Shown piece by piece: positions 1-43,076 of a DNA stretch of 43,076 nt; the first letter of the stretch is position 1, and each line of letters starts with the position of its first letter. Under the pieces are notes generated by a model, which saw only the letters and a program-made list of their open reading frames with translations, searched no databases and was not told where the DNA came from. Source of the DNA: Paracoccaceae bacterium (lineage in GTDB: Bacteria > Pseudomonadota > Alphaproteobacteria > Rhodobacterales > Rhodobacteraceae); contig JAGRDY010000030.1 in the NCBI GenBank assembly GCA_020446815.1, forward strand, positions 1 through 43,076. The letters are read 5' to 3'. The translations under genes were made by a program, and so were the position numbers.

Positions 1-404
1 ATCAGCCGGTCCTGCGCCTTGGCCATCCGGGGCCGCACGCGCCTGATGAAGGTCTTGCCCGCATCGGTGATCTTCACGATCTTCGCGCGCCGGTCGAATT
101 CCGAGGGCATCCGCGTCACCAGCCCGCGCCGTTCCAGCCGCCGGATCACATCGGCGCCGCTGGTGCGGTCGATTCCCACCGAAGTCGACAGCGTCAGCTG
201 GTCCATCTCTTCCCCGCCCTGCAGGACCGACAGGATCGCCGACTGCACCGGGGTGATATCCTCACCGCCGCATTCCTCGGCGAACAGACCGACATGGATC
301 TGGTGCAGGCGGCGGATCAGGTAGCCGGGCCGGGTCCAAAGCTCTTCATAGGTCCGGCTTTTGACTTTTCCCGGCCGCGCCGTCTTTTTCGGTGTGTTTT
401 CCAT
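1..404 (-). CDS. MarR-family transcriptional regulator (3' end beyond window)
   Basis: The reading frame runs off the window edge after about 134 codons and begins at an ATG preceded by GAGCAGGGAC. The product has a basic N-terminus, then a winged-helix core: a helix with RPGYLIRRLHQIH, a recognition-helix region with TSGADVIRRLERRGLV, and the wing sequence RMPSEFDRRAKIVKITDAG. The DRR motif in the wing is typical of MarR proteins. It is transcribed divergently from the molybdenum hydroxylase operon. Because one near-palindrome recurs at three promoters of this island, this protein is the natural candidate for the regulator that binds it; that link is inference. MarR proteins usually repress and are released by a small aromatic or heterocyclic ligand. 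The C-terminal dimerisation helices are not in the window. Confidence 0.85.
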   Translation of the reverse strand, partial: MENTPKKTARPGKVKSRTYEELWTRPGYLIRRLHQIHVGLFAEECGGEDITPVQSAILSVLQGGEEMDQLTLSTSVGIDRTSGADVIRRLERRGLVTRMPSEFDRRAKIVKITDAGKTFIRRVRPRMAKAQDRL

Positions 405-517
405 GTCCCTGCTCACAGCTATGTTGCAGACTAGAGATGCGGGCGGCGGCGCCAGAAGGTGCGACCTGCGCTTATTGCCCAGTTTGGCCTTTCCAGACAA
501 GTCCGGGCATGAGCTTG

Positions 518-549
518 TTGCATCGTAAAAATTATGCAGTATGCTTCCT
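518..549 (+). promoter_or_regulatory. Promoter with embedded operator, hydroxylase operon
   Basis: A -35 candidate TTGCAT (518-523) is separated by 16 bp from a -10 candidate TATGCT (540-545). The -10 lies inside TGCAGTATGCTTCCT (535-549), which matches the operator found at the two other promoters of this island at 12 of 15 positions. It lies about 90 bp upstream of the hydroxylase start. This is the most degenerate of the three copies, so repression here may be weaker or depend on another contact. Confidence 0.5.
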
Positions 550-636
550 TTATGATCCAATCGTCATGGGTCCGGCAACCCCCTTGCCCGTCGCTGGACA
601 AGGGATCGCCCGGTCCGGGGCTGGAGGGAACAGGTC

Positions 637-2982
637 TTGACCACCGGAATTGGCGCACGCATCGAACGCAAGGAAGACCGGCGGCTGCTGACCGGGCAGG
701 CGAAGTTCGTCGGCGACATCAAGCTGCCGCGACAGTGGGAAGCCGCTTTTGTCCGCAGCCCCGTGGCGCATGGCCGTATCCGCGCCATCCGCAAGCCCGA
801 GGGGATGGCGGATCGGGTTTTCACCGCCGCGGACCTCTCCGACATCCACCCGATCCGCGCCGAATCCTCGCTGCCGACCTATAACGCCTCGGACCAGTAT
901 CCGCTGGCGAAGGACAAGGTCCGCTTCGTCGGCGAATGCGTGGCGCTCTGCATCGCCCCCACCCGCGCCGAGGCCGAGGATCTGGCCGAACAGGTGGAGA
1001 TCGAGATCGACCCCCTGCCCCCCGTGATCGACGCGCTGAAGGCGCGCGAAGCGGATGCGCCTTTGTTGCATGAAGAATGGGGCAACAACCTTTTCCTGAC
1101 CACCTTCTTCGACGGCGATATCGAGACGCTGCGCAAGACAGCGCCGGTCGTGGTCGAGCGGGAATATTCGACCGCGCGCCAGTGCATGAACCCGATGGAG
1201 GGCAAGGGAACGCTTGCCCATTGGGATGAAAAGGCGGGCCAGCTTGTCGTCTATACCTCCACCCAGGTGCCGCATCTGATCCGCACCGGGATTTCGGAAT
1301 GCCTTGGCCTCGATCAGGGGCAGGTGCGCGTCATCGCGCCCGATGTCGGCGGCGGTTTTGGCTATAAATGCGTGCTTCAGCCTGAAGAGTTGTCCGTCTC
1401 ATGGGTCGCGCGCAAGACCGGCCGCCCGATCCGCTGGACCGAGGATCGGCGCGAACACCTCGTCGCTGGCGCGAATACCCGCCAGCATCACTACAAGCTG
1501 ACCGCCTTCGCCGATGAACGCGGGCGGCTTCTGGGGCTGGATGCCGAGATCACCGTCGATGTCGGCGCCTATTCCGTCTGGCCCTTCACCGCCTGTCTTG
1601 AGGCGGCGCAGGCGGGTGGCAACCTGCCCGGGCCCTACGACTTCGGCACCTATCGCTGCCACACCTTTTCGGTCGCGACCAACAAGCCCGCCTTCACCCC
1701 CTATCGCGGCGTCGCCCGCCCCGGTGTGTGCTTCGCGATGGAACTGACCATCGACGCCATCGCCCGCGCCGTGGGGCGGGAACCGTCGGAGGTGCGCAAG
1801 GAAAACCTCGTCCCCGCGGGGAAGATGCCCTTCACCAACGTGACCAAGAAATTCTATGACAGCGGCGACTATCCCGAAAGCGTCGCACAGGTGGAACGCC
1901 ATATCGGGCTTGCCGGTTTCCGTGCGCGCCAGCAAAAGGCGCGGGCCGAGGGCCGCTTCCTCGGCATCGGGTTTTCGACCTTCACCGAACAATCGGCGCA
2001 TGGCACAAAGGTCTTCGCCGCCTGGGGCCTGCCTCTGGTGCCGGGATACGAACAGGCGATGGTGAAGATCACGCCCTCGGGCTCGGTCGAGGTGCGCTCG
2101 GGCAACCACAGTTTCGGCCAGGGGCTGGAAACGACGCTTGCCCAGGTGGCGAGCGAATGGCTGACCGTCGATACAAGCCGGATCAACGTCACGATGGGCG
2201 ACACGGGCGTGACGCCCTATTCGACCGGCGCCTATGCCTCGCGCGGGATGGTGATGGCGGGCGGGGCGGTGTCGAAGGCGGCAGAGGTTCTTGCCGGGCG
2301 CGTGAAGACCCATGCCGCACATCTCTTGCAGTGCACGCCCGACGACATTCGCCTGGCCGACGGCAAGGCCTGGTTCGGCAATGCGCATGTCGGGTTCGAG
2401 GACATCGCGCGCGCCTGGTATCTGCGCCCCGACCAGCTTCCCGACGATGTGGAGACAGCGGGGCTTGAGGTGACCGAAGGCTACAAACCCGCGATCGACA
2501 CCGGTGTTTTCACCTATGCCACCCACGGCGCCATTGTCGAGGTTGATCCCGATACCGGCATGGTTTCCATAGAGGATTATTATATCTTCGAGGATTGCGG
2601 GCGCCGGGTGAACCCCATGATCCTTGAAGGGCAGGCTTTTGGCGGCGCGACACAGGGCATCGGCACCGCGCTCTTCGAAGAGGTGCTTTACGACGCCAAC
2701 GGCCAGCCGCTGACCTCGACCCTTGCCGATTATGTCCTGCCCGGCCCGGCAGAGCTTCCGCATTTCCGCCTTGGCCATGCCGAAACCCTGTCGCCCTATA
2801 CCCGGCACGGAATCAAGGGTGTGGGCGAAGGCGCGGCAATTGCACCCGGCGGGGCCATCGTCAATGCGATCAACGATGCGCTCACGCCTTTCGGAATAGA
2901 AATCAATGCCATCCCGGCGACCCCCGAAAAGGTACTGGGCGCGATCCTTCGGGCCGGCACCCTGCGGGAGGCCAGCGGATGA
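637..2982 (+). CDS. Molybdopterin-binding subunit of a CO-dehydrogenase/xanthine-dehydrogenase family hydroxylase
   Basis: This 781-residue protein is the large catalytic subunit of a three-part molybdenum hydroxylase, which binds the Mo-cytosine-dinucleotide cofactor and hydroxylates its substrate with water-derived oxygen. The TTG start is supported by GGAGG nine bases upstream. The Q-loop region reads GGGFGYK, the active-site loop is PYRGVARP (residues 355-362), and the catalytic Glu is E731 in GVGEGA. True form I CO dehydrogenases have AYxCSFR in the active-site loop; this protein does not, so carbon monoxide is unlikely to be the substrate. Length and domain order are normal for the family. 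Its stop overlaps the start of the FAD subunit by four bases. Membership of the family is certain; the substrate is unknown, and an aromatic N-heterocycle or aldehyde is plausible. Confidence 0.92.
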   Translation: MTTGIGARIERKEDRRLLTGQAKFVGDIKLPRQWEAAFVRSPVAHGRIRAIRKPEGMADRVFTAADLSDIHPIRAESSLPTYNASDQYPLAKDKVRFVGECVALCIAPTRAEAEDLAEQVEIEIDPLPPVIDALKAREADAPLLHEEWGNNLFLTTFFDGDIETLRKTAPVVVEREYSTARQCMNPMEGKGTLAHWDEKAGQLVVYTSTQVPHLIRTGISECLGLDQGQVRVIAPDVGGGFGYKCVLQPEELSVSWVARKTGRPIRWTEDRREHLVAGANTRQHHYKLTAFADERGRLLGLDAEITVDVGAYSVWPFTACLEAAQAGGNLPGPYDFGTYRCHTFSVATNKPAFTPYRGVARPGVCFAMELTIDAIARAVGREPSEVRKENLVPAGKMPFTNVTKKFYDSGDYPESVAQVERHIGLAGFRARQQKARAEGRFLGIGFSTFTEQSAHGTKVFAAWGLPLVPGYEQAMVKITPSGSVEVRSGNHSFGQGLETTLAQVASEWLTVDTSRINVTMGDTGVTPYSTGAYASRGMVMAGGAVSKAAEVLAGRVKTHAAHLLQCTPDDIRLADGKAWFGNAHVGFEDIARAWYLRPDQLPDDVETAGLEVTEGYKPAIDTGVFTYATHGAIVEVDPDTGMVSIEDYYIFEDCGRRVNPMILEGQAFGGATQGIGTALFEEVLYDANGQPLTSTLADYVLPGPAELPHFRLGHAETLSPYTRHGIKGVGEGAAIAPGGAIVNAINDALTPFGIEINAIPATPEKVLGAILRAGTLREASG

Positions 2983-3812
2983 AACCGTCGCCCTTCGAGA
3001 TTTCCTGCCCCGGCTCGCTCGATGCGGCGCACAAGGCGCTGCACGAAAACCCCCGGGGAACCAGAATCATCAGCGGCGGGCAGTCTTTGGGGCCAATGCT
3101 GAACCTGCGCCTTGCCCGGCCGTCGCGGCTTGTGGATGTTACCGGCTTGTCGGGCCTCGCCGAGATCCGCCAGACCGACAGCCATGTGGAGATTGGCGCG
3201 GCAGTCACCCACGCCAGGATCGAGGATGGCGAGGTGCCGGACCCCATTCCCGGCATGTTGCGCCATGTCGCCGCCGGCATCGCCTATCGGGCGGTGCGCA
3301 ACCGCGGCACGATCGGCGGCAGCCTCTGCCATGCCGATCCCGCCGCCGACTGGGTGACGGCCATGACCGCGCTGGGGGCCACTTTGCTGGTCCGCGACGG
3401 TTCGGGCGGCGCGCGAGAAATTCCGATGTCCGGCTTCATGCTCGGTGCCTATCGGACGTCGATGGCAGAGGATGAGATCCTGACCACGGTGCGCGTCCCG
3501 CGCCATTCTGACCGGGCGCGCTGGGGCTATTACAAGATCTGCCGCAAGGTGGGGGAGTTCGCGGACGCGATAGCGGGTTTTGTCGCCGACCCCGAAAGCC
3601 GCGTCTGCCGCGTGGTTTTCGGATCGACCGGCGGCGCGCCTTTGGTCAGCACAGAGCTTGCCCAGCAGATCGCGACAACGGGGGCCGTCCCGCCGCTTGA
3701 CACCGTCAAAACCGTCCTGCGCGACAGCGGACTGACCCTGTCGGACGTGAAGATCCACCAACTCGCCATCGCCCATTCCCGCGCCGTGACAGAGGCCCTT
3801 TCCGATGCCTGA
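2979..3812 (+). CDS. FAD-binding medium subunit of the molybdenum hydroxylase (CoxM type)
   Basis: The 277-residue product has the two FAD-pyrophosphate motifs of the family: GGQSLGPMLNLRLARP (from residue 33) and TIGGSLCHADPA (111-122). The C-terminal CO-dehydrogenase-type flavoprotein domain follows (about 180-275). Its role is to take electrons from the iron-sulfur subunit and pass them to the final acceptor. It overlaps the large subunit by ATGA and the next gene by eight bases, so the three genes are probably translationally coupled and made in fixed ratio. Loop segments vary too much to predict the electron acceptor; the island's own ferredoxin is one option. Confidence 0.92.
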   Translation: MKPSPFEISCPGSLDAAHKALHENPRGTRIISGGQSLGPMLNLRLARPSRLVDVTGLSGLAEIRQTDSHVEIGAAVTHARIEDGEVPDPIPGMLRHVAAGIAYRAVRNRGTIGGSLCHADPAADWVTAMTALGATLLVRDGSGGAREIPMSGFMLGAYRTSMAEDEILTTVRVPRHSDRARWGYYKICRKVGEFADAIAGFVADPESRVCRVVFGSTGGAPLVSTELAQQIATTGAVPPLDTVKTVLRDSGLTLSDVKIHQLAIAHSRAVTEALSDA

Positions 3813-4929
3813 GACCCTGACCCTGACCGTCAATGGCGAGAATTGCACCGTCACCGTCCCGCCGCGCACCCAACTGGCCGAGGTATTGCGCGATCATCTC
3901 GACCTGACGGGCACGCATCTTGCCTGCGAACAGGGTGTCTGCGGTGCCTGCACCGTGATGATGAACGGCAGGCCAGTGCGCTCCTGTATCACCTATGCCC
4001 ATGCCTGTGACGGCGCGGTGATCGAGACGATCGAGGGGCATCGCGGCGACGCGGTCATGGACCAGTTGCGCGATGCCTTCTCGCGCCACCATGCGCTGCA
4101 ATGCGGCTTCTGCACGCCGGGGATGCTGGCGACCGCGCGCGACATCGTTTCGCGCTTCGATACCGCCGATGAAGCCACGATCCGGCTTGAGCTGAGCGGC
4201 AATCTCTGCCGCTGCACCGGCTATGTCGGGATCGTCGGCGCGATTTCCGAGGTCATCACGGCGAAGGGTTCCACCGGCAAGCACTCCGCGCCCCCTTCCC
4301 CTGCGCGCCCCGCAAAGCCGTTCACGCCGTTCGAGCCGGTCGAGGCGGCGCAGACACCCATCCCGACCGCACCGAAAGGCTCCGTTTCGGCGGAGGGCGG
4401 CTGGACCGTGGTCAAGCGCAGCTTTGCGCTGAACCACGCACCGGATGCCGTCTGGCAGCTTTTCCGAGACCCGGCCCGCGTGGCCCCCTGCATCCCCGGC
4501 GCGACGGTGGAGAGCCTTGATGCCGAAAGCTTCACCGGCGCGGTGGAAATCCGCTTTGGCCCGATCCGGGCGCGCTTTGGCGGGCGCGGCAGCTATGAAA
4601 ATGACGATGCTGCCCGCGCGGGGACGATCCGGGGCGAGGGCGACGACAAGCTTGGCAAGTCGAAGGTCCGGGGGGCGCTGCGCTATGCCATCGCGAAAGG
4701 CGCGACGCCCCAGGTGAGCCGCGCCGAGGTGGAGTTGCGGTTCGAGATCGACGGCATGCTGGCGCAATTCAACCGGCCGGAACTTGTCACCGGATTCGTC
4801 GATTACATCCTGGTGCAGTTTGCCGCCAATTGCGATGCCGTCCTGTCGGGCGGCGAGGCCGGCCCAGTGAAACGGCTGAGCGTCTTCGCGATGCTCTGGG
4901 CTGTCCTGAAGGCGCGGTTTTCGCGTTAG
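3805..4929 (+). CDS. Iron-sulfur subunit (CoxS type) fused to a CoxG-like SRPBCC domain
   Basis: Residues 1-155 are a complete two-cluster [2Fe-2S] subunit. The plant-type cluster is at C41, C46, C49 and C61, and the second at C100, C103, C135 and C137 (CRCTGY). A proline- and alanine-rich linker follows (about 155-198). Residues 199-374 resemble CoxG, an SRPBCC-fold protein that in Oligotropha is linked to membrane anchoring of CO dehydrogenase. The C-terminus (about 350-374) is hydrophobic and basic, which fits membrane contact. The reading frame is continuous and codon use is even, so the fusion is real and not a sequencing join. It would tether the enzyme through its electron-transfer subunit; that is inference. 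Its stop lies 15 bases from the convergent reductase gene. Confidence 0.88.
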   Translation: MPETLTLTVNGENCTVTVPPRTQLAEVLRDHLDLTGTHLACEQGVCGACTVMMNGRPVRSCITYAHACDGAVIETIEGHRGDAVMDQLRDAFSRHHALQCGFCTPGMLATARDIVSRFDTADEATIRLELSGNLCRCTGYVGIVGAISEVITAKGSTGKHSAPPSPARPAKPFTPFEPVEAAQTPIPTAPKGSVSAEGGWTVVKRSFALNHAPDAVWQLFRDPARVAPCIPGATVESLDAESFTGAVEIRFGPIRARFGGRGSYENDDAARAGTIRGEGDDKLGKSKVRGALRYAIAKGATPQVSRAEVELRFEIDGMLAQFNRPELVTGFVDYILVQFAANCDAVLSGGEAGPVKRLSVFAMLWAVLKARFSR

Positions 4930-4944
4930 GCGGCGCTTGCCGGA

Positions 4945-5769
4945 TCAATCGACGAAAGCGCGTTCGACGACATATTGGCCGGGCTTGCTGTTGGCCCCTT
5001 CGGTAAAGCCGCGCGCCTCGAGAATGCGCTTCATGTCGAGGTTCAGCGCCATCGAGCCACAGATCATCACCCGGTCATGCGCCGGGTCAAGCGGCGGCAC
5101 GCCGAGGTCGGCAAAAAGCTTTCCGCTTTCAATCAGGTCGGTGATACGGCCCATCCTTTCGGAGGTTTCGCGCGTCGTGGTGGCGTAGCGGCGGAACTTG
5201 ACGGCGGCTTCCTCGCCCACCAGCGGGTCTTCGGCCAGCCGCCGTTCCAGATCGTCGCCATAGCCCAGCTCGCTTTTCAGGCGGCAGGTCTGGGTCAGGA
5301 TGACGCTGTCGAATTTCTCGTAGGTTTCCGGCTCGCGCATCAGGCTGGCGAAAGGCGCAACCCCGGTGCCGGTGGAAATCATCCAGAGCCGCTTGCCCGG
5401 CAAGAGCGCGTCGATGACAAGGGTTCCGGTCGGCTTGGTCTTGACGATCACCTGATCGCCCACCTCGATCTTTTGCAGGCGCGAGGTCAGCGGCCCGTCG
5501 GGCACCTTGATCGAATAGAATTCCAGCTCTTCGTCCCAGAAGGGCGAGGCGATGGAATAGGCGCGCAGGATCGGTTTGCCGTTTTCTCCCGGCAGGCCGA
5601 TCATCACGAATTCGCCCGACCGGAACCGGAAGCTGGCCGGTCTTGTGACGCGGAAGGAAAACAGGCGATCATCCCAGTGCCGGACATTCAGCACGGTCTG
5701 GGCATCGGGCATGGGCTTGGTGATGGGCTTGGTTTCGGGCGCGGCGGCCGGCGTTTGGGCGACGTTCAT
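4945..5769 (-). CDS. fpr: Ferredoxin--NADP(+) reductase
   Basis: The 274-residue flavoprotein exchanges electrons between ferredoxin or flavodoxin and NADP(H). The FAD-binding RAYS motif is at residues 69-72, the NADP pyrophosphate motif STGTGVAP at 132-139, and the C-terminus PGQYVVERAFVD is characteristic of Rhodobacter-type bacterial FPRs. The first 20 or so residues (Ala/Pro/Lys rich) extend beyond the usual N-terminus. It lies downstream of the ferredoxin gene with 42 bases between them, so both probably share the operator-controlled promoter. This suggests a dedicated electron-transfer pair for the island; whether it is the housekeeping FPR of the cell cannot be told from the window. 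Confidence 0.92.
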   Translation of the reverse strand: MNVAQTPAAAPETKPITKPMPDAQTVLNVRHWDDRLFSFRVTRPASFRFRSGEFVMIGLPGENGKPILRAYSIASPFWDEELEFYSIKVPDGPLTSRLQKIEVGDQVIVKTKPTGTLVIDALLPGKRLWMISTGTGVAPFASLMREPETYEKFDSVILTQTCRLKSELGYGDDLERRLAEDPLVGEEAAVKFRRYATTTRETSERMGRITDLIESGKLFADLGVPPLDPAHDRVMICGSMALNLDMKRILEARGFTEGANSKPGQYVVERAFVD

Positions 5770-5811
5770 GAGTTTCTCCGGTTCGGCAGGGGTTTCGCGC
5801 TGCGCGGGCGC

Positions 5812-6336
5812 TCAGGGGTTCACGCGCAGCCCGTCCACCTCGAAGCCCTCGGGCTCTTCGGTGTCGATCGGGTCCAGTATGACGATCCTGGCGTCGTCCT
5901 CGGGTTTCGGGAAAGCGACGGCCGCGCCGTCAACTTCGTAATGTTCGGCATCCGCGTCGCTTGGCATGTCACCCGCCTCATAGATCGGTTTTTGCGCCTG
6001 AGGCTCGGGTGGCGCGTCTCCGGTGATGAGCAGCCCCGCCTTGTCGGGCCTGCCGTTCCAGTTCGCGGCATCGGGCGGAACGATTCCGATTTCGGTGATG
6101 TTTGGCCAGATTCCAGCGTATTTCGCATTGATGGCAAGCCATTCGCCCAGCCCCGTCTCCGTATCGGCGCGGATCGCGTCGGCCGGGCATTCCGGTTCGC
6201 AGACACCGCAATCGATGCATTCCTCGGGATGGATGACCAGAAAGTTCTCGCCCTCATAGAAACAATCCACTGGGCAGACCGTGACGCAGTCCTGGAACTT
6301 GCAGTTGATGCAGTTTTCCGTGACGACATAGGTCAT
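5812..6336 (-). CDS. Seven-iron ferredoxin (FdxA type) with long acidic C-terminal extension
   Basis: The first 55 residues match the FdxA/Azotobacter FdI pattern. C9, C17 and C50 are expected to hold a [3Fe-4S] cluster, and C21, C40, C43 and C46 a [4Fe-4S] cluster; free cysteines C12 and C25 are also kept. Typical FdxA proteins are about 105-112 residues long. This one has 174, with some 65 extra residues rich in Asp, Glu and Pro after the PPDAANWNG segment. The extension has no cysteine or recognisable domain and could be a docking tail. SD sequence AGAGGTG precedes the ATG. The gene is first in a two-gene operon with fpr. Confidence 0.9.
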
Positions 6337-6354
6337 GATTCACCTCTCATTTTT

Positions 6355-6387
6355 AGGAAGTATACTCCTTAAAATCAGAGAAGGCAA
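6355..6387 (-). promoter_or_regulatory. Ferredoxin operon promoter with embedded operator
   Basis: Read on the minus strand, -35 TTGCCT (6382-6387) and -10 TATACT (6359-6364) are separated by exactly 17 bp, close to the sigma70 consensus. The -10 sits in AGGAGTATACTTCCT (6355-6369), a near-palindrome centred on GTATAC and repeated at the preA-like promoter with one change. A protein bound here would block RNA polymerase directly. The -35 begins only three bases after the stop codon of the upstream DUF2848 gene. Confidence 0.7.
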
Positions 6388-6390
6388 ACC

Positions 6391-7089
6391 CTAACCGAGA
6401 ATCGGCACCGGAACCACGTCATAGGCGTGGGAAATCCGGCGGTTCAGCACCGGATCGACAAGTTCGAGCGCGAAGCGCGGGCTGAACCTGACCCCGCCGA
6501 TGGCGCCGCAGGTGCCGCCGAACATCAGGGTGCGTTCGGCCAGTTCACCGCCATCCGCCTTCAGGTGGGCAAGCAGTTCCGCAGGCGAAAGAAGCCCCGC
6601 GACGCCGCCATCCTGATAGACGACCTCGCCGCCCGCCTCGCGGATGGTGGCGCGGATCAGAATCCGGTCCCAATGCCCTTCGACCTCATCCAGCGGCCAG
6701 AATTCGGTCGCGACGGGCTTGTCGCAAAGCTGCTTGGCCACCGTGATTCCCATATGCTCCACCACCCGGTCGGTATGGTCCGATCCCGCGCCGACCCAGA
6801 TCCGGCCCTTGTGGTTCAGAAGGACATATTCGACTTCGCCGCTCGACCCGTCGCCGATCACCTCGATCGCGTCGGCCACCGAAAGGCGCGACACGCCAAC
6901 CCGGTAGAAAAGCGGGGTTTTCGCGGGCGGCTTCACCCAGATCTTCGCCAGTTCGTCGATATGATGCTGAAGCGCCGCCTTGTCGCGGCCGGTCCAGCCG
7001 CCGACAATGACCTTTTCGATGACGACCCTCTCGCGCTCCTGACCGGCGCGCGTGGTGAAGGTGGCGTCAAATTCGACCCTGGCTGACAT
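6391..7089 (-). CDS. DUF2848 family protein
   Basis: The 232-residue protein is recognised as DUF2848 from its overall sequence, including GWTGRDKAALQHHIDELAK near the start, VEYVLLNHKGRIWVGAGSDHTDR in the middle and MFGGTCGAIGGVRFSPRFAL near the end. The family has no firmly assigned activity that I know of. The conserved HTDR, the SDH and the Gly-rich GTCGAIGG segments resemble the architecture of fumarylacetoacetate-hydrolase-like enzymes, but that is only a suggestion. It lies 15 bases after the amidase stop, the last gene of the preA-like operon, which points to a hydrolytic or isomerising step in the same pathway. No signal peptide, so it is cytoplasmic. Confidence 0.75.
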   Translation of the reverse strand: MSARVEFDATFTTRAGQERERVVIEKVIVGGWTGRDKAALQHHIDELAKIWVKPPAKTPLFYRVGVSRLSVADAIEVIGDGSSGEVEYVLLNHKGRIWVGAGSDHTDRVVEHMGITVAKQLCDKPVATEFWPLDEVEGHWDRILIRATIREAGGEVVYQDGGVAGLLSPAELLAHLKADGGELAERTLMFGGTCGAIGGVRFSPRFALELVDPVLNRRISHAYDVVPVPILG

Positions 7090-7104
7090 GATGTGCCCTT
7101 TCGG

Positions 7105-8451
7105 TTAACGGCCCCGGATGGTGCCTTCCAATCCCCGCGCGATCGACAAAAGCCTGCGGTCCCCACCGGTGCGCCCCATCAGCATCGCGCCCACCGGCAG
7201 CGTCCCTACCCCGTGGCAGGGGATGGAGATCGCGGGCAGGTCAAGGAAATTTCCGACGGCGGTGTTGCGCAGGCAAAGAAGGTTCGTCGCGGCCGACTTC
7301 GCGGGACAGGCAAGGCTTTCGAGTGTCGGCGCGACGATCTGCACGGTGGGCAGGATCAACGCGTCGAAGGCATCGGTTCTGCGCGCCACCAGCGCGCGCA
7401 TCTTCGCGCGGGCCTCGATCGTGCGGATATAGTCTTCGGCCGTTTGCGACTGACCGGCGCTGAACCGTTCCCTGACCCAGGGGTCATAGAATTCCGGTCG
7501 CGTCTCAAGAAACGGCTTGTGCCAGGCATAGGCCTCGGCCCCGACAAGGCCGCCCTTGCCGTTGATCTTCGGAAGCTCGGCCAGTTCCTCGATGGTCAGC
7601 GGCATCAGGCGGACCCCCCGGCTCGACAGACGGGTCAGCATCTTTTCATAGGCCGCGCCAACCGCCTCATCCAGATGCTCGGTCACATAGCCCTCAAGCA
7701 CCGCCAGACGCAGGCCGCCTTCGGGAAACGAATCCACATCCTCCCCGACCCCACCCGACAGGACGGAATCAAGCACCGCGCAATCGGAGACGGAATTCGC
7801 GAATGGGCCGATACAGTCGAGCGATTTCGACAGCGGCACGGTGCCGTCCCTGGGCACCCGCGCCGATGTCGGCTTGAACCCCACGACACCGCAAAAAGCC
7901 GCCGGGATGCGGCAGGATCCGCCGGTGTCCGTTCCGATCGCGGCAGGCACCATCCCTTCGGCCACCGCAACGGCCGCGCCGGAGGAAGAGCCGCCGGGGA
8001 TGCGATGCGCCGCCTTGTCATGCGGGTTGCGGGGGGTGCCGAAATGGGCGTTGATGCCAAGCCCGGAATAGGCGAATTCGGTCATGTTGTTCTTGCCGAC
8101 GATGACGAACCCGGCGGTGCGCAGGCGCTGCACGATGGTCGCGTCGGCCGTGGCGGGCGGCTGATCGTCCAGCACCCGCGACCCGGCCGTCGTCACCTCC
8201 CCCCTGACGTCGAACAGATCCTTGATCGCCAGCGGCACCCCTGCAAACGGCGGCAGCGCGATGCCGCTCGCACGAGCCGCGTCGGTCCATTCGGCCTGCG
8301 CCCGCGCGGCCTCGGGATAGCTGCGCAGAAACACCACATCGCCCTGCCCGGCCGGGTCGGAAATGCGCGAAAGCGCCTCCTGCACCAGATCGGCGCTTTT
8401 CAGGCTGCCTCTGGTCAGCTTGCGCGAAAGGTCGGTCAGGTTCTGGATCAT
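7105..8451 (-). CDS. Amidase-signature family hydrolase
   Basis: The 448-residue product has the Ser-cisSer-Lys triad of the amidase signature family: K77 in GVPLAIKDLFDV, cis-Ser S156 in PGGSSSG, and nucleophile S179 in GTDTGGSCRIPA. These enzymes hydrolyse amides, carbamates or ureido compounds in the cytoplasm. I chose the ATG at 8451, preceded by GGGA; a TTG five codons upstream is an alternative with no ribosome site. Relatives include AtzF/allophanate hydrolase, ureidomalonase-like enzymes and GatA. The absence of gatB and gatC and the catabolic neighbours argue against a glutamyl-tRNA amidotransferase. The operon context suggests ring-derived amide or ureide hydrolysis. Confidence 0.88.
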   Translation of the reverse strand: MIQNLTDLSRKLTRGSLKSADLVQEALSRISDPAGQGDVVFLRSYPEAARAQAEWTDAARASGIALPPFAGVPLAIKDLFDVRGEVTTAGSRVLDDQPPATADATIVQRLRTAGFVIVGKNNMTEFAYSGLGINAHFGTPRNPHDKAAHRIPGGSSSGAAVAVAEGMVPAAIGTDTGGSCRIPAAFCGVVGFKPTSARVPRDGTVPLSKSLDCIGPFANSVSDCAVLDSVLSGGVGEDVDSFPEGGLRLAVLEGYVTEHLDEAVGAAYEKMLTRLSSRGVRLMPLTIEELAELPKINGKGGLVGAEAYAWHKPFLETRPEFYDPWVRERFSAGQSQTAEDYIRTIEARAKMRALVARRTDAFDALILPTVQIVAPTLESLACPAKSAATNLLCLRNTAVGNFLDLPAISIPCHGVGTLPVGAMLMGRTGGDRRLLSIARGLEGTIRGR

Positions 8452-8510
8452 GTCGGGGTCCCGCAAAGACAGACCGCCCCAAAAGCGGGGCGGTCAGGAA
8501 AGGCCTGGGT

Positions 8511-8888
8511 TTACTGCGGGTCGTAGTAGTGCTGTTCCAGAAGCAGGCAGCCTTCCTCGGTGCGGAAGGGCCCATGCGCGACATGCGGCGGCCGGACGCA
8601 GTAGGTGAACGGGCCGAACCGCTCGCCGCCCTCGGGGCCTTCGTTGCCGACCCACATGTCGCCTTTGATCACGAAGACCTCTTCCCAGTAGTCATGCTCG
8701 AAGGGGACGGTGGTGTAGGTGCCCGGCTCGAATTTCAAAAGCCGGGTCCAGCCGCCCTTGCGGTTTTTCATGTCGAGATGGCCGGACAGGACTTTCTGCT
8801 TGATCCCTGACGGGTAGCCCTTGGGCGTTTCCCAGCCGCTGTCCATGTCAAGCTGGTAGAATTCGCGGTGTTCCTTGTTGACGGCCAT
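8511..8888 (-). CDS. Small cupin-domain protein
   Basis: The 125-residue protein is a single cupin barrel. The first cupin motif reads PFEHDYWEEVFVIKGDMWVG, and the second contains RPPHVAHGPF, so the His/Glu/His metal ligands are present. It starts at an ATG with AGGAGA seven bases upstream. It is 10 bases downstream of the preA-like gene and 59 bases upstream of the amidase. Single-domain cupins of this type include ring-cleaving dioxygenases, isomerases, and non-catalytic binding proteins. In this setting an isomerase, a hydrolase or an oxygenase acting on a heterocycle intermediate are all possible; I cannot choose among them. Confidence 0.82.
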   Translation of the reverse strand: MAVNKEHREFYQLDMDSGWETPKGYPSGIKQKVLSGHLDMKNRKGGWTRLLKFEPGTYTTVPFEHDYWEEVFVIKGDMWVGNEGPEGGERFGPFTYCVRPPHVAHGPFRTEEGCLLLEQHYYDPQ

Positions 8889-8898
8889 GATCGTCTCC

Positions 8899-10239
8899 TT
8901 ACTCGGCAGGTTCCTTGTTGAACTTGGGGCTGTCGGCGCGGATGGTGTCCATGTTGTTGCGCCGGGTCTTGAACTTGTCCTTCTCGTAGACATCCGCCGG
9001 GATGTTGAAGAAACCGGCGTCGAGCTGGGCAGGCGAGGTTTCCTTCATCTCGATCGAATCGAACGGGCAGGCATCCATGCAAAGCTCGCAGCCGATGCAA
9101 TTGTCGGTATGCACCTCGACCGTGCCGTCCGGTGTCTGCGAAAGCGCCTCGTAAAAGCAGACCTGGATGCAGATGTTGCAGGTCGGGTTCTTGCAGGTGT
9201 CGTCGTTGATGACGGCGTGGATGCGGTTTTTCGAAAACTGTTCCGAATAGTCCTTCACCGACCGCTTCGAGGCAAGCCCGATCATCTCGTCGACGCTGGC
9301 ATAGCCCTTTTCGTCCATGAAGCTTTCGACGCCCTCGATGATCTTCGGCAGCCACTTGATGCCCTTGACCATCAGGATCGAGCCGACCTGGACGATGGTC
9401 GATCCGGCCATGATGAATTCGATCACGTCGCGGTGGTCGAAGATCCCGTTCGAGCCCGAGATCGGCATCCCGAGTTCCTCGTGGATGCGGTGCACCCAGC
9501 GCAGCGACAGCGGCTTGACCCAGGTGCCGCCGATACCGGCGGGGCCGCCGATGCGCGGCTGGCCGGTGTCAATGTCGACGACAAAGCCGGTATGGCGGTT
9601 GATCGCGGTGACACCCGCCGCGCCTGCCTCGCGCACCGCCTTGGCGATGGCCAACGGCTTGGACTGATCCGGCGTCAGCTTGACGACGACCGGAATATCC
9701 ACCGACTCGCAGACCTGGCGCGTGACCTCATGGGCCACTTCCGGCTCCTGCCCGATCATCGAGCCTCCATGCACGCCCGGCATCATCGCCGGATGCGGGC
9801 AGCCGAAATTCAGCTCCACCATCGGCAGGCCGCAATCCTCGATGGTGCGGCAGATATCCTTCCAGCCGTTGATGTCCTTGGCGCCCGCGCTGCCGATCAG
9901 ATGCGCGCCGCGCTCCGCCGCGTATTTCTGGGTTTCCTTCAGGTCGGGAATCCAGTCCTTGTAATAGGTGCTGGAATAGCCCGACCGGCTGTAGAAAACG
10001 AAATCACGCGCCGCCTTGCCGCGGATGATGTCGCCTTTCGAATTCATGACACAGTATTTCGAGTTCTGCGTCAGGCGCGCCATGTCATCGATATCGGTCA
10101 GCGTCTTGATGATCGCGCCGGATGCGCCCCCATCGAAGCACTGGCGCATGAGATCGGGGCTGTTGGTGGTTTCCAGAGAAGCGATGATCACGGGGTTTTT
10201 GAACTTCACTCCACAGAAGTCCACGCTCATGTCGGCCAT
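8899..10239 (-). CDS. PreA-like flavin and iron-sulfur reductase (dihydropyrimidine dehydrogenase family)
   Basis: Residues 1 to about 330 form a dihydroorotate-dehydrogenase-like FMN barrel containing ELNFGCPHP, KLTPDQSKP and AINRHTGFV. The C-terminal domain has two [4Fe-4S] sites: C349, C354, C357, C361 and C381, C384, C387, C391. About 54 residues follow the last cluster. The ATG has GGGAGG ten bases upstream. In the known NAD-dependent dihydropyrimidine dehydrogenase, PreA works with the NADH-accepting subunit PreT. No preT-like gene is present here. The nearby ferredoxin and ferredoxin reductase under the same operator may supply electrons instead; this is inference. The pyrimidine-binding loop differs from classic PreA (GVHGGSMIGQ where E. 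coli has AMGSDVGQ), so the substrate need not be uracil or thymine. Confidence 0.85.
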   Translation of the reverse strand: MADMSVDFCGVKFKNPVIIASLETTNSPDLMRQCFDGGASGAIIKTLTDIDDMARLTQNSKYCVMNSKGDIIRGKAARDFVFYSRSGYSSTYYKDWIPDLKETQKYAAERGAHLIGSAGAKDINGWKDICRTIEDCGLPMVELNFGCPHPAMMPGVHGGSMIGQEPEVAHEVTRQVCESVDIPVVVKLTPDQSKPLAIAKAVREAGAAGVTAINRHTGFVVDIDTGQPRIGGPAGIGGTWVKPLSLRWVHRIHEELGMPISGSNGIFDHRDVIEFIMAGSTIVQVGSILMVKGIKWLPKIIEGVESFMDEKGYASVDEMIGLASKRSVKDYSEQFSKNRIHAVINDDTCKNPTCNICIQVCFYEALSQTPDGTVEVHTDNCIGCELCMDACPFDSIEMKETSPAQLDAGFFNIPADVYEKDKFKTRRNNMDTIRADSPKFNKEPAE

Positions 10240-10291
10240 CTCGATCCTCCCGCACGATGTCAGGTTCCGGTTGTTCGCCATCCGGAATATT

Positions 10292-10323
10292 AGGTAGTAT
10301 ACTCCTTTTTTATTTCGCGGCAA
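10292..10323 (-). promoter_or_regulatory. Promoter with embedded operator, preA-like operon
   Basis: Read on the minus strand, -35 TTGCCG (10318-10323) is 16 bp from -10 TATACT (10296-10301). The -10 is within AGGAGTATACTACCT (10292-10306), identical to the ferredoxin-operon copy at 14 of 15 positions. It lies about 55 bp upstream of the preA-like start. The AT-rich spacer (AAATAAAAAA) stands out from the GC-rich surroundings. Confidence 0.7.
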
Positions 10324-10620
10324 GGTCTTTGATCCGCCCGGCTGGCCGCGCGTTTGATGATTGCTGTGCGTGTCCTGACCCGCCTTTCGGGTGCCCCTGC
10401 GCTTGCCGCTCAGGCGCCGACAGGTTTCGCCATTCTTGAAAACATATCCCGGCAGCGCCGGACCAGGCGGTCCGGGCTTGTGCGCGCAAAGGCGAAACGG
10501 GGTTTCAAGGTCAGGGCGCGGGGCGGTGCTCGCCGGTTCGGCGCTTGCCCTGGGCAAGGCGGGTCCGGTCCCTCGCCGGGGCCTTCCCGGTGCGACCGGC
10601 GATGAACGCCTGCCGCTGGG
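10324..10620. other. Intergenic stretch without recognisable gene
   Basis: This GC-rich spacer lies between the catabolic island promoter and the 3' end of radC. Open frames here are short, lack ribosome sites and show no family resemblance. I see no RNA gene or convincing terminator; it may be a boundary between the accessory island and the housekeeping region. Confidence 0.5.
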
Positions 10621-11382
10621 TCACAGATAGCCCGAGGAGCGAAAGCTGACCTCGCGCGATCCGCCGATGATCAGGTGATCGTGAAGCGTGATTCCCAGGG
10701 TATGGGCGGCATCCGATATCTGGCCGGTGACGATGATATCCTGCTCGGACGGCGTCGGATCGCCCGAAGGATGGTTATGCACCAGGATCAGGGCGCTGGC
10801 GTTGAGTTCGAGCGCCCGCTTGACCACCTCGCGCGGGTAGACGGGCACATGATCGACAGTGCCCCGCGCCTGTTCCTCATCGGCGATCAGCATGTTTTTC
10901 CGATCCAGGAACAGGATACGGAACTGTTCGGTTTCACGATTTGCCATCGTGGTGCGGCAGTAATCGACCAGCGCCGCCCAGGATGTCAGGGCGTGCCGCC
11001 CGAGAACCCGCGACTGCGCCAGCCGATGCGCCGAAGCCTCGACGATCTTCAGTTCCTGCACGACGGCATCGCCTACCCCGGCAACCTTGCTCAACCGCGA
11101 CACGGGCGCCGACAGGACATGGTTGAAATCGCCAAAGCAATCCAGAAGCCGCCGTGCCAGAGGTTTCACATCCTGACGCGGAATCGCCCTGAACAGGAGC
11201 AGCTCCAGCAGTTCATAGTCGGGCATGGCCGCCGCGCCGCCAGCCATGAAACGCGCACGCAGGCGTTTGCGATGTTCCTTGATGTAGGATGGCAGCCGCC
11301 CGACCGGCAGTGCCGATTCCGGCGCCTCATCGCCCGCGAAAAGCGACAACGGGGCTTCGTGGAAGGCGTGACTCGGGCTCAT
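10621..11382 (-). CDS. radC: RadC-family JAB-domain protein (UPF0758)
   Basis: The 253-residue product begins with a helix-hairpin-helix region (about 40-110, including VSRLSKVAGVGDAVVQELK) and ends with a JAB/MPN metalloprotease-like domain. The metal-binding motif HNHPSGDPTPSEQD starts at residue 202, giving H202, H204 and D215. The C-terminus HDHLIIGGSREVSFRSSGYL is family-typical. Despite the historical name, a role in DNA repair is not established for RadC, so function is best stated as unknown with a likely hydrolase or scaffold fold. It stands alone on its strand. Confidence 0.93.
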   Translation of the reverse strand: MSPSHAFHEAPLSLFAGDEAPESALPVGRLPSYIKEHRKRLRARFMAGGAAAMPDYELLELLLFRAIPRQDVKPLARRLLDCFGDFNHVLSAPVSRLSKVAGVGDAVVQELKIVEASAHRLAQSRVLGRHALTSWAALVDYCRTTMANRETEQFRILFLDRKNMLIADEEQARGTVDHVPVYPREVVKRALELNASALILVHNHPSGDPTPSEQDIIVTGQISDAAHTLGITLHDHLIIGGSREVSFRSSGYL

Positions 11383-11588
11383 CCGCCGATGATTTGCGCA
11401 ACAGGGTGAAGGAAGTGTTAAGGCGGTCCGGCAAACACCTGATCCTTCACATTTCCCCCTCAGCCCGAATCCCCCTCAGCCCGAAAACGCCGAAGGCGTG
11501 GCAGAGTTCGGGCGATTCAATTTTTTTGCCGAAACGCCATCATTCCGGCCCCGGCACGGGCAAGCGGCGCAACCCCTGGCAGGCGGTT
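11383..11588. repeat. Spacer with two-copy 16-bp repeat and a stem-loop
   Basis: Two adjacent near-identical 16-mers CCCCCTCAGCCCGAAW occupy 11455-11470 and 11471-11486. The second copy supplies the 5' arm of a compound hairpin: CCCGAA pairs with TTCGGG around an inner ACGCC-gaa-GGCGT stem. On the plus strand a run of seven T follows at about 11520-11527, which would suit a terminator, but no plus-strand gene precedes it. Confidence 0.45.
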
Positions 11589-12248
11589 TTACCAGCCCGG
11601 CGGCGGCGATCCAAGCTCGCCCGCCAGGTCTGCCAGATAACGGCGCATGGCGGCGGCGCGACCTTCGGCAAGGCGCTTTCCGGTGGCGGTCAGGAAGGTT
11701 TCCGGCAGCCGCAGCAGCTTGACGGCGAAATGATCCAGCGCGAAACGGCTGTCGTCCGCCGCCCGGCCGTGGGCAAAGGGGTCGTTCTGATCGAAAAGCG
11801 ACCGCCCCAGCGCGCCCGATACGGCAAAGCAGCGGGCGATGCCGATCGCCCCCAGCGCCTCCAGCCGGTCGGCGTCATGCAGCACCATCGCCTCTGGCGT
11901 TTGCGGCACCGTTTCGCCGGAAAAGCTGTGCGCCTCGATGGCATGGCGGGCCGCGGCGATCTCTGCCCGGCTCAGCCCGAGCGCCTCCAGCACCGGCCCC
12001 GCCGCGGTGGCCGACAGGGTCGCCGCCTGGGCGCGCTTGGGGTGATCCTTGGGCAAGGTGACAAGATCATGCAGATAGACCGCCGCGACAAGCACCCGCG
12101 ACGCCTCCATCCCCTCGCCATGGGCGATCGTCTCGGCATGGCGCCAGACCCGGTCGGCATGGGCAAGGTCATGGGCCGGATCACCCCCCTGGCCGGTTGC
12201 CTGCACCAGCGCGTCACGCAACGCCCCGCGCAGCGCGTCCAGCGTCAT
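11589..12248 (-). CDS. HD-domain phosphohydrolase, YedJ-like
   Basis: The 219-residue cytoplasmic protein has the HD metal-binding pattern: H in [13 protein letters not shown] near residue 28, the HD pair in [17 protein letters not shown] near residue 59, and the distal Asp in [18 protein letters not shown]. The whole layout, including [19 protein letters not shown], resembles E. coli YedJ and related predicted phosphohydrolases whose substrate is not known to me. Its start overlaps the aroC stop by four bases (ATGA), so it is translated with chorismate synthase. That linkage looks positional; nothing suggests a role in aromatic synthesis. Confidence 0.85.
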
Positions 12249-13354
12249 TGCGCCCCGATCCTTCCGCCGCCGTCGCCGATCTGGCCGCGATGCAGCAGCA
12301 GGTGATCGAGCAGCACGCAGGCCATCATCGCTTCGCCCACCGGCACCGCGCGGATCCCCACGCAGGGGTCGTGGCGGCCCTTGGTGACGATCTCGGTCTC
12401 TTCGCCCGCAACCGTGATCGTGCGGCGCGGCGACAGGATGGAAGAGGTCGGCTTGACCGCAAAGCGCACCACCACATCCTGGCCCGAGGATATCCCCCCC
12501 AGAATGCCGCCGGCATGGTTGGAGCTGAAGCGGGGATTGCCGTCGTTGCCCATGAATATCTCGTCGGCATTGGCGGTGCCGGTCAGCGCCGCCGCCGCCA
12601 TCCCGGCGCCGATCTCGACGCCCTTGACGGCGTTGATCGACATCATCGCGGCGGCCAGATCGGCATCCAGCTTGCCGTAAACGGGTGCGCCCAGACCGGC
12701 GGGAACGCCTGAACCGGTAACCTCGATCACCGCGCCCGCCGAATTGCCCTCCCTGCGCAACCGGTCGAGATATTCGCCCCAGATGGCCGCCGATGCGGCG
12801 TCCGGGCACCAGAAGGGGTTTCGCTCCACCTCGGCCGGATCGAATTGGTCGCGGTCGGCCGCAAGCGGACCCATCTGCACCATGCAGCCGGTAATCGTCA
12901 TCGCCGGGGCAAGTGCCTTCAGCACCTCGCGCGCCACACCCCCCGCGGCGACCCGCGCCGCGGTTTCCCGCGCCGATGCGCGCCCGCCGCCGCGCGGATC
13001 GCGCAGCCCGTATTTGCGGAAATAGGTGATATCGGCATGTCCGGGGCGGAATTTCTGCGCGATGTCGCCATAATCCTTCGACCGCTGATCGGTGTTTTCG
13101 ATCATCAACTGGATCGGAGTGCCGGTGGTCCGGCCCTCGTAGACGCCCGACAGAATGCGCACCGCGTCGGCCTCGCGCCGCTGGGTCGTGTATTTGCTCT
13201 GCCCCGGTTTGCGCCGGTCGAGCCAGTGCTGGATCATCGCCGGTTCCAGCGCGACACCGGGCGGACAGCCGTCAACCGTCGCCCCCAGCGCCGGACCATG
13301 GCTTTCGCCCCAGGTCGTGACCCGAAAGAGGCGGCCGAAAGTGTTCAGGCTCAT
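12245..13354 (-). CDS. aroC: Chorismate synthase
   Basis: AroC converts 5-enolpyruvylshikimate-3-phosphate to chorismate, the last step of the shikimate pathway, using reduced FMN. The 369-residue product carries the family signatures: [18 protein letters not shown] near the start, the RPGHAD segment, the central [17 protein letters not shown], and the C-terminal [16 protein letters not shown]. Length is normal. The start [20 protein letters not shown] is the standard N-terminus; longer upstream frames lack support. The 150-bp region before it is the back side of the TPP riboswitch that serves the divergent thiamine operon. Confidence 0.96.
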
Positions 13355-13491
13355 CTGCGTTTCTCCGTTGGCGGCGGCGCTCCGCCCGCGGTCCGGCGCA
13401 ACGCTCTCTCCGGCGGCATAACGGCGCAGCGCGCCCCGCTCAAGGCTTTTCGCCTTGCGCCCGCGCGCCGCGGCGCTATGGTGCGCGCTAC

Positions 13492-13577
13492 CTCGGGGTG
13501 CTCTGGTCACAGGGCTGAGATGCGCGAAGCGAACCCGTTGAACCTGAACCGGTTAAGACCGGCGGAGGGAAGGTCCG
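13492..13577 (+). ncRNA. TPP riboswitch (THI element)
   Basis: The conserved elements are in order: GGGGTGC at the 5' side, the CTGAGA box (13515-13520), ACCCGTTGAACCTGAACCGG carrying the second THI box (from about 13533), GTTAAGACCGGCG, and the closing GGAGGGAAGG (13564-13573). It precedes the thiamine transporter by about 50 bases. Downstream, CATCTCC (13595-13601) can pair with GGAG-GATG at the thiB ribosome site (13617-13624), so control is probably at translation initiation: thiamine pyrophosphate bound means transporter off. The aptamer match is clear; the expression platform is my inference. Confidence 0.93.
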
Positions 13578-13628
13578 GCCATCGTGGCCACCGCCATCTC
13601 CGCCCGCCTGACCATTGGAGGATGAGAG

Positions 13629-14630
13629 ATGACCAAAACCGACTTCTCGGCCCTGATGATCGCGGGTTTTCTGGCAGCGGCGCCGCTGGCCGCACAGGAA
13701 AAGCCCGTTCTCAACGTCTACACCTATGACAGTTTCGTTTCCGAATGGGGCCCCGGCCCGGCGGTCGAGACCGCGTTCGAGGCGGTCTGCGGCTGCGATC
13801 TGCGCTTCACCAGCGCGGGCGACGGGGCCGCGCTTCTGGCGCGTGTGCTGCTAGAAGGTGCCGGCACCGAGGCAGATGTGGTGCTCGGGCTGGACACCAA
13901 TCTGACCGCCGCCGCCGCCGAAAGCGGCATTTTCACGAATCACGCCCTCGGGCCGGTCGCGTTCGACCTGCCCGTCGACTGGGATGACCCGGTCTTCGTA
14001 CCCTATGACTGGGGCTATTTTGCCATGGTCTATGACAAGACCAAAACAGCTTCTGTTCCGGCGGATTTCAAAGCCCTGGCGGCCTCCGACCTGAAGATCA
14101 TCATCGAGGATCCGCGCGCCTCCACCCCCGGCCTCGGCCTGCTCTTGTGGGTGAAGGCGGCCTACGGGGACCGGGCGGGCGACATCTGGGCGGCGCTGGC
14201 CGACAACATCGTCACCGTGACCCCCGGCTGGTCCGAGGCTTACGGGCTGTTTCTCAAGGGCGAGGCGGACATGGTGCTGTCCTACACCACGTCCCCTGCC
14301 TATCATCTCATCGCCGAAGATGATGACAGCAAGGCAGCCGCGGCATTCAGCGAAGGCCATTACCTGCAGGTCGAGGTGGCGGCGCGCGTGGCCGCGTCCG
14401 ATCAGGGCGATCTGGCCGAACGGTTCCTGGCCTTCATGATCTCGCCCGCGTTCCAGAGCATCATCCCCGAAACCAACTGGATGTACCCCGCGGTGATCCC
14501 GCCGGGCGGATTGCCAAAGGGGTTTGAAACCCTGATCACCCCCCGAAAGGCGCTGATCTTTCCGGCGGACGAGGCCCGCAAGGCCCGCAAGGAAGCATTG
14601 GCCGAATGGCTCGCCGCGCTCTCCCGATAG
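13629..14630 (+). CDS. thiB: Thiamine ABC transporter, periplasmic binding protein
   Basis: The 333-residue product has a signal peptide (residues 1 to about 22, cleavage near APLAAQ) and a type 2 periplasmic binding fold. Family sequences include LNVYTYDSFVSEWGPGP, EADVVLGLDTNL, FVPYDWGYFAMVYDK and the late ETNWMYP. It captures thiamine, TMP or TPP in the periplasm and delivers it to ThiP. GGAGGA seven bases upstream sets the start. The TPP riboswitch upstream and the thiP and thiQ genes downstream confirm the assignment. Its 3' end overlaps thiP by 25 bases. Confidence 0.95.
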   Translation: MTKTDFSALMIAGFLAAAPLAAQEKPVLNVYTYDSFVSEWGPGPAVETAFEAVCGCDLRFTSAGDGAALLARVLLEGAGTEADVVLGLDTNLTAAAAESGIFTNHALGPVAFDLPVDWDDPVFVPYDWGYFAMVYDKTKTASVPADFKALAASDLKIIIEDPRASTPGLGLLLWVKAAYGDRAGDIWAALADNIVTVTPGWSEAYGLFLKGEADMVLSYTTSPAYHLIAEDDDSKAAAAFSEGHYLQVEVAARVAASDQGDLAERFLAFMISPAFQSIIPETNWMYPAVIPPGGLPKGFETLITPRKALIFPADEARKARKEALAEWLAALSR

Positions 14631-16180
14631 GTCCGGCCGGTTGGCTGGGCGCGGGGTCGGCATCGCTGGTCCTCGCGCTCAGCTTCGGCACGCTCGGCGC
14701 GGTGCTGGCGCGATCCGGGGGCTGGGGCGTGCTTGGCCCGGCCGACTGGGCGGCGGTCCGCTTTACCATCACACAGGCGCTGGTTTCGGCGGCGCTGTCG
14801 GTCCTTCTGGCGGTGCCCGCCGCCCGTGCGCTGGCACGCCGGCAGTTCCGCGGCCGCGGGCTGTTGATCACGCTGCTGGGCGCGCCCTTCATCCTGCCGG
14901 TGATCGTGGCGGTGATGGGGCTGCTGGCGGTATTCGGCCGATCCGGCCTGTTGAACGGCGCGCTGGGGGCGCTCGGGGTGGCGCCCGTCTCCATCTACGG
15001 GTTTCAGGGCGTGGTTCTGGCGCATGTCTTTTTCAACCTGCCGCTGGCGGTGCGGCTCATCCTGCAAGGCTGGCTGGCGATTCCGGCCGAACGCTTCCGC
15101 CTGGCCGCCGCCCTCGGCATGGGCCCGCCCGAGATCGCCCGCTTCCTCGAACGGCCCATGCTGAAGGAAACCCTGCCCGGAGCCTTTCTGGCGATCTTTC
15201 TCATCTGCCTGACCAGCTTCGCCGTCGCCCTGACGCTTGGCGGCGGACCGGGGGCGACAACCATCGAACTGGCCATCTATCAGGCCTTTCGCTTCGATTT
15301 CGACCTAGGCCGGGCGGCGACGCTGGCGCTGGCGCAATTTGCCATCTGCATCGCCGCGGCCCTCGCCGCGCTGCGCCTGGCCACGCCGTCGGGCTTCGGC
15401 GCGGGGCTCGACCGGCGGGCGCGCGTGCAATGGGGCGCGGACGGTGCGGCGCTACGCATCGCCGACGCGCTGATCCTGACGCTCCTGTCGCTGTTCCTGC
15501 TGGCCCCGCTCTGCGCGGTGCTGGCCGCGGGTCTGCCCAATCTGGGCGGCCTGACAGCCCCGGTATGGTTCGCGGCACTGCGGTCGCTGGGCGTGGCGCT
15601 CGCATCGACGCTGGTGGCGCTGCTGCTGGCCCTCTGCCTGGCGCTCGGCATCGTCAGACTCGGCGGCGGGCGCGGGCGTGCCCTTGAAACCATCGGCATG
15701 CTGGCGCTTGCCGCCTCGCCGCTGGTGATCGGCACCGGGCTGTTCATCCTCGCCCGCCCGTTTGCCAATCCGGCCACGCTGGCCCTGCCGGTCACGACGC
15801 TGGTCAATGCGGTGATGGCGCTGCCCTTCGCGCTGCGCGCGCTGCTGCCGGCGGTGCGCGACGAAGACGAAGGCTACGGCCACCTCGCCGAAGCCCTCGG
15901 CATGCGCGGCCTCACCCGGCTCAGACTGGTCACCCTGCCGCGGCTGCGCCGCCCGCTGGGCTTTGCCGCCGGGCTGGCGGCGGCAATGTCGATGGGCGAT
16001 CTCGGGGTCATCGCGCTCTTTGCCGACCCCGGCCACGCGACCCTGCCCTTGCAGCTCTACCGGCTGATGGCGGCCTACAAAATGGGCGATGCCGCCGGCG
16101 CGGCGGTGCTGTTGATGGCGCTCAGCCTCATGCTTTTCTGGCTTTTCGACCGCGGGGGGCGCGTCGATGCTGACGCTTGA
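14606..16180 (+). CDS. thiP: Thiamine ABC transporter, fused permease
   Basis: This 524-residue membrane protein has two tandem binding-protein-dependent permease domains, roughly residues 45-250 and 290-515, and about 12 hydrophobic segments. Each half contains an EAA-type loop: one around FRLAAALGMGPPEIARFLERP and one around YGHLAEALGMRGLTRLRL. The fused two-domain form is normal for ThiP. The start lies inside the end of thiB in another frame, and the stop overlaps the thiQ start by 14 bases, so the three genes are tightly coupled. It forms the inner-membrane channel for thiamine. Confidence 0.93.
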   Translation: MARRALPIGPAGWLGAGSASLVLALSFGTLGAVLARSGGWGVLGPADWAAVRFTITQALVSAALSVLLAVPAARALARRQFRGRGLLITLLGAPFILPVIVAVMGLLAVFGRSGLLNGALGALGVAPVSIYGFQGVVLAHVFFNLPLAVRLILQGWLAIPAERFRLAAALGMGPPEIARFLERPMLKETLPGAFLAIFLICLTSFAVALTLGGGPGATTIELAIYQAFRFDFDLGRAATLALAQFAICIAAALAALRLATPSGFGAGLDRRARVQWGADGAALRIADALILTLLSLFLLAPLCAVLAAGLPNLGGLTAPVWFAALRSLGVALASTLVALLLALCLALGIVRLGGGRGRALETIGMLALAASPLVIGTGLFILARPFANPATLALPVTTLVNAVMALPFALRALLPAVRDEDEGYGHLAEALGMRGLTRLRLVTLPRLRRPLGFAAGLAAAMSMGDLGVIALFADPGHATLPLQLYRLMAAYKMGDAAGAAVLLMALSLMLFWLFDRGGRVDADA

Positions 16181-16898
16181 ACGGCTGGAAATCACCCAGG
16201 AGGCATTTCACCTCACCGCCGATTTCTCGATAACGCCCGGCGCCCGTGTGGCGATCATCGGCCCCTCGGGGGCCGGCAAATCCACCCTGCTCGCGGCCAT
16301 CGCCGGGTTCGTCGAACCGAGCGCCGGCCGGATTCTGTGGCAGGGGCGCGACCTGGGCCCGCTGGCGCCCGGCAAAAGACCGCTGTCGATCCTCTTTCAG
16401 GATCAGAACCTGTTTCCCCATCTCACCGCCGCCCAGAATGCCGGGCTCGGCCTCAGATGCGATTTGCGCCTCTCGCCGGCCGAGATGCGCGACGTCGGCA
16501 CCGCGCTGGAACGGGTCGGCCTGGCGGGCCTTGCGGCGCGCAAACCCGCAACGCTTTCAGGTGGCCAGCAAACCCGCGTGGCGCTCGCCCGCACCCTGCT
16601 CCAGGCCCGCCCGCTGATGCTGCTCGATGAACCTTTCGCCGCCCTCGGCCCGGCGATGAAAGCCGAAATGCTCGACCTGCTGGCGGCATTGGCCGCCGAA
16701 ACCGGCGCCACGGTGCTGATGGTCAGCCATGACCCCGGCGATGCCTTGCGCATCGCCGACCAGACCATCCTGCTAGCTGGCGGCCTGGCCCGCGCCCCGC
16801 AACCCACCGGCGCCCTTTTCGCGGCCCCGCCGGCAGAACTCGCCGCCTATCTCGGAACCCCGGGAACCCGCCCCCAGCGCGGCCCCCACAAACCCTGA
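16167..16898 (+). CDS. thiQ: Thiamine ABC transporter, ATP-binding protein
   Basis: The 243-residue ATPase has a Walker A motif GPSGAGKST (residues 32-40), the Q-loop FQDQNLFPHL, the ABC signature LSGGQQTRVALAR, Walker B LMLLDEPFAALGP and the switch His in MVSHDPGD. It energises thiamine uptake through ThiP. The assignment to thiamine rests on the operon and riboswitch. The C-terminal tail beyond the ATPase core is short and Pro-rich. No further gene follows in the operon. Confidence 0.95.
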   Translation: MLTLERLEITQEAFHLTADFSITPGARVAIIGPSGAGKSTLLAAIAGFVEPSAGRILWQGRDLGPLAPGKRPLSILFQDQNLFPHLTAAQNAGLGLRCDLRLSPAEMRDVGTALERVGLAGLAARKPATLSGGQQTRVALARTLLQARPLMLLDEPFAALGPAMKAEMLDLLAALAAETGATVLMVSHDPGDALRIADQTILLAGGLARAPQPTGALFAAPPAELAAYLGTPGTRPQRGPHKP

Positions 16899-17103
16899 AC
16901 CGCCAATACCCCGCCACGGCCAGCGCCGCTCGCGGCTGTCCACCGGCGCCCGACGGGCCGGGGGGCTTGCCCAAACGCCCCGCCGGGGGGCGCGTTGGCG
17001 CCTTCACCTTTGGCGAAATACTCCGCGGGGGTCTGGGGGTGCGAAACCCCCAGCGCTCCCCCCCCCCCGGCGCCCCGGCCCGGTTTCAGGCCGGCAGCCC
17101 GTG
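16899..17103. repeat. GC-rich convergent spacer with hairpin and a Rhodobacterales-like intergenic element
   Basis: The region between the ends of thiQ and petC contains a perfect 8-bp stem, CTGGGGGT (17033-17040) and ACCCCCAG (17046-17053), with loop GCGAA. It can serve as a terminator for either strand though it lacks a clear U-run. Just before it, TTTGGCGAAATACTCC reads GGAGTATTTCGCCAAA on the minus strand. I recall similar sequences ending many genes in Rhodobacterales genomes. A tract of about a dozen C lies at 17058-17069. Confidence 0.5.
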
Positions 17104-18168
17104 TCAGGCCGATTTCTTCTTGCCCTTGTGGGGCGCCCAGACGCGCTTGTTGGTCAGATAAAGCAGCACCGACAGAAACCCCAGAAAGAACACCGCCACG
17201 AACCCGGACCGCTTGCGGTCCATCATGTCCGGTTCGGCCGCCCACATCAAGAACGCCGCGACATCCTCGGCCATGTGATGCACATCGTTGGCATGGCCGT
17301 CGGCAAAATCGACCTGGCCATCCGCGAGCGGCGGCGGCATGGCGATACGGCCGCCCGCAAAGGCGGTGTTCTCGTAAAAGGTGGTGCCGGCCTGTTCGAC
17401 CTCATGGCCGGTATACCCGTTGAGGATCGCCACGATATACTCCGGGCCGCCGATACCCTTGAAAAGCTGGCTGATCCCCGTCCCGTAGGGGCCGTGAAAG
17501 CCGGCGCGCGCCTTGGCCATCAGGCTCAGGTCGGGGGCGTTCGGCAACGAGGATTTGGGGAAGAAATCCGTGGGTTCGCCGGGCCGGTCCTCGCCGGTTT
17601 CCCGGTCGGTCACCGTGAACTCCGCGGCATAGGCGCGCACCTGATCCTCGGGCAGATGCGGGCCGCCTTCCTGGGCCAGCGAACGGATCGAGACGAATTT
17701 CATCCCGTGGCAGGCCGAACAGACCTCGGTATAGACCTGCAAGCCGCGCTGGAGCTGATGTTCGTCGAACTTGCCGAACGGACCTTCGAAGGAAAAGGCC
17801 ACATCCTCGACATGCGGCTCGTTATGCCCGGCCGCCTGCGCATGCTCGGCCTCCGCCTCATTGGTCTCCTGTTGCTGGCTGGCCGAATCCGTTTGCGCCG
17901 CTTCGGGCGCCTGGGCGGTTTCTGCTTCGGCGCCGGTCGCAGGCATCGACCCCGAGTCCGCGTCTTCGGTCGCAGAGGGCACCTCGGCGGCATTGTCCGC
18001 AGGCTCGGGCGCCGGTTCGTCAAGCAGATATTGCTCGGTCGCCGACTGATCGTCCTGCGACTGGCCGTCGGTCTGGGTCTGCGTCTGCGCCGTGGCCGCC
18101 GCGGCCGCAAGCGCCAGCGCGGCAACGGTGCTCAGCAGGGCGATTGTCTTGGGCATCTCTTTCATCAT
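17104..18168 (-). CDS. petC: Cytochrome c1 of the bc1 complex, with acidic N-terminal insertion
   Basis: The product (354 residues from this ATG) is the haem c subunit of complex III. A signal peptide ends near residue 28 (AAAAATAQ). Residues about 29-116 are a low-complexity stretch of Ala, Glu, Gln, Asp, Pro and Thr. The CSACH haem site is at C150, C153, H154, and the Met ligand probably lies in IAMPPPL. A C-terminal transmembrane anchor ([16 protein letters not shown]) ends in a basic tail. I chose the ATG five bases after GGAG; a GTG two codons upstream is possible. It starts two bases after the petB stop. Paracoccus cytochrome c1 also has a long acidic insertion here, whereas Rhodobacter capsulatus does not. 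Confidence 0.94.
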
Positions 18169-18170
18169 CG

Positions 18171-19505
18171 TCACTCCGCCGATTTGACCGCGGCGCTGCC
18201 GGCGGCGCCATAATGCGCGTTAAAGTCTTCCTCGATCGTTGCAGGCGGCGCCAGCGGTTTTTCGATAACCCCCAGAAGCGGCAGCAGAACGAGGAAATAT
18301 GTGAACCAGTAGGCCGCCCCGATCAGTGAAATCCAGGTATAGATCCCCTCGGCGGGCTGCGCGCCGACCCAGGTCAGCACCACGAAATCGACGCACAAAA
18401 GCGCGAACCACCACTTGAACAGCGGCCGGTACCTGCCCGAGCGCACCGAAGAGGTGTCAAGCCAGGGAACCAGCAGCATGACGCCGATCGCCCCGAACAT
18501 CGCCAGCACGCCAAAAAACTTGGCGTCGACGATCCCGAAGGTGACGAAATGCACCAGCTGCACCACCCAGACATCTGCGGTAAAGGCGCGCAGGATGGCG
18601 TAGAAGGGCAGGTAATACCATTCGGGCACGATATGCGCCGGGGTCATCAGCGGATTGGCCTGCGTGTAGTTGTCCGGATGCCCGAGATAGTTGGGCATGA
18701 ATCCGACCACCGCGAAGAAGACCGTCAGAATCACGGCAAGCGCGAAAAGGTCCTTCAGCACGAAATAGGGCCAGAAAGGCAGCGTGTCCTTTTCGGCTTC
18801 GGCCTTCGATCCGCGCCGCACCTCGACACCCGTGGGGTTGTTGTTGCCGGTGCTGTGAAAGGCCCAGATATGAACCGCGACCAGCGCCGCGATGACGAAC
18901 GGCAACAGATAATGCAGCGAAAAGAAGCGGTTCAGCGTCGGGTTATCGACCGCCGGCCCGCCCAGAAGCCAGGTCTGGATCGGCTCGCCGATCCCCGGAA
19001 TCGCGCCGAACAGGCCGGTGATCACCGTCGCCCCCCAGAACGACATCTGCCCCCAGGGAAGAACATAGCCCAGAAAACCCGTGGCCATCATCGCCAGATA
19101 GATCAGCATCCCGATGATCCAGGTCACCTCGCGCGGGGATTTGTAGCTGCCGTAATAGAGACCGCGGAAGATATGCAGATAGACCGCGAGAAAGAACAGC
19201 GAGGCCCCGTTGGAATGCAGGTAGCGCAGCAGATATCCGCCACGAACGTCGCGCATGATATGTTCGACCGAGGCGAACGCCAGATCGATATGGGGCGTGT
19301 AATGCATCGCCAGCACGACGCCGGTGGCGATCTGCAACACCAGACAGAAGGTCAGGACGATGCCCCATATCCACATCCAGTTGAGGTTCTTGGGCGTCGG
19401 GATCATCAGCGTATCGTAAAGCAGCCCGACGATCGGAAGACGGTCATGCAGCCATTTCTCGATGCTGCTCGCGGGTTTGTAATGGTCGTGCGGAATACCA
19501 GCCAT
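18171..19505 (-). CDS. petB: Cytochrome b of the bc1 complex
   Basis: This 444-residue integral membrane protein oxidises quinol at the Qo site and carries haems bL and bH. Visible signatures are the Qo motif PEWY in [16 protein letters not shown], the haem-binding helices [19 protein letters not shown] and [17 protein letters not shown], and the N-terminal [20 protein letters not shown]. Length matches Rhodobacter cytochrome b (about 437). The start has GAGGGGG upstream and lies 11 bases after the petA stop. It is the second gene of petABC. Nothing is missing or altered in the visible motifs. Confidence 0.97.
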
Positions 19506-19516
19506 GATGTGCCCCC

Positions 19517-20080
19517 TCAGCCCAGCTTGATCGTGGTGTCGTCGGTGAAGACCGCGACCGGGATTTCCAGGTTGCGCGGCGCCGGGCCTTTGCGGATACG
19601 GCCGGCGGTATCGTAATGCGAGCCGTGACAGGGGCAGAACCAGCCATCGAAATCCCCCGAATTGTTGCCAAGCGGCACACAGCCAAGATGCGTGCAGACA
19701 CCGATCATCACCAGCCATTCGCCGGCTTCGTCCATCGTCCGGTTCTGGTCGGTGGCAGGTGCGTCGCCGGCAAGATTTTCGTTTTCGGCATTGGTATCGA
19801 CAAGAGCCGACAGCGGCACGGCGCGGCCTTCGGCGATCTCTTTCTCGGTGCGGCGGCGGATGAATACCGGTTTGCCGCGCCATTTGACGGTAAGCTGGGT
19901 GCCCACTTCGACACCGCTGACATCCACGAGAATCGAGGACAGAGCCTGCACATCGGCAGAGGGGTTCATCTGATCGGCAAGCGTCCAGACGGCGGCACCG
20001 GTGGCGACGGTTCCGGCCCCGGCTGTGGCGTAATAGAGGAAATCCCTCCTCGTGCCGGTGTGGTCTTCTGCGTGGGACAC
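19517..20080 (-). CDS. petA: Rieske iron-sulfur protein of the bc1 complex
   Basis: The 187-residue protein has a twin-arginine N-terminus ([10 protein letters not shown]) leading into one transmembrane helix, typical for Tat-exported Rieske proteins. The [2Fe-2S] ligands are in CTHLGC and CPCHGSH. It shuttles electrons from quinol at the Qo site to cytochrome c1. The GTG start is preceded by GGGAGG seven bases upstream. It is the first gene of petABC. The 250-bp region upstream, up to the glutathione-transferase stop, must hold the operon promoter, but I cannot pick out convincing boxes. Confidence 0.97.
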
Positions 20081-20330
20081 AGGTATCCTCCCTTGCTCGG
20101 CCAGTGGTCCGGCCCTGCGATCATTGGCCGCGGTTCGCGCTGCCTGCTCGGGCGGTTATTAGCGGCCAAATTCAGGCCCGTCCAGCGGGCAATCGGGTGA
20201 TGTGGCAGAGAAATCGCATCTGGGGCGCGCGCGCCGCGGTCGCAATCCGGCCCTGCCGATGCACGTCCTGGCGGCGATTGCGGCACGCCAACGCCCCGCG
20301 CCGCTGCCCCGCGCCGCTGCCGCGCGCGCG

Positions 20331-20939
20331 TCAGCCTGCCGGCTCGGTCGCTTTCATGCTGGGCCTTTCGGCGAAGCCCGCGAACCAGCCGGCCAGTTGC
20401 GCGCGCCCGTCACGCCAGCGGCGCGAATCGAGGCGGAAATCGAGATAGGACAGTGCGCAACCGACCGCGATCTGCGCCATGTCGAGCGGGCCCGTCAGGT
20501 GGCCGGTCCAGCGCGATTCGAGCGCATCGAGCGCCCGGGCGACCTTGCCCCACTGGGCTTCCACGAATTCGGCAGACCGTTTTTCCTCTGGCCGCAGGCG
20601 CGCTTCATAGACCATCAGGACCGCGGCATCGAGCATCCCGTCCGCCGTCGCCTCCAGTGTCAGGGTTTCCCACAATCGCGGGGCGGCAGGATAAAGCCGG
20701 CCGCCCGCGCGCGCGTCGAGATAGCGGCAAATGACCCGGCTGTCATAAAGCGCCGGGCCGTCGTCGCGTTCCAGCACCGGGATCTTGCCCAGCGGATTTT
20801 GCGCCAGAGGCATCCCTTCGGGGGCCATCGGCGTGCCGGCGACATTGACCACGTCAACCTCGTCAAGTTGACCGGTTTCGTGCAGCAGCACCGCGACCTT
20901 GCGCCCGAAGGGCGTGGTTGGCGAATGATAAAGACGCAT
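20331..20939 (-). CDS. Glutathione S-transferase family protein
   Basis: The 202-residue cytoplasmic protein has an N-terminal thioredoxin-like domain, with YHSPTTPFGRKVAVLLHE as glutathione-site helix 1, the cis-Pro region NPLGKIPVL and the ALYDSRVICRYLD glutathione-binding segment. An all-helical C-terminal domain follows. Ser-Pro-x-x-Pro near residue 6 suggests a Ser- rather than Tyr-type GST, as in many bacterial family members. The substrate cannot be inferred. It lies 10 bases downstream of a small membrane protein gene and both are probably co-transcribed. Confidence 0.9.
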   Translation of the reverse strand: MRLYHSPTTPFGRKVAVLLHETGQLDEVDVVNVAGTPMAPEGMPLAQNPLGKIPVLERDDGPALYDSRVICRYLDARAGGRLYPAAPRLWETLTLEATADGMLDAAVLMVYEARLRPEEKRSAEFVEAQWGKVARALDALESRWTGHLTGPLDMAQIAVGCALSYLDFRLDSRRWRDGRAQLAGWFAGFAERPSMKATEPAG

Positions 20940-20949
20940 GTTCTACCCT

Positions 20950-21240
20950 TCAGATCTTGCGAACGCGAAACCGGCCAAGCGCGGCGGCGTCGATCTCGAC
21001 AGCGTTGCGCCCCCAGCGGATCACCCGGCGAAAACGGGCGGCGGCATTGGTCTGGCCCCGATCGGCGGGACGGTGCAGCGCGATGCCCTCGTCGGTATCG
21101 TCCAGCGCGTCCTCGGCGCGCTGATCGGTGCGGCCCGTGTTGATCTTCACCTTCATCGCCTGACGCAGCGCATAGGCGGCCAGCGCCACCGAACCATAGC
21201 GGATGGCGATTCCGGCAATCGGGGCCAGGGGAAGCGGCAT
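20950..21240 (-). CDS. Conserved small protein with one N-terminal hydrophobic segment
   Basis: I do not recognise a named family for this 96-residue product. The start is set by GGAGG six bases before the ATG. Residues about 3-22 (PLAPIAGIAIRYGSVALAAY) form a single hydrophobic segment, followed by a basic and acidic soluble part (KVKINTGRTDQRAEDALDDTDEG) and an Arg-rich C-terminus. It precedes the glutathione-transferase gene on the same strand. It is probably an inner-membrane-associated accessory protein; function unknown. Confidence 0.7.
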   Translation of the reverse strand: MPLPLAPIAGIAIRYGSVALAAYALRQAMKVKINTGRTDQRAEDALDDTDEGIALHRPADRGQTNAAARFRRVIRWGRNAVEIDAAALGRFRVRKI

Positions 21241-21370
21241 CAGAACCTCCATTGCTTGGGCGTTTCGGGAAATCCCTGATCCAGCGGGAATTCCTGCCGA
21301 AACGCCACGGACCCGCCGATGTTACGAAGCCCCGCCGGGGCTGTCCATCGCCATTTGCCCCGCCGGCAGA

Positions 21371-22234
21371 TCAGATCGCGGTCTTGCGGCTTTCCTCGAG
21401 ATAGATCTCGCGCAGGCGTCTGGCCACCGGGCCGGGTACGCCCGGCCCGATGGCCGCGCCGTCAATGTCGACCACCGGCAGCACGAAGGCCGATGCCGAG
21501 GTGATGAACGCCTCGTCCGCGCCCCGCGCCTCGGCGATGGTAAATGGCCGTTCCTCGACGGTCATCTGCGCCTCGCGGGCAAAACGCAAAACGGCCGAAC
21601 GGGTAATGCCATGCAAGATGTCATGCGACAGATCGCGGGTGACGATCGTGCCATTGCGGACGATATAGGCGTTGTTCGACGTGCCTTCGGTGACGAAACC
21701 GTCCGCGACCAGCCAGGCATCGTCGCACCCGGCCTTTTGCGCCATCATCTTGCCCATCGACGGGTAAAGCAACTGCACCGTCTTGATGTCGCGCCGCCCC
21801 CAGCGGATATCGGGGATCGAAATCACCTTCAGCCCCGTCGCGGCCTGCGGATTGTCGCAAAGCCCCGGTTTGGACTGGGTGAAAAGCACGATCGTCGACG
21901 GCACCCTGGCCGGATCGGGGAAAATGAAATCCCGGTCGCCCGACGACCCGCGGCTGACCTGCAGATAGATCAAGCCGTCGGTCAGCGCGTTGCGCGTCAC
22001 CAGTTCGCGGTGAATCGCCAGCAACTCCTCCGCTGTCACCGGATTGGCCATGTCGAGTTCGCCCAGCGACCGTTCAAGGCGCGCCACATGCCCGGCAAAG
22101 TCGATCAGCCTGCCGTCCAGAACGCTCGTCACCTCATAGACCGCATCGGCCATCAGAAATCCCCGGTCGAAGACCGAAATCTTCGCCGCTTCCTCCGGCA
22201 GATACTCCCCGTTCACATAGACGGTGCGGTTCAT
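21371..22234 (-). CDS. dat: D-amino-acid transaminase-like class IV aminotransferase
   Basis: The 287-residue PLP enzyme has the fold-type IV layout. It begins VYVNGEYLPEEAAKISVFDRGF, with the PLP-binding Lys in RWGRRDIKTVQLL and the phosphate-binding EGTSNNAYIV. D-amino-acid transaminases interconvert D-alanine and D-glutamate for cell-wall synthesis; branched-chain transaminases and aminodeoxychorismate lyase share the fold. The DIKTVQLL and VTEGTSNN segments resemble D-amino-acid transaminase best, but I cannot exclude another D-amino-acid or aryl substrate. SD GGAGAGGG precedes the ATG. A triplicated 14-mer lies about 25 bases upstream. Confidence 0.82.
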   Translation of the reverse strand: MNRTVYVNGEYLPEEAAKISVFDRGFLMADAVYEVTSVLDGRLIDFAGHVARLERSLGELDMANPVTAEELLAIHRELVTRNALTDGLIYLQVSRGSSGDRDFIFPDPARVPSTIVLFTQSKPGLCDNPQAATGLKVISIPDIRWGRRDIKTVQLLYPSMGKMMAQKAGCDDAWLVADGFVTEGTSNNAYIVRNGTIVTRDLSHDILHGITRSAVLRFAREAQMTVEERPFTIAEARGADEAFITSASAFVLPVVDIDGAAIGPGVPGPVARRLREIYLEESRKTAI

Positions 22235-22259
22235 GGCGGCCCTCTCCTGCGCTGCTGTT

Positions 22260-22301
22260 CCGTGTCTTCGGCTCCGTGTCTTCGGCTCCGTGTCTTCGGC
22301 C
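22260..22301 (+). repeat. Three tandem copies of a 14-bp unit
   Basis: The unit CCGTGTCTTCGGCT occurs three times without gaps (22260-22273, 22274-22287, 22288-22301). The first two copies are identical and the third differs only in its last base. The array sits in the 323-bp divergent space between dat and mcl1, 26 bases upstream of the dat start. It may change by slippage and might affect the dat leader; no known element is recognised. Confidence 0.85.
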
Positions 22302-22557
22302 CTGGCCGCGGCAAGGTCAAGCGCGAAGCGCCGGCGGGGCGCGCGCGGCGCCTCCTGCGGCCCGGATGCCCCGCCCCCCTGCCCGACATCTGTCGGGACG
22401 GATGCCATACGCTTGCGGGACGGATGCGGGACGGGCGCCAGACGCGGGTGACGGGCCCGGCTTTCTGCACCTGCGAAAGGGCGCTTGCACAGCGCAGCGC
22501 AATATTCTATCCGAATAAAACCATCCCGCGAAACTTCGTTACCGAAAGATTCATGCC
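22302..22557. other. Divergent intergenic region upstream of mcl1
   Basis: This stretch is GC-rich for its first two thirds and becomes AT-richer near mcl1, where TTCTATCCGAATAAAACC may form part of the mcl1 promoter. I see no small gene or RNA structure I can support. Together with the tandem repeat it makes the promoter space shared by dat and mcl1. Confidence 0.4.
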
Positions 22558-23514
22558 ATGAGCTTCCGCCTCCAGCCGCCCGCCCCCTCCCGCCCGAATC
22601 GCTGCCAGCTTTTCGGCCCCGGCTCGCGCCCGGCGCTGTTCGCGAAAATGGCGGCCTCGGCGGCGGATGTGATCAACCTCGATCTGGAAGATTCGGTGGC
22701 CCCTGACGACAAGCCCGCCGCGCGCCGCAACATCATCGAGGCGATCGGCGATGTGGACTGGGGCGGCAAATGCCTTTCCGTGCGAATCAACGGTCTCGAC
22801 ACGCCCTACTGGTACCGCGATGTGGTCGATCTCCTGGAACTGGCCGGCGACCGGCTCGATCAGATCATGATCCCCAAGGTGGGCTGCGCCGCCGATGTCT
22901 ACGCCGTCGACGCGCTGGTCACGGCGATCGAGGCGGCAAAGGGCCGCAAAAAGGCTATCTCACTGGAAGTCATCATAGAATCGGCCGCAGGCATTGCCCA
23001 TGTCGAGGCAATCGCCGGCGCCTCTCCGCGGCTTCAGGCGATGAGCCTCGGCGCGGCGGATTTCGCCGCCTCGATGGGGATGCAGACCACCGGCATCGGC
23101 GGCACCCAGGAAAATTACTACATGCTCCGCGATGGCGCCAGGCACTGGTCCGACCCCTGGCACTGGGCGCAGGCGGCGATCGTCGCGGCCTGCCGGACCC
23201 ATGGCGTGCTGCCGGTCGACGGCCCGTTCGGCGATTTTTCCGATGACGAGGGCTTTCGCGCGCAGGCGCGGCGCTCGGCAACGCTGGGCATGGTCGGCAA
23301 ATGGGCCATTCACCCCAAACAGATCGCCCTGGCAAACGAGGTTTTCACCCCGTCGGATGCACAGATCACCGAAGCCCGCGAAATCCTCGCAGCCATGAAG
23401 GATGCCAAGGCGCGCGGCGAAGGCGCCACGGTCTACAAGGGCCGCCTGGTCGATATCGCCTCGATCAAGCAGGCGGAAGTCATCGTGAGGCAGGCCGAAA
23501 TGATCGCGCGTTAA
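22558..23514 (+). CDS. mcl1: L-malyl-CoA/beta-methylmalyl-CoA lyase
   Basis: The 318-residue product closely resembles the Rhodobacter Mcl1 I remember, from MSFRLQP and RPNRCQLFGPGSRPALF through to AEVIVRQAEMI. It cleaves beta-methylmalyl-CoA to glyoxylate and propionyl-CoA in the ethylmalonyl-CoA pathway, and makes or cleaves L-malyl-CoA. The Mg-binding acidic motif is INLDLEDSVAP, the second is SLEVIIESAAGIAH, and the late motif is GKWAIHPKQI. The length matches the family. Its presence suggests that acetyl-CoA is assimilated by the ethylmalonyl-CoA route. The ribosome site is weak (GAAAG). It is transcribed divergently from dat. Confidence 0.95.
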   Translation: MSFRLQPPAPSRPNRCQLFGPGSRPALFAKMAASAADVINLDLEDSVAPDDKPAARRNIIEAIGDVDWGGKCLSVRINGLDTPYWYRDVVDLLELAGDRLDQIMIPKVGCAADVYAVDALVTAIEAAKGRKKAISLEVIIESAAGIAHVEAIAGASPRLQAMSLGAADFAASMGMQTTGIGGTQENYYMLRDGARHWSDPWHWAQAAIVAACRTHGVLPVDGPFGDFSDDEGFRAQARRSATLGMVGKWAIHPKQIALANEVFTPSDAQITEAREILAAMKDAKARGEGATVYKGRLVDIASIKQAEVIVRQAEMIAR

Positions 23515-23535
23515 GGGCAATGCAGCCTTACGGGG

Positions 23536-23555
23536 GCCGCACCGGCCCGTGCGGC
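23536..23555 (+). terminator. Hairpin between mcl1 and accA, possible terminator
   Basis: A perfect 7-bp stem GCCGCAC/GTGCGGC with a six-base loop CGGCCC lies 21 bases after the mcl1 stop. There is no U-run, so it could also be an RNA-stability stem. Confidence 0.4.
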
Positions 23556-23652
23556 GCCACCCGGTCGGCTTCGTGATCGTGGCGCCCGGCGGCGTTGCAT
23601 TGACCGCGCTTCGCGGCCATATACGGTCAGACGAATGATGCTGGAGCGCCCG

Positions 23653-24612
23653 ATGAACTATCTCGAATTCGAAAAACCGCTGGCCGAAATCGAAGGCAAG
23701 GCGGAAGAACTGCGGGCGCTGGCGCGCAAGAACACCGACATGGACGTCGAAAAGGAAGCCGCGGCACTCGACAGCAAGGCCGCCGATCTGTTGCGCGACC
23801 TTTACAAGAACCTCGATCCCTGGCGCAAATGCCAGGTGGCGCGCCATCCCGGCAGGCCCCATTGCAAGGATTACATCGACGCCCTTTTTCGCGAATACAC
23901 CCCCCTGGCGGGCGACCGCAATTTTGCCGAGGATCAGGCGGTCATGGGCGGGTTGGCGCGCATCAATGATCAGCCGGTCATGGTGATCGGTCAGGAAAAG
24001 GGTTCTGACACCAAGACCCGGATCGAGCGGAATTTCGGCATGGCCCGGCCCGAAGGTTACCGCAAGGCGATCCGCCTGATGGATATCGCCGACCGGTTCC
24101 GCCTGCCGGTCATCACCCTGGTAGACACACCCGGAGCCTATCCGGGCAAGGGTGCCGAAGAACGCGGCCAATCGGAGGCGATCGCAAGATCGACCGAAAA
24201 ATGCCTGCAAATCGGCGTGCCGCTGATTTCCGTGATCATCGGCGAAGGCGGTTCCGGCGGGGCGGTTGCCCTGGCGACAGCCAATCGCGTGCTGATGCTG
24301 GAGCATTCGATCTATTCGGTGATCACCCCGGAAGGCTGTGCCTCCATCCTGTGGAAAGATGCGGAAAAGATGGTCGATGCGGCCAATGCCCTGCGCCTGA
24401 CCGCGCAAGACCTGCTGAAGCTGGGTGTCATCGACGCGATCATCGCCGAACCGAGGGGCGGTGCGCAGCGCGACGGCAAAGCGGCGATTGCCGATGTCGG
24501 TGCGTCCATCACGAAAATGCTGAAGGAACTTTCCGGCAAGAAACCGGCTGAGCTGATCAAGGACCGGCGGCGCAAGTTCCTTGAAATGGGCAGCAAGGGG
24601 CTGGCGGCCTGA
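23653..24612 (+). CDS. accA: Acetyl-CoA carboxylase carboxyltransferase subunit alpha
   Basis: The 319-residue protein is the alpha half of the carboxyltransferase that makes malonyl-CoA for fatty-acid synthesis, acting as an AccA2-AccD2 complex. Family signatures include [14 protein letters not shown] at the start, [33 protein letters not shown] and [21 protein letters not shown] chose the ATG preceded by TGGAG six bases upstream; two ATG codons a few positions earlier have no ribosome site. Length and motifs are normal. It stands alone between mcl1 and the convergent plsC. Confidence 0.97.
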
Positions 24613-24677
24613 ACCGCCCCACGGCATTTCTCGCGCTTCACCGTTTCGGCACCTCGGCCGGCAATCCCGCCTCCGCG

Positions 24678-25412
24678 CTATGCCTGGCCGTGAAATCCCG
24701 CCTCGGCCATCAGCCGGTTCGAGGCGTTTTCGATCACCGGCTCCAGCTCGGCCATGAAAGTCTCGATCGGTTTGCCGCCGGCCAGGCGCGGCAAAAACTC
24801 CACCACCGCGACGCCCGGCTTGCGCAAGATGCCATGCCGGGGCCAGAAAACCCCGACATTGGTGGCGGCGGGCACGCAGGCCTGCCCGACTTCGGCATAA
24901 AGCACACCGACACCGATCTTGTAGGGTTTACGCGCCCCGGCCGCAACACGGGTGCCTTGCGGATAGATCACCAGCTGGCCGGGCCGGGCCACCCCCGCCT
25001 TCACATCTGCCACCATCTGCCGCATCGCCTTGCTGCGCTTGCCCCGGTCGACCGGGATGCAGCCGATGCGGCGGGCGTACCACCCCAGGATCGGTGCCCA
25101 CATCAGCTGTTTTTTCATGATGAACTTGGGTCTCGGCAGGACCGACACGATCATGATGATGTCAAAAAAACTCTGATGCTTGGAGGCGACGATCACCTCG
25201 TCCTGCGGCACCTCGCCGCGGATCTCGGATTTCAGCCCAACCAGCAGCGCCGCAGAGGCGCGCACCCAGCGGCAATAACTGTGAACGGCGGCAAAGGCCG
25301 CGTCAGGGCGCAACAGAACCACCGGAATCCACACCGCCCCATAGACGAACATCGCCAGATACATCTGGGCAATGAAAACCGCCGAGCGGACATATTGCAG
25401 CGCCTGTTTCAT
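24678..25412 (-). CDS. plsC: 1-acyl-sn-glycerol-3-phosphate acyltransferase
   Basis: This 244-residue membrane protein acylates lysophosphatidic acid to phosphatidic acid. The catalytic HX4D motif is in SKHQSFFDIIMI, and the substrate motif reads YPQGTR in place of the usual FPEGTR. Two hydrophobic segments lie near the N-terminus (about residues 10-40). The ATG has GAGGAGAGG upstream and overlaps the ftsX stop by four bases, so plsC is the last gene of an ftsE-ftsX-plsC operon. The YPQGTR variant is common enough in alphaproteobacterial paralogues and does not argue against activity. Confidence 0.92.
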   Translation of the reverse strand: MKQALQYVRSAVFIAQMYLAMFVYGAVWIPVVLLRPDAAFAAVHSYCRWVRASAALLVGLKSEIRGEVPQDEVIVASKHQSFFDIIMIVSVLPRPKFIMKKQLMWAPILGWYARRIGCIPVDRGKRSKAMRQMVADVKAGVARPGQLVIYPQGTRVAAGARKPYKIGVGVLYAEVGQACVPAATNVGVFWPRHGILRKPGVAVVEFLPRLAGGKPIETFMAELEPVIENASNRLMAEAGFHGQA

Positions 25413-26314
25413 TCCCCTCTCCTCAACCGGTGCAGGGCGGCGGTGCGCGTCACCCAGAAACCGATGATAGCGGCCAAGGGCGGAATGGCCAGCGGCCAGA
25501 GCCATTGCAAACCCGAAAACCCCAGACCGGTCAGCAACCCACCCGGCGCGGAGGCGCCGGGCAAGGTGGCCAGGGCGATCATGCCGGCCGATGTCCCAAG
25601 GCCTGCCCCGATCAGGCTGCGCAGCGTGAAACGGCGCACAAAGGCCCTGGCGATATAGGCATCGCGGGCGCCGATCAGCTTCAGGACCGCGATGACCCGT
25701 GCATGTGAAGCCAGCGAAGCCAGCGCCGCCAGTGTCAGCATCGCGGCGGTCGCGCCACCGATCAGGATCAGCGACAAAACCGAAACCAGCCGGATTCGTG
25801 CCGCTGCCTGCACCAGTGGCTTGCGCCAGCGCTGATGATCGTCAAGATGGGCGTCGGGAACCTCGGCGGCCAGGCGAAGGGCAAGACCCGCGGCGTCGAA
25901 CCCGGCTGGGGTTTCCTCGACATCAATGAGTTGCGGAACGGGCAGGCTTTCGATCGGCGTCCGCGCGCCGAACCAGGGCGCGAGCAGCCGGCGCATTTCA
26001 CCCTGATCGACGACATGCGCCGATGCCACGCCGGGGGTGACAGCAAGAATATCCAGCACACGTTGCGCTTGCACGCCCATCGCTTCGGGTGCGGCGGATA
26101 TCAGAATGGTCGCCCGCCCCTCGAAAGCGCCGGACCAGCGGTCGGCCAATCGCGCGGTGGCCAGCGACATCGCCAGGGCAAGGACCGAAAGGAATGCCAT
26201 CGCGGCCGCGGTGAAGACGGTCAGCCAGAGCGCGAGGCCGGAACGCGGCACCACCTTGTCGGCTTCCGTATCGCCGAGGAGACGGGCCAAGACTGTCGAC
26301 AGGCGCGACATCAA
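25409..26314 (-). CDS. ftsX: FtsX-like cell-division ABC permease
   Basis: The 301-residue protein has the FtsX layout: a cytoplasmic N-terminus, a transmembrane helix (about 30-55, LWLTVFTAAAMAFLSVLALAM), a large periplasmic domain, and three more helices (about 175-290). FtsX acts with FtsE at the septum and controls peptidoglycan hydrolases from the membrane. It overlaps ftsE by ATGA. The sequence is diverged from enterobacterial FtsX, but its position directly after an FtsE-type ATPase makes the call firm. Confidence 0.88.
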   Translation of the reverse strand: MMSRLSTVLARLLGDTEADKVVPRSGLALWLTVFTAAAMAFLSVLALAMSLATARLADRWSGAFEGRATILISAAPEAMGVQAQRVLDILAVTPGVASAHVVDQGEMRRLLAPWFGARTPIESLPVPQLIDVEETPAGFDAAGLALRLAAEVPDAHLDDHQRWRKPLVQAAARIRLVSVLSLILIGGATAAMLTLAALASLASHARVIAVLKLIGARDAYIARAFVRRFTLRSLIGAGLGTSAGMIALATLPGASAPGGLLTGLGFSGLQWLWPLAIPPLAAIIGFWVTRTAALHRLRRGE

Positions 26315-26982
26315 AGATCTGCCCCCGCAGGATGCAGCCTGCGGTCCTTGATCCGCATCACGCGGGCCGACACCTGGGTCTTGGCCGCCCGGATCAGGGC
26401 CAGATCATGGGTCGCGATCATCACGGTTGTGCCCAGCCGGTTCAGTTCGACAAGCAGCGTCAAGAGCCGCATGGACAGATCATGATCGAGATTGCCGCTG
26501 GGTTCGTCCGCCAACAGGATCCGGGGCGACATGATCACGGCGCGCGCCAGCGCCCCGCGCTGGCGTTCACCCCCCGACAGTGTCGGGGGCAGGGCCTGCG
26601 CCTGGTTCGAAAGACCCACCCAGCCAAGCAATTCAGCCAGCTCGCCTGGATCGATGCGCCGCCCGCTGACCGCAAGCGGCAGCGCCACGTTTTCAGCCAG
26701 CGTCAGATGGTCCAGAAACTGGCAATCCTGATGCACTACCCCGATGTCCCGGCGCATCAGGGCAAGCTCATCGCGGTTCATGCCCGCGATGTTGCGCCCC
26801 AGAAACGAGACCGTGCCCGATGTCGGTGTCAACTCTCCGTAGCAGAGCTTCAGGAACGTCGATTTTCCCGCGCCCGACGGGCCGGTCAGAAAGTGAAACG
26901 ATCCGGCGGTCAATTCCAGGGTCAACTCGCTCAACAATGCGCCGCTGCCAAAGTCATGGGCAACATTGTCGAACCCGATCAT
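26311..26982 (-). CDS. ftsE: Cell-division ATP-binding protein FtsE
   Basis: The 223-residue ABC ATPase has Walker A GPSGAGKST near residue 34, the Q-loop HQDCQFLDHLTLAENV, the signature LSGGERQRGALAR, Walker B ILLADEPSGNLD and the switch His in IATHDLAL. The length is typical of FtsE. The ATG at 26982 gives the family N-terminus (MIGFDNVAHDFG) with AGGGGGA upstream; a longer start 19 codons earlier would add an unusual basic leader. It is the first gene of ftsE-ftsX-plsC and is divergent from a zinc-ribbon membrane protein gene. Confidence 0.92.
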   Translation of the reverse strand: MIGFDNVAHDFGSGALLSELTLELTAGSFHFLTGPSGAGKSTFLKLCYGELTPTSGTVSFLGRNIAGMNRDELALMRRDIGVVHQDCQFLDHLTLAENVALPLAVSGRRIDPGELAELLGWVGLSNQAQALPPTLSGGERQRGALARAVIMSPRILLADEPSGNLDHDLSMRLLTLLVELNRLGTTVMIATHDLALIRAAKTQVSARVMRIKDRRLHPAGADL

Positions 26983-27156
26983 TGCCTTTTCCCCCTGCGG
27001 TTTGGGCCGACCCTTTGGCTTTCCTGCCAGACGTTTCACGTTTGACAGTCACAAATGCTTGGACGACGACAGGTTGCTTGCTACAACACGCCAGAGCCAA
27101 TGGCCAGAATGGCAGACCGAGCCTGATTGAGGGTTGGCAGAGCGGGGTGCGATCAT

Positions 27157-28056
27157 ATGCGTTTAGTATGCCCAAGTTGCGGCGCAGAGTATGAAGTGGA
27201 TGACAGCGTCATCCCCGAGACGGGGCGCGATGTTCAGTGCTCCAACTGCGGACAGGCCTGGTTTCAGGAATCGACAGCGCAACGGCAAGCCAAACGGACC
27301 GATGAAGCCACGCAGGAGGCAAGCCAGGTCTGGCAGGAAGACACGGATGTCGGCGACGCGTCGGCAGATACCGGGCCAAAGACCGATGCGGCGCCCGCTT
27401 CGCAAGCCGCCCCGCCAGAGGCTGGCGACAGCGATGACGGCGCAGACGGCGAGGATAACGAGGAAGATGCCGCAGCGCCCGCGACCAACCCGACGCTGAC
27501 ATTTCGCCGCCGCACCCTGGACGATGCCGTTCTCAACGTCCTGCGTGAAGAGGCGGCGCGCGAGGTGCGCGCGCGCGAAAAGGAAGGCGCGACGCTGGAA
27601 ACCCAGCCCGACCTTGGCCTGTCCTCCGGCGATATGCCCGCAACCGAGCCCGCAGATGCGGCCCAAAAGGACCGTGTGGCGCATACCCGCGGCGGTTCCG
27701 ATGACAGCGACGACGAAGATTCGGTCGTATCGCGGGGATCGAGACGCGAGCTTTTGCCTGATATCGAGGAAATCAACTCGACCCTGCGCGCAACCTCGGA
27801 GCGTGGCGACGATGCCGCATCGCGCGACGCGCCCGAAACATTGCAGCGGCGGCGCAGCGGCTTTCGGCTCGGGTTTTCTATTTCGCTGATTTCGGCGGCG
27901 GTCCTGCTGTCCACCTATCTGCTGGCGCCGGTCATTTCAGCCCAGCTGCCGGCGATGAAACCGATGATGGATGCCTATGTGAGTGGCGTCGACAAGGCGC
28001 GCATCTGGATTGACACCAAGATGCAGTCTTCGACCGAGGCATTGCGCAACAAATGA
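27157..28056 (+). CDS. MJ0042-type zinc-ribbon membrane protein
   Basis: Residues 1-37 form a MJ0042 zinc ribbon with ligands C5, C8, C28 and C31 (CPSCGAEY and CSNCGQAWFQ). A long acidic, Ala- and Asp-rich disordered middle follows (about 45-230). A single transmembrane helix (about 238-260, LGFSISLISAAVLLSTYLLA) and a short C-terminal helical part end the 299-residue protein. Proteins with this plan are common in alphaproteobacteria and lack a firm function; they are often found beside ftsE, as here. The ATG is chosen because it begins the zinc ribbon and follows AGCGGGG. Confidence 0.85.
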   Translation: MRLVCPSCGAEYEVDDSVIPETGRDVQCSNCGQAWFQESTAQRQAKRTDEATQEASQVWQEDTDVGDASADTGPKTDAAPASQAAPPEAGDSDDGADGEDNEEDAAAPATNPTLTFRRRTLDDAVLNVLREEAAREVRAREKEGATLETQPDLGLSSGDMPATEPADAAQKDRVAHTRGGSDDSDDEDSVVSRGSRRELLPDIEEINSTLRATSERGDDAASRDAPETLQRRRSGFRLGFSISLISAAVLLSTYLLAPVISAQLPAMKPMMDAYVSGVDKARIWIDTKMQSSTEALRNK

Positions 28057-28077
28057 GCGCATCCCTGTGAAACGGTT

Positions 28078-30696
28078 TCAGAACCGGTCCAGCAATCGTT
28101 TGAGATAGTCAAGCTCGACCGGCGGGCGGGTCTGTTCGCCGGACCGGCGGCGAATCTCGTCCAGCAAATTGCGCGCGCGGCGATAGACATCATCGCCCTG
28201 CAAGAGATTTTCATCGGTGCCCGTGCCGCCGAATTCACCGGTCTTGCGACCCAGCGGGTCGCGCTGTGAATTACGGTTGGTGCCGCTGAAGGCTTCGCCC
28301 TGGCGCCCCGCACCGTCGCGTTGCTCCTGTGCCAGCGCTTCGCCCAGATTTCGCATTCCTTCGCGCAGGTTCTCGATGGCCTCGGCCTGCCTTTCCAGCG
28401 CACCCGGCAGATCGCCGTCGCGCAGGGCGCGTTCCGCGCCGTCCATCGCCCGCCCCGCGTCATCCAGCGCCTGCCGCGCCGCGTCGCGGCCTTCGGAATC
28501 CGCGCCCGGCAGGTTGCCCTGCTGGCGGTTGAGCTGATCGCGCAAGGCCCTTTGCCGCTCGGCCAGGCTGCCGCCGTTGCGGCCATCGGCATTCTGGTCG
28601 GCGCCCTGCGGGTCGCCTTCAGCCATGCCATTCTGGCCGTCAGGCCTGCCGGTCTGCCCGTTCCCGGGCTGGCTTTCGCCGGGCGACTGGCGGCCCTGGC
28701 CGGACTGACCATCGCTTCGCTGGCCGAATTGTTCCTGAAGGTCCTGAAACGCCTCGTCGGACAGGTCTTGCTGATTGCGCAGCGTTTCGCGCAGATCCTG
28801 CATGGCCTGCGCCCCGTCGCCCTGTTGACCGTCACCTTGCTGCCCCTCGACGACGCGCATGTTTTCCATCATGCGGTTGAGCTGTTCGAGAAGTTCCTGT
28901 GCCTCGGCCATGCGCCCCTCTTCCATCAGGCGCTGAATCTCGTCCATCATCTGCTGCAACTGATCCGGGCCGATTTCCTGCCCGTTCTGGGCCTGCCGGT
29001 CGGGCTCGTCGGCGCCCTGGCGCTTCATGTTCTCGGCCAGTTGGCGGATATAGTCATCGGTCGCCTGGCGCAGATCATCCATCAGCTTCTGGATCTCTTC
29101 CGGGGTGGCCCCATTGCGAATGGCCTCGGACAGGCGCTCCTGCGCCTGCTGCATCCGGTCGAGCGCATTGGCCAGCCCGCCATCCTCGATCAGCGTGGCG
29201 ATTTCCCAGAAGGCTTCGGCGGTTTCATCGCGGAATTCATCGCTGAGCGGCCCCTTTTCCAAAGCCGTATCAAGCTGCCGCATGGCGACGCGCAGCATCA
29301 GATAGGCACGTTCGTTGCGCAACAGCCCCTCGGGCCGGTTGGTCAGCGCATGCAGGAGCTGGGCGACGCGCGGGGCATTGTCGCGCGTCCACAACAGATC
29401 GCGGCGCAGTTCGATCACGGCGGCGGCTACCGGATCAAAGAAACGCCGGCCCGGCAGGTTCAGCGATTTCTGTTCGCTCTGGCCTTCCTGCCCCCGCCCG
29501 TCCTTGACATAAAGCGTCAGTTTGACCGGCAGATGCGCCCAGGGGTGCTTGGAGGCATCTTCAATTAGTGAATCGGTGAAATCGGCGCGGCTGCCGGTGA
29601 TCGGCATGGGCAGATCATAGACCAGCGGTTCGCGCGGGTCCGGCGCCGAGGCAAGCCCATAGCGCCGGTCGACCGCACCAAGATCAAGCGCAAAGACCGC
29701 GTGACCGGATTCGACGGCATAGTCATCGGTCGCCATGAAGGTCTGCGCCATGGTGCCGTCGGCCTCGCGCATGATCGCGCCTGTCAGGCGAACGCGCGGC
29801 GCGGTGTCGGGCAGGATCGTTACGGCCCACTGTTGCCCGCCAGCGCCGTCGATCGTCAAGCGGCCCGAACGGACCGCAACGAAATCGAGGGCGCGAACCG
29901 TGCTCCCCGGGGCCGAGGGATTGGCGGGCGCCCTGGGGCTGGCGGCCCCCGAAACGGTTTCTTCGACTTTTATCGCATCAGCGTCACCGTAAATCCGCAG
30001 CGTGATCAGGCTTCCCTGCGGCAGCTCGATAGCCGACGCGGTGATGGCGTTGAGATAGAGGCTTGGCCGTCCGGTATAGGCAGGCGGTTCGGCCCAGCCT
30101 TCCCAGGAAGGCCCGCCTCCACCGGCCACCGGCTGGCCGTTGCCGCGCGCAAGGCCGGGCACTTCGGCCAGGCGCCAAAGCGAGCCGAACAGCAAGGCGA
30201 CGATCAGCGCCGTGAGCGTGGCGAGCCGCAAACCGAAGGGGTCGGCACGGGCGATCCGCAAATCGGGTGCGATCGCGCGCGCCGCGCCGGCCCGTTTGGC
30301 CATGCGCGCAACATGGGCCTTCCAGACCGATTTCGATCCGGCATCGCGCTGACCCAGGGCCAGTGCGTCATTCAGCGCGGCAATCGGGCGCCCGGGCAAT
30401 GTCGCGTCGAGACGCGCCAAGGCTTCGTCGCGGCTGGGCCAGCGGAACTGCCGCACACCGCGTACCAACGCCCAGACCAGCCCGGTGATGGCCGCCAGCC
30501 CGGTTATCCAGAGCACCTCGAGCGGCAGCGTGTCATGAAGCCCGAAGGCCAGCCCCGCCATCACCGCAAAGAGGATTGTCCAGACCGGCCAAAACCCGCG
30601 CGTGATGCGTTCGGCGACCATACCCGCCCGCGTCAGGCGGACAGGCCAGACAAGATGTCTGAGCGCAGCACGAGTCAGCGGGTTGGTTTCGATCAT
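28078..30696 (-). CDS. TIGR02302/DUF4175 family membrane protein
   Basis: The 872-residue protein starts with two hydrophobic segments (about residues 35-95), which probably hold it in the inner membrane, and a third near 155-175. A beta-rich middle domain of about 250 residues follows. The final 300 residues are strongly biased to Gln, Gly, Asp, Glu, Asn and Arg, with repeated Gln-Met-Met/Leu helices and Gly-Gln-Gln segments. This is the TIGR02302 pattern, common near lysA in Rhodobacterales. Function is unknown; the low-complexity tail may be an extended periplasmic or coiled-coil region. It is 50 bases downstream of lysA. Confidence 0.85.
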   Translation of the reverse strand: MIETNPLTRAALRHLVWPVRLTRAGMVAERITRGFWPVWTILFAVMAGLAFGLHDTLPLEVLWITGLAAITGLVWALVRGVRQFRWPSRDEALARLDATLPGRPIAALNDALALGQRDAGSKSVWKAHVARMAKRAGAARAIAPDLRIARADPFGLRLATLTALIVALLFGSLWRLAEVPGLARGNGQPVAGGGGPSWEGWAEPPAYTGRPSLYLNAITASAIELPQGSLITLRIYGDADAIKVEETVSGAASPRAPANPSAPGSTVRALDFVAVRSGRLTIDGAGGQQWAVTILPDTAPRVRLTGAIMREADGTMAQTFMATDDYAVESGHAVFALDLGAVDRRYGLASAPDPREPLVYDLPMPITGSRADFTDSLIEDASKHPWAHLPVKLTLYVKDGRGQEGQSEQKSLNLPGRRFFDPVAAAVIELRRDLLWTRDNAPRVAQLLHALTNRPEGLLRNERAYLMLRVAMRQLDTALEKGPLSDEFRDETAEAFWEIATLIEDGGLANALDRMQQAQERLSEAIRNGATPEEIQKLMDDLRQATDDYIRQLAENMKRQGADEPDRQAQNGQEIGPDQLQQMMDEIQRLMEEGRMAEAQELLEQLNRMMENMRVVEGQQGDGQQGDGAQAMQDLRETLRNQQDLSDEAFQDLQEQFGQRSDGQSGQGRQSPGESQPGNGQTGRPDGQNGMAEGDPQGADQNADGRNGGSLAERQRALRDQLNRQQGNLPGADSEGRDAARQALDDAGRAMDGAERALRDGDLPGALERQAEAIENLREGMRNLGEALAQEQRDGAGRQGEAFSGTNRNSQRDPLGRKTGEFGGTGTDENLLQGDDVYRRARNLLDEIRRRSGEQTRPPVELDYLKRLLDRF

Positions 30697-30746
30697 GTTC
30701 CGGTCGCGTTTCTCCGGTTGCGGTCACCCTCACATGGAATTGCGTA

Positions 30747-32012
30747 TCAAAGCCACTGAGGAATGCTATCGCGGTTTATCATCTCTTCATAGCTTGGGCG
30801 TGGCCGAATGACACCAAATTGATCGCCCCTGACCAGAACCTCGGGGACCAGCGGGCGCGAATTGTATTCAGACGCCATGACGGCACCATAGGCCCCCGCC
30901 GAACGAAAGGCGATCAGGTCACCGGCACCGAGTGGCGGCAAGAGCCGCTGTTTGGCGAAAGTATCGCCGCTTTCGCAAATCGGCCCGACCACGTCATAGG
31001 GGCGCAGCTCGATCCCCGCGGCAGGTTCCACGACCGGGACGATATCGTGATGGGAGCCATACATGGACGGTCGGACCAGGTCATTCATCGCACTGTCGAC
31101 AATCAGAAAATCGCGATCCTCGCCGGATTTCACATAGATCACCGCGCTGACCAGCAAACCGGCATTGCCCGCGATCAGGCGGCCCGGCTCAATCTCGATC
31201 TCGCACCCGAGATCGCCCAATGTGCGCCGGATGACGGCGCCATAGTCCATCGGCAAGGGCGGTGCCCCGTTCGTACGCTCATAAGGAATGCCAAGCCCGC
31301 CCCCAAGGTCGAGGCGGCGGATGTCATGGCCATCGGCACGAAGCTGCCGGGTCAGCTCGGCGACCTTCAAATAGGCCTGCGCGAATGGTTCGAGATCGGT
31401 CAACTGACTGCCGATGTGAACGTCTGCCCCCACCACCTCGATGCCCGGCAGGGCCGCGGCTGTGGCATAGACGGCGCGGGCGCGGGAAATCGGAATGCCG
31501 AATTTGTTTTCCTTCTTGCCGGTGGCAATCTTTTCATGGGTCTTCGCATCGACATCGGGATTGACCCTAATGGTGATCGGCGCGCGTTTGCCAAGCGAAA
31601 CCGCGACCGCATTCAGGGCGTGCAATTCCGGTTCGCTTTCGACATTGAACTGGCGGATACCGCCTTCGAGCGCCACGCGCATTTCATCCGCGGTCTTGCC
31701 GACGCCGGAAAAAACGATGCGTTCGCCCGGAACACCGGCGGCCCGAGCCTTCAGATATTCGCCCACCGAGACCACATCCATCCCCGCTCCAAGACGCCCG
31801 AGCGTGCGGACAACCGCCAGATTGGAATTGGCCTTCATCGCATAGCAGATCAGGTGCGGCAGACCTTCCAGAGCCTGCTGGAAAAGTTGGTAGTGACGTT
31901 CGAGCGTGGCCGTTGAATAGACATAGAACGGGGTGCCCACAGTGGCGGCGATATCGGCGATGGCGACATCCTCGGCGAAAAGCGCGCCGTCGCGATAAAG
32001 GAAATGGTCCAC
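30747..32012 (-). CDS. lysA: Diaminopimelate decarboxylase
   Basis: LysA decarboxylates meso-diaminopimelate to L-lysine. The 421-residue PLP enzyme has the cofactor Lys K60 in CYAMKANSN, the Gly-rich phosphate-binding motif LGGGLGIPY, and the active-site CESGDTFAK. The GTG start follows GGAGC nine bases upstream and lies 19 bases after the stop of the small lipoprotein gene. Length and motif order are normal. It is in an operon with argH, so lysine and arginine genes are transcribed together here. Confidence 0.97.
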   Translation of the reverse strand: MDHFLYRDGALFAEDVAIADIAATVGTPFYVYSTATLERHYQLFQQALEGLPHLICYAMKANSNLAVVRTLGRLGAGMDVVSVGEYLKARAAGVPGERIVFSGVGKTADEMRVALEGGIRQFNVESEPELHALNAVAVSLGKRAPITIRVNPDVDAKTHEKIATGKKENKFGIPISRARAVYATAAALPGIEVVGADVHIGSQLTDLEPFAQAYLKVAELTRQLRADGHDIRRLDLGGGLGIPYERTNGAPPLPMDYGAVIRRTLGDLGCEIEIEPGRLIAGNAGLLVSAVIYVKSGEDRDFLIVDSAMNDLVRPSMYGSHHDIVPVVEPAAGIELRPYDVVGPICESGDTFAKQRLLPPLGAGDLIAFRSAGAYGAVMASEYNSRPLVPEVLVRGDQFGVIRPRPSYEEMINRDSIPQWL

Positions 32013-32031
32013 TATGGATGCTCCGCGCGTT

Positions 32032-32162
32032 TCAGAGGCTGCCGCCGATGCCGACCTTGACCTGGCCGGAAACCGTCAGTCCCGCCGCCTGCGGCGGGGT
32101 CGGTTCTCCGTCGGCGCCGCAGGCGGCAAGGGCCAGCGCCGCCAGCAAGAGCGTGATGGCCT

Positions 32163-32166
<4 letters not shown>
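32032..32166 (-). CDS. Short lipoprotein between argH and lysA
   Basis: This 44-residue peptide begins with a signal sequence ([16 protein letters not shown]) and a lipobox whose Cys is residue 16. The mature part, only about 29 residues, is Gly- and Pro-rich. The ATG has GGAGAAG eight bases upstream and overlaps the argH stop by four bases. Similar tiny lipoproteins sit at this place in many Rhodobacterales. Function unknown; the lipobox supports outer- or inner-membrane anchoring. Confidence 0.85.
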
Positions 32167-33554
<1,388 letters not shown>

Positions 33555-33577
33555 TGGTTCACCCCCCCGGAGGGTTC

Positions 33578-34135
33578 ATGCGCTGGTTATTCCCTGCCGT
33601 CCTCTACACGGCCCTCGCCTTTGGTGCAAACACGGCTTTTGCCGATACCGCCGCGCTTGAGGCGTTGCGCGACGGCACAATGAAGAAACTGGTATTTCTG
33701 GCCGAACCGGCGGAAGTGTCGCAACAACCGTTCAGCGACGCCGAAGGCGGTGACCATCGGCTGTCGGACTGGCAAGGCAAGTACACGCTGGTCAATTTCT
33801 GGGCCACCTGGTGCGCGCCCTGCCGCAAGGAATTGCCTGCCCTCGATGCGCTTCAGGGCACGTTTGGCGGCGACAGCTTCGAAGTTGTCACCATCGCCAC
33901 GGGGCGCAACATGCTGCCCGCCATCCAGCGGCTTTTCGATGAGGTCGGGGTGACGCGCCTGCCGATCCTGCTCGATCCCAAACAGCAACTGGCGCGCGAC
34001 ATGGCGGTGATGGGGTTGCCGGTGACGGTCATCCTCAACCCCGAAGGCCAGGAAATTGCCCGCATGTCGGGCGATGCGGAATGGTCGGGCGAAAGCGGCC
34101 GGGCGATCATCGCCGCTCTGTTGTCCGGTTCGTGA
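33578..34135 (+). CDS. TlpA-like periplasmic thioredoxin
   Basis: The 185-residue product has a signal peptide (residues 1 to about 22) and a thioredoxin-fold domain with the active-site WCAPCRKE (C79, C82) and a cis-Pro region (VMGLPVTVIL). TlpA/ResA-type proteins reduce disulfides for cytochrome c or oxidase assembly in the periplasm. GGAGG five bases before the ATG sets the start. It is divergent from argH, an arrangement seen in other Rhodobacterales. CcmG is a possible alternative, but no ccm genes are near, so I leave it as TlpA-like. Confidence 0.9.
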   Translation: MRWLFPAVLYTALAFGANTAFADTAALEALRDGTMKKLVFLAEPAEVSQQPFSDAEGGDHRLSDWQGKYTLVNFWATWCAPCRKELPALDALQGTFGGDSFEVVTIATGRNMLPAIQRLFDEVGVTRLPILLDPKQQLARDMAVMGLPVTVILNPEGQEIARMSGDAEWSGESGRAIIAALLSGS

Positions 34136-34138
34136 ACA

Positions 34139-34702
34139 TCAGCCCGCCAACTCGCCGTGCCGGTGGCAGGTGACAACATGGTCGTTGACCATGCCGACCG
34201 CCTGCATGAAGGCATAGACGATGGTCGGGCCACAAAACCTGAATCCGGCGTTTTTCAGGTCTTTGGAAATCTGCTCGGAAAGCGTTGTGCGCGCGGGAAC
34301 GTCCGCCATCGTCGCGGGGTTGTTCTGCAAGGGCTGCCCATCGACATATCGCCACAAGAAGTTGCCGAACCCCTCTGCGGCGTCGATTTCAAGATAGGCC
34401 CTGGCATTGCCGATCGTCGCCTCGATCTTGCCCCGGTGGCGGACGATGCCGGGGTCGGCCAGTAGCCGCGCGATATCGCGCTCGCCCCAGGCGGCGATCG
34501 TCGCCGGATCGAATCCGGCGAAAGCGGCGCGGAAGTTTTCGCGCTTTTTGAGGATCGTGATCCAGGAAAGCCCGGCCTGGAACCCGTCAAGAACCAGCTT
34601 TTCCCACAACGCCCGCGCCTGCCATTCGGGCACACCCCATTCGCGGTCGTGATAGGCGACATAAATCGGTTCGCTTCCGCACCATGCACAGCGTTCTGTC
34701 AT
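34139..34702 (-). CDS. tag: DNA-3-methyladenine glycosylase I
   Basis: The 187-residue base-excision-repair enzyme removes 3-methyladenine from DNA. Zinc ligands match E. coli Tag: C5 and H18 (YHDREWG) at the N-terminus and H175 and C179 (HVVTC) near the end. The conserved GFQAGLSWITILKKRENFR segment is present. The chosen ATG is preceded by AAGGGGGCAAGG and gives the standard N-terminus. It ends three bases after the convergent TlpA-like stop. No lesion-response site is visible upstream. Confidence 0.95.
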   Translation of the reverse strand: MTERCAWCGSEPIYVAYHDREWGVPEWQARALWEKLVLDGFQAGLSWITILKKRENFRAAFAGFDPATIAAWGERDIARLLADPGIVRHRGKIEATIGNARAYLEIDAAEGFGNFLWRYVDGQPLQNNPATMADVPARTTLSEQISKDLKNAGFRFCGPTIVYAFMQAVGMVNDHVVTCHRHGELAG

Positions 34703-34813
34703 CTGCCTTGCCCCCTTTGCCGTCGCCTTCGCGAATCCGCTCACACGACAGCGTCGTTTACCGGTTCTTATCGCCTTGCGCCCAATCTATCCCCGACGGA
34801 CGAGGAGAGTTTG

Positions 34814-35653
34814 ATGCAGAACCGGGGTAAATCCAGGCGTAACCCGATTGACCCGGCGCACGACAGCCCGCTGAGCGCCGCCGTGAACCAGCGCGACCGT
34901 GAAATCATGTCCATGGTGCGCGACGCGGTCCAACGGCGCAATGTCTTAATGGCGTATCAGCCGGTCTTTCCCGCCGGTGGGCCCAATCTGCCGGCGTTTT
35001 ACGAAGGCCTTATCCGATTGCTCGACACGACGGGGCGCATTATCCCGGCCAGGGATTTCATCGAGTCGATCGAATCGACGGAAATCGGTCGCATCCTTGA
35101 CTGCCTGGCGCTCGATCAGGGCCTGAATGCGCTGGCGGCCGATCCATCGCTGCGGCTCGCGATCAACATGTCCGCCCGCTCCGTCGGGTATCCTCGATGG
35201 CTGCGCACGCTGAGTCGCGGGTTGAAGGCCAACCCTGCCGCCGCGGAAAGGCTGATTCTCGAAATCACCGAAGCTTCGGCCATAGTGGTGCCGGAAATCG
35301 TCGCGGTCTTTATGAAGGATTTGCAGGCACAGGGCATTTCTTTCGCATTGGATGATTTCGGTTCGGGGTTCACCTCCTTCCGCTACCTGCGCGAATTCTA
35401 TTTCGATATCGTCAAGATCGACGGCCAGTTCATTCGCGGGATCGCCGATAACGCCGACAACCAGGTCTTGACCCAGGCGATGCTCGCCGTTGCGCGCCAG
35501 TTCGACATGTTTACCGTGGCGGAATCGGTGGAATCGGCGCGGGACGCCGCCTATCTGACCCAGATTGGCATTGATTGCATGCAAGGCTATCATTTCGGCG
35601 CGCCTTCGGTGACGCCGCCATGGAAATCGGCGCGAATGGCAAGACAAGCCTGA
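34814..35653 (+). CDS. EAL-domain cyclic-di-GMP phosphodiesterase-like protein
   Basis: The 279-residue protein is almost a bare EAL domain after a basic N-terminus (residues 1 to about 40). The signature is YEGLIRL instead of EALLR. The other metal and substrate residues are kept: N in INMSARS, E in LILEITEAS, DD in ALDDFGSGFTS, K in DIVKIDGQF, E in VAESVES and Q in MQGYHFG. It is therefore probably able to hydrolyse c-di-GMP. No sensor or GGDEF domain is attached. The ATG has GAGGAGAG upstream. It is cytoplasmic and stands alone between tag and a degenerate region. Confidence 0.9.
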   Translation: MQNRGKSRRNPIDPAHDSPLSAAVNQRDREIMSMVRDAVQRRNVLMAYQPVFPAGGPNLPAFYEGLIRLLDTTGRIIPARDFIESIESTEIGRILDCLALDQGLNALAADPSLRLAINMSARSVGYPRWLRTLSRGLKANPAAAERLILEITEASAIVVPEIVAVFMKDLQAQGISFALDDFGSGFTSFRYLREFYFDIVKIDGQFIRGIADNADNQVLTQAMLAVARQFDMFTVAESVESARDAAYLTQIGIDCMQGYHFGAPSVTPPWKSARMARQA

Positions 35654-36030
35654 AACAAGCACTGCTGTCGTGTCGCATCCGGGCGCGCGCCCTTTGCCGG
35701 CAACAGCGCGGGGCGAAAATGACTCGCCAAAGCCCTGCGGCGCGGCGCATTCTTGTGGCATCGGCGCCAGGGCATGGGCCAGGCATTTTCCGCAATGCCG
35801 GGCCATTGCGACGGCACCGCCGTTTTCAGCGTTGAGGCAGGCCAGGGCGGCACGGGCCACAAGATGTGATGTTCTGTGTTTCGATCACCTGTGGCCATCT
35901 GGCGATTGACGCAGGCCCCGAACTTGCCTTTGACAAGATCGGGGAATGCGTGCCCGATGCGCAAGCCGCATGGAATGCGGTTTGCCTTGCCGATTTCGGC
36001 GATGGCGGTATCGTTTTCGCGGCCCAACCG
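35654..36030. other. Intergenic region without intact gene
   Basis: Several overlapping short open frames exist on both strands but none has a ribosome site with a recognisable family match. Base composition stays similar to the neighbours. I read it as decayed sequence, together with the broken gene that follows. Confidence 0.5.
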
Positions 36031-36049
36031 CGGGTTTCACCGCGCAATG

Positions 36050-36232
36050 TCAACTGGACTTCATCGGGCAAATTGACCCATGATGGCAAGAACGGGTTCG
36101 AGAATTACTAACTGCACAAGGAACACACGGGCACATCCGCGACGTTTGTGAACGCCTGGCCTTGCGTGTGCCGAAGATCGAAAAACTGAAGGCTTCCGAG
36201 GTCAGCGCCGATGATGATATCTGAATCTTGTG
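36050..36232 (+). pseudogene. Possible remnant of a sulfotransferase-like gene, frame-disrupted
   Basis: Conceptual translation in shifting frames gives LDFIG, then GFENY, then HIRDVCERLALRVPKIEKLKAS, ending in a stop. This order resembles the C-terminal part of bacterial sulfotransferases (vDFIGRFENY...vCeRLgi...lPh..kS). A stop follows ENY and the first and last parts lie in different frames, so it could not make a full protein. The upstream catalytic and PAPS-binding parts are not recognisable. The match is from memory of the family pattern and is modest. Confidence 0.35.
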
Positions 36233-36257
36233 CCGCCACTTGAAAATCTGAAAACAC

Positions 36258-36273
36258 ATTCGTAGTTATGAAT
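36258..36273. promoter_or_regulatory. ATTC-N8-GAAT inverted repeat, candidate SqrR/ArsR-type operator
   Basis: The sequence ATTCGTAGTTATGAAT is a 6-of-7 inverted repeat with a two-base centre and fits the ATTC-N8-GAAT form I recall for the persulfide-sensing repressor SqrR of Rhodobacter capsulatus. It lies 26 bases before the DUF2892 start, in a locally AT-rich promoter-like stretch. The sensor gene is not in the window. Confidence 0.5.
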
Positions 36274-36298
36274 ACGTAAATCATCTATGGAGGTGACA

Positions 36299-36499
36299 AT
36301 GTCCTTGGATCGTTCTGTTCTCGCTTTTGCAGGTATCATGGTTCTTCTTTCGGTCGGTTTGACACTTTGGGTGTCATCCTTGTTCATCTGGTTCACGGTC
36401 TTTATCGGGCTCAACATGCTGCAATCCGCCTTCACCGGATTTTGCCCGGCAGCGGCCTTGTTTCGCAAGCTTGGGGTAAAGCCCGGCACGGCGTTCTGA
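36299..36499 (+). CDS. DUF2892 (YgaP-like) small membrane protein
   Basis: The 66-residue product has two hydrophobic segments (about 8-28 and 29-45) and the conserved FTGFCPAAALFRKLG end, which is the DUF2892 pattern found at the membrane end of E. coli YgaP. In YgaP this part is attached to a rhodanese domain; here it stands alone. GGAGG six bases upstream sets the start. The next gene begins 12 bases downstream. Together with the ATTC-N8-GAAT element, this suggests a role linked to reactive sulfur species; that is inference. Confidence 0.85.
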   Translation: MSLDRSVLAFAGIMVLLSVGLTLWVSSLFIWFTVFIGLNMLQSAFTGFCPAAALFRKLGVKPGTAF

Positions 36500-36511
36500 A
36501 AGGGCGGCATC

Positions 36512-37474
36512 ATGCGTTTGATCCTGCTGTTGACCTGCCTGCTGGCTGCCGGTGCGAGTTGGGCCGGAACGCTGAGGCTCGTCCCCAGTGAGGTCACGGA
36601 ATGGAAAGCGGTCTATGGCAGGGTCGAAGCGAAGGAAACCGTACCGGCGCGCGCGCGCATTGGCGGCATCGTAGCCGAACTGACCGTCAGCGAAGGCGAC
36701 CTGGTAAGCGAGGGCCAGCGCATCGCATTTGTCCGCGATGACAAGATCGCCTTTCGGATTGCAGCCATTGACGCCCAGATCACGGCCCTCAAGGCGCAGC
36801 TTGAAACGGCGCAAACCGAACTGGAGCGGGGCGAGGCACTGGTTGAGCGCGGAGTGGCGACCGTCCAGAGGCTGGATCAGTTGCGCACCGCCGTCGATGT
36901 CGTTCAGGGGCAGATGTTGACCACCCAAGCGGAGCGTGCGGTTATCGTCCAGCAATCCGCCGAAGGTGCCGTTCTGTCACCCGGTGATGGGCGTGTGCTG
37001 ACCGTGCCGGTTGCGCGCGGCACGGTGATCGTTGCGGGCGAAGCCGTGGCCACTATCGGTGGCGGCGGCTTTTTCCTGCGGCTCGCCATTCCGGAACGCC
37101 ACGCCTTGGCGCTCAGCCAGGGGGCGACGATCCGCATTACATCGGGCGGCAAAGCTTCCGACGGGACCATCGCCAAGATCTATCCGCAGATCGACAATGG
37201 CCGGGTCGTGGCGGATGTCGAGGTGGACGGCTTGGAAACGGCATTCGTCAACGCACGGGTTCTGGTCGAATTGCCGGTTGGAACGCGCCGCGCCTTGCTG
37301 GTGCCTGAGGCGGCCGTGGCCACCCGATCGGGGATCGATTTCGTATCTGTCATGCAGGGAGGCGAGAAAATCGACCGCACCGTTGTCACCGGCAACAGCT
37401 TTTGGCGCGATGGTGCCCGGTTCACCGAAATCCTCACCGGTCTGGGGACAGGCGATATCGTGGTCACCCCATGA
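36512..37474 (+). CDS. RND efflux periplasmic adaptor (membrane fusion protein)
   Basis: The 320-residue product has a signal peptide (about residues 1-18, MRLILLLTCLLAAGASWA), a lipoyl-like half (ARIGGIVAELTVSEGDLVSEGQ), a helical hairpin (about 85-150) and the beta-barrel/membrane-proximal domains. Lipoyl half two is VLSPGDGRVLTVPVARGTVIVAGE. It links the inner-membrane RND pump to an outer-membrane channel. No outer-membrane factor gene lies nearby. Its stop overlaps the pump start by ATGA, so the two are co-translated. The substrate cannot be read from the sequence. Confidence 0.92.
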   Translation: MRLILLLTCLLAAGASWAGTLRLVPSEVTEWKAVYGRVEAKETVPARARIGGIVAELTVSEGDLVSEGQRIAFVRDDKIAFRIAAIDAQITALKAQLETAQTELERGEALVERGVATVQRLDQLRTAVDVVQGQMLTTQAERAVIVQQSAEGAVLSPGDGRVLTVPVARGTVIVAGEAVATIGGGGFFLRLAIPERHALALSQGATIRITSGGKASDGTIAKIYPQIDNGRVVADVEVDGLETAFVNARVLVELPVGTRRALLVPEAAVATRSGIDFVSVMQGGEKIDRTVVTGNSFWRDGARFTEILTGLGTGDIVVTP

Positions 37475-40400
37475 CGCCGCCACCGACCAAGCTGGGCATC
37501 GCGGGGGCATTGACCCGCGGTTTCATCGACTCGCCGCTGACGCCGCTGTTTTTGCTGGCAGCACTGGTCTTTGGCATCGTCGCGCTCGTCTCTCTGCCGC
37601 GTGAGGAAGAACCGCAGATATCCGTGCCGATGGTCGATATCCATGTGCGCGCCGATGGGCTGAAGGCGGAGGATGCGGTCAAACTGATCACCGAGCCCCT
37701 GGAAACCATCGTCAAGGGGATCAGCGGCGTCGAGCATGTCTATTCGCAGACCAGTGACGATCAGGTCATGGTCACCGCCCGTTTCATTGTCGGCACTTCG
37801 TCCGATGCGGCCGTGTTGCGAGTGCATGACAAGGTTCGCGCCAATCTTGACCGGATCCCCGTGGGCGTTCCCGAACCGCTGATTGTCGGGCGCGGCATTG
37901 ACGATGTGGCGATCCTGGCGCTGACGCTCTCTCCCCTGCCTGGTCTGGCCGATACGATCAGCGCCAATGATCTGACGCGCATCGCGCGCGAGCTTCGAAC
38001 AGAGATCGCCAAGATTCCTGACGTGGGCCTGACCTATCTGGTGGGCGAAACCGGTGAAAGCCTGCGCGTCGCGCCCAACCCGGCGCGGCTGGCGCTGTTT
38101 GGTGTCACGCTGCAACAGCTTGCGGGCAAGGTCGCGAGCGCCAACACCGCATTTCCGGCGGGCCGTATTCTCGATGCGGGCGAGCAGATAAACCTTGTGG
38201 CGGGCGAAACCCTTCGCACCCCCGAAGAGATCGGCAATCTGCTGCTGACCACGAGAGACAACCGCCCGGTCTATGTCCGCGACGTGGCCGATGTGTATTT
38301 CGCCGACGACGGCGCCGACATTCTTGTCAGTACGGTGGAGCGGAAGGAAGGCAGGATCACCCGCCTGCCGTCGGTCACATTGGCCGTGGCAAAGCGCGCC
38401 GGCTCCAATGCCGTCAACGTCGCCGAGGCGGTCCTGCACCGGGTGGAATTGCTGGAAGGCAGCCTGATTCCCGACAGCATGACGGTTGAAGTGACCCGCG
38501 ACTACGGCAAAAGCGCCAATGAAAAGGCCAATGAGCTGCTGTATCACCTTGGCCTGGCCACCGTTTCCATCATCGCGCTGGTGTGGATGGCCATCGGGCG
38601 CCGCGAGGCGCTGGTGGTTGCCGTCGTGATCCCGGTAACCATCCTTCTTACGCTCTTCGCCTCCTGGCTCATGGGGTATACGCTCAACCGCGTATCGCTC
38701 TTCGCGCTGATCTTTTCCATTGGCATTCTGGTCGATGACGCCATCGTGGTGATCGAGAATATCGCCCGCCACTGGGGCATGGGCGACGACCGGAACCGGC
38801 GCCAGGCGGCAATTGACGCCGTGGCAGAGGTCGGCAACCCGACGATCGTCGCCACCCTGACAGTGGTTGCCGCGTTGTTGCCGATGCTTTTCGTCTCCGG
38901 CCTGATGGGCCCTTACATGAGCCCCATTCCGGCCAATGCCTCGGCGGCGATGATCTTTTCCTTCTTTGTGGCGGTCACCGTGACACCCTGGCTGATGCTG
39001 AAGGTTGCGGGCAAGGCACCGGCAGAGGGCCACGCGGATCATCGCAGCCGCCTGTCGCGCGCCTACGAGGCCGTCGCACGCCCGATCCTTGCCACCAAGA
39101 CCGCAAGCTGGGCGCTGATTGTCGCGGTAACGATACTCACCTTTGGGTCGCTCGCCTTGTTTTACACCAAGGATGTGACGGTCAAGCTCTTGCCTTTTGA
39201 CAATAAATCCGAACTGTCGGTGGTGATCGACCTTCCCGAGGGATCGTCGGTCGAGGAGACCGATGCTGTCGCTCAGTCGGTGGCGCGCGTGGTTCTGGAC
39301 CTGCCCGAGGTGCATTCGGTGCAGACCCATGCCGCCACCGCAGCCCCCTTCAACTTCAACGGCCTGGTGCGCCATTCCTATCTGCGGGCGCTGCCCGAAC
39401 AAGGCGACGTCTCGATCAATCTCTTGCCGAAAGACGAGCGCACCCGAACCAGCCATGACATCGCGCTCGACATCCGCAGCCGCATAACGGCGTTGCCGCT
39501 GCCCCCCGGTACCAGCCTGAAGGTAGTCGAGCCGCCCCCTGGCCCGCCGGTTCTGGCAACGCTTCTGGCCGAAATATACGGGCCGGATGCCGTTTCCCGC
39601 CGCGCCGTGGCTGCAAAGGTCGAAGACGCATTTCGCTCCGTGCCGTTCATCGTCGATATCGACAATTCCTATGGCGTCCCGGCGCGCAGGTCGCGGATCA
39701 CCGTTTCCACCGACGATGCCGAGTTTTTCCATGTCGATGAGGCGGATGTCCTGAACACCATCGGCCTTCTGAATACCGGCCGGACCATCGGTTATTCCCA
39801 TCGCGGCGACGGGCGCGCGCCGATCCCGATCCGGGTCGAACGGCCGCGGAGCAAAAAAACCGTCGATGAAGCGTTCCTGACCACGCCGATCCCCGCCAAT
39901 GCCCTTCCCGGCGACCGCGCGGTGGTCGAACTGGGTGATGTGGTCGAAGTGAGCGAGGAACGTGCTTCTTTCCCGGTGTTTCGTCATAATGGACGCGCAG
40001 CGGAAATGGTTACAGCCGAACTCGCCGGCAGTTTCGAGGCACCGCTTTACGGCATGATCGCCGTGCAGGATGCGATTGATGCGCAAGACTGGGGGAGCCT
40101 GCCGAAGCCGACAATTTCGCTGCACGGCCAGCCCGAGGATGAAAGCCGGCCAACGCTGCTATGGGATGGCGAATGGGAAGTGACCTGGATCACGTTTCGT
40201 GACATGGGGGCGGCTTTTGGCGTGGCGCTTTTGGGAATTTACATTCTGGTTGTCGGGCAGTTCAGGTCTTTCAAGGTGCCGCTGGTGATCCTGATGCCGA
40301 TCCCGCTGACCTTCATCGGTATCATCGGCGGGCACTGGGCATTTGGCGCGCCTTTCTCTGCCACATCGATGATCGGCTTCATCGCGCTGGCGGGCATCAT

Positions 40401-40665
40401 CGTGCGCAACTCGATCTTGCTCGTCGATTTCATCCGCCATGCCCGATCACCGAACCGGGCGCTGACTGAAATCCTGGTCGAGGCGGGGGCCGTGCGCTTC
40501 AAGCCGATCCTGTTGACCGCGCTGGCCGCCATGATCGGGGCGGCGGTCATTCTTACCGACCCGATCTTTCAGGGGCTTGCCATCTCGCTTCTCTTTGGGC
40601 TCGCTTCGTCAACCCTTCTGACGGTGCTGGTCATTCCCGCCGCCTACCGGGTGCTCAGAACCTGA
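37471..40665 (+). CDS. RND-family efflux permease
   Basis: This 1,064-residue inner-membrane pump has the AcrB/HAE1-like plan: an N-terminal helix (about 22-40), a periplasmic porter loop, a helix bundle with the proton-relay acidic pair in IGILVDDAIVVIENI, a second loop, and the last bundle ending LLFGLASSTLLTVLVIPAAYRVL. The start MTPPPTKLGIAGALTRGF overlaps the adaptor stop. The heavy-metal CzcA signature is not evident, so an organic or sulfur-containing solute is as likely as a metal. It is the third gene of the operon preceded by the ATTC-N8-GAAT site. Confidence 0.93.
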   Translation: MTPPPTKLGIAGALTRGFIDSPLTPLFLLAALVFGIVALVSLPREEEPQISVPMVDIHVRADGLKAEDAVKLITEPLETIVKGISGVEHVYSQTSDDQVMVTARFIVGTSSDAAVLRVHDKVRANLDRIPVGVPEPLIVGRGIDDVAILALTLSPLPGLADTISANDLTRIARELRTEIAKIPDVGLTYLVGETGESLRVAPNPARLALFGVTLQQLAGKVASANTAFPAGRILDAGEQINLVAGETLRTPEEIGNLLLTTRDNRPVYVRDVADVYFADDGADILVSTVERKEGRITRLPSVTLAVAKRAGSNAVNVAEAVLHRVELLEGSLIPDSMTVEVTRDYGKSANEKANELLYHLGLATVSIIALVWMAIGRREALVVAVVIPVTILLTLFASWLMGYTLNRVSLFALIFSIGILVDDAIVVIENIARHWGMGDDRNRRQAAIDAVAEVGNPTIVATLTVVAALLPMLFVSGLMGPYMSPIPANASAAMIFSFFVAVTVTPWLMLKVAGKAPAEGHADHRSRLSRAYEAVARPILATKTASWALIVAVTILTFGSLALFYTKDVTVKLLPFDNKSELSVVIDLPEGSSVEETDAVAQSVARVVLDLPEVHSVQTHAATAAPFNFNGLVRHSYLRALPEQGDVSINLLPKDERTRTSHDIALDIRSRITALPLPPGTSLKVVEPPPGPPVLATLLAEIYGPDAVSRRAVAAKVEDAFRSVPFIVDIDNSYGVPARRSRITVSTDDAEFFHVDEADVLNTIGLLNTGRTIGYSHRGDGRAPIPIRVERPRSKKTVDEAFLTTPIPANALPGDRAVVELGDVVEVSEERASFPVFRHNGRAAEMVTAELAGSFEAPLYGMIAVQDAIDAQDWGSLPKPTISLHGQPEDESRPTLLWDGEWEVTWITFRDMGAAFGVALLGIYILVVGQFRSFKVPLVILMPIPLTFIGIIGGHWAFGAPFSATSMIGFIALAGIIVRNSILLVDFIRHARSPNRALTEILVEAGAVRFKPILLTALAAMIGAAVILTDPIFQGLAISLLFGLASSTLLTVLVIPAAYRVLRT

Positions 40666-41201
40666 AGCGAAAACCCCACGTTTGCGGGAGTCTGCCCGAG
40701 GGGGCGAAAACAGCGGCAATCGGATCAGGGCACATGCGTTCCGCCAAACAACGGCTTGGGCATCGCCCAAAGCCTCAGCCGCCATGGCTCTTTTGCGCGG
40801 CGCGCCGAATGTGAATGAACCTGCTGGTTATACCAGCGGCTCTGGCAATTGACTCGTTCCGGCGGCAGCCGACGACAAGCGGCAGCGGCTTGCCGCGGCC
40901 ATCCGGGCAGCGCACCCGCGCGCGGAAACAAGGGCGCAGCCCGCCGCGTGATTGCCGGCGCGCCCCCACGCCGCGACGATTTGGCGCCGCTCACGCAACG
41001 CACTGACCCTTGGCGGAGATTGCCGCATAAGGCACGCAGCCCAAAGGTCAGGATCGCCACCGTGCGCGCCGGCGATCGCGCGCACCGGCCGTGATCCAGC
41101 GGAGCCGACGGCTTCGGGTGGCTTGCCAGGCCCGTTGATCAAACCGGGACCGGTCAGTCCAAACGGCCGCTGGTATTACGGCACAATGGCACGGTTTTTT
41201 C
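40666..41201. other. Gene-free region before tRNA-Gln
   Basis: This region has no convincing gene. A minus-strand frame over 40725-41060 is Arg- and Pro-rich, lacks a ribosome site and looks like chance. The right end is AT-richer and holds the tRNA promoter. Confidence 0.5.
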
Positions 41202-41230
41202 TTGCGGCCAGGTCAATGCTTGGATATGAA
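41202..41230 (+). promoter_or_regulatory. Probable promoter of tRNA-Gln
   Basis: TTGCGG (41202-41207) and TATGAA (41225-41230) are 17 bp apart and end 10 bases before the mature tRNA. This spacing is typical of sigma70 tRNA promoters. Confidence 0.5.
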
Positions 41231-41240
41231 CCCGCGCAGT

Positions 41241-41315
41241 TGGGGCGTAGCCAAGCGGTAAGGCATCGGTTTTTGGTACCGACATACGGAGGTTCGATCC
41301 CTCCCGCCCCAGCCA
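41241..41315 (+). tRNA. tRNA-Gln (anticodon UUG)
   Basis: The cloverleaf is complete. The acceptor arms TGGGGCG and CGCCCCA pair, the D-loop contains AGCCAAGCGGTAAGG, the anticodon stem TCGGT/ACCGA encloses loop TTTTGGT with anticodon UUG, and the T-loop is GTTCGATCC. The CCA end is encoded. It is read convergently to the transporter gene, whose stop lies only three bases away. Confidence 0.97.
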
Positions 41316-41318
41316 CCG

Positions 41319-42407
41319 CTATGGGTGTATTCCATCGCCGCGCAAGGCCCGCATCCGGGTGATGGCGTAGGCCGCAAATGTCAATGTCCAGGCGGCAAGC
41401 GCGATCCAGGCAAAGATTTCCGGCAGGAATTCGAGAAAATCGAACGCCATGGCACGGGTCATCTGATAAGTGCTGACCGCATACATGCCGATCGGGAACA
41501 CCGCCCCCCAATAAAGAGGGTCATATTTCAGCGGGAATCGTTTGTAGATATGGCGCCAGACGCCCAGGATCAGCAGCATCGGAATCCACCATGTGCCCGT
41601 CGCCCAGTAAAAAATCGTAAATCCCTTCATAAAGGGGATGATGGAATGCAGAAACGGCGCATGATCGGAGTTGAGGATCAACAGAGACCCCGCAAGGGTT
41701 GAAATCGCCATGGCACCCATGTTGATCCAATAGGGGGGCGACAAGTCATTGGGGGAAAATCGAAAAAACGTGTAGCGATAAAAGATCAGCGACATCATCC
41801 AGATGTAGAGCATCCCCCCCCAAAGCCACATCGACAGCGCCAGAAAGTTCAGGTCGAGCCGGTAGGGTTGTTGGACGCCGACGGCGAGAAGCGAAGAAAG
41901 GACCGCGATGGACTGGGTTGCAACGACAGCCAGAAGCCACGCCCCACTGATCCCCTTGTCGAGCGTCGGCTTGTCTTCCTTGACAGTGAAGGCGCTGAAA
42001 ATCGTGTAGGTAAGCGCCAGCCACAACACCAGCGCAATGAACCAAAGACCAAAACCGAAAATCAGGTTGCCGCTCAGCAGCACGACTTCACTTCCCAGCA
42101 CGCTGGAGGCGGCGACCATGGTAAAGAAGCCGGGGCCGCGCAGGTGGTCGATCATATCGGCGAAAAAAGCGCCCGGAAAACAGATCAGCCGCAGGAAGGT
42201 CAATCCCCAAAGCGCCAGATAGGCAAGGGTCGCGATGGCGAAAAGCACCCAGGCAACCGCTGAAAGCCCGATCTGATTGGCCGCGAGCGACACAATGCCG
42301 GTGGCCATGACCATGCCGAAATAGGCCGGTGAAAGGTGCCTGAGGTTCAAGGTTTTCTGGGTGGAGGTATCGGGACGTTCCGCGGCGCGGTCTTGAAAGA
42401 AGGCCAT
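41319..42407 (-). CDS. TDT/SLAC1-type transporter (TehA-like)
   Basis: The 362-residue integral membrane protein has about ten hydrophobic helices and begins with NLRHLSPAYFGMVMATGIVSL, the family opening segment. The group includes tellurite-resistance TehA, C4-dicarboxylate Mae1 and plant SLAC1 anion channels. The ATG chosen has GGAGCGGCTC upstream; a TTG five codons earlier is possible. There is no tehB nearby, so tellurite resistance should not be assumed. It may export a weak acid or anion. The 5S rRNA terminator lies upstream of its promoter region. Confidence 0.85.
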   Translation of the reverse strand: MAFFQDRAAERPDTSTQKTLNLRHLSPAYFGMVMATGIVSLAANQIGLSAVAWVLFAIATLAYLALWGLTFLRLICFPGAFFADMIDHLRGPGFFTMVAASSVLGSEVVLLSGNLIFGFGLWFIALVLWLALTYTIFSAFTVKEDKPTLDKGISGAWLLAVVATQSIAVLSSLLAVGVQQPYRLDLNFLALSMWLWGGMLYIWMMSLIFYRYTFFRFSPNDLSPPYWINMGAMAISTLAGSLLILNSDHAPFLHSIIPFMKGFTIFYWATGTWWIPMLLILGVWRHIYKRFPLKYDPLYWGAVFPIGMYAVSTYQMTRAMAFDFLEFLPEIFAWIALAAWTLTFAAYAITRMRALRGDGIHP

Positions 42408-42550
42408 GAGCCGCTCCGGCAAAATTCCACCGGCGCATTATAGGGTGCGGGTGCCTTCGGCCGCAAGTTTGAAGAGGGCGGCGCCCTGCGGCGGATTGCC
42501 CCGGACGCTTGCGCTTCGGTGAGTCATCGCGGCCCGATGCGGTGAATATT

Positions 42551-42590
42551 TTCACGAAAAAAGGCGCCCAGAAGGGCGCCCGAATTTCGT
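42551..42590 (-). terminator. Rho-independent terminator of the rRNA operon
   Basis: On the minus strand GGCGCCC-ttct-GGGCGCC forms a perfect 7-bp stem with a four-base loop, followed by TTTTTT. Outer bases ACGAAA/TTTCGT can extend the stem. It lies about 40 bases after the 5S end, with no tRNA gene between. Confidence 0.92.
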
Positions 42591-42628
42591 GATCATCGTC
42601 AGAGAGATATGAAAGTGTTTCTTGCTAG

Positions 42629-42744
42629 GTTTGGCGGTGACCTACTCTCCCACGTCTTGAGACGCAGTACCATCGGCGCAACGGCACTTAACGGCCGAGT
42701 TCGGGATGGGATCGGGTGTTTTGCTCGTGCTATGACCACCAAAC
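42629..42744 (-). rRNA. rrf: 5S ribosomal RNA
   Basis: On the minus strand the gene reads GTTTGGTGGTCATAGC at the 5' end, through CCCGATCCCATCCCGAACTC and GTTAAGTGCCG, to GGTCACCGCCAAAC at the 3' end. The terminal arms pair and the length is about 116 bases. Ends are placed by pairing and may be off by one or two bases. Confidence 0.95.
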
Positions 42745-42810
42745 CGAGAAAGAAACACAACAATCAGCCCGCGCCGCAGCGCAGGAAGTCCAAGCCCGCT
42801 TATTGATCAC

Positions 42811-42828
42811 CAGAAGTCTGACTTCTGC
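42811..42828 (-). other. Hairpin in the 23S-5S spacer, likely RNase processing stem
   Basis: CAGAAGTC and ACTTCTG flank a two-base centre and form a short stem just downstream of the 23S 3' end. Such stems are common RNase III substrates in rRNA precursors. Confidence 0.4.
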
Positions 42829-42833
42829 TGGAT

Positions 42834-43076
42834 CAAATCAAGCCTATCGAGCAATTAGTACCAGTCAACTGAATGCGTTACCGCACTTACATCTCTGGCC
42901 TATCGACGTGGTGGTCTTCCACGGCTCTCAAGGGAGATCTTGTTTTGAAGGGGGCTTCCCGCTTAGATGCCTTCAGCGGTTATCCTGTCCGTTCATAGCT
43001 ACCCAGCACTGCCGTTGGCACGACAACTGGTCCACCAGTGGAACGTTCACCCCGGTCCTCTCGTACTAGGGGCAAC
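42834..43076 (-). rRNA. rrl: 23S ribosomal RNA, 3' end (partial)
   Basis: The minus strand carries the conserved 3' terminal part of 23S rRNA. It includes the sarcin-ricin-proximal CGAGAGGACCGGGG segment, CTGGTACTAATTGCTCGATAGG and the final GGCTTGATTT. The 5' part is beyond the window. The 3' end is placed by analogy with other alphaproteobacterial 23S genes and may be off by a few bases. Confidence 0.95.

Follow-up and report, generated by a model that had tools for sequence, protein, structure and literature searches.

The first 10,323 nucleotides of the window, as we call the whole 43,076-nt stretch of DNA that was analyzed, encode ten proteins. A MarR-family regulator (3..560, minus strand; PF01047, HTH_27), incomplete because it is truncated by the contig start, is followed on the plus strand by the large subunit of a Mo hydroxylase (637..2982), its FAD subunit (2979..3812; PF00941) and a [2Fe-2S] subunit with a fused CoxG domain (3805..4929; Fer2, Fer2_2, COXG). 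The other six genes are on the minus strand: a ferredoxin-NADP reductase type protein (FPR; 4945..5769; NF008178, 135.1 bits, below the cut-off of 390), predicted to be the electron donor to the adjacent ferredoxin; this ferredoxin, FdxA, which has a C-terminal extension (5812..6336; NCBIfam FdxA model NF045490, 154.2 bits, cut-off 135); a DUF2848 protein (6391..7089; PF11010, 241 bits); an amidase-signature hydrolase (7105..8466; PF01425); a small ChrR-type cupin (8511..8888; PF12973); and a PreA-like FMN/2x[4Fe-4S] reductase (8899..10239; NCBIfam PreA model NF006183, 242.8 bits, below the cut-off of 335). Domain and NCBIfam profile matches confirmed every gene named in a preliminary description of this region. 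Its remark that no barbiturase is visible holds for the ten island proteins; a search of the complete genome also gave no match, but there the control was likewise unmatched.

The same description had assigned the hydroxylase to the CO dehydrogenase family while pointing out that the CO motif was missing. The missing motif was borne out, but not the family. Aerobic CO dehydrogenases have the active-site loop AYRCSFR, whereas the island large subunit lacks AYRC and has PYRGVAR aligned where quinoline 2-oxidoreductase has AYRGVGF. Its best solved relative was quinoline 2-oxidoreductase (1t3q, 484.7 bits), ahead of the CO dehydrogenases 8uem (413.9 bits) and 1ffu (376.6 bits). The locus has what is expected of a three-subunit Mo hydroxylase acting on N-heterocycles, namely MoCo, FAD and [2Fe-2S] subunits, a best match to 1t3q and a GVGEGA motif, although the fusion of CoxG to the [2Fe-2S] subunit sets it apart from quinoline 2-oxidoreductase. 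The latter hydroxylates the carbon adjoining the ring nitrogen, and the predicted target of the island enzyme is also a ring carbon beside N.

The PreA-like protein contains a DHODH-type FMN domain and a C-terminal 2x[4Fe-4S] domain. The positions of pig DPD C671, which we take to be the catalytic Cys, and N668 were identical in 30/30 aligned rows. By contrast, N609 and E611, which together with T737 are presumably the pyrimidine-edge residues of pig DPD, were kept as Asn and Glu in the true PreA rows (4/4) but replaced by Ser, within a YSRSG motif, in all 25 clade rows; a phmmer alignment to DPD shifts these two positions by two residues relative to our alignment A2, and Asn and Glu are unkept either way. 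In the same 25 rows N736-T737 reads N-R, with Arg after the conserved Asn. The clade therefore appears to have lost two uracil-binding positions and to have gained two Arg residues, Arg86 and Arg216. Opposite Arg216, A2 places a Ser of bacterial PreA by way of a 3-residue gap, whereas Thr stands there when the protein is aligned pairwise with pig DPD and with DHODH B. Such a site would suit a substrate that has a carboxylate and no N3-H/C4=O edge. A 51% paralogue in the same genome and locus L064, with Ser in place of the Asn, have YSRSG and the Arg as well, so these features characterize a wider family and not this clade alone. Among the island proteins no PreT-type NAD(P)H subunit was found beside PreA, FPR and FdxA being there instead, and we predict that the protein is a pyridone-carboxylate reductase. 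A search for PreA on plasmids was negative at E 1e-60. That the Desulfocicer PreA contains selenocysteine was considered and rejected, as the gene of L026 simply ends at its in-frame stop; L026 was omitted from A2 because the range taken ran past this stop.

The motif SDHTDR is invariant across the DUF2848 alignment. The similarity of this protein to the FAH superfamily was insignificant (1nkq, E 0.58; hhalign probability 1.25, versus 1.36 for an unrelated control). The term DUF2848 appeared in no paper of the literature searched. Three plasmids carry DUF2848 in a neighborhood that looks like 5-oxoproline chemistry, where its companions are a TRAP carrier, a putative hydro-lyase and either an amidase or a hydantoinase B/oxoprolinase. 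An amidase-cupin-DUF2848-Liv arrangement, accompanied by a 4-HPA-3-hydroxylase-type monooxygenase and a flavin reductase, is found in two Thioclava, one Roseateles and one Caballeronia plasmid. Our guess is that DUF2848 is a ring-opening hydratase or lactamase and that the cupin helps in ring opening, while the amidase is predicted to be an omega-amidase for 2-oxoadipamate, or a lactamase.

A palindromic operator sequence is present at three island promoters: between the MarR and Mo hydroxylase genes (ATGCAGTATGCTTCCT, 534..549), upstream of FdxA-FPR (AAGGAGTATACTTCCT, minus strand, 6355..6370), and on the minus strand (AAGGAGTATACTACCT, 10292..10307) over a promoter-like PreA site, TTGCCG-16-TATACT (10292..10323). 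The sequence AAGGAGTATACTWCCTT is a candidate operator for the MarR regulator. The core gave five strand matches, at three places, in the window against 0.23 expected, a figure that is not a blind test, as the pattern was chosen after the 8-mer AGTATRCT had been noticed in a promoter scan. Searches with 10- or 12-base k-mers returned no common operator in the window, and the glutaryl-CoA dehydrogenase module of the same genome showed no operator.

The genes are conserved together in other genomes, contrary to one of the outcomes that the preliminary description had named as refuting it. The lower set is kept in 12 of the 13 close relatives fetched, the thirteenth (L013) being a 3.3 kb contig with no gene of the set but PreA, and MarR neighbors are present in relatives. 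Parts of the set recur in loci of betaproteobacteria, Chloroflexota and Desulfobacteria, and since many of the betaproteobacterial and Desulfobacteria loci end at contig ends, genes missing there are not to be read as absences. The betaproteobacterial loci have HyuAB in place of the amidase, DUF2848 and cupin, in the Chloroflexota and Desulfobacteria loci a nitrilase-type amidase accompanies DUF2848 and PreA, and L122 has a compact run of FAD, FeS and large Mo subunits, cupin, DUF2848, CN hydrolase and PreA. Loci were grouped by similarity and not by title (L009 is a Blastopirellula MAG, L016 an uncultured bacterium and L021 a Bordetella parapertussis MAG); L115 and L120 are from the same genome (G1243), and L049 and L027 have a common accession prefix. 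L002 is from Defluviimonas denitrificans DSM 18921 and L026 from Desulfocicer vacuolatum DSM 3385. Related versions of the gene set are present in very different bacteria, some of which live without oxygen. The word island, used in the preliminary description, is loose: the cluster is real but patchy, with a match of at least 88% identity in 4 of 295 family genomes, its own included. Because relatives keep the set and the operator core matches exceed expectation, we conclude that it is more than a chance assemblage.

In three lineages, genes for 2-oxoadipate or other 2-oxoacids adjoin the cluster at some loci. Glutaryl-CoA dehydrogenase, an E1 component and the protein C12 adjoin PreA in L007, L009, L010 and L011, and L008 has glutaryl-CoA dehydrogenase at the contig end; among the 14 loci of close relatives these are no more than 4-5, which may stem from one event and include L009, grouped by similarity alone. 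In the genome of the island and in G301 and G302, the same trio is followed by piperideine-6-carboxylate dehydrogenase, and from this place between the two dehydrogenases we infer that 2-oxoadipate is the substrate of E1 (E1_727). No NCBIfam model scored above its cut-off for E1, and C12 matched nothing at all. E1 was found in 13 of 14 PreA-positive close-relative genomes versus 91/295 in the family; it had no match in Frigidibacter (G1298) despite the cluster, nor in G303, G304, G307 and G308, and a search at E 1e-100 detected no glutaryl-CoA dehydrogenase in G305 or G306. The glutaryl-CoA dehydrogenase copy of L010 matched 3gnc (598 bits) and 1sir (541 bits), its best match being 4w9u, named an acyl-CoA dehydrogenase (686.5 bits), and its NF045552 score of 230.9 bits was below the cut-off of 470. 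The cluster of G1142 is followed, on its own strand, by genes for KorAB, the glutaryl-CoA dehydrogenase Acd (NF045552, 754.5 bits, cut-off 470) and decarboxylase subunits, and an aminotransferase gene is found some 20 kb past PreA. Of the 18 Desulfobacteria loci, one has KorAB after the cluster, and KorA and KorB are present in 2/2 Chloroflexota loci; the models matched also cover 2-oxoglutarate enzymes. The Desulfobacteria loci also carry MttB (12/18) and a BCCT carrier (10/18), which suggests the marine betaine homarine, although no MttB was found within 35 kb in G1142. In 2021, PMC8269262 knew of no characterized degradation pathway for homarine.

The preliminary description had proposed a pathway that hydroxylates the ring of a cyclic amide or N-heterocycle, reduces it and hydrolyzes an amide, which agrees with the conserved gene set, and had named no substrate. 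The neighbors favor a pyridine-2-carboxylate as substrate and 2-oxoadipate as end product, and to the reading that the island encodes reductive degradation of such a compound, most likely picolinate, we give an even chance. Every reaction and the substrate itself are inferred from what was observed, that is, gene content, conservation, part-swapping, the shared operator sequence and neighbors. The Mo hydroxylase would add OH from water at C6 of picolinate, giving 6-hydroxypicolinate in its 2-pyridone form. Electrons from NADPH would then pass via FPR and FdxA to the PreA-like flavoprotein, which would reduce the pyridone to the cyclic enamide 1,4,5,6-tetrahydro-6-oxopicolinate. DUF2848, helped by the cupin, would hydrate and open the ring to 2-oxoadipamate, from which the amidase would take off ammonia to leave 2-oxoadipate. 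HyuAB would replace the last two of these steps in betaproteobacteria, and the nitrilase-type amidase the last one in Chloroflexota and Desulfobacteria. Lysine-route enzymes would convert 2-oxoadipate to glutaryl-CoA and crotonyl-CoA. In many Desulfobacteria, BCCT would import homarine (N-methylpicolinate) and an MttB-type methyltransferase would demethylate it beforehand. As no step needs molecular oxygen, the route would be usable by aerobes and anaerobes alike. In agreement with the preliminary description, no pathway with this gene set was found in the literature searched, which leaves out most subscription journals. It is possible, if somewhat short of an even bet, that alphaproteobacteria and anaerobic sulfate reducers have in common an undescribed reductive picolinate/homarine pathway, in which a PreA-type enzyme reduces 6-hydroxypicolinate and a module of DUF2848, cupin and amidase takes the ring on to 2-oxoadipate; DUF2848 would then have its first function, and homarine a sink under anaerobic conditions. 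If so, pyridine-2-carboxylates could be degraded without any O2-requiring step, DUF2848 and a PreA subfamily would acquire testable functions, and there would be candidate genes for the fate of homarine.

The main rival substrate is nicotinate, or its betaine trigonelline, which we regard as unlikely. By the Eubacterium barkeri/Azorhizobium type of pathway, PreA would reduce 6-hydroxynicotinate to 1,4,5,6-tetrahydro-6-oxonicotinate, which would yield 2-formylglutarate and then glutarate. The altered PreA site fits any pyridone carboxylate, MttB and BCCT would fit trigonelline, and the Azorhizobium nicotinate pathway likewise ends at glutaryl-CoA. The same kind of chemistry is known, as described in PMC9304392. 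However, this route needs aldehyde oxidation, and one aldehyde dehydrogenase query (E 1e-8) matched none of 46 loci, many of which are short, so the gene is possibly elsewhere. It also leaves the 2-oxoacid enzymes beside some clusters (E1, KorAB(C) and a TPP enzyme) unexplained, and PMC8269262, whose homarine values were later corrected downward (PMC10134881), found far less trigonelline than homarine in marine samples. Full saturation to 6-oxopipecolate, with the amidase or HyuAB as lactamase giving 2-aminoadipate and a transaminase giving 2-oxoadipate, would accord with 5-oxoprolinase being among the HyuAB relatives (Pfam name Hydantoinase B/oxoprolinase) and with the three DUF2848 plasmids, but a class-III aminotransferase query, that class alone being queried, matched 1/46 loci (L020, 31.6% identity), and we hold this to be rather improbable.

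For a five-membered ring such as pyrrole-2-carboxylate, with 2-oxoglutarate as end product, the glutaryl-CoA genes would be superfluous, and reduction would not be a necessary step for a hydroxypyrrole. This makes the idea quite improbable, even though the KorA/KorB models extend to 2-oxoglutarate enzymes and the lower modules on plasmids carry a monooxygenase of the group that includes pyrrole-2-carboxylate monooxygenase (PMC6165268). A pyrimidine, purine or hydantoin pathway with PreA as dihydropyrimidine dehydrogenase could draw on the PreA homology, on HyuAB in relatives, and on the cooperation of a Mo enzyme with a PydA homologue in reductive urate breakdown, as PMC12507026 describes; given the altered uracil-edge residues in every clade row and the sub-threshold PreA score, it is very improbable. 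That the genes have separate roles and are merely adjacent is barely credible: the parts do come from different families and the cluster is patchy, but partners recur in four locus groups and an operator sequence is shared.

The proposed picolinate route resembles the anaerobic nicotinate pathway of E. barkeri and Azorhizobium caulinodans in that a hydroxylated pyridine ring is partly saturated to a cyclic enamide and opened hydrolytically with loss of ammonia. The reductase of the E. barkeri pathway is of another type, whereas the island side has a PreA-type reductase, DUF2848, cupin and amidase, and 2-oxoacid genes beside some clusters. In E. barkeri a bifunctional enamidase yields 2-formylglutarate (PMC9304392). 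With the reductive pyrimidine (PreA/PydA, DPD) and urate (XdhD with YgfK or UacX) pathways the island shares a PydA/PreA-type flavoprotein for reductive dearomatization, which in urate breakdown is paired with a Mo enzyme, ferredoxin being the suggested donor in clostridia (PMC12507026); it differs in the replaced uracil-edge residues and gained Arg residues, in the adjoining FPR and FdxA, and in its hydrolases. With the aerobic picolinate (pic) pathway of Alcaligenes faecalis JQ135 the island would share its first product, 6-hydroxypicolinate, and MarR-type control of the pic cluster, indicated by the title of reference 18 in PMC10142695, is a further resemblance. The pic pathway then continues through a monooxygenase, a decarboxylase and a dioxygenase toward fumarate (PMC10142695), and no enzymes of this kind were seen in the ten proteins encoded here.

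The preliminary description listed a MarR regulator, a molybdenum hydroxylase, a PreA-like reductase, ferredoxin/FPR, an amidase, a cupin and DUF2848 at positions 1-10323, and gene calls and profile matches confirmed this set. The region begins at the edge of contig C15 in the host genome (G000) and consists of two convergent gene runs: the three hydroxylase genes on the plus strand, with the MarR gene divergent to them, and a minus-strand run encoding the PreA-like protein, cupin, amidase, DUF2848, FdxA and FPR. Against PDB entries, the hydroxylase large subunit matched quinoline 2-oxidoreductase best (484.7 bits, versus 413.9 bits and below for CO dehydrogenase). A CoxG domain is fused to the [2Fe-2S] subunit (3805-4929), and the PreA-like protein scored 242.8 bits with the PreA model, under the cut-off of 335. 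Elsewhere in the same genome, contig C2 opens with genes for another hydroxylase large subunit and another MarR protein, after which LivHMGFK come; C2:1-2852 shows 87.8% nucleotide identity to window 1-2849 over 2854 positions and is either a diverged duplicate or an assembly artefact.

The AGTATRCT palindrome is found at three places in the 43-kb window, namely the MarR/hydroxylase gap, 5′ of FdxA-FPR and on the PreA promoter, and its extended form AAGGAGTATACTWCCT at two places. The window has 5 strand matches to AGTATRCT versus 0.23 expected, for a pattern picked after being seen there. In 12 relatives, some of whose locus slices stop short of the promoter places, the exact 8-mer was present 5′ of PreA in 8, 5′ of FdxA in 9, in the hydroxylase/MarR gap in 7 and 5′ of LivH in 8 (L002-L005, L007, L008, L011 and L014); one match in L010 lies within FdxA. 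Genome-wide, the extended operator without mismatches occurred only at the three island places, and one mismatch added a place in C22 and three in C2 (hydroxylase/MarR gap, LivH, and directly upstream of a TRAP-type gene), with 5 control matches. In L009 the operator lies directly upstream of the inferred glutaryl-CoA dehydrogenase start, in the promoter divergent with PreA. Because the operator recurs at their promoters, the hydroxylase, reductase, electron carriers, hydrolases and Liv-type uptake system probably form one unit.

A PreA search of genome contigs gave 51 loci, 23 of them (L002-L024) at least 65% identical; 46 loci, including added genomes from order, phylum and class searches, were tabulated and grouped by similarity, the close relative L009 carrying the title of a Blastopirellula MAG. 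One of the 14 Rhodobacteraceae-like loci (window included), L013, is a 3.3-kb contig with PreA alone; the FAD and FeS-CoxG subunits, DUF2848, cupin, amidase, FPR and FdxA were present in all 13 others, and the hydroxylase large subunit in 12, L010 being cut. The 10 betaproteobacterial loci encode HyuA (nine, the tenth, L018, holding its N-terminus), HyuB (five) and the hydroxylase (five), and DUF2848, cupin, amidase and CN hydrolase were found in none of them. Two alphaproteobacterial loci carry HyuAB (L024) or amidase, DUF2848 and cupin (L015). Both Chloroflexota loci have DUF2848, CN hydrolase, KorA and KorB, and one has the cupin. Among 18 Desulfobacteria loci, two from one genome, we found CN hydrolase (16), DUF2848 (15), cupin (15), MttB (12), BCCT (10) and KorAB (1). 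Hydroxylase, cupin, DUF2848, CN hydrolase and PreA form a compact run in L122. The distribution is patchy: matches of at least 88% occurred in 4/295 family genomes, and matches in 4/300 genomes in the order of G307, 2/350 in the phylum of G305 and 16/340 in the class of G306. By eye, genes 5′ of MarR-PreA in the betaproteobacterial L021, L022 and L023 resemble periplasmic molybdenum hydroxylase and Sox-type sulfur-oxidation genes.

In alignments to pig dihydropyrimidine dehydrogenase (DPD) and relatives, all 25 sequences of the PreA-like clade kept the catalytic cysteine (C671) and N668. The positions of N609 and E611, DPD residues that with T737 hold the uracil ring, are serines within YSRSG in all 25, and an arginine follows the conserved asparagine at the T737 position; the four bacterial PreA sequences retain Asn and Glu. 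The site may thus be read as having lost its pyrimidine edge and gained a carboxylate site. YSRSG and the arginine also occur in a 51% identical paralogue of the host genome and in L064, both with Ser replacing Asn; in L030 (29% identical) the arginine is present and Glu is retained. The arginines therefore mark a wider family. The paralogue gene (G000:C33:112019-113215; L063:8984-10291) adjoins an FPR gene (68%) and a LysR-like gene, and in G064 (L064) a similar PreA/FPR pair lies near a DMSO-reductase-family molybdenum protein, a TPP enzyme and a nitrilase-like gene.

Glutaryl-CoA dehydrogenase, an E1-type 2-oxoacid dehydrogenase (E1) and C12, a 349-residue protein with no Pfam match, neighbour PreA in L007, L009, L010 and L011, a regulator-like gene intervening in L011; glutaryl-CoA dehydrogenase lies at the contig end in L008. 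E1 had no NCBIfam match above cut-off. In the host genome, G301 and G302 the trio precedes piperideine-6-carboxylate dehydrogenase (host copy, NF050084, 813 bits; cut-off 730), and this position suggests 2-oxoadipate as the substrate of E1 and C12. Of the 14 distinct PreA-positive genomes among the close relatives, 13 (all but G1298) gave an E1 match, compared with 91/295 across the family. Uncorrected for phylogeny, the plain binomial gives 2.3e-6 (6.9e-6 without the L009 genome), or 5.4e-4 to 1.6e-3 with the window's closest relatives collapsed. Searches of G303, G304, G307 and G308 gave no E1 match. Past the cluster and in its orientation, genome G1142 encodes KorAB (37 and 43% against the two Chloroflexota proteins), glutaryl-CoA dehydrogenase Acd (754.5 bits; cut-off 470), the beta subunit of a sodium-pump decarboxylase and a carboxyltransferase with a weak match; piperideine-6-carboxylate dehydrogenase and a class-III aminotransferase lie farther off. 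KorA and KorB adjoin PreA in Chloroflexota, L125 adding KorC and a UbiD-type decarboxylase (10447-11814, between PreA and KorC; 359 bits, cut-off 245), which perhaps prepares a dicarboxylated ring. L015 encodes an acetolactate-synthase-type TPP enzyme. Electron-transfer flavoprotein-like genes, recognized by eye, follow FPR in L009 (14429-15929), L010 (15309-17909) and L012 (10063-10770), joined in L010 by 3-hydroxybutyryl-CoA dehydrogenase (467.7 bits; cut-off 420), which fits the glutaryl-CoA route.

These results support the general reading of the preliminary description, ring hydroxylation, reduction and amide hydrolysis of a cyclic amide or N-heterocycle. Among 2-oxo acids, 2-oxoadipate is converted to glutaryl-CoA, and of the simple pyridine acids it is picolinate that gives 2-oxoadipate directly on ring opening. 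We give a picolinate-type substrate, proposed here, about an even chance. The main rival ring acid is nicotinate, whose reductive route (PMC9304392) is, with the reductive urate route, the nearest described chemistry. A nicotinate route would need an aldehyde dehydrogenase gene, and one query found none in the 46 loci, many of them short; a class-III aminotransferase query matched in one. The reductive urate route pairs a molybdenum enzyme with a PydA homologue (PMC12507026). The aerobic pic route for picolinate is oxidative (PMC10142695). A literature search, with most subscription journals outside its reach, returned no paper describing the island's gene set.

The MttB-family methyltransferase of many Desulfobacteria loci has a continuous reading frame in L026, the one copy scanned, and so is not of the pyrrolysine kind there. 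Together with the BCCT betaine carrier, it suggests that the compound taken up is one of the N-methyl pyridinium acids homarine and trigonelline. An aerobic homarine route via N-methylglutamate has been reported; our literature searches gave no report of it. MttB was not found within 35 kb in G1142, and the common substrate would therefore be the demethylated acid. PMC8269262 describes homarine (N-methylpicolinic acid) as abundant in marine particles, without a characterised degradation pathway, and as poorer than trigonelline for Ruegeria pomeroyi growth; its concentrations were later corrected (PMC10134881). The homarine link is suggested here as a proposal of this analysis.

DUF2848 also occurs in 55 plasmid records, and in the 10 regions examined its partners were amidase, cupin (or DUF4437), or hydantoinase B/oxoprolinase. 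Four regions, two from Thioclava, add a flavin monooxygenase pair and a Liv carrier, three a putative hydro-lyase and a TRAP carrier, one an FAD monooxygenase and cupin, and two an amidase and MFS carrier. The amidase-hydantoinase swap between island types recurs among the three hydro-lyase/TRAP regions. Given these partners and this swap, DUF2848 appears to provide a step shared by pathways that open carboxylated lactams or enamides. In the four regions with a flavin monooxygenase pair (L081, L083, L084 and L132) a cupin-amidase-DUF2848-Liv module is joined to a 4-HPA-3-hydroxylase-type monooxygenase pair, possibly a pyrrole-2-carboxylate pathway.
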